This document shows positions 1 to 64,000 of a stretch of 64,000 nucleotides of DNA, one piece after another; position 1 is the first letter of the stretch; every line of letters begins with the position of its first letter. A model generated the notes under the pieces. That model made no database searches. It was not told where the DNA came from and was given only the letters and a program-made list of their open reading frames with translations. Source of the DNA: Bacillota bacterium. Its GTDB lineage: Bacteria; Bacillota_I; Bacilli_A; RF39; UBA660. The stretch lies in contig SVAS01000004.1 in the NCBI GenBank assembly GCA_015059285.1, positions 1 to 64,000 on the forward strand, given 5' to 3'. The position numbers and the translations under genes were made by a program.

Positions 1-1
1 A

Positions 2-775
2 GAAAACAAATTAGAAGTTAAAGGAGCACTTCCAACAAATGGAAAAATAACAGTAACAAAAGATGGAAAGGTCGCATTAGCAATCACAAATGGAGCACAT
101 TGTGTAACAAAAGCAACAAGTGAAAGTGCAATCACAACAACAAAATATGAAGGAAGTTGTGAATATAAAATGGTTTTAAATCCAATCATTATATCAAGAA
201 AAACGTGTTTAACAGATGGAAGTGAATGTGTAGTAGGAACAAAATTGACAGTACAAGTCAATACAACGGACACACAGGGATTCTATGTGGTATCTGACAT
301 TGATAACGTTTTAACATTGCTTATGGACAAAAATATCGGAGAAACAGTAGCGTGGATAACACAAGATGATTATGAAGCCGCAGGAGGAACTGCATGGGAT
401 GATTGGACAGACAATAATACATTTGGTCCAATCACAGCGTTAAATTATTTAGAAAGTCAAACAAGTGGATGGACAAATATAGCGGCCCAAACATTCACGT
501 TGACAGATAATGTATATGGAACAATAACAAGACCAAATGCAAGAGCAAGAATGTTAACAAAAATAGAAGCAAATTCAATAATATCAAATAGCTGGTCATA
601 TGGTAATTTTGTGATTTCGACAGAGGGTTACTGGACAAGCTCTGCTTATGCGAGCGGGGTTAAATATGCTTGGCTCGTTTATCGTGGTGGTAGCATTTTC
701 AGCAGTCACGTCTCCAACGGTTCCGACTACTATGGTGTTCGTCCAGTAATAGAAATACCTAAATTTTTTATTTAA
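2..775 (+). CDS. Prepilin-like variable protein, 5'-truncated by window edge (copy P1), C-terminal variable domain
   Basis: Frame 2 is open from the window edge (ENKLEVKGALPTNGKITVTKDGKVALAITNGA...) and matches the middle of the other four copies; ends YWTSSAYASGVKYAWLVYRGG...YYGVRPVIEI. The ORF track start at 170 is internal. Confidence 0.85.
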   Translation, partial: ENKLEVKGALPTNGKITVTKDGKVALAITNGAHCVTKATSESAITTTKYEGSCEYKMVLNPIIISRKTCLTDGSECVVGTKLTVQVNTTDTQGFYVVSDIDNVLTLLMDKNIGETVAWITQDDYEAAGGTAWDDWTDNNTFGPITALNYLESQTSGWTNIAAQTFTLTDNVYGTITRPNARARMLTKIEANSIISNSWSYGNFVISTEGYWTSSAYASGVKYAWLVYRGGSIFSSHVSNGSDYYGVRPVIEIPKFFI

Positions 776-783
776 ATTTATAC

Positions 784-811
784 AAAATACGCCATTTTGC
801 GTATTTTTTTT
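784..811 (+). terminator. Rho-independent terminator after P1
   Basis: AAATACGC cATTTT GCGTATTT followed by T-run. Confidence 0.75.
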
Positions 812-892
812 GCATATTTATTAAATCCATCCGGTAAAATAATTATTTAGTAAAAAAATGATTTATGATATAATAACTTTTGAGGTGATAAT

Positions 893-1714
893 ATGCCAGA
901 GTTACCAGAAGTAGAAACAGTAAAAGAAACATTAAAAAAACAAATATTGAATAGAAGAATAGTTGACGTTAATATATATTATGATAACATTATTGAATAT
1001 CCTACAAGTGGTGAATTTAAAAAGCAAATTATTAATCAAGTGATTGTGGATATTAAAAGAAGAGGTAAATGGTTAATGTTTGAATTAAATGATTATTATT
1101 TACTTAGTCATTTAAGGATGGAAGGGAGATACTTTCTAAAAAACAAAGGTGATAGTATATTAAAACATGAACATGTAACCTTTGTTTTAGATAATGAGCA
1201 AGAATTAAGATATTTAGATACAAGAAAATTTGGTCGTATGCATTTAATAAAAAAAGAAGAGGTTTTAAATAGAAAACCATTAAATGAATTGGGACTAGAA
1301 CCTTGGGATGAAGATTTAAATGTATCTTATTTAAAAGAAAAATATAAAAGTAAAAAATTACCTATTAAAACTGTTATACTTGATCAAAGTATTATTGTAG
1401 GTATTGGTAATATATATGCGGATGAAGTGCTTTTTTTAAGTAAAATTAATCCTTTGAAAAAAGCTTGTGAATTAAATTATAATGATTTAGAAAATATTAT
1501 TAAAAATACTAAAATAACTTTAGAAAAAGCAATTAATGCGGGTGGTACTACGATTAGATCATATGAATCTAGTGAAGGTGTACATGGTAGATTTCAACAA
1601 GAACTTTTAGTTCATAGTAAAGAAAATAGTAATTGTGTTGTTTGTGGTACAAATATTTTGAAAATAAAAGTTGGTGGAAGAGGAACTTATTTTTGCCCTG
1701 ATTGTCAAAAATAA
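893..1714 (+). CDS. mutM: Formamidopyrimidine-DNA glycosylase
   Basis: MPELPEVETVKE N-terminus and C-terminal zinc finger CVVCGTNILKIKVGGRGTYFCPDCQK. Confidence 0.96.
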   Translation: MPELPEVETVKETLKKQILNRRIVDVNIYYDNIIEYPTSGEFKKQIINQVIVDIKRRGKWLMFELNDYYLLSHLRMEGRYFLKNKGDSILKHEHVTFVLDNEQELRYLDTRKFGRMHLIKKEEVLNRKPLNELGLEPWDEDLNVSYLKEKYKSKKLPIKTVILDQSIIVGIGNIYADEVLFLSKINPLKKACELNYNDLENIIKNTKITLEKAINAGGTTIRSYESSEGVHGRFQQELLVHSKENSNCVVCGTNILKIKVGGRGTYFCPDCQK

Positions 1715-1804
1715 ATTAAAAGACATATATTTATATTGCATTACAAAAAATATTATGGTAAAATCATAATGTTTTTTTTGTCAAAAAAAGGGAGTGGTTA
1801 TTTT

Positions 1805-3217
1805 ATGAAGAAAACTAAAATTATTTGTAGTATAGGTCCAGCTAGTTGTAATGTAGAAGTTATGACAGAAATGGTTAAAGCAGGAATGGATGTTGCTCGT
1901 ATTAATTTTTCTCATGCTACAGAAGAAGAAAAAAGAAATGTTATTAATACTGTAAAAAAGGTGAGAGAAATAACTGGTAAAAATATTGCAATTCTTTTTG
2001 ATACTAAGGGACCAGAATTTAGAAATGGTATGTTAGAAAATGATGAAATAAAATTAGAAGAAGGCAAAGAAATTAGAGTTGTTAAAGAAAATGTAATAGG
2101 TACTGAAGAAAGAATTAGTGTTAATCATGCTTCAGCAATTGATTCTTTAAAAGTAGGAGACGTTATCTTGTTAGAAAACGGTCTTATGAAAATAGAAGTT
2201 ATTAGTGAAGATATTGATGGTGGAGTTACTTGTAAAATTATTAATGGTGGTATTTTAGGTAATAAAAAAAGTTTAAGTGTTCCAGGAGTTCATTTAGATA
2301 TTCCATTTATCTCTAATCAAGATAAGGAAGATATTACTTATGCATGTTTAAATGATGGTGATTTTCTAGCTTTATCTTTTGTATCTACTAAAGATGATGT
2401 ATTAGAAGCTAAAGAAATATTAAAACAATATAATAGAGAAGATTTAAAAATAATATCTAAAATAGAAAGTACAACAGGAATTGAAAATTTAGATGAAATA
2501 ATTGAAGTAAGTGATGGAATCATGGTGGCTCGTGGTGACTTAGGAGTAGAAGTTCCTATGGAAGAACTACCATTTTTAGAAAAACTTATGATTCAAAAAT
2601 GTCGTGAACAAGGGAAAGTCTGCGTAGTTGCAACTGAAATGTTAGAATCTATGAAAAAGTCTCCTAGACCAACTAGAGCAGAAGTATCAGATATAGCCTA
2701 TGCTGTTACATCTGGAGCTGATGCTGTTATGTTAAGTGGTGAGACAACTACAGGTAAGTTTCCAATTGAAACAGTAAGACATATGGCAATTATTTGTGAA
2801 AATGCTGAATCTCATCGTGAAAATCAAATGGTTTTTGATTATAAAAAAAGAATAGGTTTAACACAAACAATTGCTAATAGTGTTGTAGCCAGTGCTAATA
2901 TGTTAGATGCTAAATTAATTGTGGCAGCAACTATGAGTGGTTTTACAGCTAGAAAAATTAGTAATTTAAAACCTAATTGTCCTATATTAGCAGCATGTCC
3001 AAATGAAAGCATATGTCGTTCTTTAGCACTTAATTATGGTGTATATACAAAAGTAGTTCCTGTTTTAAGTACAACTGATGAGGTTTTAGAACAAGCAACT
3101 ATTCAGGCTAAAGAATTTATGCCTATGCAAAAAAAAGATGTTATTGTTTTAACTGGTGGTTTTCCAAATACCGGAGTAAAGAAAACAACTAATTTAATGA
3201 AAATAGAAGAAATATAA
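1805..3217 (+). CDS. pyk: Pyruvate kinase
   Basis: MKKTKIICSIGPASCNVEVM, MVARGDLGVEVP, ATEMLESM; start revised from 1736 to ATG 1805 after GGGAGTGG. Confidence 0.96.
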   Translation: MKKTKIICSIGPASCNVEVMTEMVKAGMDVARINFSHATEEEKRNVINTVKKVREITGKNIAILFDTKGPEFRNGMLENDEIKLEEGKEIRVVKENVIGTEERISVNHASAIDSLKVGDVILLENGLMKIEVISEDIDGGVTCKIINGGILGNKKSLSVPGVHLDIPFISNQDKEDITYACLNDGDFLALSFVSTKDDVLEAKEILKQYNREDLKIISKIESTTGIENLDEIIEVSDGIMVARGDLGVEVPMEELPFLEKLMIQKCREQGKVCVVATEMLESMKKSPRPTRAEVSDIAYAVTSGADAVMLSGETTTGKFPIETVRHMAIICENAESHRENQMVFDYKKRIGLTQTIANSVVASANMLDAKLIVAATMSGFTARKISNLKPNCPILAACPNESICRSLALNYGVYTKVVPVLSTTDEVLEQATIQAKEFMPMQKKDVIVLTGGFPNTGVKKTTNLMKIEEI

Positions 3218-3228
3218 AAAGAAAAAAA

Positions 3229-4365
3229 TTATTTAATAACTGGTTTATGTTTGTATTCTAGTTCACTTAAATAATTTTTTTCTTTAAATATACTTGCATA
3301 TATTCCATTAACTTTAAATTCTAATTCTAGCATTTCATCTTTTATATCAGAATAATTAGTAATGATAGGAATTTCTATTTCTTTTTTAATTTTATTTAAA
3401 TAATTTCTTCCATTTTGATTAAATCCTAAAACTCTTATATATCTTATTTCTTTTAAATTATTAGCTTGTTTTTTAGTAAATCCACATAAGATATGTACAA
3501 ACATTCTTTTAATTTTATTACGAGTATATCTTTTGGTTTTAACTTTTTCTATTAATTCTTCTAAACTGTTAACTTTAAAAATATATTTTTTAATTCTATT
3601 TTCAATACCTTCATCAACTGTATTAAAAATACTTAAATCATTTTCACTAATAATTTTATATTTCAATAAATCAAAATAATCATCCAAAGATATATTATTA
3701 ATGTATTTTTCCACATATTTAGGAATAAAATTAGTAATAGGTTTATTATTTTTTAAGTTTTCTCTAATACTCGTTGCACTACTTATTTTACCACTAGTAT
3801 TTTTGCTATTATAATCATTGGTTCTTTGAATACATACGGGTTCTATATTTGAATTTAATTTATTAATTGCTTTTATATAACTAATTCCTAGTAAATCATT
3901 TGGACTATCAATGCTAAAGTTAATACTTTTTTTGAAAGCGTTATCTAAAGCTTTTGGATAGCTATAACCTTGGTCTAAATAATTTTTAAGATTATTTTTA
4001 AAATCAATTGTTTCTGTTATAGATGCGACAGTTTTTAATTTTTCAATATCATTACATTCACTACCAAAAACAATTTTTTCAACTTTTAAATAATTTAAAA
4101 TAGATATAGCACCATAAGCAAATATATCCGCACTTTGACTAGCAAATACAAATGGTAGTTCAATAATAAGATCAATACCAAAATTAAGGGCAATTTCAGT
4201 TTTGTGCCACTTATTAATAATACTAACATCCCCACGTTCTAAGAAATGTCCACTCATAACTAAAATGATTTTGTAATCTGGATACATTTCTTTAATTTTA
4301 TTTATATGATATAAATGTCCATTATGAAAGGGGTTGTATTCACAAATAATACCAATGCTTTTCAT
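3229..4365 (-). CDS. tmcAL: tRNA(Met) cytidine acetate ligase (nucleotidyltransferase family)
   Basis: MKSIGIICEYNPFHNGHLYHI motif and overall TmcAL-like sequence. Confidence 0.9.
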   Translation of the reverse strand: MKSIGIICEYNPFHNGHLYHINKIKEMYPDYKIILVMSGHFLERGDVSIINKWHKTEIALNFGIDLIIELPFVFASQSADIFAYGAISILNYLKVEKIVFGSECNDIEKLKTVASITETIDFKNNLKNYLDQGYSYPKALDNAFKKSINFSIDSPNDLLGISYIKAINKLNSNIEPVCIQRTNDYNSKNTSGKISSATSIRENLKNNKPITNFIPKYVEKYINNISLDDYFDLLKYKIISENDLSIFNTVDEGIENRIKKYIFKVNSLEELIEKVKTKRYTRNKIKRMFVHILCGFTKKQANNLKEIRYIRVLGFNQNGRNYLNKIKKEIEIPIITNYSDIKDEMLELEFKVNGIYASIFKEKNYLSELEYKHKPVIK

Positions 4366-4464
4366 AAAATCACCTAGATATATAATATCATAAAATAATA
4401 AATTTGTTGCTTTTATTTTATTTTTTGGTATAATGTTAAATGCAGAGAAAACCAGAGGTGATTT

Positions 4465-4947
4465 ATGAATATAGATATTACACGTTTAAAACATGGTATT
4501 ATGTCTTCAATTAGTCTTGATGAAAACTTAGATACAACCAACGTAGATTTAAATAATACAGGTATTTTGGATTTAAAAGATATTAAAATTATTGGAAATA
4601 TTACTAAAGATAATATGGATAACTATATGTTAGATGTTAAATTGAGTGGAATAATGGTTCTTCCTTGTTCTATTACTTTAAAACCAGTAGACTATGAATT
4701 TAGTACAGAAATATTAGGTAATATAGAAGAAATGCTTGAAGAAATTAATGAAATTCATAAAAAAACAGAAAATACTATTGATATTTTTCCAATAATATGG
4801 GAAAATATATTAATGGAAATTCCCATTAAAGTTACTAGTTTAGACGCTTTAAATGAAAACATCTCTGGAGATGGATGGCGTTTAGTAACAGAAGATGAAG
4901 AAGTTAAGGAATGTAATGCTTTTGATAAGCTAAAAGACTTATTATAA
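4465..4947 (+). CDS. YceD/DUF177 family protein
   Basis: Position directly upstream of rpmF and DUF177-like sequence. Confidence 0.8.
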
Positions 4948-4966
4948 GAGAAGAGGTGGCACAATG

Positions 4967-5176
4967 ATGAGATTAGATATTCAAATGTTTGCAGTACCAT
5001 TTAGAAAAACTAGTAAAACTAGAAAAAGAATGCGTCGCACTCATTATAAAATAAGTGAATCACAAACAACTACTTGTCCAAAATGTGGAGCAACTATTAA
5101 ACCACATAGAGTATGTAAAGAATGTGGAACTTATAAAGGAAAAGAAGTAATAACTAAAGAAGAAACAGCTGCATAG
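4967..5176 (+). CDS. rpmF: 50S ribosomal protein bL32
   Basis: [21 protein letters not shown]...[18 protein letters not shown]; possible start 4964 or 4967. Confidence 0.95.
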
Positions 5177-5225
5177 TTGTTTTTTTTGGATTTTTAATTG
5201 TTTTTATATTAATTTTGTCTACTTT

Positions 5226-6356
5226 TTAGTTTTTATATCTAAATGTACTATTAGATATATTAAAAATAATACCTATCATAATCATATAACTTAGTAAACT
5301 AGAACCACCATAACTAATAAATGGTAGTGTAATACCAGTAATAGGCATTAATCCAAAAGTCATACCTATATTTTGTAATTGTTGATATATAAGCATCCCT
5401 ACAATACCGGCAATAATATATTTACTAGTCATATCTTTAGTTTTAATAGCTGTAGTAATTAGTTTTATGTCAAAATAAGTAATTATACACAGTAGAATAA
5501 TTGAACCTAAAAAACCAAATGTAGATGCATATACAGCAAAAATAAAATCAGTTTGAGCTTCTGGAAAATATACGGGAACTTTTAAATTCCCGATTAGACC
5601 TGCAGAACCTATGGCACTCATACCATTTTTTAATTGAAAGCCAGATTTATTAGACCAATCAAGTAGTCTATCAACTCTAAGAAAAAAATCTGAGCCAAAG
5701 ATATTTACAAACAAATCAGTACTTATAAAATAAATTATAAGTACACTTCCTACAAAAAATAAAATTATGGAAAATAAGATAATAAACCATCTATATCTAA
5801 TACCAGCTATAAAAAGCATAATGATGGTTATTAATAAATAAATTAATACAACACCTGTATCAGGCTGTAAGAATGTTAAAATGCTGGGAATGGAAACTAC
5901 TAATATTACTTTAAGTAAAAAAATAAATTCTTGTTTGATAGTTGGATTTTGATATTTATTTCTAAATTCATTAATCATATTACCTAAAACAATAATTAAA
6001 ATTATTTTCATAAATTCACTCGGCTGAATAGTTCCTATACCAGGAAGTGAAAACCAACATTTAGCGTTGTTGATGGGTTTAGCAAATATTAAAAGTAATA
6101 TCAGTGAAATAATAATGATTATATAGATATGCCATCTATATTTAAATATGAAATTATTACCTAAGTACATAATTAAAAATACTAATCCAAAACCAATTGC
6201 ATACCACATAATTTGTTTTAATGCTAAAGCATTCATATGATTTGGTAAAATGGTGGTAGAAAATTTGATTGTAATAATAGAAATGATAGCCATTAAAATT
6301 AAAGAAATGAGTAATCCTAAATCTACTTTATACTTGGATTTTTTCATAAATATCAC
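5226..6356 (-). CDS. rodA: SEDS family peptidoglycan polymerase (RodA/FtsW)
   Basis: Polytopic; PGIGTIQPSEFMKI, LPFISYGGSSLLSYM motifs. Confidence 0.88.
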   Translation of the reverse strand: MIFMKKSKYKVDLGLLISLILMAIISIITIKFSTTILPNHMNALALKQIMWYAIGFGLVFLIMYLGNNFIFKYRWHIYIIIIISLILLLIFAKPINNAKCWFSLPGIGTIQPSEFMKIILIIVLGNMINEFRNKYQNPTIKQEFIFLLKVILVVSIPSILTFLQPDTGVVLIYLLITIIMLFIAGIRYRWFIILFSIILFFVGSVLIIYFISTDLFVNIFGSDFFLRVDRLLDWSNKSGFQLKNGMSAIGSAGLIGNLKVPVYFPEAQTDFIFAVYASTFGFLGSIILLCIITYFDIKLITTAIKTKDMTSKYIIAGIVGMLIYQQLQNIGMTFGLMPITGITLPFISYGGSSLLSYMIMIGIIFNISNSTFRYKN

Positions 6357-6469
6357 CTAATTTATTTTGCCCTATATATGATTTTATATAATAAAATAAG
6401 AAAAATATGCAGAAATTTTGAATTTTTTTAAAAATATAGTATAATGTTTATTATGAAAAAGGTGAGAAA

Positions 6470-6784
6470 ATGGAATATATGCAATATATTATAATTATTG
6501 TAGTGCTAGTTATAATTGCTTTAGCAATTGCTAGATCAAAAAAGAAAGATTTTAAAATTGAAGTTAATAAGTTAGTAGATTATTTAGGTGGTAAAGATAA
6601 TATTCTTAACTATGAAGTAAATAAATCTAGATTTATGGTAACTTTAAATGATATTAGTATTGTTAATAAAGAAGGTATTCAAAAATTAGGAGCTCAAGGA
6701 ATGGTTGAAATTGATAATCAATTAAAAATTATTCTTGGTTCTAATGCAGAACAATTAAAAAAGCAAATAGATGACTTAAAGTGA
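6470..6784 (+). CDS. Membrane-anchored PTS EIIB-like protein lacking the catalytic Cys
   Basis: TM helix then VNKLVDYLGGKDNILNYEVNKSRFMVTL...LGAQGMVEIDNQLKIILGSNAEQLKKQI, alignable by eye to EIIB-Glc. Confidence 0.75.
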   Translation: MEYMQYIIIIVVLVIIALAIARSKKKDFKIEVNKLVDYLGGKDNILNYEVNKSRFMVTLNDISIVNKEGIQKLGAQGMVEIDNQLKIILGSNAEQLKKQIDDLK

Positions 6785-6860
6785 TAAAATATTTGCTTTT
6801 TTTTCATTTTTCGACAAAATATGACAGCACCTATTATTAAAATGATAATAGGTGATTTAA

Positions 6861-8072
6861 ATGAATGGATTAGATAGTTTTTTACTTAGTTTTATCTTTA
6901 TAACATTTCCTTTACTTTTATATTTGTTTTATGTTGCTCATAGTAAAAATATAGAAAAAAAAGAAAATGATTTATTTTTAGGTTTAGCTTTATTTTCTTC
7001 CATTTATTTATTAATAAAATTAGGCTTTAATTATATTGGAGAAAAAAATATTTTACTTATAAATATTCCAATTATTATAGCTTATATTAAAAATAGAAAA
7101 ATAGAGGCTATATTATTATCTATGATTGCTATATTTTATTATATTGATAGTACTAGTCAGTTATGGATTTTGTTAATAGTAGAATATATAATTTATTGGA
7201 CTATATATTTATTAAAAGAAAAAAATATAATTAAAATAAATGACTATGTTTTTGGTAGTATTGTTCTTAGTTTAAAACTAATTATGTGCTTAATTAGTAA
7301 TAGTAGTGTTAATGTAGTTAATAATTTTATAATTAGTTATATTATTATGTGTTTTGTTATTATGTTTTTAAAAAAGGGTGATGATATTTTAAAGTATCAT
7401 ATGACTTTTAAAGAATTAGAAAATGAAAAACAAATAAGACTTTCTTTGTTTAAAATAACGCATGAAATAAAAAACCCTTTAGCAGTTTGTAAAGGGTATT
7501 TGGATATGCTTAATACTAGTAATAAAGAACAGTGTATTAGATATATTCCTATTATAAAAGAGGAGATAGATAGAACTTTACTTTTACTAAAGGACTTTTT
7601 ATCTGTTAGTAAAATTAAATTAGATATTGATATTTTGGATGTAACTTTATTATTAGAAGAATCTTTAGAGAGTTTAAAGACTTTATTAAAAGAAAAGGGT
7701 ATAGCTTTAGAATTTAATTTTGAAGATGAAATTTATATAAATGGTGATTATAATAGATTATCACAAGTAATAATTAATATTATTAAAAATAGTATTGAGG
7801 CAATAGGGGATAAAAAAGAAGGTAAAATTACTATAAAAATAGAAACAGATAATAAATATGTAGCTATTTTATTTATTGATAACGGAATGGGCATATCAAA
7901 AGAAAATTTAAAACGTATTAAAGAGCCTTTCTTTACAACAAAACCACAAGGAACAGGTCTTGGAGTATCTCTTTCTTATGAGATAATTGAAGCTCATCAT
8001 GGGACTATTAATTATGAAACTGAATATGGTGAAGGAACTAAAGTGACTATAAAAATACCGCTTATGGATTAA
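6861..8072 (+). CDS. Multi-TM sensor histidine kinase (sporulation-kinase-like)
   Basis: KITHEIKNPLAVCKGYLDML H-box, N-box, FFTTKPQGTGLGVSL G-box. Confidence 0.88.
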   Translation: MNGLDSFLLSFIFITFPLLLYLFYVAHSKNIEKKENDLFLGLALFSSIYLLIKLGFNYIGEKNILLINIPIIIAYIKNRKIEAILLSMIAIFYYIDSTSQLWILLIVEYIIYWTIYLLKEKNIIKINDYVFGSIVLSLKLIMCLISNSSVNVVNNFIISYIIMCFVIMFLKKGDDILKYHMTFKELENEKQIRLSLFKITHEIKNPLAVCKGYLDMLNTSNKEQCIRYIPIIKEEIDRTLLLLKDFLSVSKIKLDIDILDVTLLLEESLESLKTLLKEKGIALEFNFEDEIYINGDYNRLSQVIINIIKNSIEAIGDKKEGKITIKIETDNKYVAILFIDNGMGISKENLKRIKEPFFTTKPQGTGLGVSLSYEIIEAHHGTINYETEYGEGTKVTIKIPLMD

Positions 8073-8986
8073 AATCCATAAACGGTTTTATCATAATTAT
8101 GTTCATATGTATCCAAGTTTTCTAACTCTTGTGTTGTTATTAAGAAAAAATCATAAATTAATAAGTCTTCATCTGGTTCAACAACTGGGTCATCCCATGT
8201 TAAATCCAAGTGATACCAATTATTATCTAAATAAACAGCGTTCCAAATATGATCCTCATTTGAAATTTTATAATTAGGAACACCAATATCACTTAAGAAA
8301 ATAGCCATTAAATCAGTATAGCCACTACATAAAGCAATATGATTTTTTAAAACTCCGTTTGCCTTATTAGATTGTTTAATATTATTTGTGGATATACTAT
8401 TCTTTAATTCTTCGGATCTTTCTTTATCGTATTTTGTGTTATTAATAACATAATCATGGAATGCTTTAATTTTATCACGTGTTGACATGTTTTCTTTAAT
8501 TATTTTGCTTTTAATACGTTCTATATTTTTATTAATTTCATTAATTTCTTCACTAGAATAAAGTTTTTCCACAGTAATATTTATTTTTCCAAATGTATTT
8601 GTAGTTATATATAATCTATCATAACTATTATATGGGTGTACTAAATTATTAATATGAGATAAAATGTTATAATCTGTTGATATTTTTTCAACATCATTTA
8701 AGCAAGATTCATATTCATCACTACAAAATAAACTAAAATTAGTCATGCCACTATCTAAAATAGTATATAAGGCATTTTTTATATCTTCTTCATTTTTAGG
8801 ATAAAAATCATCGGTTAGTTTTACATACTCGTAATTGGATGCTTTTGAATAGTTATTAGTTTGATATTCAGCTAGTTCTTTTTTATAAATAAATTCTTGT
8901 AAAACGAATGATGTTATTGGTTTTTGATAATATACAACTAAACTAATAATAAAAAAAGAAATTAATAAAGATAATATATTTTTCAA
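8069..8986 (-). CDS. Transglutaminase-like domain protein, membrane/secreted
   Basis: N-terminal TM; ALCSGYTDLMAIFLSDIGV...HIWNAVYLDNNWYHLDLTWDD Cys-His-Asp pattern. Confidence 0.82.
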   Translation of the reverse strand: MKNILSLLISFFIISLVVYYQKPITSFVLQEFIYKKELAEYQTNNYSKASNYEYVKLTDDFYPKNEEDIKNALYTILDSGMTNFSLFCSDEYESCLNDVEKISTDYNILSHINNLVHPYNSYDRLYITTNTFGKINITVEKLYSSEEINEINKNIERIKSKIIKENMSTRDKIKAFHDYVINNTKYDKERSEELKNSISTNNIKQSNKANGVLKNHIALCSGYTDLMAIFLSDIGVPNYKISNEDHIWNAVYLDNNWYHLDLTWDDPVVEPDEDLLIYDFFLITTQELENLDTYEHNYDKTVYGF

Positions 8987-9045
8987 TCGTCATCACCTCT
9001 ATTATTATAGCATAATATTTTAAAAAAATAAAAATGAAGTAATAA

Positions 9046-9309
9046 TTACTCCATTGAATTTACTTTTTTAGTTAAACGAGATTTGTTACGTGCTGCTTTA
9101 TTTTTAGTTGTAACTCCGGCTTTAGTAGCTTTATCAATTCTTTTGATAGCAACTTTTAAATTTTCTTGTGCTTTTTCTTTATCTTTTGCTAAAACAGCTT
9201 TATCAGTATTTTTAATAGCAGTTCTCATACTAGCTTTATAATCGTTGTTAACTTCTTTTTCTTTAGCAATAATTCTAACTTTCTTTTTTGCATTTTTCAT
9301 ATTTGGCAT
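9046..9309 (-). CDS. rpsT: 30S ribosomal protein bS20
   Basis: MPNMKNAKKKVRIIAKEKEVN...KAGVTTKNKAARNKSRLTKKV. Confidence 0.93.
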   Translation of the reverse strand: MPNMKNAKKKVRIIAKEKEVNNDYKASMRTAIKNTDKAVLAKDKEKAQENLKVAIKRIDKATKAGVTTKNKAARNKSRLTKKVNSME

Positions 9310-9411
9310 ATTTTTTCACCTCCAAGTCAGTCAATACCAACATTTTAACAAAAAAAATAAAAAAAAGCAATAAAAACTAGTGTTTTTGGTAAAAATATTA
9401 ATGGTGATAAT

Positions 9412-10446
9412 ATGAAACACGAGATAGATTTACAAAAATATCAAATCAGAACAGATCTTGCGATCGAAGTAATTGGTGAAAATAATAAAATAAAAGGTAT
9501 TATTAGTAAACAAAAAAAGATTGATGACATTAAAGTTACAGCAGTATGGATTGATGAATATGGTAGTAAACAAATAAATAAAAAGAAGGGTAACTATATT
9601 ACGATTGAGTTTAAGGATGTAACTGATTATAATAATAGCGAAAGTGTTAAAGCTGTTTTTGTAAATGAATTAAAAGAACTTATAGATAAAAACAATATTT
9701 TAGATAGTGCTAGTTGCTTAATAGTAGGTTTAGGTAATTATAAATCAACACCTGATTCCCTAGGACCTAAAGTTATTAAAGATATTATAGTTACTAATCA
9801 TTTATTTATGTATGGTGAAGTAGAAGATGGTTTTAGAAAAACATTTGCTTTAAACCCAGGTGTAATGGGTACCACTGGAGTTGAGACTAGTGAATTAATT
9901 AAAGCAATTGTAAATACTATTAAACCGGATTTTGTAATAGCAGTTGATGCACTTGCTAGTCAGTCTATTGAAAGAGTTAATAAAACTATTCAGATGACGG
10001 ATACTGGAATACATCCTGGTAGTGGGGTAGGTAATAGCCGAAAAGAAATAAGTTTTGATACATTAGGTATACCAGTTATCGCTATTGGAGTTCCAACTGT
10101 AGTAGATGCCGTAACAATTGTTAGTGATACAATTAATTATATGTTTAAACATTATACATATACAAAAAATAATATAAATAATCCTAGTCATAAATTAGTA
10201 CCTACTAGTAGTATAAATTACTTAAATAGTGATATAAAAGTAACTGACGAAGATAAACGTAAGTTGATGGGTATTGTTGGAAATTTAGAAGAAAATGAAA
10301 TTAAACAGCTCATTTTTGAAGTGTTAACACCCATTGGTTATAATTTAATGGTAACACCTAAAGAAATAGATTTTTTAATGGATAAATTAAGTAATATTAT
10401 AAGTGATGGCATTAATATTTGTTTACATGAAAAAGTTGATAATTAA
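9412..10446 (+). CDS. gpr: Germination (spore) protease GPR
   Basis: YQIRTDLAIEVI, VGLGNYKSTPDSLGPKV, NPGVMGTTGVET, IHPGSGVGNSRKEIS motifs. Confidence 0.92.
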   Translation: MKHEIDLQKYQIRTDLAIEVIGENNKIKGIISKQKKIDDIKVTAVWIDEYGSKQINKKKGNYITIEFKDVTDYNNSESVKAVFVNELKELIDKNNILDSASCLIVGLGNYKSTPDSLGPKVIKDIIVTNHLFMYGEVEDGFRKTFALNPGVMGTTGVETSELIKAIVNTIKPDFVIAVDALASQSIERVNKTIQMTDTGIHPGSGVGNSRKEISFDTLGIPVIAIGVPTVVDAVTIVSDTINYMFKHYTYTKNNINNPSHKLVPTSSINYLNSDIKVTDEDKRKLMGIVGNLEENEIKQLIFEVLTPIGYNLMVTPKEIDFLMDKLSNIISDGINICLHEKVDN

Positions 10447-10503
10447 TATCGACTTTTTTTGATAAATAAAAATGGTAATTTAGATAAAGAAAGAGGGAAG
10501 TAA

Positions 10504-11109
10504 GTGGATAAAGAAATAAATAATATATTATTAAAGTACGATTATGCTTTAGAAATTTTAAAAGTTGAAATTAGCTATCTTATTAAGGAATATGAATTAA
10601 AGCATAACTATAATCCTGTAGAACATATAAAAACAAGGATAAAAACCATTGATAGTATTACGAATAAATTAAATAAAAAAGGTTATGAATTAAATTTAGA
10701 AAATATACAAAAATATATACATGATGTTATTGGTATTAGAATAATTTGTTCTTTTTTATCAGATGTTTATGATATTGTTAATTTGATAAAAAATTTTAAA
10801 CATATTATAGTGGTAGAAGAAAAAAACTATATTATTAATCCTAAAAACTCAGGTTATACAAGTTATCATTTAATTATTAAGATGCCAATATATTTAAATA
10901 ATTCTATAGAACACATTGAAGCAGAAATTCAAATTAGAACAGTGGCTATGGATTTTTGGGCTTCATTAGACCATAAAATTCAATATAAATTTTCATCTTT
11001 TATACCAGAAGAAGTAAAGAAAGAAATGTATAACTATGCAGTAGATATTAAAAATTTAGATTGTAAAATGCTAGAACTTAATAAAATGATGACTAAATAT
11101 AAAGAATAA
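10504..11109 (+). CDS. Small alarmone synthetase / GTP pyrophosphokinase (RelA/SpoT synthetase domain)
   Basis: GIRIICSFLSDVYDIVNLI, NSGYTSYHLIIKMP, AEIQIRTVAMDFWASLDHKIQYK; GTG start after AGAGGGAAG. Confidence 0.9.
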   Translation: MDKEINNILLKYDYALEILKVEISYLIKEYELKHNYNPVEHIKTRIKTIDSITNKLNKKGYELNLENIQKYIHDVIGIRIICSFLSDVYDIVNLIKNFKHIIVVEEKNYIINPKNSGYTSYHLIIKMPIYLNNSIEHIEAEIQIRTVAMDFWASLDHKIQYKFSSFIPEEVKKEMYNYAVDIKNLDCKMLELNKMMTKYKE

Positions 11110-11179
11110 ATGTAATATAGTCATTTTGACATATAAATAATTTATGTTATAATACACCTCAATAAAAGGGGTGTTTTTT

Positions 11180-12049
11180 ATGAAAATATTATCTGTTAAT
11201 GCTCATCAATTTGAAAAAATGCCAAAATATCAATTGCAAAGAAATTTAGAGAGTACGGAATGTGAATTATTTATATTAGAACAAAAAGATAAATGGAATA
11301 AAAAACTTTTAAAAAAGTTTTTCGTTACATCAGGTGAATATTTTAGTAATAAACTTTATACTATTAATGCATTAGCTGATTTAGAAGCACTAAAAGATAT
11401 AGAAGAATTGGTTATTCCAGAAGAACTATTTGCATTAGATGATGAGATACAAGGTTTTACAATGCCTTTTATTGAAAAAAATGTAAATTTAAAAATTTTA
11501 TTATCATCGGATTTTACTTCACTTACTAAAAAAATAAGTGCACTTAAAGATATTGGAAATATTTTAAAAAAAATTATAAAACATCCAGAATTACAAGATT
11601 ATTTCTTTTTAGGAGATATTCATGAAGGTAATTTTATTTATGATGTCGAAAGAAAAATGTATAGGGTTGTTGACTTGGATAGTGCTAAAATAGGAGATAA
11701 CAGTCCTTCTATGGCTAAATATTTAACTACTAATAAAAATCTTAAAAATCTTCCTCAAAAATATCCGTTAAATGAACAAGAAATTCATATAAGTAACGAA
11801 AGTACAATGATTTTAAGTTATATTTATATGGTTTTAAATACGATTGCTAAAATCAATGTAAGTAAACTTAGTATAGATGAATATTATTCATACTTGGGGT
11901 ATTTAAAAGATCACGGAGTTAGCTTAGAACTTGTAGAACTATTTTCTAAAATATATGCAAAAGGTAAAAATAAAATAGATATAGAACTTTTAGATAGTAT
12001 ACCTACTCAAAATAGTAAAATACTTACTTATGAAAGCTTTAAAAGATAA
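11180..12049 (+). CDS. Hypothetical protein with protein-kinase/APH-like C-lobe
   Basis: FLGDIHEGNFIYDVERKMYRVVDLDSAKIGDN resembles HxxN...DxD of kinase folds; ATG 11180 preferred over 11171. Confidence 0.6.
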   Translation: MKILSVNAHQFEKMPKYQLQRNLESTECELFILEQKDKWNKKLLKKFFVTSGEYFSNKLYTINALADLEALKDIEELVIPEELFALDDEIQGFTMPFIEKNVNLKILLSSDFTSLTKKISALKDIGNILKKIIKHPELQDYFFLGDIHEGNFIYDVERKMYRVVDLDSAKIGDNSPSMAKYLTTNKNLKNLPQKYPLNEQEIHISNESTMILSYIYMVLNTIAKINVSKLSIDEYYSYLGYLKDHGVSLELVELFSKIYAKGKNKIDIELLDSIPTQNSKILTYESFKR

Positions 12050-12106
12050 ATTTGACAAAAAATAAATATATGTTACAATAATACGCGTTTGAAGGGGGAG
12101 TTTTAA

Positions 12107-12754
12107 ATGAAAAAAGAAAAACAAGTAAAAAAAGAAACAAAGGTTCAAGAACCATTAGTAATTCGTGGATTTGATATTATAGAAGAGAACATGAGAATAT
12201 ATTTTTCAGATGGAAGAACAACTATTGTACCTTATAATAAAGGTAACTTAGAAAAAATTAGAAATAATATGTTAGAACGTATGGTAGCAGTTCAAGAACA
12301 ATTACCAAAAGTTTATATGAGAAAAGTAGGTTTATCTGCTTTAACATTAGCAGGTGCAGCCGGAATTGTACTTTTAAATACTACTGATATAGGTAAAGAA
12401 TTTAATACAGTATTTTCAAATACTGTATTAGGAGGAATTACTTTATTAAGTGGTACAGGTGTAGTTAAAGATTCAAAAATCATTAGAAACATTCGTAAAG
12501 CAGGTATCTTTGTAAAACATAGAGCTGAGATAAATGAAGCGATTGTAAATAATGCTTATATGTATGCTAATATTAGTGAAAAAGATAAAAAAAGAATTCA
12601 AGAATGGCTACAAATTTATGTTCGTGAACCAATTGTAGTAGAAAACTTATCAGATATATCATATACTACTGTTAAAACTATTTGGGATAATATTCAATTA
12701 AATAAAAGAATGGATTTTGACTACTCTGAAAAAGGTTTTCAAAAAACTTTATAA
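12107..12754 (+). CDS. Hypothetical membrane protein
   Basis: Open frame with GGGGGAG SD; hydrophobic segment VGLSALTLAGAAGIVLL. Confidence 0.7.
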   Translation: MKKEKQVKKETKVQEPLVIRGFDIIEENMRIYFSDGRTTIVPYNKGNLEKIRNNMLERMVAVQEQLPKVYMRKVGLSALTLAGAAGIVLLNTTDIGKEFNTVFSNTVLGGITLLSGTGVVKDSKIIRNIRKAGIFVKHRAEINEAIVNNAYMYANISEKDKKRIQEWLQIYVREPIVVENLSDISYTTVKTIWDNIQLNKRMDFDYSEKGFQKTL

Positions 12755-12781
12755 CAACTTCTTATGAGGTTGTTTTTTTGA

Positions 12782-12851
12782 TTTATGTTATAGTCCTGTT
12801 CTAAAGAGTAAAAGAATGTATAATAAAACTTGTTAGAATAGGAGTGAGTTT
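12782..12851 (+). promoter_or_regulatory. Conserved pilin leader with SD-sequestering hairpin (copy P2)
   Basis: TTTATGTTATAGT; CCTGTTCTAA (12795-12804) pairs with TTAGAATAGG (12833-12842) overlapping AGGAG SD. Confidence 0.55.
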
Positions 12852-13826
12852 ATGAAGAGAAAAGGATTTACCTTAATTGAACTATTAGCAGTAATAGTAA
12901 TACTAGCAATAATAGCACTAATAGCAGTACCAGTAATAATGAATATTATAAGTAGTGCAAGAGAAAGTGCATTTGAAGATACTGCGTATGGACTAATAAG
13001 TGCTGGGGAAATGTATTATACTAGAGAATTACTAAATAATGGAATGACAAGTGATGTAGAGTTCACAATTGAAGATGGAGAGTTTGTAGGAGAAAACAAA
13101 TTAGAAGTTAAAGGTGCATTACCACAAACAGGTAAAATAAAAGTTACAGTTGATGGAAAAGTAGCATTAGCAATATCAAATGGAGCAATGTGTATAACAA
13201 AAGGATATGATGATAGTAAGATTGATCCAGAAGCAGATGTTGATGACTGTAAATTACCATCAGGTACTGCAAAAACATTAAGAGAACTAGTCAAAACAAA
13301 TGATTTTGCTACAAGTGTAGATGGCTGTGTGATAAGTGGTATATGTGAAGTAGGAACGAAGTTTGCAATAGAGGTTGTTCCAGGAACAATTAAAAATTTC
13401 TATGTAATAAATGATACAAATAATACTGTAACATTAATTATGGATAGAAATATAGATGAAGAAACAGTAGCATGGAATACATCTGGAAATAATATAGATG
13501 GTCCGATTACAGCTCTTGATTATTTAGAAAGTAAAACAAGTAGTTGGATAAATATTGAAGAAAAAGCATATACAATAACAGATGATAAAGGTGAAAATGC
13601 TGTTTTAAGAAAAAATGCAAGAACTCGTATGATAACATATGTAGAAATAAATGATTTAATTAATTCTCATAGTTGGTTATATGGAGATTATTGGACAAGT
13701 TCTATTAGTGTAGATTATGATTATAGTGCTGCTTGGGGTGTTTTTAATGAGGGATTTATAGAACCATTTTCAGCAGATGCTTCAGATTATTTCGGTGTCC
13801 GTCCAGTAATAGAAATAAAAAAATAA
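12852..13826 (+). CDS. Prepilin-like protein (copy P2), diverged variable domain
   Basis: MKRKGFTLIELLAVIVILAIIALIAVPVIMNIISSARESAFEDTAYGLISAGEMYY; ends FGVRPVIEIKK. Confidence 0.92.
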   Translation: MKRKGFTLIELLAVIVILAIIALIAVPVIMNIISSARESAFEDTAYGLISAGEMYYTRELLNNGMTSDVEFTIEDGEFVGENKLEVKGALPQTGKIKVTVDGKVALAISNGAMCITKGYDDSKIDPEADVDDCKLPSGTAKTLRELVKTNDFATSVDGCVISGICEVGTKFAIEVVPGTIKNFYVINDTNNTVTLIMDRNIDEETVAWNTSGNNIDGPITALDYLESKTSSWINIEEKAYTITDDKGENAVLRKNARTRMITYVEINDLINSHSWLYGDYWTSSISVDYDYSAAWGVFNEGFIEPFSADASDYFGVRPVIEIKK

Positions 13827-13839
13827 TTATTTAATAATT

Positions 13840-13868
13840 AGAACAAATTTGATTTTGTTCTTTTTTTT
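13840..13868 (+). terminator. Rho-independent terminator after P2
   Basis: AGAACAAA/TTTGTTCT stem plus T-run. Confidence 0.7.
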
Positions 13869-13918
13869 GACAAAAAAACTAATTTCTAATTCATATAATA
13901 AAAATAAAGGTGAAATAT

Positions 13919-14911
13919 ATGAAAAGAAAATTTAAATTTAGAAGAAAAAAAATTTTAAAAAAAATGAAAACACTTGGTTTGATATTATTAGTAGTTGAAT
14001 CATTTTTATTTACATATAACTACTTAAAATATATTAAGTTATATTCTTCAAATGAGGAGTTTATAATGTTACTTTTAAATAATTCTAATCATCATTTAAA
14101 GTATGAAAAAACTAGTGATTTTAGTAGTAAAGTTATATCTTTTTTTACTAACATAAATATTAAAAATCCTATTAGTTTGTTAGAAAAAAGTTTTAACTAT
14201 AATATGGGTGAAACGAGTGAACTTGTATATAGTGATGAATATAATCCTGATAGCTTAAATTCTAGTTATATCAATGATCCTAATCCTAAAGAAATAGAAA
14301 AGCCTTTGGTTTATATTTATAATTCACATCAATTAGAAAATTATAGTTCTGAAAATTATGAAGCTTATAATATAACACCTAATGTTATGATGGCTTCTTA
14401 TTTGCTTAGAGAAAAATTAAATGATTTAGGAATAAAAACAATTGTTGAGGAAGCTGATATTACAGAATTCATTCGTATTAATAATTGGAATTATAATTAT
14501 AGTTATGTAGCTAGTAGGTATTATATTGAAGATGCTATTAAGCAAAACCCTAGTTTAAATTTTTTTATTGATTTACATAGAGATGCTTTAAGTAAAGATG
14601 CTTCTACAGTTACAATTAATGATAAAAAATATGCGAAAGTATTATTTGTTGTTGGATTGGAACATGATAACTATCAAAAAAATTTAGATTTAGCAAACAA
14701 AATAAATAATATGGTTATGGATAATTATCCATATTTAAGTAGAGGAGTTATTACTAAGAAGGGTGCTAATGTTGATGGAATATATAATCAAGATATTCAT
14801 CCTAATATGATTCTTTTAGAACTTGGTGGAAATGAAAATACTATTGATGAAGTATTAAATACTGTTGAGGCTATGGCAATTATTTTAAAGGAGCATTTAA
14901 ATGAAAAATAA
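13919..14911 (+). CDS. spoIIP: Stage II sporulation protein P (SpoIIP)-like amidase
   Basis: PLVYIYNSHQLENYSSE...NVMMASYLLREKLNDLGIKTIVEE...FFIDLHRDAL...ILLELGGNENTIDEVLNT. Confidence 0.85.
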   Translation: MKRKFKFRRKKILKKMKTLGLILLVVESFLFTYNYLKYIKLYSSNEEFIMLLLNNSNHHLKYEKTSDFSSKVISFFTNINIKNPISLLEKSFNYNMGETSELVYSDEYNPDSLNSSYINDPNPKEIEKPLVYIYNSHQLENYSSENYEAYNITPNVMMASYLLREKLNDLGIKTIVEEADITEFIRINNWNYNYSYVASRYYIEDAIKQNPSLNFFIDLHRDALSKDASTVTINDKKYAKVLFVVGLEHDNYQKNLDLANKINNMVMDNYPYLSRGVITKKGANVDGIYNQDIHPNMILLELGGNENTIDEVLNTVEAMAIILKEHLNEK

Positions 14912-15230
14912 GAAATTAAATAAATTTTTTTGGTATGTATTTTTAATTTTATTTATGGCGTTTACTACTCTTTATACAGCTGGTAGGGCGGGATATTATG
15001 AGTATACACAAAATCAAAAAAAGATATTTACAGAAGAACAAATAAAAAAATTTGAGGAAGATGTTTTTTTAGGAAAAGAAGTTGATATTAATGATTATTT
15101 AGTTGTAAAAGAGAATTTTCAAGATGAAAAAAAAAGACTTGGTTTAAAAGCATCTGAATTTATTGGCGTTTATACAAAGATTGGTATTGATAAAATATTT
15201 AAAATGTTGGCTAAATTAGTTGAAAACTAA
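14901..15230 (+). CDS. Small membrane protein, unknown
   Basis: Open frame overlapping the spoIIP-like end; N-terminal TM. Confidence 0.65.
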   Translation: MKNKKLNKFFWYVFLILFMAFTTLYTAGRAGYYEYTQNQKKIFTEEQIKKFEEDVFLGKEVDINDYLVVKENFQDEKKRLGLKASEFIGVYTKIGIDKIFKMLAKLVEN

Positions 15231-15283
15231 AATTTGATGTGCTATAATTGTAGCAAGGTAGATTAAGAAGGGAGATTTATATT

Positions 15284-15553
15284 ATGGGAGAAAATAAAAC
15301 AATTAAAATTTTTGATGAAAATGGAGTAGAAAAAGAAGTAGAGGTTATTGCATATTTTACATTAGCAATGAATAATAAAGATTATTTAATATATACAGAA
15401 AACAAAACAGATGCAAACGGAAATGTAGAAGTTTATACTTCAGAAGTAGCTCATAGAGATGATAATACTACAGAATTATTAGGTGTAGATGATGATAATG
15501 TATGGGCTGAAATTAAAAAAGTAATGATTGAAATCGCAAAAGATGGGGAGTAG
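15284..15553 (+). CDS. DUF1292 family protein
   Basis: Acidic small protein, VEVIAYFTLAMNNKDYLIYTENKTDANGNVEVYTSEV. Confidence 0.8.
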   Translation: MGENKTIKIFDENGVEKEVEVIAYFTLAMNNKDYLIYTENKTDANGNVEVYTSEVAHRDDNTTELLGVDDDNVWAEIKKVMIEIAKDGE

Positions 15554-15561
15554 TGGTTTAA

Positions 15562-16299
15562 ATGGCATATAAAAATATTGATATTAATGAATTGGGGTTG
15601 AAACAAAAGATAACTTATCGTGCTTCTAGGGTAGCTTTCTTTGTACCTAGATTATTAGCTAAGTTAGCAACTAAAGTTATTGTTAATCCAGTTACTAAAC
15701 TAGTAACAGGAGAAACTCATGAAGAAGTTAAAGCAGCAGCTAATGATATTGCTATGCAAGTTCAAGCCGATCAAGCAGAAGAAATGCAAGAAAAAATAGA
15801 TGAAGGAAAACAAAATCTTGATGATTGGAAGAACGATAAAGAATATTATATTAGTAATTTAGGTAAATATAAAAGTTATGAATCTACAGTAAACGATTTA
15901 GTAAAAAAACAAGCTAAATTACTTAAGTCGCCAAAAAGATTGTTAGTAGCAAAAACATATCTTTCAGTAATGGGTTCATTTATTCAAAAACATAAAGAAG
16001 AAAAAGCTAATGAAAAATTAGTTAAAGAAGTTGTTGAAGAATATGTTGCTAAAAGAGCTCTTTTAGAAAGAAAAAATTTAGAAATTGAAGCTTTAAGACA
16101 AGCTCTTAAGAAAGCAGAAGAAGAAAAAGTAACTTTAGAAAATGATGTAAGTGAAATTGAAGTTGCAAATCCAGAAATTGTTGCTCAAACAAAAGAACAA
16201 ATGGGTGATGCGCCTGTTTTATCAGATGAAATGATTGACAATATGTCTAATTTTGCTAAAGATGATGCTATTGTAGTAGAAGGTTCAATTGTTAAATAA
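15562..16299 (+). CDS. Hypothetical coiled-coil protein
   Basis: Open frame with SD; Lys/Glu-rich heptad-like C-half. Confidence 0.7.
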   Translation: MAYKNIDINELGLKQKITYRASRVAFFVPRLLAKLATKVIVNPVTKLVTGETHEEVKAAANDIAMQVQADQAEEMQEKIDEGKQNLDDWKNDKEYYISNLGKYKSYESTVNDLVKKQAKLLKSPKRLLVAKTYLSVMGSFIQKHKEEKANEKLVKEVVEEYVAKRALLERKNLEIEALRQALKKAEEEKVTLENDVSEIEVANPEIVAQTKEQMGDAPVLSDEMIDNMSNFAKDDAIVVEGSIVK

Positions 16300-16317
16300 T
16301 TGAAAAAACAAGTTTTA

Positions 16318-16345
16318 AAAGGATATACTTTATATCCTTTTTTTG
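16318..16345 (+). terminator. Rho-independent terminator
   Basis: AAAGGATATA ctt TATATCCTTT + T-run. Confidence 0.7.
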
Positions 16346-16367
16346 ATATAATTTTAATGGTGATAGT

Positions 16368-17279
16368 ATGGAAAAATTAATAATTGGTTCACACGTTTCT
16401 TTTACAAAAGGTAGTCAATTAGTTGGCAGCGTAAAAGAAGCTTTAAGTTATGGAGCTAACACGTTAATGCTTTATACAGGTGCTCCTCAAAATTCAAATA
16501 GACTTCCTTTAAATGAAAAATTAACAGAAGAAGGTTTAAAATTAATGGCCAACAATAATATAGATAAAAATAATGTTATTGTTCATGCTCCATATATTAT
16601 TAATCCTTCAAATAATAAGAATTTAGATTTTAATGTTTCTTTTCTGAAACAAGAAATTGATAGAGTACAAAAGTTAGGTCTTTCTAAGTTAGTAATGCAT
16701 CCTGGTAGTCATGTTGGCCTTGGAATAGAAGAAGGGATAAAAAATACTATTGAAGTATTAAATTTATCTTTAAAAGAAACTGATAATATAATTATTTGTA
16801 TTGAGACAATGGCTGGAAAAGGAACAGAAATAGGTTTTAATTTTGAACAAATAAGAGAAATTATTAATGGTGTTCACTTAAAAGATAAAATAGGTGTATG
16901 CCTAGATACGTGTCACATTAATGATGCTGGTTATAATTTAAGTTATTTTGATGAGGTACTTTCTGAATTTGAAGAAATAATAGGTTTAGATAAACTTATG
17001 TGTATTCATATAAATGATAGTAAGAATGTAATATCAGCTCATAAAGATCGTCATGATAATTTTGGATTAGGTACTATAGGGTTTGAAAATTTAATTAGTA
17101 TTATTTATCACGACAAATTAAAAGACATTCCTAAAATATTAGAAACGCCTTATGTAGGATTAGAAGATATTAAAGATAGACTTTTTCCACCATATAAATT
17201 TGAAATAGAAATGATCAAAAATAAGAAATTTAATTCTAATTTATTAAATGATATCAGAGATTATTATAAAAATCTTTGA
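16368..17279 (+). CDS. nfo: Endonuclease IV
   Basis: GSHVSFTKGSQLVGSVKEAL, CLDTCHINDAGYNL, HINDSKNVISAHKDRHDNFGLGTIG. Confidence 0.95.
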   Translation: MEKLIIGSHVSFTKGSQLVGSVKEALSYGANTLMLYTGAPQNSNRLPLNEKLTEEGLKLMANNNIDKNNVIVHAPYIINPSNNKNLDFNVSFLKQEIDRVQKLGLSKLVMHPGSHVGLGIEEGIKNTIEVLNLSLKETDNIIICIETMAGKGTEIGFNFEQIREIINGVHLKDKIGVCLDTCHINDAGYNLSYFDEVLSEFEEIIGLDKLMCIHINDSKNVISAHKDRHDNFGLGTIGFENLISIIYHDKLKDIPKILETPYVGLEDIKDRLFPPYKFEIEMIKNKKFNSNLLNDIRDYYKNL

Positions 17280-17527
17280 TATTTTTTTTTGAAAAAATAA
17301 AATAGTTCTTCTATTTTTAAGTAGTTTTCCTCTTTTATTTTAGAACGATGATTACTAAAAATAATAGAACTATCACCATATATCAGTTCATACCAATCAT
17401 TTTTTGTAATTTCATAAATGCTATTTAACTCATTATCTGTTAATTTTATATTGTTATCAAGCGCAAATTTATTAATATCTTCTTTAGTTAATTTAGAAAT
17501 GTGTTCTTTTATTAAATTTTGTATCAT
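17264..17527 (-). CDS. Small hypothetical protein (possibly YqfT/DUF2624-like by context)
   Basis: Open frame with AGGAGG SD; lies beside nfo. Confidence 0.55.
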   Translation of the reverse strand: MIQNLIKEHISKLTKEDINKFALDNNIKLTDNELNSIYEITKNDWYELIYGDSSIIFSNHRSKIKEENYLKIEELFYFFKKKYQRFL

Positions 17528-17607
17528 AAAACCTCCTTTTATAATATATGTTCTTTTTTTGAATAAAGTTATAAAAAGGAAATAAAATATTAACGAGGAG
17601 GAGTTTT

Positions 17608-18210
17608 ATGTATAAATCAAAACCATTAAAGTATTCATATTCATCTTTAGAACCTTTTATAGATAGTGAGACTATTAATATACATTATAATAAACATTAT
17701 TTAAATTATTTAAATAAACTTAATGATTTACTTATAAGTTTAAATTATGATTTTAGGTATAATATTTATGAATTAATTGACAATATAGAAATATTTTCGG
17801 TTGATAAAAGAGATGATATTCTTTTTTTAGTAGGTGGTGTTATTAATCATGAATTATATTTTGATTCTATAGGTCCTAGTAATCATAAACCATATGGCAA
17901 AATATTAGATAAAATAAATCAAGAATATGGTAGTTATAATAATTTTTTAAAAGAATTTAAAAAAAATGCTCAAGTACTCGTAGGTAGTGGTTATACTAGT
18001 TTAGTTTTAAATCGTAGTGGTAACTTAGAAATTATTAATACTAGTAATCAAGAAACTCCCTTATTATATGGCTTAAAACCAATTTTAACTCTTGATTTAT
18101 GGGAACATGCTTATTATTTAAAATATCAAAATAGAAAAGATTTATATATTGATGCTTTTTTTAATATAATTGATTTTGATAGTTTAAATAATAGATATGA
18201 AAAACAATAA
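17608..18210 (+). CDS. Fe/Mn superoxide dismutase family protein
   Basis: Metal-ligand pattern HYNKHYLNYLNKL / NHELYFDS / LDLWEHAYYLKYQNRKDLYID. Confidence 0.85.
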   Translation: MYKSKPLKYSYSSLEPFIDSETINIHYNKHYLNYLNKLNDLLISLNYDFRYNIYELIDNIEIFSVDKRDDILFLVGGVINHELYFDSIGPSNHKPYGKILDKINQEYGSYNNFLKEFKKNAQVLVGSGYTSLVLNRSGNLEIINTSNQETPLLYGLKPILTLDLWEHAYYLKYQNRKDLYIDAFFNIIDFDSLNNRYEKQ

Positions 18211-20245
18211 ATATTTTCGTAAAAAGAATTTAAAAAAAATTAATGAAATTATAGAAAAAAGATACAATATATTAATTATACTAATAATAGCAATTATGTC
18301 TATCTTAGCATTTAATTTATATAATATTCAAATTATTAATAATGAATATTATATAAAGATAGTAGAACAAATAAATCAAAATACAGTACTAGGAACAACT
18401 GCTCCTAGAGGTAGAATATATGATAGGAATGGTAATTTAATAGTTGATAATAAAGGGGTTAAAGTAATTTACTATAAAAAACTTTCTGGTATGACTACTA
18501 AAGAAGAAATAGAAGTAGCGTATGCTCTTGCAAATTTAATTAATGTAAATTTTGAAAAGATAACAGAAAAAGATTTGAAAAATTTTTGGATTAAAAATAA
18601 TAGTGATAAATCATTAGATCTTATTACTAGTGAGGAATGGTCTCAATTTAAAAAAAGGAAATTATCTAGTGATGATATATATAATTTGAAATTAGAACGC
18701 ATTGATAAAGAAATAGAAGATTATAATGATTTAGATAAAGAAGCTGCTTATATATATTCCCTTATGAATAAAGGTTATTCTTACTCTGAAAAAGTCATAA
18801 AAAAAGGAGATGTAACTGATAGTGAATATGCGAAAGTCGCTGAAAATTCTGAAAAATTAAAAGGTATTTCTACTAGATTAGATTGGGAAAGAAGTTATTT
18901 ATATGATAGTACTTTTAAAAGTATTTTAGGTACTGTTTCAACTATTCCTCTAGAATATAAAGAGTATTATTTAAAAAAAGGTTATAGTTTATCTGATCAA
19001 GTAGGGATTAGTTATCTTGAATATCAATACGATGATTATTTAAAGGGAAATAAAAACAAATATGAAGTAAATGACGATGGTACATATTCTTTATTAGAAG
19101 AGGGAACAAGAGGAAATGATATCGTTTTAACTATTGATATTAAGCTTCAGAAAGAAGTAGAGAATATAATTGTGGATAATTTAATTAAAGCCAAAAGTGA
19201 ACCAAATACAGAATATTATAATAAAGCTTTTGTAATAATAAGTGATCCTAATACAGGAGAAATATTAGTTATGGCTGGTAAACAAATTATTTATGATAAT
19301 GGTAGTTATAAAGTATATGACTACACTCCTGGAATAGCAACTTCTCCAGTAGTTGTAGGATCTGTTGTTAAAGGAGCTTCACATATAGTAGGCTATAATA
19401 CAGGGGCTTTAACTTATGGTGAAGTTAGAGATGATGCATGTATTAAAATAGCTTCTACTAAAGAAAAGTGTTCATGGATGTATTTAGGTCTTCTTGATGA
19501 TGTAAGTGCTTTAAAGTATTCTTCTAATACTTATCAATTTAGAACAGCTATTAATGTAGGAAAAGGAGTATATAATTATAATCAAGGGTTAAATTTGGAT
19601 TTGAATGCTTTTGAAATATACCGAAATACTTTTGCAGAATTTGGTTTAGGTGTTAAAACACATATTGATTTACCAGTTGAAAGTTTAGGATTTAAAGGAA
19701 ATAGTGAAGTGGCTGGACATTTACTTGATTTTTCAATTGGACAATACGATACATATACACCAATTCAACTATCACAATATATAAATACAATTGCAAATGG
19801 AGGAACAAGATTAAAACCATACTTATTAAAAAGTGTATATAAACCAACTAAAGAACCTTTAAAAGAATTAGTTTATGAAAATAAAAAAGAAGTATTAAAT
19901 ACTGTTAATACAGATAAAAATAATATAGCTAGAGTAAAACAAGGTTTTAAAACAGTATTAGAACCTTATGGAACTGGTTATGGATATATTGATCCTATAT
20001 ATAATCCAGCTGGGAAAACTGGTACTAGTCAAAGTTTTATTGATACTAATTTAGATGGAAAAATAGATACAGAAACAATTACTAATACATTTGTAGCATA
20101 TGCACCTTCTGATAATCCGAAAGTAACATTTACTGTTATATCTCCTGATGTTTCCCATTACAATAATTATTCAGAGTATCAAAGTGGTTCAAATAGTAGA
20201 ATAGCTCGTGAAGTTTCTCAAAAATACTTTCAATTTTATAAATAA
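18197..20245 (+). CDS. Penicillin-binding protein 2-like transpeptidase
   Basis: TAPRGRIYDRNGNLIVDN, SVVK, SSN, KTGTSQ motifs. Confidence 0.9.
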   Translation: MKNNKYFRKKNLKKINEIIEKRYNILIILIIAIMSILAFNLYNIQIINNEYYIKIVEQINQNTVLGTTAPRGRIYDRNGNLIVDNKGVKVIYYKKLSGMTTKEEIEVAYALANLINVNFEKITEKDLKNFWIKNNSDKSLDLITSEEWSQFKKRKLSSDDIYNLKLERIDKEIEDYNDLDKEAAYIYSLMNKGYSYSEKVIKKGDVTDSEYAKVAENSEKLKGISTRLDWERSYLYDSTFKSILGTVSTIPLEYKEYYLKKGYSLSDQVGISYLEYQYDDYLKGNKNKYEVNDDGTYSLLEEGTRGNDIVLTIDIKLQKEVENIIVDNLIKAKSEPNTEYYNKAFVIISDPNTGEILVMAGKQIIYDNGSYKVYDYTPGIATSPVVVGSVVKGASHIVGYNTGALTYGEVRDDACIKIASTKEKCSWMYLGLLDDVSALKYSSNTYQFRTAINVGKGVYNYNQGLNLDLNAFEIYRNTFAEFGLGVKTHIDLPVESLGFKGNSEVAGHLLDFSIGQYDTYTPIQLSQYINTIANGGTRLKPYLLKSVYKPTKEPLKELVYENKKEVLNTVNTDKNNIARVKQGFKTVLEPYGTGYGYIDPIYNPAGKTGTSQSFIDTNLDGKIDTETITNTFVAYAPSDNPKVTFTVISPDVSHYNNYSEYQSGSNSRIAREVSQKYFQFYK

Positions 20246-20288
20246 TTTGTTATAATATGTACGTGATTAGTCAAGAAGGAGGGAAACT

Positions 20289-20456
20289 ATGGCAAAAAAA
20301 GGCGAAAATAGAGAAAGAATTACTCTTCAATGTACTGAATGTAAATCAGAAAACTATCGTACTGAAAAAAATAAAAAGAATACAACTGATCGTTTAGAAA
20401 TGAATAAATTCTGTAAAAAATGCGGAAAAACAACAACACATAAAGAAAAGAAGTAG
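20289..20456 (+). CDS. rpmG: 50S ribosomal protein bL33 (zinc-binding form)
   Basis: Read directly, absent from ORF track (<60 aa): [55 protein letters not shown]. Confidence 0.95.
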
Positions 20457-20462
20457 GAAATT

Positions 20463-20645
20463 ATGAAAGAAAAAAACAAACCAATTGTAAATCATGGGCT
20501 TTTGCATGATAGTATTAATTATGATGCCTTAATTAAAGCTCAAGCAAATACTTTATCATTTGATCAACCTGTTGATAATAGTAAACAAACAGCAGAAAGT
20601 GCTAAAGTTAAAAAAATAAGATATAGAAGACAAAATAGAAGTTAA
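20463..20645 (+). CDS. Small hypothetical protein
   Basis: 60 aa frame between rpmG and efp. Confidence 0.55.
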   Translation: MKEKNKPIVNHGLLHDSINYDALIKAQANTLSFDQPVDNSKQTAESAKVKKIRYRRQNRS

Positions 20646-20662
20646 AAGAAAGGAGCTCTTGA

Positions 20663-21220
20663 ATGTTCAATATTAATGATATTAAAAATGGCATTACTTT
20701 CATTTATGAAGATAATATTTATCAAGTACTAGAGTTCTTGCATGTAAAACCTGGTAAAGGTGCTGCATTTGTAAAAGCAAAATTACGTAATTTAAGAACT
20801 GGTTCGACTGTTGAAAAAACATTTAATACAAGTATTAAACTTGAAAAAGCTATGATTGAAAAAACAGCTATGCAATATTTATATTCAACAGGAGATAGTT
20901 ATAATTTTATGAATATGGAAACTTACGAACAAATAGATTTAAGTGCTTCACAAATTGGTGAAGATGCTAAATACTTAAAAGAAGGTATCAATGTTCATAT
21001 AACTTTTTATCAAGGAGAAATGTTAGGTATTGAATTACCTGAAAAAATTGAATATACAGTAACAAAAACAGAACCAGCTGTAAAAGGAAATACTACTAAT
21101 AATGCTCAAAAAGAAGCAGAATTAGAAAATGGTTTAGTAGTAAAAGTTCCGTTATTTATTGAAGAAAACGAAAATATTATTATATCTACTAAAGATGGAA
21201 AATATGATTCAAGAGCTTAG
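20663..21220 (+). CDS. efp: Elongation factor P
   Basis: NDIKNGITFIYEDNIYQVLEFLHVKPGKGAAFVKAKLRNLRTGS. Confidence 0.96.
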   Translation: MFNINDIKNGITFIYEDNIYQVLEFLHVKPGKGAAFVKAKLRNLRTGSTVEKTFNTSIKLEKAMIEKTAMQYLYSTGDSYNFMNMETYEQIDLSASQIGEDAKYLKEGINVHITFYQGEMLGIELPEKIEYTVTKTEPAVKGNTTNNAQKEAELENGLVVKVPLFIEENENIIISTKDGKYDSRA

Positions 21221-21230
21221 GCTCTTTTTT
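21211..21230 (+). terminator. Rho-independent terminator overlapping efp stop codon
   Basis: AAGAGC TTAG GCTCTT TTTT; stop TAG lies in the loop. Confidence 0.7.
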
Positions 21231-21237
21231 GTTTGAT

Positions 21238-21305
21238 TTATGTTATAGTTCTATTCTAAAGAGTAAAAGAATGTATAATAAACTCGTGAAAGTAGGAGTG
21301 AGTTT
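21238..21305 (+). promoter_or_regulatory. Conserved pilin leader (copy P3) with weaker equivalent hairpin
   Basis: TTTATGTTATAGTTCTATTCTAAAGAG...GTGAAAGTAGGAGTGAG aligns with P2 and P5 leaders. Confidence 0.5.
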
Positions 21306-22373
21306 ATGAAGAAAAAAGGATTTACCTTAATTGAACTGTTAGCAGTAATAGTAATACTAGCAATAATAGCACTAATCGCAGTACCAGTTATAATGAACAT
21401 TATAGCAAGCGCAAGAAAAAGTGCATTTGAAGATACTGCATATGGATTAATAAGTGCAGGGGAAATGTATTATGCTAGAGAATTATTAGAAAATGGAATG
21501 ACAAGTGATGTAGAGTTCACAATTGAAGATGGAGAGTTTGTAGGAGAAAACAAATTAGAAGTAAAAGGATCACTTCCACCAAGTGGTAGTATTAAAGTTA
21601 CCCGTGATGGTAAAGTAGCACTAGCAATTTCAAATGGAGCAATGTGTATCACAAAAGGATATGACGATAGTAAGATTGATCCAGAAGCAGACTTAGATAA
21701 TTGTGAATTACCAGCTGAACTTGCAAAAACACTAAGTGAATTAGCAAAAATCAATGACTTTGCTGAAAGTGTAGATGCATGTGCAACAAGTGGTACATGT
21801 GCACCAGGAACAAAATTTGTAATAGAAGTAGCGCCAGAAAATATCCAAAACTTCTATGTAGTAAGTGATGTAGATAATAAAGTAACACTAATCATGGATA
21901 GAAATGTAGATGAAGAAACATTACCTTGGATAAATAATTCAGATTTTTTAGAAGCAGGTGGAGACCAAAAAGATTGGAATAATTATGAAAATATGAATGT
22001 ATATGGACCAATTACAGCATTAAATTACTTGGAAACACAAACAGGTGGCTGGACAAACATAGCAGCTAAGGGCTATACATTGACAGATAGTGTATATGGA
22101 ACAATGACAAGACAAAATGCACGTGCTCGTATGTTAACAATCACAGAAGCGTTAAGTGTAGGATGCCAAGAAAATAATACAGGATGTCCAACGTGGTTGT
22201 ATGGAAATTTTGGAACTAGTAATCCACCATACGGTTACTGGCTAAGCTCTGCTAGTAAGATTTGTAGTTATGGTGCTTGGTACGTGGACACTACTGGTTC
22301 TGTTTATGATATTGATAGCCTTGCCACTGATGAAAGATTAGGTGTGCGCCCAGTAATAGAAATTTCAAAATAA
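21306..22373 (+). CDS. Prepilin-like variable protein (copy P3)
   Basis: MKKKGFTLIELLAVIVILAIIALIAVPVIMNIIASARKSAFEDTAYGL; ends LGVRPVIEISK. Confidence 0.93.
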   Translation: MKKKGFTLIELLAVIVILAIIALIAVPVIMNIIASARKSAFEDTAYGLISAGEMYYARELLENGMTSDVEFTIEDGEFVGENKLEVKGSLPPSGSIKVTRDGKVALAISNGAMCITKGYDDSKIDPEADLDNCELPAELAKTLSELAKINDFAESVDACATSGTCAPGTKFVIEVAPENIQNFYVVSDVDNKVTLIMDRNVDEETLPWINNSDFLEAGGDQKDWNNYENMNVYGPITALNYLETQTGGWTNIAAKGYTLTDSVYGTMTRQNARARMLTITEALSVGCQENNTGCPTWLYGNFGTSNPPYGYWLSSASKICSYGAWYVDTTGSVYDIDSLATDERLGVRPVIEISK

Positions 22374-22379
22374 ATAATT

Positions 22380-22403
22380 ACAGACATTTATGTCTGTTTT
22401 TTT
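22380..22403 (+). terminator. Rho-independent terminator after P3
   Basis: ACAGACAT tt ATGTCTGT + T-run. Confidence 0.75.
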
Positions 22404-22500
22404 GTCTAAAAGTGTAAAGAATTAAATAAGTTTTTGTATAGTTAAAAAATTTTGATTTAAATATGATATACTAATATAGTAATGATAGAAAGAGGTAAAT

Positions 22501-23871
22501 ATGAAAATAACTAAAGATATAAAACCTTCAATTTTTAGAGAGTATGATGTAAGAGGTGTATATGGCATTGATTTAAATGAGGACGTTGCTTATACCTTTG
22601 GAAAAAGTTATGGCTCATATATACGTAAATATAATTCAAATAGGGTATTAGTAGGCCATGATAATCGTTTATCTTCACCAATTTTATCTAATGCTTTAAT
22701 TAAAGGTATTTTAGATAGTGGTATAAATGTAGTTGATTTAGGGATTGTTACAACTCCTATGTATTATTTTGCTCGTAAAAAACTAGATATTTCAACTGGT
22801 ATAATGATTACAGCAAGTCATAATCCTAAAGATGATAATGGTTTCAAAATGTCATTTGAATCTTTTGGTAATGCATATGGTGATTACATTTATGACTTTA
22901 GAGATTTTACTTTAAAGGGTGTTTATATAGATGGTGTTGGTAAGTTAGAAACATATGATATAAGGGATGAATATATTGAGTTACTTAAAAATTCAGTTTC
23001 TTTTGATCCAAGTAAAATAAAAGTAGTTGTGGATTGTGGAAATGGAACTGGTTCAATAATTATTAAAGATATTTTGGATGCTATAGGAATTACTTACTTT
23101 CCTTTATATTGCGAAAGTGATGGTAATTTCCCAAATCATCCTTCAGATCCTGCTGTACCAAAAAATATGATAGATTTATCTAATAAAGTTTTGGAACTGG
23201 GTTATGACTTAGGTATTGGTATCGATGGTGATGCAGATAGAGTTGGAATTGTTGATGAAAAAGGAAATATTATTCCAACAGATTTATATATGCTTATAAT
23301 GTACCGCAATATGTGTAAAAACATGAAAACTAAAAAAGCGTTGTTTGACGTTAAATGTTCTAAAACCTTGATTGATGAATTAGAAAAATTAGGTTTAGAA
23401 CCAATAATGTATCGTACTGGAAATTCTTACTGCAATATGATGATGCAAAAAGGGGACTTTGATTTTGGTGGAGAATATTCAGGACATGTATTTTTCCGAG
23501 ATAAGTTTCCTGGTTTTGATGATGGAATTTATGCTGGTTTAAGAATGATAGAAGTTATTGCTAACACTGGAATTCCTGTTAGTAAACATTTAGAAAATAT
23601 TAATAAATATTATTCAACAGAAGAATTAAAATTTAAAAGTAGTGATGAAAAGAAGTTTTTAGTTATTGAAAAAATTAAAGAATATGCCATTTCTAAAGAT
23701 TATCAATATAAAGATATTGATGGAGTAAGAGTTGAATTTTCAGATGGCTGGGCTTTAGTTAGGGCTTCTAATACTGGACCTAATATTACAGTTAGATTTG
23801 AAGCAAATACAGAAAAACGTTTAGAAGAAATTAAAACAGAGTTTGAAACTATATTGAAACAAAATTTATAA
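22501..23871 (+). CDS. Phosphomannomutase/phosphoglucomutase
   Basis: FREYDVRGVYG, MITASHNPKDDNGFK, GIDGDADRVGIVDEKG, GGEYSGHVFF. Confidence 0.94.
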   Translation: MKITKDIKPSIFREYDVRGVYGIDLNEDVAYTFGKSYGSYIRKYNSNRVLVGHDNRLSSPILSNALIKGILDSGINVVDLGIVTTPMYYFARKKLDISTGIMITASHNPKDDNGFKMSFESFGNAYGDYIYDFRDFTLKGVYIDGVGKLETYDIRDEYIELLKNSVSFDPSKIKVVVDCGNGTGSIIIKDILDAIGITYFPLYCESDGNFPNHPSDPAVPKNMIDLSNKVLELGYDLGIGIDGDADRVGIVDEKGNIIPTDLYMLIMYRNMCKNMKTKKALFDVKCSKTLIDELEKLGLEPIMYRTGNSYCNMMMQKGDFDFGGEYSGHVFFRDKFPGFDDGIYAGLRMIEVIANTGIPVSKHLENINKYYSTEELKFKSSDEKKFLVIEKIKEYAISKDYQYKDIDGVRVEFSDGWALVRASNTGPNITVRFEANTEKRLEEIKTEFETILKQNL

Positions 23872-23958
23872 TAAAAAATATAATAAATATAATCAAAAAC
23901 ACTTGTTTTTATGGTGTTTTTGATTTATAATGATTATTAGAATAAAGTAGGTGAAAGT

Positions 23959-25407
23959 ATGGGTAAGGAAAAAAATATAAATTATGACAATATAAAATTT
24001 GAAAATGTTGCACTTCCTCGTTACATTAAGGTTAAAGAGTCGATTGAAGAATTGATGGCAATTATTGATACTGATAAAGTTAAGGAAGATGGAACAGATA
24101 GAGTATTAACTGCTCTATTACAATTAATTGACGAAAACGACGATAAAATTGTGGAAGAAAAAAGAGAAGATATTTTAGATGCAATATATAATGGAAATAT
24201 TTTTAGTCGTTATTTTAATGAAGATACAAAAGCTCAGGCTGTTGATGTATTAAGTAAAACATCTTTATTAAATGACGAAGAAAGATTTATATATATTGTT
24301 AATTTCTATATGCCATATGATATAGATTTTACTAATGTATATAAAGAATGTGGTAAAAATGTTGATAAAATTATTAAATATTATGGTTTAGCTAATAATA
24401 GTGATGCTCAAAAATTTGTTTATGGTAGAATAGTAGAAATTTCTAAATTCTTTAAAAATTATACAGATGAAAAGAATAGACAAAAATTATTATTAGAAAC
24501 GCAAACATTAGCTGCTATGAAAGATGTCACAGACAATCCTACTAAAGAAACAATTCAAAAAGTAAGAGATATGGTGGTATCTTTACCAAATGAAGGATTA
24601 AAAACAACTTTACTAGCACAACTTGATGAATTAGAAGAAACTTTAGTTGAAGAAGCTCCAGAAGTTAAACAACCAGTAATAGATCCAAAAGCTTTAAGAG
24701 AAGGCTTTGCAAGTTTAAATGGTGATGCAAGTTCTATTAAACCTGTTACTAAGGAAGAACATATAGAAGATGTAGTTTCAGCTGAAGAAACATCTGTTGA
24801 AACTTCTTTAGAAGAAGAACCAACTGAAATAGGTACACCAATTGAGGTGGAAACTGAAGAAGTTATTGAAACTCCTGTTCAACCAGAAGCAGTGGCTTTA
24901 GAAGAACCAGTTGAAGAAGAGGCTGTTCAAGAACCAAAAGACCTTAGTATAGTTTCAGAAACAAATTTACCTTCTACTGGTGATAATGTAGCTAAAGATG
25001 TAATGGGTCAATTACAAGCATTAGTTTCAGATGCAAAACAAAAATCTCTTCGTGTTATAGAACTAGAAGAATTGCTTAAAGCTAAAGATGCTCAAATAGC
25101 AGATTTAACAAGTTCTTTAGGAGAAGCTAATGATTTAGTAGCATCTCAAGAAGAACAATTAAAGAAACAAGGAGAACAAATTAGTTCTTTAGAACAAGCT
25201 GTAAAAGAAAAAGATAATAATTTATTTGAAGCTGGTAAATTACTTGCTCAAAAAGATAAAGAAATAGATGCAAAAACAAAAGAAGTTGAAGTAGCAAATC
25301 AAACAGCTGATTCTTACAAAAAATCGCTAACAGAAATTCAAACTTTCTTATTAAACAATGCTACTCCCACGGTAACTCCAGAAGAAAAAGGAGTAAAAAC
25401 AGTATAA
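23959..25407 (+). CDS. Hypothetical acidic/coiled-coil protein
   Basis: Long open frame; Glu/Val/Pro-rich linker then heptad coiled coil. Confidence 0.7.
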   Translation: MGKEKNINYDNIKFENVALPRYIKVKESIEELMAIIDTDKVKEDGTDRVLTALLQLIDENDDKIVEEKREDILDAIYNGNIFSRYFNEDTKAQAVDVLSKTSLLNDEERFIYIVNFYMPYDIDFTNVYKECGKNVDKIIKYYGLANNSDAQKFVYGRIVEISKFFKNYTDEKNRQKLLLETQTLAAMKDVTDNPTKETIQKVRDMVVSLPNEGLKTTLLAQLDELEETLVEEAPEVKQPVIDPKALREGFASLNGDASSIKPVTKEEHIEDVVSAEETSVETSLEEEPTEIGTPIEVETEEVIETPVQPEAVALEEPVEEEAVQEPKDLSIVSETNLPSTGDNVAKDVMGQLQALVSDAKQKSLRVIELEELLKAKDAQIADLTSSLGEANDLVASQEEQLKKQGEQISSLEQAVKEKDNNLFEAGKLLAQKDKEIDAKTKEVEVANQTADSYKKSLTEIQTFLLNNATPTVTPEEKGVKTV

Positions 25408-25421
25408 AAAGCATTTTTTGC

Positions 25422-25450
25422 TTGACAAATGCATAATTTATAAGTATAAT
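25422..25450 (+). promoter_or_regulatory. Sigma-A-type promoter for infC operon
   Basis: TTGACA-N17-TATAAT. Confidence 0.8.
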
Positions 25451-25476
25451 TTAATAGAAATTGAAAAAAGGAAAGA

Positions 25477-25600
25477 AGAAGTGTCCACTTCTCACCCGAT
25501 TACATTTTAAGTTTTGGGTTAAAGGCCAGTTAAATTATTTAATTGATTTATTGTGCTTAAAGGTGGATACTTTGTGTTCACTTTTTTTGTGGAGGTGTTT
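25477..25600 (+). promoter_or_regulatory. Structured infC-rpmI-rplT leader (candidate L20-type autoregulatory leader)
   Basis: Local hairpin AGAAGT-gtcc-ACTTCT competes with long-range pairing GTGTCCACTT (25481-25490) : AGGTGGATAC (25561-25570). Confidence 0.6.
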
Positions 25601-25603
25601 AGT

Positions 25604-26134
25604 ATAGCAAACAAAGATAAAGATTTGTTTATTAATGAACAAATTCGTGCGAAAGAAGTATTAGTTATTGGTCCGAATGGAGAACAGTTAGGTGTAAAAC
25701 CTATCAATGATGCTCGTACTTTAGCGAGCTATGCAGGTTTTGATCTTGTTTTAATTAGTCCTGGTGCTAATCCACCAGTATGCAAAATAATGGATTATAA
25801 TAAATTCAAATATGAAAGCAAGAAAAAACAAAAAGAAAATATGAAAAAGCAAAGAGAAGCTAATTTAGAAATGAAAGAATATCGTTTATCTGTTACAATT
25901 GATGTTCATGATTTCGATACTAGAGTTCGTAATGCTTCTAAATATTTAGAAAAAGGACATAAAATTAAAGTTTCAATCCGTTTTAAAGGACGTGAAATGG
26001 CTCATACTGAATTAGGAAAAGATGTTTTAATTCGTTTCGCAAATGCTGTAACTGAAATTAGTGATATAGAACAACAACCTAAGTTAGAAGGTCGTTTTAT
26101 GACTATGATACTAATGCCAAAAAAAGAAAAATAG
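25604..26134 (+). CDS. infC: Translation initiation factor IF-3, probable AUA start
   Basis: FINEQIRAKEVLVIGPNGEQLGVK; GGAGG at 25591-25595 is 8 nt before ATA 25604; the 25553 start lies in the leader. Confidence 0.88.
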   Translation: MANKDKDLFINEQIRAKEVLVIGPNGEQLGVKPINDARTLASYAGFDLVLISPGANPPVCKIMDYNKFKYESKKKQKENMKKQREANLEMKEYRLSVTIDVHDFDTRVRNASKYLEKGHKIKVSIRFKGREMAHTELGKDVLIRFANAVTEISDIEQQPKLEGRFMTMILMPKKEK

Positions 26135-26144
26135 GAGGAATATT

Positions 26145-26330
26145 ATGCCAAAATTAAAGACACATAAAGGTACTGCTAAAGTACTAAAACAAAGAAAAAA
26201 TGATATTAAGATTGGTCATCCAGGAACTAGACATAATACTGGTAAAAAGAATGCTGCTTCAAATAGAGCTGGAAGAACAGCGTCTAGTTTAGCTAAAGGT
26301 GATTACAAAAGATTAAAAAGTTTAATTTAA
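26145..26330 (+). CDS. rpmI: 50S ribosomal protein bL35
   Basis: MPKLKTHKGTAKVLKQR. Confidence 0.95.
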   Translation: MPKLKTHKGTAKVLKQRKNDIKIGHPGTRHNTGKKNAASNRAGRTASSLAKGDYKRLKSLI

Positions 26331-26348
26331 GTTTGAAGGAGGAATATT

Positions 26349-26891
26349 ATGCCAAGAGTTAAAAGTGGTATGACGAATAGAGCTCGTCATAAGAAAGTTT
26401 TAAAAGAAGCTAAAGGTTATTTTGGAAGTAAACATAGATTATATAAGAGTGCTAATGAACAAGTAATGCATGCTGGTAAATATGCATATAGAGATAGAAG
26501 ACAAAAGAAAAGAGATTTCCGTAAATTATGGATTACAAGAATTAATGCTGCTTGCCGTGAAAATGGTATCAGTTATTCAAAATTTATTAATGGTCTATCA
26601 ATTGCTGAAATTACAATCAATAGAAAAATGTTAAGTGAAATTGCTATTGATAATCCTGCATCATTTGCTGAATTAGTAGAAACTGCTAAAAAAGCTTTAG
26701 AAGGAACTTTAGAAGCTCCTAAAGCTGTAAAAATTAAAAAAGAAACTACTAAAGAAGTAAAAGTAGAAAAAGAAGAAACTGAAGATTTATCTAAAAAAAC
26801 AGTAGCAGAACTTAGAGAACTTGCAAAAGCCAAAGATATTAAAGGCGCTTCAACTATGAAAAAAGCCGAATTAATTGATGCTTTAAAATAA
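26349..26891 (+). CDS. rplT: 50S ribosomal protein bL20 with C-terminal Rho_N-like extension
   Basis: [33 protein letters not shown]; extra C-terminus [35 protein letters not shown]. Confidence 0.94.
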
Positions 26892-26968
26892 GAACTATTT
26901 GATAGTTCTTTTTTGTTGACTAAATATTATGTTTTTTATATAATAAAATTATTAGGAAGTGATATGAT

Positions 26969-27466
26969 ATGAAGAATTTGTATGTTGATTTTGATGGAGT
27001 TATAGTTGATAGTATGAGAGTAACTTATGATATGTTAGATAGATTGGGTGTAGATAGATCTAATTTTGAAAAAATGAGTGAATTTTACTATAATTTGAAT
27101 TGGAAACAAATTCTTTCATTAACACCAATCATCAATGATAGTTTTAATTGTTTAAAAAAAGTCGCAAGTATTAATAAATTTAATATAGCTATATTAACTC
27201 ATGTAAATTCTTTAGATGAAGCAATTGCGAAGGTTAATTATATTAGAAAATATATTAAAAATGTAACAATTATTCCTGTTCCTAGAGAAATATCAAAAAC
27301 TAAAATGATAGAAGCTAAGGATGCCATTTTAATTGATGATTATTCAGGTAATTTAAGAGAATGGGAAGAAGCGGGTGGAATTGGTGTTCAGTTTTCCACA
27401 GATTTAAATAAAAACAAAGGTTTTAAAGTAATAGATAGATTAGATAAAATTATAGATTTGCTTTGA
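26969..27466 (+). CDS. HAD-superfamily hydrolase-like protein
   Basis: MKNLYVDFDGVIVDSMRVTYDML DxDGxxxDS motif. Confidence 0.8.
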   Translation: MKNLYVDFDGVIVDSMRVTYDMLDRLGVDRSNFEKMSEFYYNLNWKQILSLTPIINDSFNCLKKVASINKFNIAILTHVNSLDEAIAKVNYIRKYIKNVTIIPVPREISKTKMIEAKDAILIDDYSGNLREWEEAGGIGVQFSTDLNKNKGFKVIDRLDKIIDLL

Positions 27467-27527
27467 TGCAAATTTTTCTTTTAGGCTAATTTATGATATA
27501 ATATGTATACCAATGGGGGTGTGGCTT

Positions 27528-28772
27528 ATGAAACTTGGTTATCAAATGGCTCTACTTGTTGATAAAACTTTAAAGGAACAAGGCTACGATAGAAACATTA
27601 ATGAATTAGATAAGATGTTTAACTTTTTTTCTGAAGAGGAATTAAGTATGATTACAGAACTTGAACTGACAGAAATGTATGATGTTTCTGGAATTGAACA
27701 CTTAACTAATTTGAAAAAATTATATATTGGTAGTATAGATTTTTCTAAAGCAACTACAGGAAAATCTATAAAATATAATTCTTATATAAACAAAATCTTT
27801 GATTTTGGGTTTTTACGTGAACTAAAAACTTTAGAAGAACTTCAAATAGAAAATGATGTTAATATTAAGAGTTTAGATGTTTCAAATCTTGAAAACTTAC
27901 AAACTTTAATATTAATTCATAATCCAAAGCTTTCAAAATTAAAGGGTTTAGAGGATTTAAAACAATTAAAAAATGTTGTAATTTATGGGAATAATATTAC
28001 ATCCGATTTTGATATACAACGTTATATAGAAAATACTTTAGCAACTCAGACTAATATACTTGATATAAGTATGTATATGAGTGCTGTTAAAGGAGATAGA
28101 GGTCTTGCCAAATTAATTAGTGATGCCGTTCTTTTAGGAAAAACACAATTAAAGTTTGGTGAATATATAGGATTTTTAAATTTATCAGTTGTAAAACCAG
28201 AAAATTTATACGATATGTATACTAAACTAGATATATTCTTTAAAAGAAATGATTTATATAACGCTTCAGAAATAGATAAGATCGCATTTGTTTACAATTA
28301 TGTTGTAAGAAATGTTAGATTTGCTAAAGAAGAATTGGAAAGAAGAAATAATGAATTTTTAAATATAAAAAGACAAAATAAAGAAGTCCCAGATTATTTA
28401 GTTAAAAATTTCATTTCCTTACATAATAGTTATATTGCTTTCCACTTTAAAAAAGCTAATTGCGAAGGAACAGTTAATTTAATGAATTTTATGTTTCATA
28501 TGTTAGGAATTCAAAGTACAAATGTACATTGTATAGATAAAAGATTTAAGAATTGTTTTAGCCCAAATCATTCTTTAATTCGTGTAATGTGTGATAATGA
28601 TTGGTATTATTGTGATCCGACATATGATTTAAAAGAACCAAACAAATATTTTATGAAAAAATTTGAACAACTACAAGATACACATTTATTTAGTGATTTT
28701 GAAGTGATGTTGAACGAGGAGAAGAAAAATGAAAAACATAATGGAACAGATTTTAACAGGCCAACTAAGTAG
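27528..28772 (+). CDS. LRR plus transglutaminase-like domain protein
   Basis: Leucine-rich repeats then NCEGTVNLMNFMFHMLGI...NHSLIRVMCDNDWYYCDPTYD. Confidence 0.7.
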   Translation: MKLGYQMALLVDKTLKEQGYDRNINELDKMFNFFSEEELSMITELELTEMYDVSGIEHLTNLKKLYIGSIDFSKATTGKSIKYNSYINKIFDFGFLRELKTLEELQIENDVNIKSLDVSNLENLQTLILIHNPKLSKLKGLEDLKQLKNVVIYGNNITSDFDIQRYIENTLATQTNILDISMYMSAVKGDRGLAKLISDAVLLGKTQLKFGEYIGFLNLSVVKPENLYDMYTKLDIFFKRNDLYNASEIDKIAFVYNYVVRNVRFAKEELERRNNEFLNIKRQNKEVPDYLVKNFISLHNSYIAFHFKKANCEGTVNLMNFMFHMLGIQSTNVHCIDKRFKNCFSPNHSLIRVMCDNDWYYCDPTYDLKEPNKYFMKKFEQLQDTHLFSDFEVMLNEEKKNEKHNGTDFNRPTK

Positions 28773-30255
28773 TTTAGAGACAAATTCAAATGCAATCGCT
28801 AAATATGTAACTGAAGAAAACATATTAGAACTTGTTAATATTTTAAAAGGTATAAAAGAAGATAAATTATATTCTAGTCAAATACATGGTCTTTATCATA
28901 GTGAAAAAGTACTTTTATTTGCATATTTAATAGCAAAACATCAAAATTTAAATCCTGTTGATTTTCAAATAATTATAGATGCGGCTTTATATCATGATAT
29001 AAGACGTGAAAATGATTTTGAAGACCCTTTCCATGGGTATGCTAGTGCCTTAAAAATAGGTGAAGTAGTAGACCATGAAATATATCAAGATAAAACAAAT
29101 TTAGAATTACTTAAAGCAATTGTAGATCTTCATTCTCAAGACGATATTAGAGAACGCCAAAATTTTGAACTCTATGAACTAGATGAAAAAGAATATGAAA
29201 GATATAAAGTATTAGCTACTATTTTAAAAGATGCTGATGGTTTAGATAGAACTAGATTTAGTGAAAAAAGTATGGCTACTTTAGATCCTAAGTTTTTAAG
29301 GTTAGATTTTTCTAAAAATCTAATTTCTTTATCTAAAGAAATTAATTTAATGTATTATGAAGTTATAGAAAATAATATGCAAGAACATATTGTGGATAAT
29401 TCTAAAGGTGGTTCTTGTTTCCACAGTATTAGTTTTGATTTCTTTAAATTAAATTCTATTTTAACGTATGGTGTTTTATCCGCATCAGAAATAAAAAAAC
29501 AACATTTAAATGTACCACGTAATTTTGAAGGTGGAAACTCTAATAATTGGATTTCTGTTGTAGATGCATCTCTTATAAAACATCAATATACAGGCTTTAA
29601 AAATTTTACAAAACATGGAATAAGTTTTTTATGTGAAGTTCCAGAAATGATTTTACCAGTAGAAGGAAGTCATAAAGCTGAAGCTATTCAAAAAGGCTTA
29701 CCATTTGATAAAAGTGGACATTTAGATGAAAAATATGTTTATTCTAAAATTCCTGTTGAAAATATTCTTTGCACAATTGTACCTGAAGAATATATTAATA
29801 CTGATATAAGAAGTTTAACTTATTTATATAATTCATTAGATTTTGATTTATTTGTTAGTAGAATCAAGTATTATATTGATAGATTTAATGAAGAAGAAAT
29901 TGCTTTTTATGATAAAGAAGTATTTACTAAAGATATATTTGATGAGTTATTAGCAAAATATAAAATGGAAATAGATAAATTTATTGAATCTAAAAAAACT
30001 GGTGATGATAGAAAATTAGTAGAAAATAATCTTACAATCCTTTTAAATGAATTAAACAAATATATTCAAAATGCTATGTATAAATATTATGCAAAAGTAT
30101 TAAATAAAACTGGAAATATAAGTGTTTTAGATGTAGTAACACATGAAATGTCTAAAAGTGGTATTGATTATAATTATATATGTGGTAATGCCGAAGCTAT
30201 ATTTATGTTTAATTCAATAAATAAAGGTAGTAATGAAAGTGAAAAAACTTTTTAG
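28729..30255 (+). CDS. HD-domain phosphohydrolase-like protein
   Basis: GLYHSEKVLLFAYLI...ALYHDIRREND...DADGLDRTRF. Confidence 0.75.
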   Translation: MKNIMEQILTGQLSSLETNSNAIAKYVTEENILELVNILKGIKEDKLYSSQIHGLYHSEKVLLFAYLIAKHQNLNPVDFQIIIDAALYHDIRRENDFEDPFHGYASALKIGEVVDHEIYQDKTNLELLKAIVDLHSQDDIRERQNFELYELDEKEYERYKVLATILKDADGLDRTRFSEKSMATLDPKFLRLDFSKNLISLSKEINLMYYEVIENNMQEHIVDNSKGGSCFHSISFDFFKLNSILTYGVLSASEIKKQHLNVPRNFEGGNSNNWISVVDASLIKHQYTGFKNFTKHGISFLCEVPEMILPVEGSHKAEAIQKGLPFDKSGHLDEKYVYSKIPVENILCTIVPEEYINTDIRSLTYLYNSLDFDLFVSRIKYYIDRFNEEEIAFYDKEVFTKDIFDELLAKYKMEIDKFIESKKTGDDRKLVENNLTILLNELNKYIQNAMYKYYAKVLNKTGNISVLDVVTHEMSKSGIDYNYICGNAEAIFMFNSINKGSNESEKTF

Positions 30256-30278
30256 CACTCATACTTGACAAGTGCTAA
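30252..30278 (+). promoter_or_regulatory. CIRCE (HrcA operator), overlapping promoter of clpB
   Basis: TTAGCACTC-N9-AAGTGCTAA; TTGACA (30265-30270)-N16-TATAAT. Confidence 0.85.
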
Positions 30279-30344
30279 AATAGTGTTATAATTAGAAGTG
30301 AATGTTATGCATTCACTTTTTTAAATATATAAGGAGGGATACTT

Positions 30345-32444
30345 ATGAATATGAATGAAGTAAACGAAAATGTTTTAGAAAAATATGGACGTGATATTAC
30401 TAAAAATATACGTGATGGTAAAACAGATCCTGTAATTGGAAGAGATGAAGAGATTAGAAGTATCACTCGTATTTTATCTAGAAAAACTAAAAATAATCCT
30501 GTTTTAATCGGTGAACCAGGAGTAGGTAAAACAGCTATTGTAGAAGGTCTTGCTCAAAGAATAATCAAAGGTGATGTTCCAAATAGTCTAAAAAATAAAA
30601 CTATTTGGGAATTAGATATGGGTTCTATTGTAGCAGGTGCTAAATTCCGTGGTGAATTAGAAGAAAGGTTGAAAGCAGTACTTAAAAAAGTTAAAGAATC
30701 AGAGGGGTCTATTATTATGTTTATTGATGAAATTCATATGATAGTAGGTGCAGGGGCAGAAGGGGCAATGGATGTAAGTAATATGTTAAAACCAATGCTT
30801 GCCCGTGGTGAAGTACATTGTATAGGAGCAACCACTTTAAATGAATATCGTAAATATATTGAAAAAGATGGTGCTTTAGAACGAAGATTTCAAAAAGTAC
30901 TTGTACAAGAACCAACTGTTATGGATACTATTACTATCCTAAGAGGGTTAAAACAAAGATTTGAAGTTTATCATGGAGTAAATATTAAAGATAGTGCTTT
31001 AGTAGCTGCATCTACCTTATCAGATCGTTATATAACTGATCGTTTTTTACCTGATAAAGCTATTGATTTAATAGATGAAGCATGTGCTACTATTAAAGTT
31101 CAAATGGATTCTGTTCCTGAAGAATTAGATAAATTAAATCGTGAAATTATGCAACTGCAAATAGAAAAAGAAGCATTAAAAAAAGAAAAAGACGAAATGT
31201 CTAAAAACAGAGTAATTGAACTTGATGAAAAATTAAATAAATTAAAAATTAAACAATCTAAATATCAAAGTGATTGGGAAGATGAAAAAGATATAAATGA
31301 TAAGATAAGTCGTAAAAAAGAAGAAATTGAAAATATTAAGTTTAAATTAGAACAAGCTGAAAATAATTATGATTTAGAAACCGCCGCTAAATTAAGACAT
31401 GGTATTTTACCAAACTTAAATCAAGAATTAGATGTTTTAAATAAACAAAATAAATCAAAAATTTTAAGTGATACTATTGATGAAGAAAGTGTTGCCACTA
31501 TTATTTCTCGTTCTATGAATATTCCTATTACTAAATTAGTTGGTGGAGAACGTGAAAAGTTAATTAATTTAGAAAACAATATGAAAAATCGTGTTAAAGG
31601 ACAAGATAGTGCATTAAAGCTTGTAAGTAATGCTATTATAAGAGCTAGAGCTGGAATAAAAGATCCAACAAAACCAATAGGCTCATTCATATTTTTAGGG
31701 CCAACTGGAGTAGGAAAGACTGAAGTTGCTAAAACACTCGCTTATGAACTTTTTGATGATGAACGCCATATGATAAGAATTGATATGAGTGAATATATGG
31801 AAAGTTTTTCAGTATCTCGTTTAATTGGAGCTCCACCTGGTTATGTAGGTTATGATGAAGGGGGACAATTAACAGAAGCGGTTCGAAGAAATCCATATAG
31901 TATAGTTTTATTTGATGAAATAGAAAAAGCTCATAAAGATGTATTTAATATTTTACTTCAAATATTAGACGATGGTAGAATTACAGATTCTCAAGGTAGA
32001 ACAGTGGATTTTAAAAACACAATTATTATTATGACTTCTAACTTAGGTAGTGAATATATCTTAGAAAATAATAATGATAGTAAAAATCTTATAATGAATT
32101 CTTTAAAGCAAACATTTAAACCAGAATTTATTAATCGTATAGATGAAATTGTTATTTTTAATTCTTTATCTAAAGAAGTAGTAAATGATATTATTGACAA
32201 AATTATTATAGATTTAGAATTAAGATTAAAAGATAAACATTTAAAAATTAAACTTACTGATAAAGCAAAAGATTATATTTTAGAAAATGCTTATGATGAA
32301 GTATATGGAGCTCGTCCAATTAAAAGATTTATTAATCATCATATTGAAACAATGCTAGCAAACGCTATTATAAATGATAAAATAAAAATAAATTCTGAAA
32401 TTATTATTGATGTTAAAGATAATAAATTAATATTAAATATATAA
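30345..32444 (+). CDS. clpB: ClpB-type AAA+ chaperone lacking the N-terminal Clp_N domain
   Basis: Two Walker modules ([31 protein letters not shown]), ClpB-like coiled-coil middle domain; begins at the first AAA module. Confidence 0.85.
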
Positions 32445-32515
32445 TAAAAAAGACTTATAGTCTTTTTTCGTTGTGAAAAAAAGATATTTATAGTAAAATA
32501 ATAATAGGTGATAAA

Positions 32516-33889
32516 ATGATTAACATTAAATCGGATTCAAGAAAAATAAAACCAGGAGATACATTTATAGCTATTAAATGTGAAGTTAACGATGGACATA
32601 AATATATAGATAAAGCAATTGAAAATGGCGCTACTAAAATAATAGCGGAATACGGAAGTTATAGTGTAGAAACTAAAATAGTAGATGATACTAGAAAGTA
32701 TATGAATGAATATTTAAAGGAAAACTATAATAAGTATTTAGAAGAAATGACTATTATTGGTGTAACTGGAACTAATGGAAAGACTACAACATCTTACCTA
32801 ATTTATTCCGCACTTAATAAATTAGGTAAAAAATGTGCTTATATTGGAACAATTGGTTATTATTTAGATAAAAAAGTAACAAATCTTCCAAATACTAATC
32901 CAGATATATGTGATATGTATGATTTAATTATTAATGCTTATGATTTAGGATATCGTTATGTTGTATTAGAAGCTAGTAGTCATGGACTTTACAATGGTAG
33001 GTTAGAAGGTATTACTTTTGATTACACAATATTTACTAATTTAACTAGAGATCATTTAGATTTTCATAAAACAATGGAAAATTATGCTCTAGCAAAAACT
33101 TTATTATTTAAAAAATTAAAGCCAAATGGGCTTGGTATTGTGAATGTTGATGATAAATATAAAGATTATTTTTTAACTAATAAAACTTTAACTTATGGTA
33201 TAAATTCTAATGAATATAAAATTAATAATTATAAAGAACATAATCAAGGCACATTTATTAGTCTAAATGTAAAAGGAAAAGAAATAGAAGTGAATTCACC
33301 TTTACTTGGAGATTATAATGTTTATAATTTATTATGTTTAATAATTATTTTAGATAATATAGGTATTGATTTTGAAAAAATTAATACTTTAATTCCAACT
33401 TTATCTTGTCCGCCTGGTAGAATGGATATGGTTAAGTGGAAAACAAATAGTATCGTTATTGATTATGCACATACACCAGATGCTATGGAGCAAATTTTAA
33501 AAACAGTTAGAAAAACAACAGATGGAAATATATATACAGTTTTTGGTTGTACAGGTGATAGAGATAGAGAAAAAAGACCTATGATGATGGATATCGCAAC
33601 TAATCTTTCTACTAAAGTAATAGTTACGATTGATGATCCTCATAATGAAGATGTTAATCAAATTATTGATGATATGTTAAAAAATAATACTAAAACTAAT
33701 TTTGAAATTTGTTTAGATAGAGGTAAGGCTATTGAAAAAGGAATTAATTTATTAAAAGATAAAGATATTTTAGCTATACTTGGTAAAGGACATGAAGAAG
33801 TTATTATTTATAAAGATGAAAGAATTCCTTTTAATGATAAGAAAAAAGTAGAAGAAATAATTAAAAATAAAGAAACAGTAGAAATTTAG
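32516..33889 (+). CDS. MurE-like Mur ligase (first tandem copy)
   Basis: SDSRKIKPGDTFIAI, GVTGTNGKTTTSYL, IDYAHTPDAMEQIL; specificity loop DDPHNED. Confidence 0.88.
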   Translation: MINIKSDSRKIKPGDTFIAIKCEVNDGHKYIDKAIENGATKIIAEYGSYSVETKIVDDTRKYMNEYLKENYNKYLEEMTIIGVTGTNGKTTTSYLIYSALNKLGKKCAYIGTIGYYLDKKVTNLPNTNPDICDMYDLIINAYDLGYRYVVLEASSHGLYNGRLEGITFDYTIFTNLTRDHLDFHKTMENYALAKTLLFKKLKPNGLGIVNVDDKYKDYFLTNKTLTYGINSNEYKINNYKEHNQGTFISLNVKGKEIEVNSPLLGDYNVYNLLCLIIILDNIGIDFEKINTLIPTLSCPPGRMDMVKWKTNSIVIDYAHTPDAMEQILKTVRKTTDGNIYTVFGCTGDRDREKRPMMMDIATNLSTKVIVTIDDPHNEDVNQIIDDMLKNNTKTNFEICLDRGKAIEKGINLLKDKDILAILGKGHEEVIIYKDERIPFNDKKKVEEIIKNKETVEI

Positions 33890-33896
33890 GTTAAAC

Positions 33897-33940
33897 ACAC
33901 TTCAATATAATTTTCATAAATTATATTGAGGTGTTTTTTT
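33897..33940 (+). terminator. Terminator-like hairpin directly abutting the second murE start
   Basis: ACACTTCAATATAATT (33897-33912) pairs with AATTATATTGAGGTGT (33919-33934), one G-U, then T7 and ATG. Confidence 0.75.
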
Positions 33941-35287
33941 ATGAATATAAAAATAGATTCAAGGAAAATAAAACCAGGAGATATTTTTGTAGCTTTAAAT
34001 ACTTATAATGATGGACATAAATATATAAACGATGCAATAGATAAAGGAGCAAAAAAAATAATTGCTTCTAAAGGGTGTTATAGTGTAGAAACAATAATAG
34101 TATCAGATACCAAAGATTATCTTATTAATCATTTAAAAAATAACTATTATAATCAAATAAAAGATTTAAAAATAATTGGAATAACTGGTACTAATGGAAA
34201 AACGACAACTAGTTATTTAATTTGGCAAACTTTAAATAAATTAGGTAAAAAATGTGCATATATTGGAACAATTGGTTTTTATATAAATGAGAAAATAAGA
34301 GATTTAAATAATACTACTCCAGAAATATTAGATGTATATGAAATGCTTATAGAATGTAAAGAAAAAGATTGTGAATATGTAGTTATGGAAGTTAGTAGTC
34401 ATGCTTTAGAACAAAGAAGAGTAGATGGAATACTTTTTGATTATGCAATATTTACTAATTTAACAGAAGATCATTTAGATTATCATAAAACAATGGGAAA
34501 TTATGCTTTAGCTAAACAAAAGCTTTTTGAAAAATTAAAAGAAAATGGTAAGGCTATTATAAATGTTGATGATAAATATCATAACTATTTTTTAAAAAAA
34601 GGTGATATTACTTATGGTTTTAATGAAAGTAATATTCAAATTTTAAATTATGATATAAACTTTAAAAGTAATTTTGATTTGAAAATTAATAATGAAATAT
34701 ATGATTTTGAAACAAATTTACTAGGTAAATATAATATTTATAATATAACTGCTCTAATTAGTGTTTTAGTTAATTTAAATGTAGATATAAATGTTATAAG
34801 ATATTTAGTAACTACATTAACAGCACCCGTAGGTCGTATGGAATTTATAAATTATAATACTAACCAAATTATTATTGATTATGCACATACACCAGATGCT
34901 TTAGAAAATATTTTACTTTCCGTTAGAGAATTTTGTAAAGGAAAAATATATGTGATATTAGGTTGTGGAGGTAACCGTGATAAAACTAAAAGACCTATAA
35001 TGGCTAAAATTGCGACTGATCTTGCTGATTATGCAATATTTACAAGTGATAATCCGAGAGATGAAGATCCGAGTAAAATAATAGAAGATATGATAAATGA
35101 TTTAGAAAATGATAATTATGAGGTTGACGTAAACCGAGAAAAAGCTATTAATAAGGGTATACAAAAACTAGGTAAAAATGATATACTATTGTTGCTTGGT
35201 AAAGGTCATGAAACATACCAAGTTATAAAAAATGAAAGAATTCATTTTGATGATAAAGAAAAAGTATTAAATTTCATTAGGAGATGA
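33941..35287 (+). CDS. murE: UDP-N-acetylmuramyl-tripeptide synthetase (second tandem copy)
   Basis: MNIKIDSRKIKPGDIFVALN, GITGTNGKTTTSYL, DNPRDEDP. Confidence 0.92.
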   Translation: MNIKIDSRKIKPGDIFVALNTYNDGHKYINDAIDKGAKKIIASKGCYSVETIIVSDTKDYLINHLKNNYYNQIKDLKIIGITGTNGKTTTSYLIWQTLNKLGKKCAYIGTIGFYINEKIRDLNNTTPEILDVYEMLIECKEKDCEYVVMEVSSHALEQRRVDGILFDYAIFTNLTEDHLDYHKTMGNYALAKQKLFEKLKENGKAIINVDDKYHNYFLKKGDITYGFNESNIQILNYDINFKSNFDLKINNEIYDFETNLLGKYNIYNITALISVLVNLNVDINVIRYLVTTLTAPVGRMEFINYNTNQIIIDYAHTPDALENILLSVREFCKGKIYVILGCGGNRDKTKRPIMAKIATDLADYAIFTSDNPRDEDPSKIIEDMINDLENDNYEVDVNREKAINKGIQKLGKNDILLLLGKGHETYQVIKNERIHFDDKEKVLNFIRR

Positions 35288-35291
35288 TTTT

Positions 35292-36284
35292 GTGTTAATT
35301 TTGGCAAAAGCTATGCTAGCAATGATGATAGGGTTTATAACAGCAGTTGTATTTGGTCTTATTTTAATTCCTTTTTTAAAAAAAATAAAAGTAAGACAAA
35401 AGGTAAGTTTATATTTAGAAAAAGCTCATAAAAGTAAAGATGGAACACCTACTATGGGGGGCTTAATATTTATTGTACCAACTATTATTACAGTAATTAT
35501 TTTACTTTTTATGAATAAAATAGAATTTTCAGAAAATTTATTTATTATTTTATTTGTATTTATTGCTTATGCATTACTAGGATTTTTAGATGATTATTTA
35601 AGTCTTAGAAGAAGAAACAATGAAGGTCTAACAGAAATTCAAAAACTTTTTGGTCAATTGGTAATAGCCTTAGTATTTTTCTACATATTTATGCGTAGTG
35701 GTGGAAAACCAACATTAGACATTCATACTTTAGGTTTAGAAATTAATATGGGTTGGTTTTATGGAATATTTTTATTGTTTGTATTAGTAGCTAGTTCAAA
35801 TGCTGTTAATTTAACTGATGGATTAGATGGCCTTGCTGGAGGACTTTCAGTTATATCTTTTTTAGCATTCGGACTTATTGCTTGGAATGCTACTTGGGTT
35901 TCTGGTTATCAAGATATAGCAATATTTTGCTTTATCTTAATAGGTTCTCTTTTAGGATTTTTAGTTTATAATACCCATCCAGCTAAGGTATTTATGGGAG
36001 ATACTGGTTCTCTTGCACTTGGAGCAACCTTAGCTTCTATAGCAATCATAACTAATCATGAAGTAACTTTAATTGTTGTAGCAGGAGTTTTTATTATAGA
36101 AACTTTAGCTTGTATTATTCAAATGGTAGGACTTATGTGTTTTCATAGAAAAGTATTTTTAATGGCACCACTTCATCACCATTTTGAAAAACTTGGATAT
36201 TCTGAAAGTGATATTGTTAAAGGTTTTTGGGTAGTAGGTTTTATATTAAGTATGTTAGCAGTAGGCTTTGGAGTTTGGATTTAG
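35292..36284 (+). CDS. mraY: Phospho-N-acetylmuramoyl-pentapeptide-transferase
   Basis: KDGTPTMGGLIF, NLTDGLDGLAGG, FMGDTGSLALG, MAPLHHHFEKLG; GTG start. Confidence 0.96.
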   Translation: MLILAKAMLAMMIGFITAVVFGLILIPFLKKIKVRQKVSLYLEKAHKSKDGTPTMGGLIFIVPTIITVIILLFMNKIEFSENLFIILFVFIAYALLGFLDDYLSLRRRNNEGLTEIQKLFGQLVIALVFFYIFMRSGGKPTLDIHTLGLEINMGWFYGIFLLFVLVASSNAVNLTDGLDGLAGGLSVISFLAFGLIAWNATWVSGYQDIAIFCFILIGSLLGFLVYNTHPAKVFMGDTGSLALGATLASIAIITNHEVTLIVVAGVFIIETLACIIQMVGLMCFHRKVFLMAPLHHHFEKLGYSESDIVKGFWVVGFILSMLAVGFGVWI

Positions 36285-36287
36285 TCT

Positions 36288-37046
36288 ATGGAAATTATAA
36301 AACTAGATAACGTTATTAATGTAAGAGATATTAGTTACAAAAATATTAAACCTAAAAGACTTTTAAGGGGGTCTGCTTTAGATAGTGTAACTGATAGTGA
36401 TGTAGATGTACTTAAAAATAAGTATAATTTAAAAGCTATAATTGATCTTAGAATTAAAGAAGAAATAGAAAATGAAATTTTCCATATACCAGGAGTTACT
36501 TATTATAATGTTCCGATTGCTAGTAAAGAAGTAGTAGGTATACCATGTGGTAAATCATTTAATCAAGAATTAATTGCTATGCAAAATGATATTCCAGATA
36601 TGCAAGCAATTTATAACAACTGTTTGATGCCTGATAAAAAAGATATGTGGGTTAAAATATTTGATATATTATTAAATACTGAAGAAGGTTCAATATTTTG
36701 GCACTGTCAACAAGGAAAAGATAGATGCGGAACAGTTGCTGCAATTATCGAATATGCCCTAGGCCTTGATTATGATACTATTTTAGAAGATTATTTATTA
36801 ACTAATGAAAGTAATAAAGAAAAAGCCAATTATGTATATGAACTCATTTCTTATATTAGTCATGATGATGATCTAGCTAACACGCTAAAAAATGTATTCT
36901 TATCACATAAAGAACACTTAGATAATGCTTTTAATTATATTAATCAACAGTATGGTTCAGTAGATAACTTTTTACTGGAAATGTGTGATTTAACAGAAGA
37001 AAAAATAAATAAATTAAAACAAATGTATTTAGAAACTGCATTTTAA
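36288..37046 (+). CDS. Tyrosine/dual-specificity phosphatase-like protein
   Basis: FWHCQQGKDRCGTVAA (CX5R loop), LLRGSALDSVTDSD. Confidence 0.85.
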   Translation: MEIIKLDNVINVRDISYKNIKPKRLLRGSALDSVTDSDVDVLKNKYNLKAIIDLRIKEEIENEIFHIPGVTYYNVPIASKEVVGIPCGKSFNQELIAMQNDIPDMQAIYNNCLMPDKKDMWVKIFDILLNTEEGSIFWHCQQGKDRCGTVAAIIEYALGLDYDTILEDYLLTNESNKEKANYVYELISYISHDDDLANTLKNVFLSHKEHLDNAFNYINQQYGSVDNFLLEMCDLTEEKINKLKQMYLETAF

Positions 37047-37146
37047 AAAATGTGGTTTTTTTATGACATTATAAACAGTTTTTTTAAAATATTAAAAATA
37101 TATAATATGTGATATAATTGAAATAGAGCAAATTGAAAACACTTAT

Positions 37147-37941
37147 TTGTTGATGGTTATAAAAGGTGCAATGCAGAAAGTGAGAGAGTATATGGATATA
37201 AATAAATTAAAAACTGAATTGATAAAACAAAGGGCATCTAAATTTAAAGGGAATATATATCATTACTCGCAAGTTAATTTTTCATATAATTCTAATAAAA
37301 TAGAAGGTAGTAGATTAACTATTGATCAAACAGAAGCAATATTTGATACATCTTCTTTTCTTCCTAAAAGTGATGATTTAATAAAATTAGATGATTTAAT
37401 AGAAGTTAAAAATCATTTTAAATTATTTGATTATATGTTAGATAATGTTGATGGACTTCTAACAAAAGAAATGATAATTGAAATGAATAAGATATTAAAA
37501 AGAAATACAAGTGATGAAGACAATCCAAGATATAATGTTGGAGGATTTAAAATTGTTCCTAATATAATTGGAGTAGTGAATGTTATTAATACTACGGCAC
37601 CAGAAGATGTAGAAAGTGAAATTGAAAACTTATTAAGTGAATATAGTTCCAAAAATATAACTTTAGAAGATATAATTGATTTTCATGTTAGATTTGAGAG
37701 AATACATCCTTTTGGAGATGGAAATGGTCGTGTTGGTAGAATTATAATGTTTAAAGAATGCTTAAGAAATAATATAATGCCTTTTATCATATTAGATGAT
37801 GATAAATCTTATTATATGAGGGGTTTAAAAGAATATGAAAATGATAAAATGTTTTTGATTGATACCATTAAACATGCACAAGATTTATATAAAAAAATTT
37901 GTGAAGAACTATTAAAATTTGAAATAGAAAAAAATAATTAA
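37147..37941 (+). CDS. Fic-domain protein with N-terminal inhibitory-helix motif
   Basis: FHVRFERIHPFGDGNGRVGRI Fic motif; SNKIEG (S/TxxxE[G/N]); start uncertain (ATG 37192 also possible). Confidence 0.88.
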   Translation: MLMVIKGAMQKVREYMDINKLKTELIKQRASKFKGNIYHYSQVNFSYNSNKIEGSRLTIDQTEAIFDTSSFLPKSDDLIKLDDLIEVKNHFKLFDYMLDNVDGLLTKEMIIEMNKILKRNTSDEDNPRYNVGGFKIVPNIIGVVNVINTTAPEDVESEIENLLSEYSSKNITLEDIIDFHVRFERIHPFGDGNGRVGRIIMFKECLRNNIMPFIILDDDKSYYMRGLKEYENDKMFLIDTIKHAQDLYKKICEELLKFEIEKNN

Positions 37942-38017
37942 ATATTATATAGAAATACGCTTATGCGTATTTTTTTAATAAATAAAAGCTAAATTAATAT
38001 ACTTTAGTGGTGATAAT

Positions 38018-38689
38018 ATGCTAATTGCTCATAGAGCTAATAATAATCATAATTTTTTAGAAAATACTAAAGAAGCAATAATAGATTGTTTAACTAAAGA
38101 TTATATTGATGGAGTTGAAATAGATATTAGAATGACTAAAGATAAAGAGTTTGTACTTATTCATAATATGCTAATAGATAAAAGTAGTAATGGTACTGGT
38201 TTTGTTAAAAATAAAACTTTGAAAGAATTAAAATCTTATGAATTTGGAAGTAATCAAAAAATAAGTACTTTAGAGGAAATTTTAAAAATTATGAATAACA
38301 AACTATTATTAATAGAAATTAAAGTAGAAAAGGATAATTATGAAGAAGTAGTAAATGTTTTTTATAAAAAAATAAAAAAATATTTATATTTAAATATAAT
38401 GGTATGTAGTTTTAATTATGAATTATTAAAAAGAATAAAAAAGTTAAATCAAAAAATAAAATGTGGTTTAATTATTAATTTAGTTATTAATGAAGATAAA
38501 ATATATAATCATCTAGATTATAATTCCTTAAGTATACATAAATTAGATAAAGCTAAAGATTATGATTTTATATGGACAATTAATAATACTAATGATTTAG
38601 AAAAAATAATTAAAACAAATAAAAAGTTGAATATTATAACAGATGTAAGTTATAAATTGTATGAAAAATATAAACGTGCTATAATGTAG
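38018..38689 (+). CDS. Glycerophosphodiester phosphodiesterase family protein
   Basis: LIAHRANNNHNFLENTKEAI, GVEIDIRMTKDKEFVLIHN. Confidence 0.88.
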   Translation: MLIAHRANNNHNFLENTKEAIIDCLTKDYIDGVEIDIRMTKDKEFVLIHNMLIDKSSNGTGFVKNKTLKELKSYEFGSNQKISTLEEILKIMNNKLLLIEIKVEKDNYEEVVNVFYKKIKKYLYLNIMVCSFNYELLKRIKKLNQKIKCGLIINLVINEDKIYNHLDYNSLSIHKLDKAKDYDFIWTINNTNDLEKIIKTNKKLNIITDVSYKLYEKYKRAIM

Positions 38690-38703
38690 ATGGAGGAATG
38701 ATT

Positions 38704-40305
38704 ATGATAAGAAATAAATTTAATATTTTAAATATTATTATTACATTAGTTGTAGGGTTAGTTATGTATTTCTTTTTCTTACCACCAATTAATGTAACTA
38801 GTATGAGTTTTTGGACATTTATTATTATACTTTTAGGTATTTATATTTTACTTTCTTCTATATCCAAATTAGATATTAGAGGAAAATTAAGGGGAACTAT
38901 TAAAGATATTAAAGTACTTGGAATAGTTATTTTTACTATTATAGTAGGAATTATGATTGTGAATTTTATTTTATCACCACTATTTAATTCAAAATCATTT
39001 TCTAAAAGAATTAATGTAGTGGAAGATACCGAAGAAAGTAATTTTATAACAGAAATAAAACAAGTGGATTTTAATACTTTACCACTTTTAGATAAAGATT
39101 CTTCTAGTCGTTTAGGTGATAGGGTAATGGGACAACTTCCAGAATTAGTTTCACAATTTTATGTATCTAGTTTATATACACAAATTAATTATAATAATGA
39201 AATAGTTAGAGTAACACCACTAGAATATAATGGATTATTTAAATATATTTCTAATTATAAAGAAGGTGTTAAAGGATATATTACTGTTAATTCAGTAACT
39301 GGAGATGCTAAGTTAGTAAAACTAGAAAAAGGAATGAAGTATATGCCTTCTGCGTATCTACTTAAAGATTTAGATCGTCATTTAAGATTTCAATATCCAA
39401 CTAAAATATTTGGAAATAAAAACTTTGAAATTGATAATGAAGGAAATCCTTATTGGATTACTCCAACTTTAAAATATGTAGGTATAGAACAAAGAGAAGA
39501 AGTAGAAGGAGTAATTATTACTAATCCTATTAATGGTAAATCAAAATATTATAAGGTAGGAAATGTTCCTACTTGGGTAGATCATGTTTATAGTGCGAAT
39601 TTAATTATAGAACAAGTAGATGACTGGGGGATGTATCGTAATGGATTTTTAAACTCAATCTTTGGACAGAAGAATGTAGTTGCGACTACTGATGGTTATA
39701 ATTATACTGTTATGAATGATGATGTATATTTATATACAGGAATTACTTCAGTATCTAGTGATGAAGCAAATTTAGGTTTTATTTTGACAAACCTTAGAAC
39801 CAAAGAAACAAGATTTTATTCAGTTCCAGGCGCTGAAGAATATTCAGCTATGGCCTCAGCCGTAGGTCAAGTACAGCAAATGCGCTATACTTCTACATTC
39901 CCACTATTAATTAATTTAAATAATCGTCCTACATATTTAGTTTCTTTAAAAGATGATGCAGGACTAGTTAAAATGTATGGGTTTATTGATGTTGCTGATT
40001 ATCAAAAAGTAGTAGTAACAGATTCCGCTAAAGGAATAGAAGCTGCTGCTAGAAATTATTTAAATAATGTAGAATTAGGAATTGATAAAGATTTATTAAA
40101 AGAAAAGGAAATAACTATTAAATCAATTAATACTGCAAGTATAGATGGAAATACTTATTATTATTTAATTGATAGTAGTAATAATAAGTACTATACATCA
40201 ATTAACATTAATAAAAAATTATTACCTTTCTTAAAAGTTGGCGATAAAATTAAAATAAAAGTTTCTAATGAAACAGATGTAACAGAAATAATTGAAATAA
40301 ATTAA
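38704..40305 (+). CDS. Large hypothetical membrane-anchored protein
   Basis: Two or three N-terminal TM segments and a long extracytoplasmic region; start 38698 or 38704. Confidence 0.7.
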   Translation: MIRNKFNILNIIITLVVGLVMYFFFLPPINVTSMSFWTFIIILLGIYILLSSISKLDIRGKLRGTIKDIKVLGIVIFTIIVGIMIVNFILSPLFNSKSFSKRINVVEDTEESNFITEIKQVDFNTLPLLDKDSSSRLGDRVMGQLPELVSQFYVSSLYTQINYNNEIVRVTPLEYNGLFKYISNYKEGVKGYITVNSVTGDAKLVKLEKGMKYMPSAYLLKDLDRHLRFQYPTKIFGNKNFEIDNEGNPYWITPTLKYVGIEQREEVEGVIITNPINGKSKYYKVGNVPTWVDHVYSANLIIEQVDDWGMYRNGFLNSIFGQKNVVATTDGYNYTVMNDDVYLYTGITSVSSDEANLGFILTNLRTKETRFYSVPGAEEYSAMASAVGQVQQMRYTSTFPLLINLNNRPTYLVSLKDDAGLVKMYGFIDVADYQKVVVTDSAKGIEAAARNYLNNVELGIDKDLLKEKEITIKSINTASIDGNTYYYLIDSSNNKYYTSININKKLLPFLKVGDKIKIKVSNETDVTEIIEIN

Positions 40306-40396
40306 TACTAAAAGCAAATCAAAAAAGATTTGCTTTTTAAAATAAAAAATATTTAAATTTAAAATAGTTGTGATATAATTAATAGTAGGTGATAGT

Positions 40397-40723
40397 ATGG
40401 AAAAGGAATTTGAAGATGTAATTAAAGCAAACCCTTTTGATAATTTATCAGAAGCAGATTTAATATTTTTATTAGAACATAATAAAGATAAATTGTCAGA
40501 AGCACAAATTTTAGATGTTCAATCAAGAATTAGTAGATTTCAAAATAGTCGTCAAGACATGGATTATACTCATACACATGAACCAGTTAAAACAATGATG
40601 TTAACTCCTCAAAATAAAAAAAGAGCAGGATATGTAGACATTACTATTTTAATGCTTTCTGTATGGGCAATGGGGATTTTATGTATGGCTTATGTTTATA
40701 CTAAAATAGGTATTATGTTTTAA
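40397..40723 (+). CDS. Small hypothetical protein, C-terminal TM
   Basis: Open frame with TAGGTGATAGT upstream. Confidence 0.65.
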   Translation: MEKEFEDVIKANPFDNLSEADLIFLLEHNKDKLSEAQILDVQSRISRFQNSRQDMDYTHTHEPVKTMMLTPQNKKRAGYVDITILMLSVWAMGILCMAYVYTKIGIMF

Positions 40724-41222
40724 AACCACCTTTCAAGGTAGTTGCATATTCACTTATAATCATAGCACTAGAATCTATTGAACTAATTAAACTAACGCAG
40801 TCATGCGTTTTTTTTCTTGGTGTCATAACCATTAAAATACTCTTTAAATTATCTTTTCCATTACCTATAAAACTTGTTACAGCATATTTTTCTTTTCTTA
40901 ATTCTTTAGAAATAACTTCACCTAAATTAAACTCTACAATAGACATAATTAAATTATTACCTAAAGCCATCTTTTCTTCCATAACGCTACCTAAATATGA
41001 ACCAAATGTAGAACCTAAACAAAAAAATAATATTTTAATTGGGTCTTTAGTAACATCTATTAGTACCATACTAGTACCAATTACCCATATAATAGAAATA
41101 ATACCATTTAAAATAGCTCCTACCCATTTTTTACCATTGGATACTACAATCACTCTTAAAGTACCTAAAGAATTTTCAATTATTTTAGTTATAAAAATTA
41201 TTACATATAATTTATAATTCAT
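40713..41222 (-). CDS. UPF0316/DUF2179-type membrane protein
   Basis: ENSLGTLRVIVVSNGKKWVGAILNGIISIIWVIG...CLGSTFGSYLGSVMEEKMALG. Confidence 0.8.
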   Translation of the reverse strand: MNYKLYVIIFITKIIENSLGTLRVIVVSNGKKWVGAILNGIISIIWVIGTSMVLIDVTKDPIKILFFCLGSTFGSYLGSVMEEKMALGNNLIMSIVEFNLGEVISKELRKEKYAVTSFIGNGKDNLKSILMVMTPRKKTHDCVSLISSIDSSAMIISEYATTLKGGFKT

Positions 41223-41284
41223 AATCTCACCTATATTATTATGATTACAAACTGATATTTTAAATCAAATAATTAAAAAATGAA

Positions 41285-41480
41285 TTTATGTTATAGAAAC
41301 CATTTCTAATATAGTTTTATATATAATAAAAGTGTCAATATCAAAAAATAAAACGAAATGTTATTGACAGCGAAATATTTATGTTATAAAATAATTCTAG
41401 AACAATACGTTATACAAAGTAAACAAATGTATAAAAGAATAAAAAATTGTTCAAGATAAGAAAGAAGGAGCGGAAAGAGA
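41285..41480 (+). promoter_or_regulatory. P4 pilin promoter/leader: two TTTATGTTATA motifs, operator-like inverted repeat, leader hairpin
   Basis: TGTCAATA (41333-41340) / TATTGACA (41362-41369) perfect 8-bp inverted repeat overlapping a TTGACA; GAACAAT...ATTGTTC repeat before the SD. Confidence 0.5.
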
Positions 41481-42533
41481 ATGAAATCAAAAAGAAGAGG
41501 TTTTACCTTAATCGAGTTACTAGCAGTAATAGTAATACTAGCCATAATAGCACTAATAGCAGTACCAGTAATAATGAATATAATAACAAGTGCAAGAAAG
41601 AGTGCATTTGAAGATACTGCATATGGATTAATAAGTGCTGGGGAAATGTATTATGCTCAGGCTCTATTAGAAAATGGAATGACTAGTGATGTAGAGTTCA
41701 CAATAACAGATGGAGAATTTGTTGGAACAAATAAACTAGAGGTAAAAGGAGCATTACCATCAAGTGGTAGTATTAAAGTTACACGAGATGGTAAAGTAGC
41801 ACTAGCTATTTCAAATGGAGCGATGTGTATCACAAAAGGATACGATGATAGTAAAATTGATCCAGAAGCAGATGTAGATAATTGTGTACTACCAGCTGAA
41901 CCTGCAAAAACACTAAGTGAATTAGCAAAAACAAATGACTTTGCTACAAGTGTAGATGCATGTGCAACAACAGGTACATGTGCAGTAGGAACAAAGTTTG
42001 CAATCGAAGTAGCCCCAGGAAATATCCAAAACTTCTATGTAGTAAGTGATGCTAGTAATAAAGTTACGTTAATCATGGATAAAAATGTTGATGAAAACAC
42101 AGTAGCATGGATAACAAAAACAGATTATTTAGCAGCAGGAGGAACAGAAGCAGAATGGGATACAGAATGTGATGAATGTGGGAACAATAATAAAGGTCCA
42201 ATAACAGCGTTAAATTACTTAGAAAGTCAAACGTCTAGTTGGACATATATAGCACCACAGGACTATACATTAACAGACAGTAAATATGGAACGATGACAA
42301 GAACAAATGCGCGCGCTAGAATGTTAACAGAAACAGAAGTAAATGCAATAATTAGTAATGATTGGTCATATGGAAATTTAGCAATGCCACCATATGGATA
42401 CTGGACAAGCTCTGCTTATGCGGACATTGCTATCAGCGCTTGGCGCGTGTACCGCGTCGGTCGCGTTGACATCGGCGACGTCATCATTGACGACAGCTAC
42501 GGTGTGCGCCCAGTTATCGAAATCTCAAAATAA
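41481..42533 (+). CDS. Prepilin-like variable protein (copy P4), strongest GC/NNC-rich variable cassette
   Basis: MKSKRRGFTLIELLAVIVILAIIALIAVPVIMNIITSARKSAFEDTAYGL; ends YWTSSAYADIAISAWRVYRVGRVDIGDVIIDDSYGVRPVIEISK. Confidence 0.93.
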   Translation: MKSKRRGFTLIELLAVIVILAIIALIAVPVIMNIITSARKSAFEDTAYGLISAGEMYYAQALLENGMTSDVEFTITDGEFVGTNKLEVKGALPSSGSIKVTRDGKVALAISNGAMCITKGYDDSKIDPEADVDNCVLPAEPAKTLSELAKTNDFATSVDACATTGTCAVGTKFAIEVAPGNIQNFYVVSDASNKVTLIMDKNVDENTVAWITKTDYLAAGGTEAEWDTECDECGNNNKGPITALNYLESQTSSWTYIAPQDYTLTDSKYGTMTRTNARARMLTETEVNAIISNDWSYGNLAMPPYGYWTSSAYADIAISAWRVYRVGRVDIGDVIIDDSYGVRPVIEISK

Positions 42534-42639
42534 TCATCTAAACTTGGATATTTGTAGTAATGTAATACGAAGTTAGAAATAAGGTTTTGAAAAGAATGAT
42601 AATAAGAGCACATGTGTAAGAAATCTAAGATTACTTTAA

Positions 42640-42664
42640 AAATACGCGATAGCGTATTTTTTTC
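42640..42664 (+). terminator. Rho-independent terminator
   Basis: AATACGC gata GCGTATT + T-run. Confidence 0.7.
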
Positions 42665-42687
42665 GGTTTTAGGTAAAAAAACATTTT

Positions 42688-42714
42688 TTAGCACTCATAT
42701 ATTGACAATGCTAA
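42688..42714 (+). promoter_or_regulatory. CIRCE-like HrcA operator upstream of hrcA
   Basis: TTAGCACTC-N9-CAATGCTAA, overlapping TTGACA (42702)-N17-TATAAT (42725); extra half-site GAGTGCTAA at 42752-42760. Confidence 0.82.
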
Positions 42715-42773
42715 CATATAATAGTATAATGAAGTAGCAGTCAATAAAAAAGAGTGCTAAAAGAGGTGGTTAA

Positions 42774-43763
42774 ATGCTTAATAATCGTCAAAGTGAATTA
42801 CTTAAGTTAATTGTTGAAGATTATATTAAAACAGCTCGTCCAGTAGGTTCTAAAGCTTTATGTGATATTTTAAATTGTTCTAGTGCAACAATTAGAAATG
42901 AAATGGCATTGTTAGAAGAAAATGGCTATTTAGAAAAAACACATATTTCATCAGGTAGAGTTCCTAGTGAAAAAGGTTATAGATATTATGTTGATAATAT
43001 TATGAAACCTAAAGAGTTAACAGGTGAAGATATGTTGAAATTGCAAACAATTTTCAATAATAATTCTTTAATGTTAGAAGATTATATTACTAAGAGTATG
43101 GAAATTATATCTGAGATGACTAATTTAACGGCTGTTGTTTTGGGTAAATCATCTAAAGAAAATTGTGTTAGTAAAATTGAAGTTGTTCCGATTAACGATC
43201 AAAGTTTAATTGCAATTGTTATAACTGATAAAGGTCATGTTGAACATAGAAATATAGTTGTTAGTGAAAATGTATCTTTAACTGATGTTAAACAAACAGT
43301 TGATTTAATTAATAAGATGATTATAGGAACACCTATTGATGAAGTTAGTATGAAATTAGAATATGAAGTAAAACCTATTATAGCAAGATATGTAAAACAA
43401 CATGAGGTTTTATATAATGCTTTCTATAGTGCGTTTAGTGATTTTACTAATAACTCTAACATAACATTAAAGGGAACTAAAAATATTTTGATGCAACCAG
43501 AGTTTAATGATACTGAAAAGATTAGACAAATTATTAGTAAGTTTGAAGATAGAGAAATGGTTAGTAGTATTGAATCAGAAGAAAATGGAGTTAACATTTA
43601 TATTGGTAGTGAAAATGATTTTGATGATAATGTTACTATTATTAAAGCAAAATATAATTCTAATGGAGAAGAAGGAACTATTGCTTTAATAGGACCTAAG
43701 AGAATGGAATATGATCGTGTTATATCTTTACTTAATTATATAATGAAAAATATTGGTGCATAG
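42774..43763 (+). CDS. hrcA: Heat-inducible transcription repressor HrcA
   Basis: LNNRQSELLKLIVEDYIKTARPVGSKALCD...HISSGRVPSEKGYRYYVD. Confidence 0.96.
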   Translation: MLNNRQSELLKLIVEDYIKTARPVGSKALCDILNCSSATIRNEMALLEENGYLEKTHISSGRVPSEKGYRYYVDNIMKPKELTGEDMLKLQTIFNNNSLMLEDYITKSMEIISEMTNLTAVVLGKSSKENCVSKIEVVPINDQSLIAIVITDKGHVEHRNIVVSENVSLTDVKQTVDLINKMIIGTPIDEVSMKLEYEVKPIIARYVKQHEVLYNAFYSAFSDFTNNSNITLKGTKNILMQPEFNDTEKIRQIISKFEDREMVSSIESEENGVNIYIGSENDFDDNVTIIKAKYNSNGEEGTIALIGPKRMEYDRVISLLNYIMKNIGA

Positions 43764-43771
43764 GAGGTATT

Positions 43772-44350
43772 ATGAGCGAAGAAAAAAAATGCAGGTGTCA
43801 TGAAGGGGAAACTTGTTCATGCGAAGAAGAAACTTGTGAATGTATAAAAGAAGAAAAAAAGGAACAAAACAAAAAGAAAGTAAAAAAGGATAAACATCTT
43901 GATAAATTAAATGAGGCATTTAATAAAATAAGTGAACTAGAAGATAGTTTACTTAGAAGTAAAGCTGATTTTATAAACTATCGTAAACGTTTAGAAGATG
44001 AACAGGTAAGATTATTTAAATATTGTAATGAAGATTTAGTTAAAGAAATGTTACCTATTATTGATAGTTTAGAAAGATGTATAAGTATGGATGATAATAA
44101 TTTAGATGATGAGGTTTCTAAATATTTATCAGGAGTTAAAATGATATATTGTAATTTAACATCTATTTTAAATAAATATGGTGTTAAAGATATAGATGGT
44201 GTTAATAAACCATTTGATCCAGCATTCCATCAAGCAGTGATGACTGAAAAATGTGATATGGAATCTGGTATGGTAATAGAAGTGTTACAAAAAGGATATT
44301 TACTTAAAGATAAAGTAATTAGACCAGCAATGGTTAAGGTTAGTGAATAG
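43772..44350 (+). CDS. grpE: GrpE nucleotide exchange factor with Cys-rich N-terminus
   Basis: Position hrcA-grpE-dnaK; RSKADFINYRKRLEDE...NPIDGVNKPFDPAFHQAVM-like. Confidence 0.93.
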   Translation: MSEEKKCRCHEGETCSCEEETCECIKEEKKEQNKKKVKKDKHLDKLNEAFNKISELEDSLLRSKADFINYRKRLEDEQVRLFKYCNEDLVKEMLPIIDSLERCISMDDNNLDDEVSKYLSGVKMIYCNLTSILNKYGVKDIDGVNKPFDPAFHQAVMTEKCDMESGMVIEVLQKGYLLKDKVIRPAMVKVSE

Positions 44351-44365
44351 GAAAGGTGATTATAT

Positions 44366-46189
44366 ATGAGTAAAACAATTGGTATTGATTTAGGTACAAC
44401 AAATAGTTGTGTATCTGTATATGAAGGTGGAGAAGCAAAAGTTATTGCTAATCCAGAAGGAAATAGAACTACTCCTTCAGTAGTAGCGTTTTCTAAAGAT
44501 GGAGAAATTATTGTAGGGTTAAAAGCTAAAAATCAAATGATTACTAACCCAAATGTAGTTTATTCTATTAAAAGAGATATGGGAACTGATAAAAAAGTAG
44601 AAATTCAAGGTAAAAAATATACTGCTGAAGAAATTTCTGCTATGATTTTAGGAGATTTAAAGAAAACTGCAGAAGCTTATTTAGGTGAAAAAGTTACTAA
44701 AGCAGTTATTACTGTTCCAGCATACTTTAATGATGCTCAAAGACAAGCAACTAAAAATGCTGGTAAGATTGCTGGATTGGAAGTTGAAAGAATTATTAAT
44801 GAACCAACTGCTGCAGCTTTAGCATACGGTCTTGATAAACAAGATAAAAATGAAAAAGTATTAGTTTATGACCTTGGTGGAGGTACTTTTGACGTATCTA
44901 TTTTAGAACTTGGAGATGGTGTGTTTGAAGTATTATCTACTAGTGGTAATAACCATTTAGGTGGGGATGACTTTGATGAAAGAGTAATGGACTATTTAGT
45001 AGATGAATTTAAACGTGAAAATGCTATTGATTTATCTAAAGATAAAATGGCTATGCAAAGAATTAAAGATGCCGCTGAAAAAGCTAAAAAAGATTTAAGT
45101 GGTATGACTTCAACTGAAGTATCTATTCCATTTATTACTCAAGGTGAAGATGGCCCACTACATTTAAATTTAAATTTAACTAGAGCTAAGTTTGAAGATT
45201 TAGTAGGAGACTTGATTGATTCTACTTTAACTCCTGTTAGAAATGCTTTAAAAGATGCAAAATTAAGTGCTAGTGATATTGATAAAGTATTATTAGTAGG
45301 TGGATCTACTCGTATTCCTAAAGTTCAAGAAATTATTGAAAAAGAATTAGGAAAAGAACCATCTAAAGGAGTAAATCCTGATGAAGTAGTTGCTATGGGT
45401 GCTGCTATTCAAGGGGGAGTTTTAACAGGAGAAGTTGATGATATTGTTTTATTAGACGTAACACCACTTTCACTTGGTATTGAAACTTTAGGTGGTGTAA
45501 TGACTAAATTAATTGATAGAAATACAACTATTCCAACAAGTAAATCACAAGTATTCTCAACTGCTGCTGATAATCAACCTGCTGTAGATATTCATGTTTT
45601 ACAAGGTGAAAGAAGTATGGCAGCTGATAATAAAACTTTAGGACGTTTCCAACTTACAGATATCCCACCAGCACCTAGAGGAGTACCTCAAATTGAAGTT
45701 ACTTTTGATATAGATGCTAATGGTATTGTTAATGTTAAAGCTAAAGATTTAGGAACTAATAAAGAACAAGCTATAACTATTACTTCTAATACTAGCTTAA
45801 CTGATGAAGAAATAGAAAAAATGGTAAAAGAAGCTGAAGCTAATAAAGAAGCCGATGAAAAACGTAAAGAAGAAGCTGATGTTCGAAATGAAGCTGAACA
45901 AATGATTTTTACAACTGAAAAATCAATTAAAGATTTAGAAGGTAAAATAGATAGTAAAGATAAAGAAAAAGCAGAAAATCAAATTAAAGAATTAAAAGAA
46001 GCTTTAGAAAAAAATGATATTGAAGATATTAAGAAGAAAAAAGAAGCTTTAACAGAAACTGCTATGGCTATGGCTACTAAAGTTTATGAAGAGGCTGCAA
46101 AACAATCTCAAACTGAACAAACAGATGCTAAATCAGAAGAAACAGATAAAAAAGATGATGTAATTGATGCTGAATATGAAGAAAAATAA
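44366..46189 (+). CDS. dnaK: Molecular chaperone DnaK
   Basis: [18 protein letters not shown]...[15 protein letters not shown]. Confidence 0.98.
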
Positions 46190-46240
46190 TTAAAAAAGAG
46201 GTTCTAGTTATCTAGAACTTTCTTTAAAGAAAGGTTAATT

Positions 46241-48037
46241 ATGGGGAACGTACAAAAAAGAAGAGAAGAAGTAGAAGAGAAATATAAATGGGATCTTACC
46301 TTAATTTATAAATCTGATGAAAAGTGGTATGAGGATTTAAATATTGTAGATAAAGAAACTGAAAAAATATCTAATTTTAGAGGGAATATTGTAAATAGCG
46401 CTAAAAATTTATTAGATTATATAGAGTTTTCATTAAATTTAGAAAGAAAACTTTATAAGCTATATTATTATGCTCACTTAAATTTTGATTCCGATACTAC
46501 TAATAATAATTATCAAGAAATGAAGGGGAAAGTAGATAATTTATTGTTAAAATATAATGAATTAGATTCATTTTCTACCCCTGAAATGATGAGTGTTGAT
46601 TATGATGTTATTAAAAATTTTATAAAACAAGAACACAAATTAGAACAATATGCCTTTTTATTAGAACAAATATATCGTAATAAAGAGCATGTTTTATCTA
46701 AAGAAGAAGAAAAAATAATATCATCTTTTTCTAATTTGTTAGGTAGTCCAGAAGATGTGTTTGACTCTTTAACTGATTCTGACTTGAAGTTTGGAACAAT
46801 AAAAAATGAAAATGGCGAAGATATTGAACTTACTGAAAGTAATTATACTAAGTTTATTGAATCTGATAATAGAGAAATAAGAAAAAATGCTTTTGAAAAG
46901 TTATTAGGTACTTATTCTAATTATAAAAATACAATTGCTAAAACTTTTTCTTCAAATGTTGAAGTGTTAACTGTTTTGGCTAAGTTAAGACATTATAATA
47001 GTAGTTTAGAAGCATCACTTTTTGATGATAATGTAGATGTTAAGATTTACAATAACTTAATTGATACAATTTCTAATAATTTAAGTGTTTTATATAAGTA
47101 TTTTGATTTGAGAAAAGAGGTTTTAAAATTAGATGAATTTCATTTGTATGATCAATATAATGCTTTAGTTCCTAGTTGTACGAAAAAATATTCTTTTGAA
47201 GAGGCTCGTAAAATTATTATATCCGCATTAAGTGTACTAGGAGAGGATTATGTTGAAATCTTAAATAAAGCTTTTGATGAAAGATGGATTGATGTTTATA
47301 ATAATGTAGGAAAAAGAACTGGTGCTTATTCAAGTGGATTTTATGATACTAAACCATATATACTTTTAAATTATGAAGAAACTTTCAATAGTGTTTCTAC
47401 ATTAGCTCATGAATTAGGTCATTCTTTGCACACTTATTATTCTTGTAAAAATAATCCATATCAATATTCCCGTTATAAAATATTTGTAGCAGAAGTCGCA
47501 TCTACTGTAAATGAATTATTATTAGATTTTTATATTTTAAATAATAGTAATGATAATGACGAAAAAAAATATATTATTAGTGACTTGATGAATTCGTTTA
47601 AATCAACAATTTATCGTCAGGTAATGTTTGCTGAATTTGAACGCGATATGCATGCTTTAAAAGAAGAAGGCGGAGTTTTAACTAATGAAACTATATCTAA
47701 TCATTATTATAAACTTAACCAAAAATATTTTGGACCTAACGTGGTAGTTGATGAGTTAATAAAATTTGAATGGGAAAGAATACCTCATTTCTATTATGAT
47801 TTTTATGTATATAAATATGCAATTGGATTATCTTGTGCATGCTTTATTGTAAGTAATATTTTGAATGGTAAAGAAAATGCTTTAGAAGATTATAAAAAGT
47901 TTTTGAGTAGTGGTGGTAGTGATTATCCGATAAATGAACTTCTAATTGCAAATGTTGATATAACAAGTAGTGAAGTTATTGAAAGTGCTATAAAAATGTT
48001 TGATGATTTAATTAAACAATTTAAAACTTTAAATTAG
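46241..48037 (+). CDS. pepF: Oligoendopeptidase F (M3 family)
   Basis: STLAHELGHSLHTYYS zinc motif; M3B-like. Confidence 0.92.
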   Translation: MGNVQKRREEVEEKYKWDLTLIYKSDEKWYEDLNIVDKETEKISNFRGNIVNSAKNLLDYIEFSLNLERKLYKLYYYAHLNFDSDTTNNNYQEMKGKVDNLLLKYNELDSFSTPEMMSVDYDVIKNFIKQEHKLEQYAFLLEQIYRNKEHVLSKEEEKIISSFSNLLGSPEDVFDSLTDSDLKFGTIKNENGEDIELTESNYTKFIESDNREIRKNAFEKLLGTYSNYKNTIAKTFSSNVEVLTVLAKLRHYNSSLEASLFDDNVDVKIYNNLIDTISNNLSVLYKYFDLRKEVLKLDEFHLYDQYNALVPSCTKKYSFEEARKIIISALSVLGEDYVEILNKAFDERWIDVYNNVGKRTGAYSSGFYDTKPYILLNYEETFNSVSTLAHELGHSLHTYYSCKNNPYQYSRYKIFVAEVASTVNELLLDFYILNNSNDNDEKKYIISDLMNSFKSTIYRQVMFAEFERDMHALKEEGGVLTNETISNHYYKLNQKYFGPNVVVDELIKFEWERIPHFYYDFYVYKYAIGLSCACFIVSNILNGKENALEDYKKFLSSGGSDYPINELLIANVDITSSEVIESAIKMFDDLIKQFKTLN

Positions 48038-48049
48038 GTGGTGTAGTAT

Positions 48050-49159
48050 ATGAACAAAAGAGATTATTATGAAATATTAGGCGTTAATAAAAATGCGAGT
48101 GAATCTGAAATAAAATCCGCATTTAGAAAACTTGCTAAAAAATATCACCCTGATGTTTCTAAAGAACCTGATGCAGCTGAAAAATTTAAAGAAGCTCAAG
48201 AAGCTTACGCAGTTTTATCAGATGATAATAAAAGAAAACAATACGATCAATTTGGTCATGCTGCATTTTCAAATGGCGCAGGTGGAGCTGGGTATGATTT
48301 TTCTGGTTTTGACTTTTCAGATATATTTGATGGATTATTTGGAGATGGCTTTGGTTTTTCTAACTTTGGATCATTTGGTGGAAATGCTTCTAAAGCTAGA
48401 AAAGGAAGAGATTCTTTATTACGTGTAAATTTAAGTTTTGAAGAAGCTATTAATGGTTGTAAGAAATCTATTAACGTGGATGTTATGGATAGTTGTAAAG
48501 AATGTAATGGTAAAGGTGGTTTTGATGAGACTACTTGTTCTACTTGTCATGGTAGTGGGTCTGTTACAAGTGAGCAAAGAACTATTTTTGGTTCATTTAT
48601 GACAAAAACTACCTGTCCTAGTTGTAATGGTAAAGGTAAAACTTACGCTAAAACATGTTCCAAATGTCATGGAGCAGGTAAGGTTAAAACTAATAAAGAT
48701 TTAGAGGTTAAAGTACCTGCTGGAATTGATACAGGAAATCAACTGCGTCTTGCTGGTAAGGGAGAACCTGGTATAAATGGTGGACCTAACGGAGATATTT
48801 ATTTAGAATTTAAAGTTGATAAACATCCAATATTTGTAAGAGATGACATAGATATTTATTTAGAACTTCCAATTACTATTACTGAAGCTATTTTAGGATG
48901 TAAAAAAGACATTCCAACTTTAACAGGAACTGTTAAATTAACTATACCAGCTGGTAGTCAAAGTGGTGAAAAACATCGCTTAAGAGGAAAGGGTATTCAA
49001 AATGTTAATGGATTTGGTAAAGGGGATATGTATATTATTATTAATGTAGTTATTCCTACTAAATTAACTCGTGATCAAAAGAAATTAATTGAAACGTTAA
49101 GTAAAACTGATTTAGAAACAGAAGAAGTATTTAAAAAATATAAAAAACATACAAAATAA
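48050..49159 (+). CDS. dnaJ: Chaperone DnaJ
   Basis: [32 protein letters not shown]; four CxxCxGxG-type zinc repeats. Confidence 0.97.
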
Positions 49160-49182
49160 AACTATTGATTTCAATAGTTTTT

Positions 49183-49395
49183 TTAATTATTATTTAAACC
49201 TAGTTGTATATTTTTGATAATAACTTCTTTTAAATCTATATCTGAATTTTTCCACAATATTTCAAAAAAAACTCCTAAACCAGGTAAAGTTATTTCTTGA
49301 CTTTCTTCAATAGAAGATTCAATAGAAGCTTTAATTTCACTTATATCCGCATCATTAAAATTGTCTTTAATGCTTTTTCTGATATCTATATTCAT
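49183..49395 (-). CDS. sspI: Small acid-soluble spore protein SspI-like
   Basis: MNIDIRKSIKDNFNDADISEIKASIESSIEESQEITLPGLGVFFEILWKNSD matches the SspI LPGLGVxFExxW signature by eye. Confidence 0.82.
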   Translation of the reverse strand: MNIDIRKSIKDNFNDADISEIKASIESSIEESQEITLPGLGVFFEILWKNSDIDLKEVIIKNIQLGLNNN

Positions 49396-49503
49396 AATTT
49401 CTCCTTTCATAATTATAATGTTTTAAATAATAGATTTTTATACAAAACTATTTTCTTTTTTGATAATTTATTATATAATTAAGATAATAAAGGAGGAATT
49501 AAA

Positions 49504-50058
49504 ATGGTACCAGTATTAATTATAATAGGTGCAATTATATTATTACTTATCTTTTATGTAATTGGTGTATATAATGGATTAGTAAATTTAAGAAATATGG
49601 TAAAAGATCAATGGGCTCAAATAGAAGTACTTTTAAAAAGAAGAGCTGATTTAATACCAAATATTGTGGAAACAGTAAAAGGTTATGCATCTCATGAAAA
49701 AGAAACTTTAGAGAATGTAATAAGTGCAAGAAATAAAGCGGTGAGTGCTAATACTTTAGAAAGTGAAATGCAAGCTAATGGAGAATTAACAAAGGCTTTA
49801 GGAAGATTGTTTGCTTTAGCAGAAGCTTATCCTGATTTAAAGGCTAATACTAATTTTATGCAATTACAAGATGAACTTAAGAATACAGAAGATAAAATTG
49901 CTTATGCAAGACAATTTTATAATGATGCTGTATTAAAATATAAAAATAAACTTGAAATGTTTCCATCAAATATAATTGCCAATATGTTTGGATTTAAACC
50001 AGAACCATTCTTTGAAGCTAATGAAGTGGATAAAGAAGTACCACAAGTTAAATTTTAA
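49504..50058 (+). CDS. LemA family protein
   Basis: YNGLVNLRNMVKDQWAQIEVLLKRRADLIPNIVETVKGYASHE. Confidence 0.93.
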   Translation: MVPVLIIIGAIILLLIFYVIGVYNGLVNLRNMVKDQWAQIEVLLKRRADLIPNIVETVKGYASHEKETLENVISARNKAVSANTLESEMQANGELTKALGRLFALAEAYPDLKANTNFMQLQDELKNTEDKIAYARQFYNDAVLKYKNKLEMFPSNIIANMFGFKPEPFFEANEVDKEVPQVKF

Positions 50059-50118
50059 AAAGACAGAAATGTCTTTTTTTCTTTTTTATTTAATGATATT
50101 ATAATAGTAGGTGATAAT

Positions 50119-52047
50119 ATGAAACGTTTATTTTATTTTCTTTGTATATCTTTTTTAGCGATATTACCAATAAAAGTTGGTGCGAAAGAAGGAATACCAA
50201 ATTATTATATTTTCGCGACCGTTTTAAGTAATGGAGATGTAAATGTAAGAGAAATATTTAATATGAGTGGCGAATTTAATGGCATGGAACGCATTATTAA
50301 TCATATTGGTTCTAGAGAAATTTTTGATGGAAGTATTGATTCTTTTAAAGGTTCAAGTATTTATAATGGTGATAGTATTGTTATAAATGAAATAAAAGGA
50401 ATTCCTTATTCAAATTCTATTTCTTTAAATCAAATAAATAAAATGGGAGAAGTTTTTAAGGAAGTAGACTATGCTTCTAAAGGAGATTATGGAGTATATA
50501 CTAAAACAAATACTATGAGTGGCATTAATTTATTAATATACAATCCAAATTCTTATAAAAGGGCTTTTTATATTGATTATACAATTACCAATATGGCAAT
50601 TGTTCATAAGGATGTATCAGAACTAGGTTTTAATATTTTTACTGAACTTAATGAATATGTAGAAAACTTGGAAATGTATATTTCTATTCCAAATAATGAA
50701 AAATTACTTAAAGTTTGGGCACATGGACCTTTATGGGGGGAAAGTGAAATTATTGATAATCAAACTATTAAAGTGTCTATACAAAAGTTAGAAGCTAATA
50801 CTAATTTAGATGTGAGATTAGTTTTTGATAAAGAAGTTTTAAATGAAAGTCATAAATATTCTTTTACGGAAGCTTTAGGCAAAATAGTTACTCTTGAAAC
50901 AAAGCAAGCACAAATTGCAAATCAAAAAAGACAAGAACTTATAAAAAAGCAGGAGCATAAATTAATGATAGATGAGGTGTTAAATGTATCTAAAGTGATT
51001 TGGGTATTATTATTAGGATTAATTTTTTATAAAGTTTATAAATATCATGATAAAGAATATAAAAGTGAATTCAATGGCAAATATTTTAGAGATTTTCCAA
51101 GTGATAACCCTCCAGCATCCATAGGTTATTTGATAAATAAAAAAATAAAAGAAGATGAGTTATCCGCAAGTATTTTAATGCTTATAAATAATAAATTTTT
51201 ATCTTTTGAAAAGATGAATACCAAATCAAAAGATTATGTTTTAACTTATCACAAATCAGATAATATAGGTGTAAACGATCAAAGATTATTAGAGTTTTTA
51301 TTTTTAAAATCTTTTGAAGCGATAGAACCAGGTGAAAGTGTTACTTTATCCGAGTTAAAGAAAAAAGCTACTAGCAAATATGGCAAATTTTTAGGTTTAT
51401 ATACATCTTGGAATTTACTTGTAACCAAAGAAGCAGAAAATAAAAATTTTTTTGAAACAAATTATAAACATAAAATTTTACCTAGTATTTATAGTGTTTT
51501 AGGAATTATAATTAGTTTTTATAGTTTTATTTATGTAAGTAGTTTTAAATCTAGTATTTTAAGCATTTTAATGCTTGTACTTGCTATTATATCTTTAATA
51601 TATTTTTTAACTTTTACTAAAAGGACTAAAGAGGCAAACCATGAATATCATAAGTGGATGGGCTTAAAAAAATTTATGGAAGACTTTGGTACTATGGATA
51701 AAAAAGATTTGCCAGACATAGTGTTATGGGAAAAATATTTAGTTTATGCCTTAGTTTTAGGATGTGCAGAAAAGTTATCTAAAGATATGAAAATTAGAGT
51801 TAAAGAGTTTGATGATTTTGCGAGTCATGAACATAATTTTGATATATATCGTTTTAATACTTTTATTAGTTTTAATCATAGTGTTAATTCAACTATTCAT
51901 AGTTCAATTAAAAGAGCAAACGAAAGAAGAATAGCTAGTTCTACATCTTCATCAGGTAGTGGTTCTGGCGGTGGTTTTTCATCTGGCTTTTCATCAGGTG
52001 GAGGCGGAGGTTCCTTCGGTGGTGGAGGCGGTGGAGGTCGTTTCTAG
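50119..52047 (+). CDS. DUF2207 family membrane protein, Gly/Ser-rich C-terminus
   Basis: Signal peptide, TM segments, SSGSGSGGGFSSGFSSGGGGGSFGGGGGGGRF tail; adjacent to LemA. Confidence 0.88.
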   Translation: MKRLFYFLCISFLAILPIKVGAKEGIPNYYIFATVLSNGDVNVREIFNMSGEFNGMERIINHIGSREIFDGSIDSFKGSSIYNGDSIVINEIKGIPYSNSISLNQINKMGEVFKEVDYASKGDYGVYTKTNTMSGINLLIYNPNSYKRAFYIDYTITNMAIVHKDVSELGFNIFTELNEYVENLEMYISIPNNEKLLKVWAHGPLWGESEIIDNQTIKVSIQKLEANTNLDVRLVFDKEVLNESHKYSFTEALGKIVTLETKQAQIANQKRQELIKKQEHKLMIDEVLNVSKVIWVLLLGLIFYKVYKYHDKEYKSEFNGKYFRDFPSDNPPASIGYLINKKIKEDELSASILMLINNKFLSFEKMNTKSKDYVLTYHKSDNIGVNDQRLLEFLFLKSFEAIEPGESVTLSELKKKATSKYGKFLGLYTSWNLLVTKEAENKNFFETNYKHKILPSIYSVLGIIISFYSFIYVSSFKSSILSILMLVLAIISLIYFLTFTKRTKEANHEYHKWMGLKKFMEDFGTMDKKDLPDIVLWEKYLVYALVLGCAEKLSKDMKIRVKEFDDFASHEHNFDIYRFNTFISFNHSVNSTIHSSIKRANERRIASSTSSSGSGSGGGFSSGFSSGGGGGSFGGGGGGGRF

Positions 52048-52080
52048 TAAAAAAATGTTATGAATTTCATAACATTTTTC

Positions 52081-52395
52081 TTATACCATATAATAATTAG
52101 ATTCATTATATTTTGGTGTGTTATTAGAACTTACCATATTTTCTAAACGAGATACTCTTCTTTCTAAATTACTAACTTGATTACTTAGTGCTGAAACTTG
52201 TGAATCAATACCACCTATGTTTTGACCCATGATATTTGTATTAGGTACAGTAGGCATCATAATATTATTAGGCATTCCCATATTCATACCCATCATTTGA
52301 TTAGGCATCATCCCTTGGTTCATAATAGGCATAGTCCCTGGATAAGTAGGGTATACAGGATAAGAATTCATATTACAATTACGATCTTTTTTCAA
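52081..52395 (-). CDS. Met/Pro/Asn-rich low-complexity protein with C-terminal coiled coil
   Basis: MNSYPVYPTYPGTMPIMNQGMMPNQMMGMNMGMPNNIMMPTV...VSALSNQVSNLERRVSRLENMV. Confidence 0.65.
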   Translation of the reverse strand: MKKDRNCNMNSYPVYPTYPGTMPIMNQGMMPNQMMGMNMGMPNNIMMPTVPNTNIMGQNIGGIDSQVSALSNQVSNLERRVSRLENMVSSNNTPKYNESNYYMV

Positions 52396-52483
52396 AAAAA
52401 CACTCTCCTTTATTGTTCTAATTAATTATATGCTTTTGTTTATTTTTGGTGCTTACTGTGATATAATTTAAAAAGGTGATAAA

Positions 52484-53116
52484 ATGAGACTTAAAAATGT
52501 TAGAGGCGCTAAAGAAATAATTAATGCTTCACAGTATATAGTAGAAGATCCTTTTGTTTATTTAGGTAAATATCAACAATTATTTAATAACAATAATCCT
52601 ATAGAAATAGAAATAGGTATGGGTAAGGGAGATTTTATAATAGGTAAAGCTTTAAAAAATCCTAATATTAATTATATTGGTATAGAAAAGTTTGATAGTG
52701 TTATTGTGAGAGCTATTCAAAAATTAGAAAGCCTAGATTTAAAAAATTTAAAATTAATTAGAATGGATGCTTTAGATATTGATAAAGTTTTTAATAAAGA
52801 AATAGATACCCTTTATCTTAACTTTTCTGATCCTTGGCCTAAAAATAGACATGAAATGCGTAGATTAACAAGTAAAATATTTTTAAAAAAATATGAAAAT
52901 TTATTTAAAGATAAACCTTGTATTATTCAGAAAACTGATAATAGAAAACTGTTTGAATTTTCTATTATCAGTTATGTAGAAAATGGATATAAAATAGATG
53001 AAATATCTTTAGATTTATATAAAGATGATACTAAAGATAATATAGCTACTGAATATGAAAAAAGATTTGTTTCTTTAGGACAAACCATTTTTATGGTAAA
53101 AGTGAGTAGACACTAG
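52484..53116 (+). CDS. trmB: tRNA (guanine-N7-)-methyltransferase
   Basis: EIEIGMGKGDFIIGKA, NFSDPWPKNRHEMRRLTSKIFLKKYE. Confidence 0.95.
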   Translation: MRLKNVRGAKEIINASQYIVEDPFVYLGKYQQLFNNNNPIEIEIGMGKGDFIIGKALKNPNINYIGIEKFDSVIVRAIQKLESLDLKNLKLIRMDALDIDKVFNKEIDTLYLNFSDPWPKNRHEMRRLTSKIFLKKYENLFKDKPCIIQKTDNRKLFEFSIISYVENGYKIDEISLDLYKDDTKDNIATEYEKRFVSLGQTIFMVKVSRH

Positions 53117-53188
53117 CTTTACGTATAAAATTATAAAAAATTATTCAAAAAACTTAAAGTTTGGTATAATATGGTTAGAAGGTGTTAT

Positions 53189-53797
53189 ATGAAGAAAATA
53201 GTTATAACTTTAATGCTTGTTTTCTTAGTAACTGGATGTACTGTTGTTAGGATAGATACCGATAGTATAGATAATACCATCAATGTTATATTATCAAAGA
53301 ATAATGATTTATATAATACTGTTGGTAAAGGTTATAAATATTATAAACCTCGTGGAGTTACTTATATTGATACTAATGAATATAATGAAAAGTTATATTC
53401 AAATGGAAATTATTATTATTTATATGTAGATATTAATAGCTATTATTATAAAAAAGAATTTACTTATGAAGAAAATAATAATGCATATTATTCTAGGAAG
53501 ATAGATATTAATAATAAATTAGGGTATTTAGAGATAAATAAGTATAAAGACAAATATTTAATTGAATTTATGTATAATTATGCGAAAATTGAAGCATTAG
53601 TAGATGAGAAAGATATAAATGATGTTGTTTTGAATTCTTCTTATATATTATCTACAATTAAGTTTAATAGTAAAGTTATTAAAATAATGCTTAATGATAA
53701 TTATTTTATTAACAAAGAAGAAAGATATGATGTATTTACACCTAAAGAAGAGACAATGGAATTATATGATTATGATGAAAGTAATGAAGGTGATTAG
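53189..53797 (+). CDS. Putative lipoprotein
   Basis: MKKIVITLMLVFLVTGCTV lipobox. Confidence 0.75.
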   Translation: MKKIVITLMLVFLVTGCTVVRIDTDSIDNTINVILSKNNDLYNTVGKGYKYYKPRGVTYIDTNEYNEKLYSNGNYYYLYVDINSYYYKKEFTYEENNNAYYSRKIDINNKLGYLEINKYKDKYLIEFMYNYAKIEALVDEKDINDVVLNSSYILSTIKFNSKVIKIMLNDNYFINKEERYDVFTPKEETMELYDYDESNEGD

Positions 53798-54571
53798 ATG
53801 GGATTTTTAGATAAAGTAAAAAATATGTTTATTGAAGAGATTGAAGAAGATGAACCAATTAAAAAAGAAGTTATTCAAGTAGAAATACCTTCACCAAAAG
53901 TAGAAGAACCTATTAAGGAAGAAGAGCCCGCTTTAAAAAGAGAAGAAAAATTTGTTTTTCCTGTTTATTTTGATGATAAAGATTTTGAAAAAATAGAACA
54001 AGAAGAACGTAAACCAGAAATTAAACCGGTAGAAAAACCTATAAAAAGAGAAGCTTATGGGATTAAAAAAGAGGAAAAGGTTGAAAAGAAAGTGTTTAAA
54101 CCAACTCCTATTATTTCTCCTGTTTATGGTGTTTTGGATAAAAACTATAAAAAAGATGAAATAACTCATAAGAAGAAAACTTCTACAATAAGTTATAGAA
54201 CGAATGAAGCTGTTGATATTGATGATGTTCGTAAAAAAGCATATGGTACTTTAGAAGATGAATTAGAAAATAATTTATTTGAAAAAACTTCTATTTTATT
54301 TAATAACGAAGTTGATAATCAAGAAGTAGATAGCAATAACTTAATTGATGTATTTGAAGAACCAAGACATGAACAAAAAGAAGGAGCTTTAGAAGTAGTA
54401 AACGATGAAGTTGAATTAGATGATTTTGAAGAAACTGATAATTTAATAGAAGATGAATTAAATAGAAATTATGATGAAGAAGAAGTTACTAATAGTTATG
54501 TTGAAGAGTTAAATGATAGTGATTTATTTAATTTGATTGATTCTATGTATGAAAAGAAGGATGATGAATAA
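53798..54571 (+). CDS. Acidic hypothetical protein
   Basis: Glu/Lys-rich open frame, tightly packed between neighbours. Confidence 0.65.
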   Translation: MGFLDKVKNMFIEEIEEDEPIKKEVIQVEIPSPKVEEPIKEEEPALKREEKFVFPVYFDDKDFEKIEQEERKPEIKPVEKPIKREAYGIKKEEKVEKKVFKPTPIISPVYGVLDKNYKKDEITHKKKTSTISYRTNEAVDIDDVRKKAYGTLEDELENNLFEKTSILFNNEVDNQEVDSNNLIDVFEEPRHEQKEGALEVVNDEVELDDFEETDNLIEDELNRNYDEEEVTNSYVEELNDSDLFNLIDSMYEKKDDE

Positions 54572-54864
54572 TGATATATTTAAATGATTTATTTCCTGTA
54601 ATATTATATATTTTATTGATTATACTAGTAGTAGTACTTATTATATTTTTTATTAAAATGATTTCTACATTAAAAAAAGTAGATCAAGTTGTGGAAGATG
54701 TTAATCAAAAAGTAAATAAATTAAACGGACTTTTTAATATGGTTGATATGGCTGCTGATACTTTATCTATTATGAGTGATCGCATTGTTTCAATCATTTC
54801 AAATGGTGTTAGTAAACTATTTACTAAAAAAAGCAAAAAAAGAGAGGAAGATGAAGATGAGTAA
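54571..54864 (+). CDS. Small TM protein (DUF948-like)
   Basis: N-terminal TM then VDQVVEDVNQKVNKLNGLFNMVD. Confidence 0.65.
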   Translation: MIYLNDLFPVILYILLIILVVVLIIFFIKMISTLKKVDQVVEDVNQKVNKLNGLFNMVDMAADTLSIMSDRIVSIISNGVSKLFTKKSKKREEDEDE

Positions 54865-55270
54865 GAAAAAAGGTGGCTTAGGTAAGTTTTTGTTAGGCGC
54901 TGGAATTGGTGCTGGATTAGGTATTTTATTTGCACCTAGAGCAGGTAGTGAAACAAGAAAAGAATTAAAAGTAAAATTAGATGATATGTTAAAAAAAGTA
55001 AAAGAAATAGATGTAGATGAAGTAAAAGAAGAGTTTGAAGCTAAATTATATGAAATTAAAAATGAATTAGCAGAACTAGATAAAGAAAAAGTTTTAAAAA
55101 TTGCTAAGAAAAAAGCTAAAGAAATAAAAGAAAAAACAGAAAAGCTAGTTGAATATGCTATAGAAAAAGGAACACCTATTTTAGAAGATGCTGCTGATGC
55201 TATTCGTGAAAAAGCAGTAGAAGTTACAAAAGAAGTTTTAAATAAATTAGAAAAAACAGAAGAAAAATAA
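54857..55270 (+). CDS. YtxH domain protein
   Basis: MSKKKGGLGKFLLGAGIGAGLGILFAPRAGSETRKELK. Confidence 0.85.
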   Translation: MSKKKGGLGKFLLGAGIGAGLGILFAPRAGSETRKELKVKLDDMLKKVKEIDVDEVKEEFEAKLYEIKNELAELDKEKVLKIAKKKAKEIKEKTEKLVEYAIEKGTPILEDAADAIREKAVEVTKEVLNKLEKTEEK

Positions 55271-55348
55271 AAAATACTTTTTAGTATTTTTTTTGTGTTT
55301 GATAATTTATAACATTTATAGTATAATTATAGTGACTGAGGTGGAGAT

Positions 55349-55804
55349 ATGGATTTTATGAAAAGACATAAAATTAAATTAGTCTTATTAGGAGTATTTA
55401 TATTAGTTTTTATTGCTTCGTTAATTGCCCTTGTTAGCATGTTATATCCAGATTCTAAAAAAGATGTATATGGAAATCGTTTAGAAGGTATTAAGGATGT
55501 AAAAATATCTAATCAAGTTATAACAGAAATAAAGGATAAAATTTTATCTTCTGATTTTGTTGATGATACTGATTATGTATTAAAGGGTAAATTAATAACT
55601 TTTAAAATAGAAGTGAAAGCTGATACCAAAGTAACTAGTGCTAAAAAATTAGTTAGTAATATAACAGAATGTCTAAGTGAAAAAATACAAGCTTTTTATG
55701 ATATTCAAGTTATAATTATTGAAGATAAAGAAGAAAGTACAAATTATCCTGTGTTTGCATATAAACATAAAACAAGCAAAAATTTTGTTTGGACAAATAA
55801 TTAG
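55349..55804 (+). CDS. Hypothetical membrane-anchored protein
   Basis: N-terminal TM; extracellular domain. Confidence 0.65.
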   Translation: MDFMKRHKIKLVLLGVFILVFIASLIALVSMLYPDSKKDVYGNRLEGIKDVKISNQVITEIKDKILSSDFVDDTDYVLKGKLITFKIEVKADTKVTSAKKLVSNITECLSEKIQAFYDIQVIIIEDKEESTNYPVFAYKHKTSKNFVWTNN

Positions 55805-55822
55805 TAAGGTGGTACAAAAAAT

Positions 55823-57856
55823 ATGAAAAATAAAAAATGGTTAATAACGATTATTGTTGCCATAGTAGTAGTTTTATCGGGAATATTAGTTTTAGTTTTA
55901 AAAAATCAAGATAATGAAACAACTTTAACAATTTTAGAAAAAAGATGGATTGAAAATAATAAAAATACTGTTATAGATTTTGGCATTTTAAATGATGTTT
56001 CTATTCTAAATTATGAAGGTGAAGGAGTTTTCTTTGATTTTTTACAATCTTTAGAACAAACTACTGAGTTAGAATTTAATAAAGTTTCTTATAGTTATGG
56101 TGATGAAATAGAAAACGATTATGCCTTTAAAGTAACTAAAGAAATTGGTAAAAAAGATATATTAGTATATAGTGATAATTATGTAGTTTTAAGTAAAAAT
56201 AATTTAAAATATAATAAATTATCTGATATTAATAATCTAACTTTAGGGGTTTTAGAAACTAATATTGAAGAAGTAAATAATTACATTAATAATAGTGAAT
56301 TATTATTTAAATCTTTTGAAACAATTGATAGTTTAATTGAAGAAATAGATAAAGAAGAATCTAGTATAGATGCTATTGTTTTACCTAAGTTAGTTTTCTT
56401 AAATAAAGAGTTAGAAAATAAACTATATATAAATTATAATATTATTGAAATGCAAGATAATTATGTTATATCTTTAGGTTCAATAGATAAATTAAATGAC
56501 ATTATAACTAAATATTATAATAAATGGAAAAAAGAAGAGTATGACACTTCATATTCAAAATATTTTACTAGTACTTACTTTGCTACAAATGAAGTGGATG
56601 AACAATCTAAAGCTAAGTTTAGAAGTAAAAGATATGTTTATGGATTTGTTAGTAATCCACCATTTGATAAACCAATTGACAATAAGTTATTAGGTACAAA
56701 TAGTAGTATTATTTCGTCATTTTCACAACTTTCTAATGTAGAAATTATATATAAAGAATATAGTTCATTTAGTAAAATGTTAGAAGATTTTAATGCTAAT
56801 AAAATAGATTTTTATTTTGATATGTATCAACCTAGCGAATATAAAATGGATGTATATAAAACAGTATCTGCTTATGATGAACAAATAGTAGTTATTACGG
56901 GTATTAGTAATAATAATATTATTAATTCTACAAGTTCATTAAAAGGAAAAAAAGTATCTACTCTAAATTATACAAAAACATTTGAATTTTTAAAGAAAAT
57001 CGGCGCTAATGTTCAAGGATTTAATACAATTGATGAGCTTATTAAAGGTAGTCGCGAAGAAACTTTAATTGCTATAGATCAACTTACATATAATTATTAT
57101 TCTAAAGATGAATTAAAAAATCATAAAGTAGATTATCAATTTTCGTTAGATACAGAATATAATTATGTAATTAGAGATATTAAAGAAAATGAAATACTTA
57201 TGAATTTTTTGGATTTTTATTTAGCTTTTACTAATGAAAAAACTTTAATTAATACTGGTTATTATAATACAGTTAGAAGAAATGTAAATTTAGATTTACT
57301 TAAAAATACTTTAATTTTAATTGGTACAATAACTATAATTGGTATTGGTTATGCATTTATTAAAAAGAATAAAGATAAAAAATCTAATACAATGAAAAAA
57401 GAAGATAAATTACGTTATGTAGATATGCTTACATCTTTAAAAAATCGAAATTATTTAAATGATAATATTGAAATATGGGATGAAAGTGAAATTTATCCAC
57501 AAACTATTATTATAGTAGATTTAAATAATATTGCTTATATTAATGATAATTATGGACATCAAGAAGGAGATAATATCATTAAAGAAGCAGCTAATATACT
57601 TATTACAGATCAAATGGAAAACAGTGATATTATTAGAACAAATGGTAATGAATTCTTAATTTACTTAGTAGAATATGATGAAAAGCAAATTGTTTCATAT
57701 ATTCGTAAATTAAATAAAGATTTTAAAGAATTATCTTATGGCTTTGGTGCTGCTATTGGTTATAGTATGATTACAGATGCTATTAAAACTATAGATGATG
57801 CTATTAATGAAGCAACACTTGATATGAGAAATAATAAAGAGGAACTAAATAATTAA
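55823..57856 (+). CDS. Tandem substrate-binding-protein-like sensor with degenerate GGDEF domain
   Basis: Two SBP_bac_3-like regions, TM, then VDMLTSLKNRNYLND...IRTNGNEFLIYL. Confidence 0.78.
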   Translation: MKNKKWLITIIVAIVVVLSGILVLVLKNQDNETTLTILEKRWIENNKNTVIDFGILNDVSILNYEGEGVFFDFLQSLEQTTELEFNKVSYSYGDEIENDYAFKVTKEIGKKDILVYSDNYVVLSKNNLKYNKLSDINNLTLGVLETNIEEVNNYINNSELLFKSFETIDSLIEEIDKEESSIDAIVLPKLVFLNKELENKLYINYNIIEMQDNYVISLGSIDKLNDIITKYYNKWKKEEYDTSYSKYFTSTYFATNEVDEQSKAKFRSKRYVYGFVSNPPFDKPIDNKLLGTNSSIISSFSQLSNVEIIYKEYSSFSKMLEDFNANKIDFYFDMYQPSEYKMDVYKTVSAYDEQIVVITGISNNNIINSTSSLKGKKVSTLNYTKTFEFLKKIGANVQGFNTIDELIKGSREETLIAIDQLTYNYYSKDELKNHKVDYQFSLDTEYNYVIRDIKENEILMNFLDFYLAFTNEKTLINTGYYNTVRRNVNLDLLKNTLILIGTITIIGIGYAFIKKNKDKKSNTMKKEDKLRYVDMLTSLKNRNYLNDNIEIWDESEIYPQTIIIVDLNNIAYINDNYGHQEGDNIIKEAANILITDQMENSDIIRTNGNEFLIYLVEYDEKQIVSYIRKLNKDFKELSYGFGAAIGYSMITDAIKTIDDAINEATLDMRNNKEELNN

Positions 57857-57887
57857 GCAAGTTTAACTTGCTTTTTTAGGAGGTAAT

Positions 57888-58715
57888 ATGAAAAGATTAA
57901 AAAGATATATAAAAAGACTTATTAATATACTAAAAAGACCAGAAGTTAGAATTCTTCCAGGACAGATTGCTTACTTTGTTGTATTATCCGCAGTTCCTTT
58001 AATTGCTTTAATTGGATGTTTATGTTCTTTATTTTCTGTTTCATTAAATGGTGTTTTAAATATTTTTGTTGAAAATATTCCAGAAGCTGTAATAAATATA
58101 TTAAAACCAGCATTTACAAATCCTGGATTTACAGCTGGATTTTCTATTATTGTTGGTTTTATAGTAGCATCAAATGGAACTCATTCAATTATAGTAGCTA
58201 CTAATTTATTATTTAAAATTGAAACAAAAGATTATATTAAAAGAAGAATAAAAGCCTTTTTTATGTTAATAGTATTAGTACTACTTTTCTTTTTTATAGT
58301 TGTAGTACTCGGGTTTGGTAATGTTATTTTAAAAATGATATTATCATTAAAAGTATTAGCAAATGTTTCTGAATATATATATACTATATTTATACTATTA
58401 AAATGGCCTATAGCTATAGTTTTAATTTTCTTTATGGTAACGTTACTTTATACAATGGCACTTGATAAACGTATTCCAAGTAGATATATGAATAAAGGTG
58501 CTGTTTTTACAACTTGTTGTTGGTTATTAGTTACAGCAGTATATTCTTATTATGCTAGTAATTTTGCAAATTATAGCTTATTTTATGGTAATTTAGCAAA
58601 CTTAGTAGTTCTTATGATTTGGGTTTATATCCTAGCTTATATTTTTGTAATTGGTATAGCTATTAATAGTGATAATTATAATGTGGAAAAAAATGTTATT
58701 AATAAAAAGGATTAA
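57888..58715 (+). CDS. YihY/BrkB family inner membrane protein
   Basis: Multi-TM, ILPGQIAYFVVLSAVPLIALIG...LYTMALDKRIPSRYMNKGAVFTTCCWLLV. Confidence 0.88.
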   Translation: MKRLKRYIKRLINILKRPEVRILPGQIAYFVVLSAVPLIALIGCLCSLFSVSLNGVLNIFVENIPEAVINILKPAFTNPGFTAGFSIIVGFIVASNGTHSIIVATNLLFKIETKDYIKRRIKAFFMLIVLVLLFFFIVVVLGFGNVILKMILSLKVLANVSEYIYTIFILLKWPIAIVLIFFMVTLLYTMALDKRIPSRYMNKGAVFTTCCWLLVTAVYSYYASNFANYSLFYGNLANLVVLMIWVYILAYIFVIGIAINSDNYNVEKNVINKKD

Positions 58716-58870
58716 ATAAGTAAATATTATTAGTGAATACATATCAATTACCAGTATGTATTTATTTACAGACTACACTAGTACCGATGTAGTTTTACTG
58801 TGAACTAATAAGTATTAATTCTTATATGGTAATATATCTCCTTTTTAATAACAGCTATTAATAAATAGTA

Positions 58871-58893
58871 AAACGGTTTATAGCCGTTTTTTT
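58871..58893 (+). terminator. Rho-independent terminator
   Basis: AAACGG tttatag CCGTTT + T-run. Confidence 0.75.
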
Positions 58894-58900
58894 GTTTAAA

Positions 58901-58970
58901 TTTATGTTATAGTCCTGTTCTGAAAGCTAAAAAAATATATAATAAAGCTTGTTAGAATAGGAGTGAGTTT
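58901..58970 (+). promoter_or_regulatory. Conserved pilin leader with SD-sequestering hairpin (copy P5)
   Basis: CCTGTTCTGAAAGCT (58914-58928) pairs with AGCTT-g-TTAGAATAGG (58946-58961). Confidence 0.6.
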
Positions 58971-59969
58971 ATGAAGAAAAAAGGGTTTACGTTAATTGAG
59001 TTACTAGCCGTAATAGTAATACTAGCAATAATAGCACTAATCGCAGTACCAGTTATTATAAATATTATAAGTAGTGCAAGAGAAAGTGCGTTTGAGGATA
59101 CTGCATATGGACTAATAAGTGCTGGGGAAATGTATTATGCACAAGAATTATTAGAAAATGGAATGACAAGTGATGTAGAATTCACAATTGAAGATGGAAA
59201 GTTTGTAGGAGAAAACAAATTGGAAGTTAAAGGCGCGTTACCAACAAATGGTAAAATCAAAGTTACCCGTGATGGAAAAGTAGCACTAGCGATATCAAAT
59301 GGAACAATGTGTATAACAAAGGGATACAATGATGGTAAAATTGATCTAGAAGAAGATGTGGATAATTGTGTATTACCAACAGGAGAACCACAACTAGGCA
59401 CTTTAGTATATTTAGTAAAAACAAATGATTTTGCCACCACAATTAATGCATGTGCAACAAATGGTAATGAATGTGCACCAGGAACACCATTTGCGATAGA
59501 AGTAGCCCCAGGAGAAGTTAAAAACTTCTATGTAGTAAGTGATGTCGATAATAAAGTCACATTGATTATGGATAGAAACATTGGTAATGCAGTAGAGTGG
59601 AATACATCAGGAAATAATGCAGACGGTCCAATCACAGTGTTAAATTATTTAGAAAGTCAAACAAGTAATTGGACAAATATAGCAGCGAAGGACTATACAT
59701 TAACAGATAGTGTATATGGAACAATCACAAGAGCCAATGCGCGTGCAAGAATGTTAACAGAAACAGAAGCAAATGCAATAATTGGCTATGATTGGTCATA
59801 TGAGAATTTAGATGAAGATGTAGGCCCTTGGGGTTACTGGCTAAGCTCTGCCCATACGAAACTTGCTAGCGATGCTTTGAGTGTGGGTGTTTACGGTGAC
59901 ATTGACTGCGGTGGCATCGACGCTGGCAACTTTGGTGTGCGTCCAGTAATAGAGATTTCAAAAAAATAA
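58971..59969 (+). CDS. Prepilin-like variable protein (copy P5)
   Basis: MKKKGFTLIELLAVIVILAIIALIAVPVIINIISSARESAFEDTAYGL; ends FGVRPVIEISKK. Confidence 0.93.
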   Translation: MKKKGFTLIELLAVIVILAIIALIAVPVIINIISSARESAFEDTAYGLISAGEMYYAQELLENGMTSDVEFTIEDGKFVGENKLEVKGALPTNGKIKVTRDGKVALAISNGTMCITKGYNDGKIDLEEDVDNCVLPTGEPQLGTLVYLVKTNDFATTINACATNGNECAPGTPFAIEVAPGEVKNFYVVSDVDNKVTLIMDRNIGNAVEWNTSGNNADGPITVLNYLESQTSNWTNIAAKDYTLTDSVYGTITRANARARMLTETEANAIIGYDWSYENLDEDVGPWGYWLSSAHTKLASDALSVGVYGDIDCGGIDAGNFGVRPVIEISKK

Positions 59970-59972
59970 AAC

Positions 59973-60013
59973 AAAAAACTAATAACTTAATTATCAAAGT
60001 TATTAGTTTTTTT
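59973..60013. terminator. Bidirectional terminator between P5 and the radical SAM gene
   Basis: ACTAATAACTT / AAGTTATTAGT flanked by A- and T-runs. Confidence 0.8.
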
Positions 60014-60938
60014 GTAATTTTATTCCTTGATAAGAATTTCTTTTAACCAATTCTTTATCTATTTCGTTTAAAACTCCAAATTTTTTAATTAACCAAGTTG
60101 GCTCAATTAGATCATCTACTTTAGGATCCCCTGTAATTCTATTAATAACTATTTCTGGTCTTAATAGTTCTAGTTGATCACAAGTAATACCTACATATTC
60201 TTCTTTAGTTAATACATGAAATGGTTTTTCTTTATATAATTTGGCTAGTTCTGTATTTTTTAGAATATGAAGCATATGAATTTTGATTCCTTGAATATCT
60301 AGTTTATTTAGATATTTAACTGTATCAAGCATCATTTCTTTTGTTTCATAGGGTAGACCATTAATAATGTGAACAACGACATTAATATTTCTTTCTCTTA
60401 ATTTTTTTACCATTTGTTCAAAACATTCTAATGTATGACATCTATTAATTAAGATAGATGTTTTTTCATGTATTGTTTGCAAACCTAATTCAATAGTTAA
60501 ATAAGTTCTTTTGTTTAACTGCTCTAAATAATCCAAACATTCACTAGTTATAGCATCACACCTAGTAGCTATTGATAAACCAATAACATTTTCTTGTTTT
60601 AAAATAAGTTCATATTTTTCTTTTAATATATTTATATCAGCGTATGTATTAGTATGTGCTTGAAAGTAACCTATATATTTTCCGTCTGGCCATTTTTTAT
60701 GCATAATATTTTTTATTTCATTAAATTGTGTAACTAAATCTTGATTTTTATTTCCGGCATATTCGCCACTTCCTAAATTAGAACAATAAATACAACCTTT
60801 AGTACCAACTTTGCCATCTATATTAGGACATGTGAATCCGGCATTTAAACTTATTTTAAAAACTTTAGAGTTAAATTTATGTTTATAAAAATAATCCAAA
60901 GTATGGTATCTTTTATTTGTATCGCTGTATTTAAACAT
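60003..60938 (-). CDS. TIGR01212-type radical SAM protein (YtqA-like)
   Basis: NAGFTCPNIDGKVGTKGCIYCSNLGSGEYAG; start MFKYSDTNKRYHTLDYF. Confidence 0.88.
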   Translation of the reverse strand: MFKYSDTNKRYHTLDYFYKHKFNSKVFKISLNAGFTCPNIDGKVGTKGCIYCSNLGSGEYAGNKNQDLVTQFNEIKNIMHKKWPDGKYIGYFQAHTNTYADINILKEKYELILKQENVIGLSIATRCDAITSECLDYLEQLNKRTYLTIELGLQTIHEKTSILINRCHTLECFEQMVKKLRERNINVVVHIINGLPYETKEMMLDTVKYLNKLDIQGIKIHMLHILKNTELAKLYKEKPFHVLTKEEYVGITCDQLELLRPEIVINRITGDPKVDDLIEPTWLIKKFGVLNEIDKELVKRNSYQGIKLQKN

Positions 60939-61032
60939 AATCTCACTTCTTTTCTTATAATATTTTATCATAAAATGTAAAAAAACTTTATAAAAACAAT
61001 AAAGTTTGATATAATTAAATAGGAGGTAAAAT

Positions 61033-62451
61033 ATGAAAAAGTATGGTTTATTAAAGGCAATAGGAATATGTTTTTTAATATTTGTTGTTCTTAGTTGGAT
61101 AATTCCAACGGGTAGTTATAGTACAGGTGAATATGTTAAGGCTTTAACTTCTCCTGTAGGACTTACAGATTTATTCTATTATCCTGTTATTACATTTGGA
61201 ACATTTATTCAATATGGATTATTATTTTTAATTCTAGGTGGATTCTATGGTGTAATGAATAAAACTGGAGTTTACAAAAAATGGGTAGATGGGATTGCTA
61301 AAAGATTTAAGGGTAAAGAAAAAAGATTTTTAATTCTTACAATTTCAATTTTAACAATCTTATCAGCACTAACAGGTTTACAACTTGCATTATTTGTTTT
61401 AGTACCATTATTAGTGGCTGTTATTTTAACTTTAGGTTACGATAAAATTGTTGCTTTTGTATCTACAGTAGGTGCCATATTAGTTGGTGGTATGGGTTCA
61501 TTATATGGAGTAAATAGTGGACATATTAATGCGGCTTTAAGCCTTGATATGCATAATAATATTATTGCTAGAATAATATTATTAGCAGTACTTACTTTCT
61601 TACTTATTATGTTTGTTATTAAAAAATCTAATTTAAAAGATAGTAAGAAAAAGACAAAAGAAGAAACTCTTTTAGAAATTCCATTATTAGATACTAAAGA
61701 AACTAGTAAAAAAAGCGTTACACCATTAGTTATTATTTTCAGTTTAGTAATGCTTGTATTATTAGTAAGTATGTATAGTTGGAATTATACATTAGGTATT
61801 ACTTTATTTGATAATGTATATGAAACTTTAATGGGAATTACTATTAAAGATTATCCAATATTTCAAAATTTAATTGGTGACATTTCACCATTTGGTTATT
61901 GGGATACATATGAAATGTGTTTTGTTTTAATAGCTGGATCTTTATTATTAGGATGGATTTATAGTATTAAATTATCTGATACTATTAAAGCTTTTTTTGA
62001 AGGCGCTAAAAAAATGTTAAAAGTTGCTTTCTATGTAACTTTAGCAAATATTGTTTTCACACTTATGATTTCAGCTTCTGATAGTTCAATATTAAATACA
62101 ATTAATCATTATTTATTATCAATGTCTGAAGGATTTAATATAGTAGTAGTATCATTACTTTCATTAGTAGGTTCTTTCTTCTATAATAATTTTTATTATT
62201 TAGCTAACATGACTTTAACTTCAGCTACTACAGTGTATACTGATACAACGATGTATGGCGTATTTGGTATTTTATTCCAAAGTTTATATAGCTTTGCTAT
62301 GTTTATTTTACCAACAAGTTTTATTTTAATAGCTGGACTTAGTATGTTGGATATTTCTTGGAAAGAATGGTTTAAATATATTTGGAAATACTTAATCCAA
62401 GCATTTATTATTATTCTTATAGCCTCAGTTATAGTATTTATACTTATATAA
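61033..62451 (+). CDS. YfcC-like transporter family protein
   Basis: Polytopic, FLIFVVLSWIIPTGSYSTGEY. Confidence 0.75.
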   Translation: MKKYGLLKAIGICFLIFVVLSWIIPTGSYSTGEYVKALTSPVGLTDLFYYPVITFGTFIQYGLLFLILGGFYGVMNKTGVYKKWVDGIAKRFKGKEKRFLILTISILTILSALTGLQLALFVLVPLLVAVILTLGYDKIVAFVSTVGAILVGGMGSLYGVNSGHINAALSLDMHNNIIARIILLAVLTFLLIMFVIKKSNLKDSKKKTKEETLLEIPLLDTKETSKKSVTPLVIIFSLVMLVLLVSMYSWNYTLGITLFDNVYETLMGITIKDYPIFQNLIGDISPFGYWDTYEMCFVLIAGSLLLGWIYSIKLSDTIKAFFEGAKKMLKVAFYVTLANIVFTLMISASDSSILNTINHYLLSMSEGFNIVVVSLLSLVGSFFYNNFYYLANMTLTSATTVYTDTTMYGVFGILFQSLYSFAMFILPTSFILIAGLSMLDISWKEWFKYIWKYLIQAFIIILIASVIVFILI

Positions 62452-62528
62452 GAGATGATTACATCTCTTTTTTTCTTTCTTTTCTTTTAATTCTATGATA
62501 AAATATTAATAGAAAGTAGGGCTTTTAT

Positions 62529-63413
62529 ATGGATAAGTATTATGGTATTTATTATTTCATATGTATTATTTGGTGTTTAGCATTTATTGGTATGACTTTA
62601 TATTTATATTTTAATAATAGCAGACCTTATGTCGCAAAATTTAAAGAACGATTTTATCCAAGAATTCCTTCTAATTTAAATCCAGGAGAATTAAGTAATT
62701 TAATGTATAAAAAAGTTTTTCCAGAGGTTTTTACAGCAACCATCATGGTTTTAGTAAAAAAAGATATATTAATACTTAAAAGACATAAAAAAGAATATAC
62801 TTTGTCATTAAATAAACTTGATGCTAAACTTTCACCTAGTCAAAAATTAGTTTTAAATATTTTAATTAATGATATTGGTAATGGCGAAAAAGTAACTTTT
62901 AAACAAATAGAAGATTATTGTAAAAGCCCACGTAATTGTTCAGAGTTTTTACTTAATTATCAATTATGGTCTAAAATGATTACTAAAGAATCTAATAAAA
63001 AAAGATTTTATGAAGATAAAACTCAATATAATCAAGTAAAATCTATGCGTATGATTGGAATAATTTTGTTTTTAATAAATATTATATTTAATTATCATAG
63101 TTTAATTGGTTATGCAATTATTGTTCCTGCTTGTTTTATAGTTTTATATTTTTATAAAATTTATAAAAGAACAGAAAGTGCGAATGAAGAATATAGTAAG
63201 TGGCTTGCTTTTAAACGTTATTTAGTACATATTGATGATTTTGTTTATCAAAAAGATGATATTGCAAGTTATATTATTTATGGGTTAGTATTAAAAATGC
63301 CAGATTTAGAAAAAAAATTAACTGATTTTCATTGTGTTGAAAAACTAAATAATTTAATAACTCATAATGTAGTTATGGCGAATTTAAAAGGTAGTAGGAG
63401 TTTTCATCGTTAA
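62529..63413 (+). CDS. DUF2207 C-terminal-like membrane protein (shorter paralogue of 50119)
   Basis: Shares the layout ...ANEEYSKWLAFKRYLVHIDDF...YIIYGLVLKM with the 50119 product (ANHEYHKWMGLKKFMEDFG...YLVYALVLG). Confidence 0.7.
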   Translation: MDKYYGIYYFICIIWCLAFIGMTLYLYFNNSRPYVAKFKERFYPRIPSNLNPGELSNLMYKKVFPEVFTATIMVLVKKDILILKRHKKEYTLSLNKLDAKLSPSQKLVLNILINDIGNGEKVTFKQIEDYCKSPRNCSEFLLNYQLWSKMITKESNKKRFYEDKTQYNQVKSMRMIGIILFLINIIFNYHSLIGYAIIVPACFIVLYFYKIYKRTESANEEYSKWLAFKRYLVHIDDFVYQKDDIASYIIYGLVLKMPDLEKKLTDFHCVEKLNNLITHNVVMANLKGSRSFHR

Positions 63414-64000
63414 TGAAATATATAATTAATAATGAGGAATATGAAGTTGTTATAGAAAAAAAGAATAATAAAAATACATATATTAGAGTAAAAGAAGATT
63501 TGAAAATATATGTTACTACTAATTATTTTGTATCTAAATCGTATATTAAAAGTCTTTTAGATAATAATATAGATTATTTAGAAAATATGCTAAATAAGCG
63601 TAAACAACAACTTGAAAGAAATGCATGCTTTTATTATTTAGGTAATAAATATGATATAATATTAGTATCTAGTTTTGATAGTTTAGAAGTACTAGGCAAT
63701 AAAATATACGCTAAAGATAATAAGATGGTTGAAAAATGGTATAAAAAACAAATGGAGAGTTTATTTAAAGAACGTTTGCTTTTAAACTATAACCAATTTG
63801 AAGAAGATATTCCTTTTCCTAATTTAAAAATTAGAAATATGAAAACTAGATGGGGAGTATGTAATAAAAAAAGTAAGACAATTACTTTAAATTCTAATTT
63901 GATGAAATATGATATAACTAAGTTAGATTATGTTATAATTCATGAACTTTCCCATTTTATATATTTTGATCATTCTAGTAATTTTTGGAATTTAGTTGCC
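63413..64000 (+). CDS. YgjP-like zinc metallopeptidase (M48/DUF45), truncated by window end
   Basis: Read directly: MKYIINNEEYEVVIEK...MKTRWGVCNKKSKTITLNSNLMKYDITKLDYVIIHELSHFIYFDHSSNFWNLVA. Confidence 0.88.
   Translation, partial: MKYIINNEEYEVVIEKKNNKNTYIRVKEDLKIYVTTNYFVSKSYIKSLLDNNIDYLENMLNKRKQQLERNACFYYLGNKYDIILVSSFDSLEVLGNKIYAKDNKMVEKWYKKQMESLFKERLLLNYNQFEEDIPFPNLKIRNMKTRWGVCNKKSKTITLNSNLMKYDITKLDYVIIHELSHFIYFDHSSNFWNLVA

Follow-up and report, generated by a model that had tools for sequence, protein, structure and literature searches.

P5 (58971-59969) is a pseudopilin gene on the forward strand of the window, the whole 64,000-nucleotide stretch of DNA that was analysed, and encodes a 332-aa protein with an N_methyl motif. 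An earlier note on this DNA described a leader common to P5 and two other pilin genes, P2 and P3, that folds over the Shine-Dalgarno (SD) sequence, and we asked what such an inverted repeat would do in front of a pilin gene. All window features given here lie on the forward strand. The P5 leader abuts the intrinsic terminator (58870-58893, with a 9-pair stem at 58870-58890 and a T-run) of an upstream YihY-like gene (57888-58715). It begins with block 1, TTTATGTTATAGT (58901-58913), an extended -10-like element with TATAGT at 58908-58913 and no -35, and continues with the 5' arm of the hairpin, CCTGTTCTGAAAGCT (58914-58928), a second -10-like element, TATAAT, within the hairpin loop (58938-58943), and the 3' arm, AGCTTgTTAGAATAGG (58946-58961; AGCTTgTTAGAATAGGA when extended to 58962), which holds the AGG of the SD AGGAG (58959-58963) ahead of the start codon ATG at 58971. 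RNAfold returned the stem where the earlier note had placed it, with 15 pairs and one bulged G burying the SD, at -15.6 kcal/mol and a z-score of about -4.9. None of 5000 dinucleotide shuffles folded as well as P5, compared with 5 of 5000 for P2 and 619 of 5000 for P3; therefore, the P5 and P2 hairpins are beyond chance, and their z-scores ranked second and third, respectively, among 57 start regions of the window. P2 (pseudopilin gene 12852-13826, leader 12782-12851, arms 12794-12804 and 12833-12843, TATAAT 12819-12824) keeps the stem, as had been claimed. The matched changes once read in P3 (pseudopilin gene 21306-22373, behind efp; leader 21237-21305, with an altered 3' arm, CTCGTGAAAGTAGGAG) were a generous description of two mismatches and two G-U pairs; the minimum-energy fold of this leader is another structure in which the SD hairpin is not formed.

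The leader shared by P2, P3 and P5 occurs three times in the window, where 0.04 occurrences are expected by chance, and 18 times in the genome (1.04 Mb in five contigs). This genome has 52 pilin matches, about 35 of these being full-length genes. Leaders of this kind, referred to as class A, precede 18 pilins, about half of the full-length genes, and all 18 copies stand before a pilin gene; a second and different kind, class B, which includes the P4 leader, precedes 16 pilins. Among the 60 genomes searched with a covariance model of class A, exactly those 18 places were found in this genome and the leader was absent from the 59 related genomes. A pattern search in 30 relatives was uninformative, since control counts matched real counts. 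Of the 18 class-A leaders, 14 retain the 11-bp core stem with no more than one pair missing; the stem is altered in L021 and not kept in P3, L009 and L012. As judged from these predicted folds, the class-A leader is a true, shared inverted repeat covering the SD. At least four contig ends (the starts of C2, C3, C4 and C5; window positions 1-775) fall within pilin copies, indicating that the pilin family breaks the assembly and that its count is too low.

In the 14 leaders with an intact stem, arm 1 has five variable sites, all opposite G or U, and Watson-Crick or wobble pairing is kept at 5 of 5; by chance, five variable sites would all fall among the six tolerant positions of eleven with p = 6/462 = 0.013, a post hoc value. 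This pairing-preserving variation argues, if only mildly, that RNA pairing is under selection. Pairwise differences were 0.0 in TATAATAA, the stretch around the loop TATAAT that is invariant in 18 of 18 class-A leaders, 0.05 in the TTTATGTT block (block 1), with TTTATGTT itself invariant in 17 aligned leaders, 0.09 in arm 2 with the SD, 0.21 in arm 1 and 0.27 in the loop, compared with 0.33 at 4-fold coding sites. The covariation that the earlier note had looked to for support did not emerge from the 17-row class-A alignment, in which no measure was clearly above column shuffles (59 to 151 of 500 reached the observed value), and Rfam gave no match in 58600-59100 up to E = 1. The same variation bears on a decidedly improbable reading at the DNA level, in which the arms would be half-sites of an operator flanking the loop TATAAT and bound by a repressor or an activator. 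The arms lie about 39 bp apart, centre to centre, around this -10 element at a spacing nearly constant in class A, and in every leader inverting arm 2 reproduces arm 1 with no more than one or two mismatches, as half-sites might show; however, an operator does not predict that arm 1 drifts only by G-U-keeping changes, the arm spacing in class B varies by more than 15 nt, and TTAGAATAGGA is exact in the window solely at P2 and P5. A second inverted repeat, TAAACTC/GAGTTTA around the P3 start codon, was rejected because L013, L014 and L026 disrupt it and carry no compensating change.

Which RNAs could contain both arms depends on where transcription would start. The first -10 element (extended, TTTATGTTrTAnT; TATG-T-TATAGT in P5) has its predicted start at about 58920, which cuts the 5' arm, and the second (TATAAT) at about 58949, which removes it. 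P5 RNA from the first and second predicted starts folds at -4.5 and 0 kcal/mol, respectively, versus -15.6 kcal/mol for the full stem. With both starts lying either inside the 5' arm or downstream of it, only RNA that has read through the terminator should contain the full hairpin. No recognisable -35 fits either -10 element, this being so in all 18 class-A leaders, and in the loop TATAAT the TG is a base nearer than it should be, which leaves the internal promoter of class A as a candidate only. In many relatives the pilin -10 element lies, by eye, 10-16 nt before AGGAG, often with TTGACA in front, and the loop TATAAT of P5, 15 nt before AGGAG, falls within this range. In 18 of 18 class-A leaders, no more than about 10 nt separate the start of the leader from the intrinsic terminator of a co-directional upstream gene, and the gene-to-gene gaps are 81-121 nt with one of 255 nt.

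We then compared SD exposure in a read-through-like RNA model with 95 nt of upstream sequence included. The mean predicted probability that the SD is unpaired was 0.11 for class A (median 0.00), compared with 0.76 for class B and 0.49 for 48 further genes of the window, and 16 of the 18 class-A leaders were below 0.25. The difference between class A and the 48 other genes gave a Mann-Whitney p of 9e-7, which is too small because the 18 leaders are related. In RNA from the loop promoter, the class-A SD was predicted to be partly open (0.21-0.86, mean about 0.42). A thermosensor, one function that the earlier note had offered, is unlikely because the predicted exposure is nearly flat over 37-45 °C, rising from 0.05 to 0.11 in P2 and from 0.15 to 0.19 in P5. 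Class A resembles SD-sequestering RNA thermometers in that its SD lies within a stem a short way upstream of the start codon, but its predicted helix is too stable and responds too little over 37-45 °C.

The earlier note had favoured co-ordinated translational control. In a model of this kind the full hairpin would be part of the main pilin mRNA, and a protein, a small RNA or temperature could be what it responds to. Occlusion of the SD in at least 14 of the 18 leaders, wobble-compatible variation of the arms and a sequence held in common, by which one regulator might recognise all the leaders, would agree with it. This model needs a start upstream of 58914, where only the terminator stands and none is predicted, whereas both predicted starts, and these are predictions only, would leave the RNA with a truncated 5' arm or none; in addition, there is neither thermal opening between 37 and 45 °C nor an Rfam match, and the class-B pilins, from the same family, keep the SD open. 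The two conditions that the earlier note had named for its refutation, a start beyond the 5' arm and a lack of covariation, thus both lean against it, if not conclusively, and we regard it as unlikely: the RNA-level reading is borne out by arm-1 changes that keep pairing, but does not extend to a hairpin in the normal pilin mRNA. A CsrA or Hfq site was dropped for want of specific evidence.

Class B differs from class A in its promoter as well as in its SD. In the P4 leader (41364-41480, pseudopilin gene 41481-42533), TTGACA (41364-41369) is followed after 17 nt by TAAAAT (41387-41392), and the arms TCTAGAACAAT (41396-41406) and ATTGTTCAAGA (41446-41456) leave the SD outside the stem. Each of the 16 class-B leaders brings a conserved promoter region of its own, in which a TTGACA-like -35 (TTGACA, with TTTACA and TCGACA as single-copy variants) stands 17 nt upstream of TAAAAT; the gaps measure 204-270 nt, and a GAACAAU/AUUGUUC stem at the 5' end lies clear of the SD. 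Conservation also extends over a long upstream stretch (TATAATAAAAGTGTCAATGATAG...TTGACA) in these leaders (41300-41480 and 15 others). Judging from the promoter sequences, the class-B genes form the other half of the pilin family, under separate control. The class-B arrangement raises the very improbable alternative that both classes carry a 5'-terminal stem protecting the mRNA. Class-B RNA would then begin near arm 1 (AGAACAAU), and in class A the first -10 element would give a start near CUAAAGAGU and leave a short stem ahead of the SD. The spacing TTGACA-17-TAAAAT does put the class-B start at arm 1, and GAACAA/TTGTTC is kept in 16 of 16 save one G-C to G-U change, with one C-G to U-A double change. 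The class-A remainder, however, is weak (-4.5 kcal/mol and z -0.3 in P5), and the first -10 element is ruined in ten leaders.

Among the class-A leaders, the first -10 element and the helix vary in opposition. The two leaders with a perfect first -10 element TATAAT, L009 and L012, have weak helices (-6.3 and -7.5 kcal/mol), those with TATAGT mostly reach -12.6 to -15.6 kcal/mol (-5.8 in P3), and the ten in which this element is ruined by loss of the -11 A (TGTACT) reach -11 to -19.3 kcal/mol, with 14 contiguous pairs in eight of them, 13 in L011 and 11 in L028. This pattern suggests that a promoter may have been traded for a helix in class A, the changes being few as independent events and shared by descent. 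A leader peptide over arm 1 of the GTACT leaders (ATG TTG TAC TTC ... TAA), as in an erm-like attenuator, was rejected because no ribosome-binding site follows the T-run, the peptide itself is unconserved, and in the ATAGT leaders a stop comes after two codons.

We tentatively favour, over co-ordinated translational control, a reading that may well be right though it falls short of probable, namely that the class-A leader is a read-through silencer built around an internal promoter. RNA polymerase passing the terminator of the upstream gene would copy both arms; the read-through RNA would fold and take AGGAG into the helix, together with sequence beside the start codon in many copies, and with the SD covered the pilin would stay untranslated from stray transcripts. 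RNA started inside the leader, at the TTTATGTTATAGT extended -10 or the loop TATAAT, would lack all or part of the 5' arm and be translatable. The position of class A behind terminators, its SD pairing compared with class B and other genes, the opposition of helix and first -10 element, and the invariant TATAATAA argue for such a silencer. Against it stand the missing -35, the only partly open short RNAs, P3, L009 and L012 without the hairpin, covariation that is not significant, three syntenic leaders of a second species without the helix, and relatives whose pilins behind terminators are not generally occluded. The transposase gene of IS10/Tn10 is shielded from external promoters in this manner, its read-through RNA folding over the start region and its internal-promoter RNA not; unlike there, class A involves no transposase and no evidence of pilin mobility, and for several of the pilins the upstream gene is the same one in other species. 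In the leaders of T4 gene e (lysozyme) and I-TevI, long transcripts initiated upstream hide the SD in a helix, and a promoter within the stretch of the 5' strand yields RNAs that lack this strand and are translated (PMC3014915). The class-A SD is likewise predicted to be paired in a long transcript and, by analogy, the leader would most likely work like that of T4 gene e; it differs in serving a multigene pilin family on a bacterial chromosome, in its house-keeping-like -10 elements, in the terminator directly in front, and in being known from sequence. If the silencer is real, a mechanism of phages and insertion sequences guards a large chromosomal surface-protein family in a gut bacterium, and near-identical genes can lie dispersed downstream of host operons yet escape activation from the adjacent genes.

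G001, a second species of the same genus with 51 pilin matches, has three pilins behind the same upstream gene as class-A ones: L184 (efp, as P3), L177 (as P5) and L179 (as L014). The class-A helix is absent from all three of these leaders. The SD is predicted to be open in L177 (0.98) and L179 (0.95); L184, which has two -10 elements, has its SD mostly paired (0.15) through other pairs, as does L203 (0.25), and these two predicted foldings are no more than a hint of SD pairing there. In relatives, pilins behind terminators are not generally occluded (17%, versus 13% without a terminator). These leaders bear on the somewhat unlikely view that the hairpin is a by-product. Gene duplication, perhaps with gene conversion, would then have multiplied a conserved promoter region bearing two -10 elements, along with a complementarity that had arisen early by chance, and as RNA the arms would have no function. 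Consistent with a by-product, L177, L179 and L184 have -10 elements without arms, the leader is found in this species only (1 of 60 genomes), covariation does not exceed shuffles, and P3, L009 and L012 work, if at all, without the hairpin; what it leaves unexplained is that arm 1 varies only at pairing-tolerant sites, and somewhat less than the loop and 4-fold sites, and that the stem is longer, 11-14 bp, where the first -10 element is lost.

The class-A silencer, if it exists, would act on genes that may themselves be diversified. On contig C1 of this genome (L224:7582-9741), a reverse transcriptase (PF00078), bAvd (PF22296) and a MutS_I protein (PF01624) are encoded together, and the retroelement template lies between the reverse transcriptase gene and a neighbouring pilin gene. 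Over 90-nt stretches, nine scattered pilins, including P4, show 203 differences from the template at adenines and 23 at other bases, the variable region of P4 differing almost solely at adenines. Other full-length pilins match the template less cleanly, and the variable region of P5 has 15 non-adenine differences. The pilin C-termini, that of P5 included, thus look like the variable regions of a diversity-generating retroelement that targets pilins, and that a single retroelement should have so many scattered pilin targets seems more striking than the leader itself. It is quite unlikely, in our estimate, that the two combine so that about half of the retroelement-diversified pilins are parked behind terminators, locked in read-through RNA and expressed one at a time, each from its own weak internal promoter, as suits an antigen-like family. 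The read-through silencer, if real, would also tell how such a repertoire of diversified pilins comes to be expressed.

Two further features were observed before pilins of other species. In G001, L176, L178 and L200 each have a pair of extended -10 elements (TTATGTTATAAT-like) in tandem, separated by about 30 nt. In related species, runs of 8-11 G lie between, or shortly upstream of, the -35 and -10 elements of pilins (L103 and L139; L082, L088, L089, L091, L107 and L133), where phase variation by slippage in the G run is possible.
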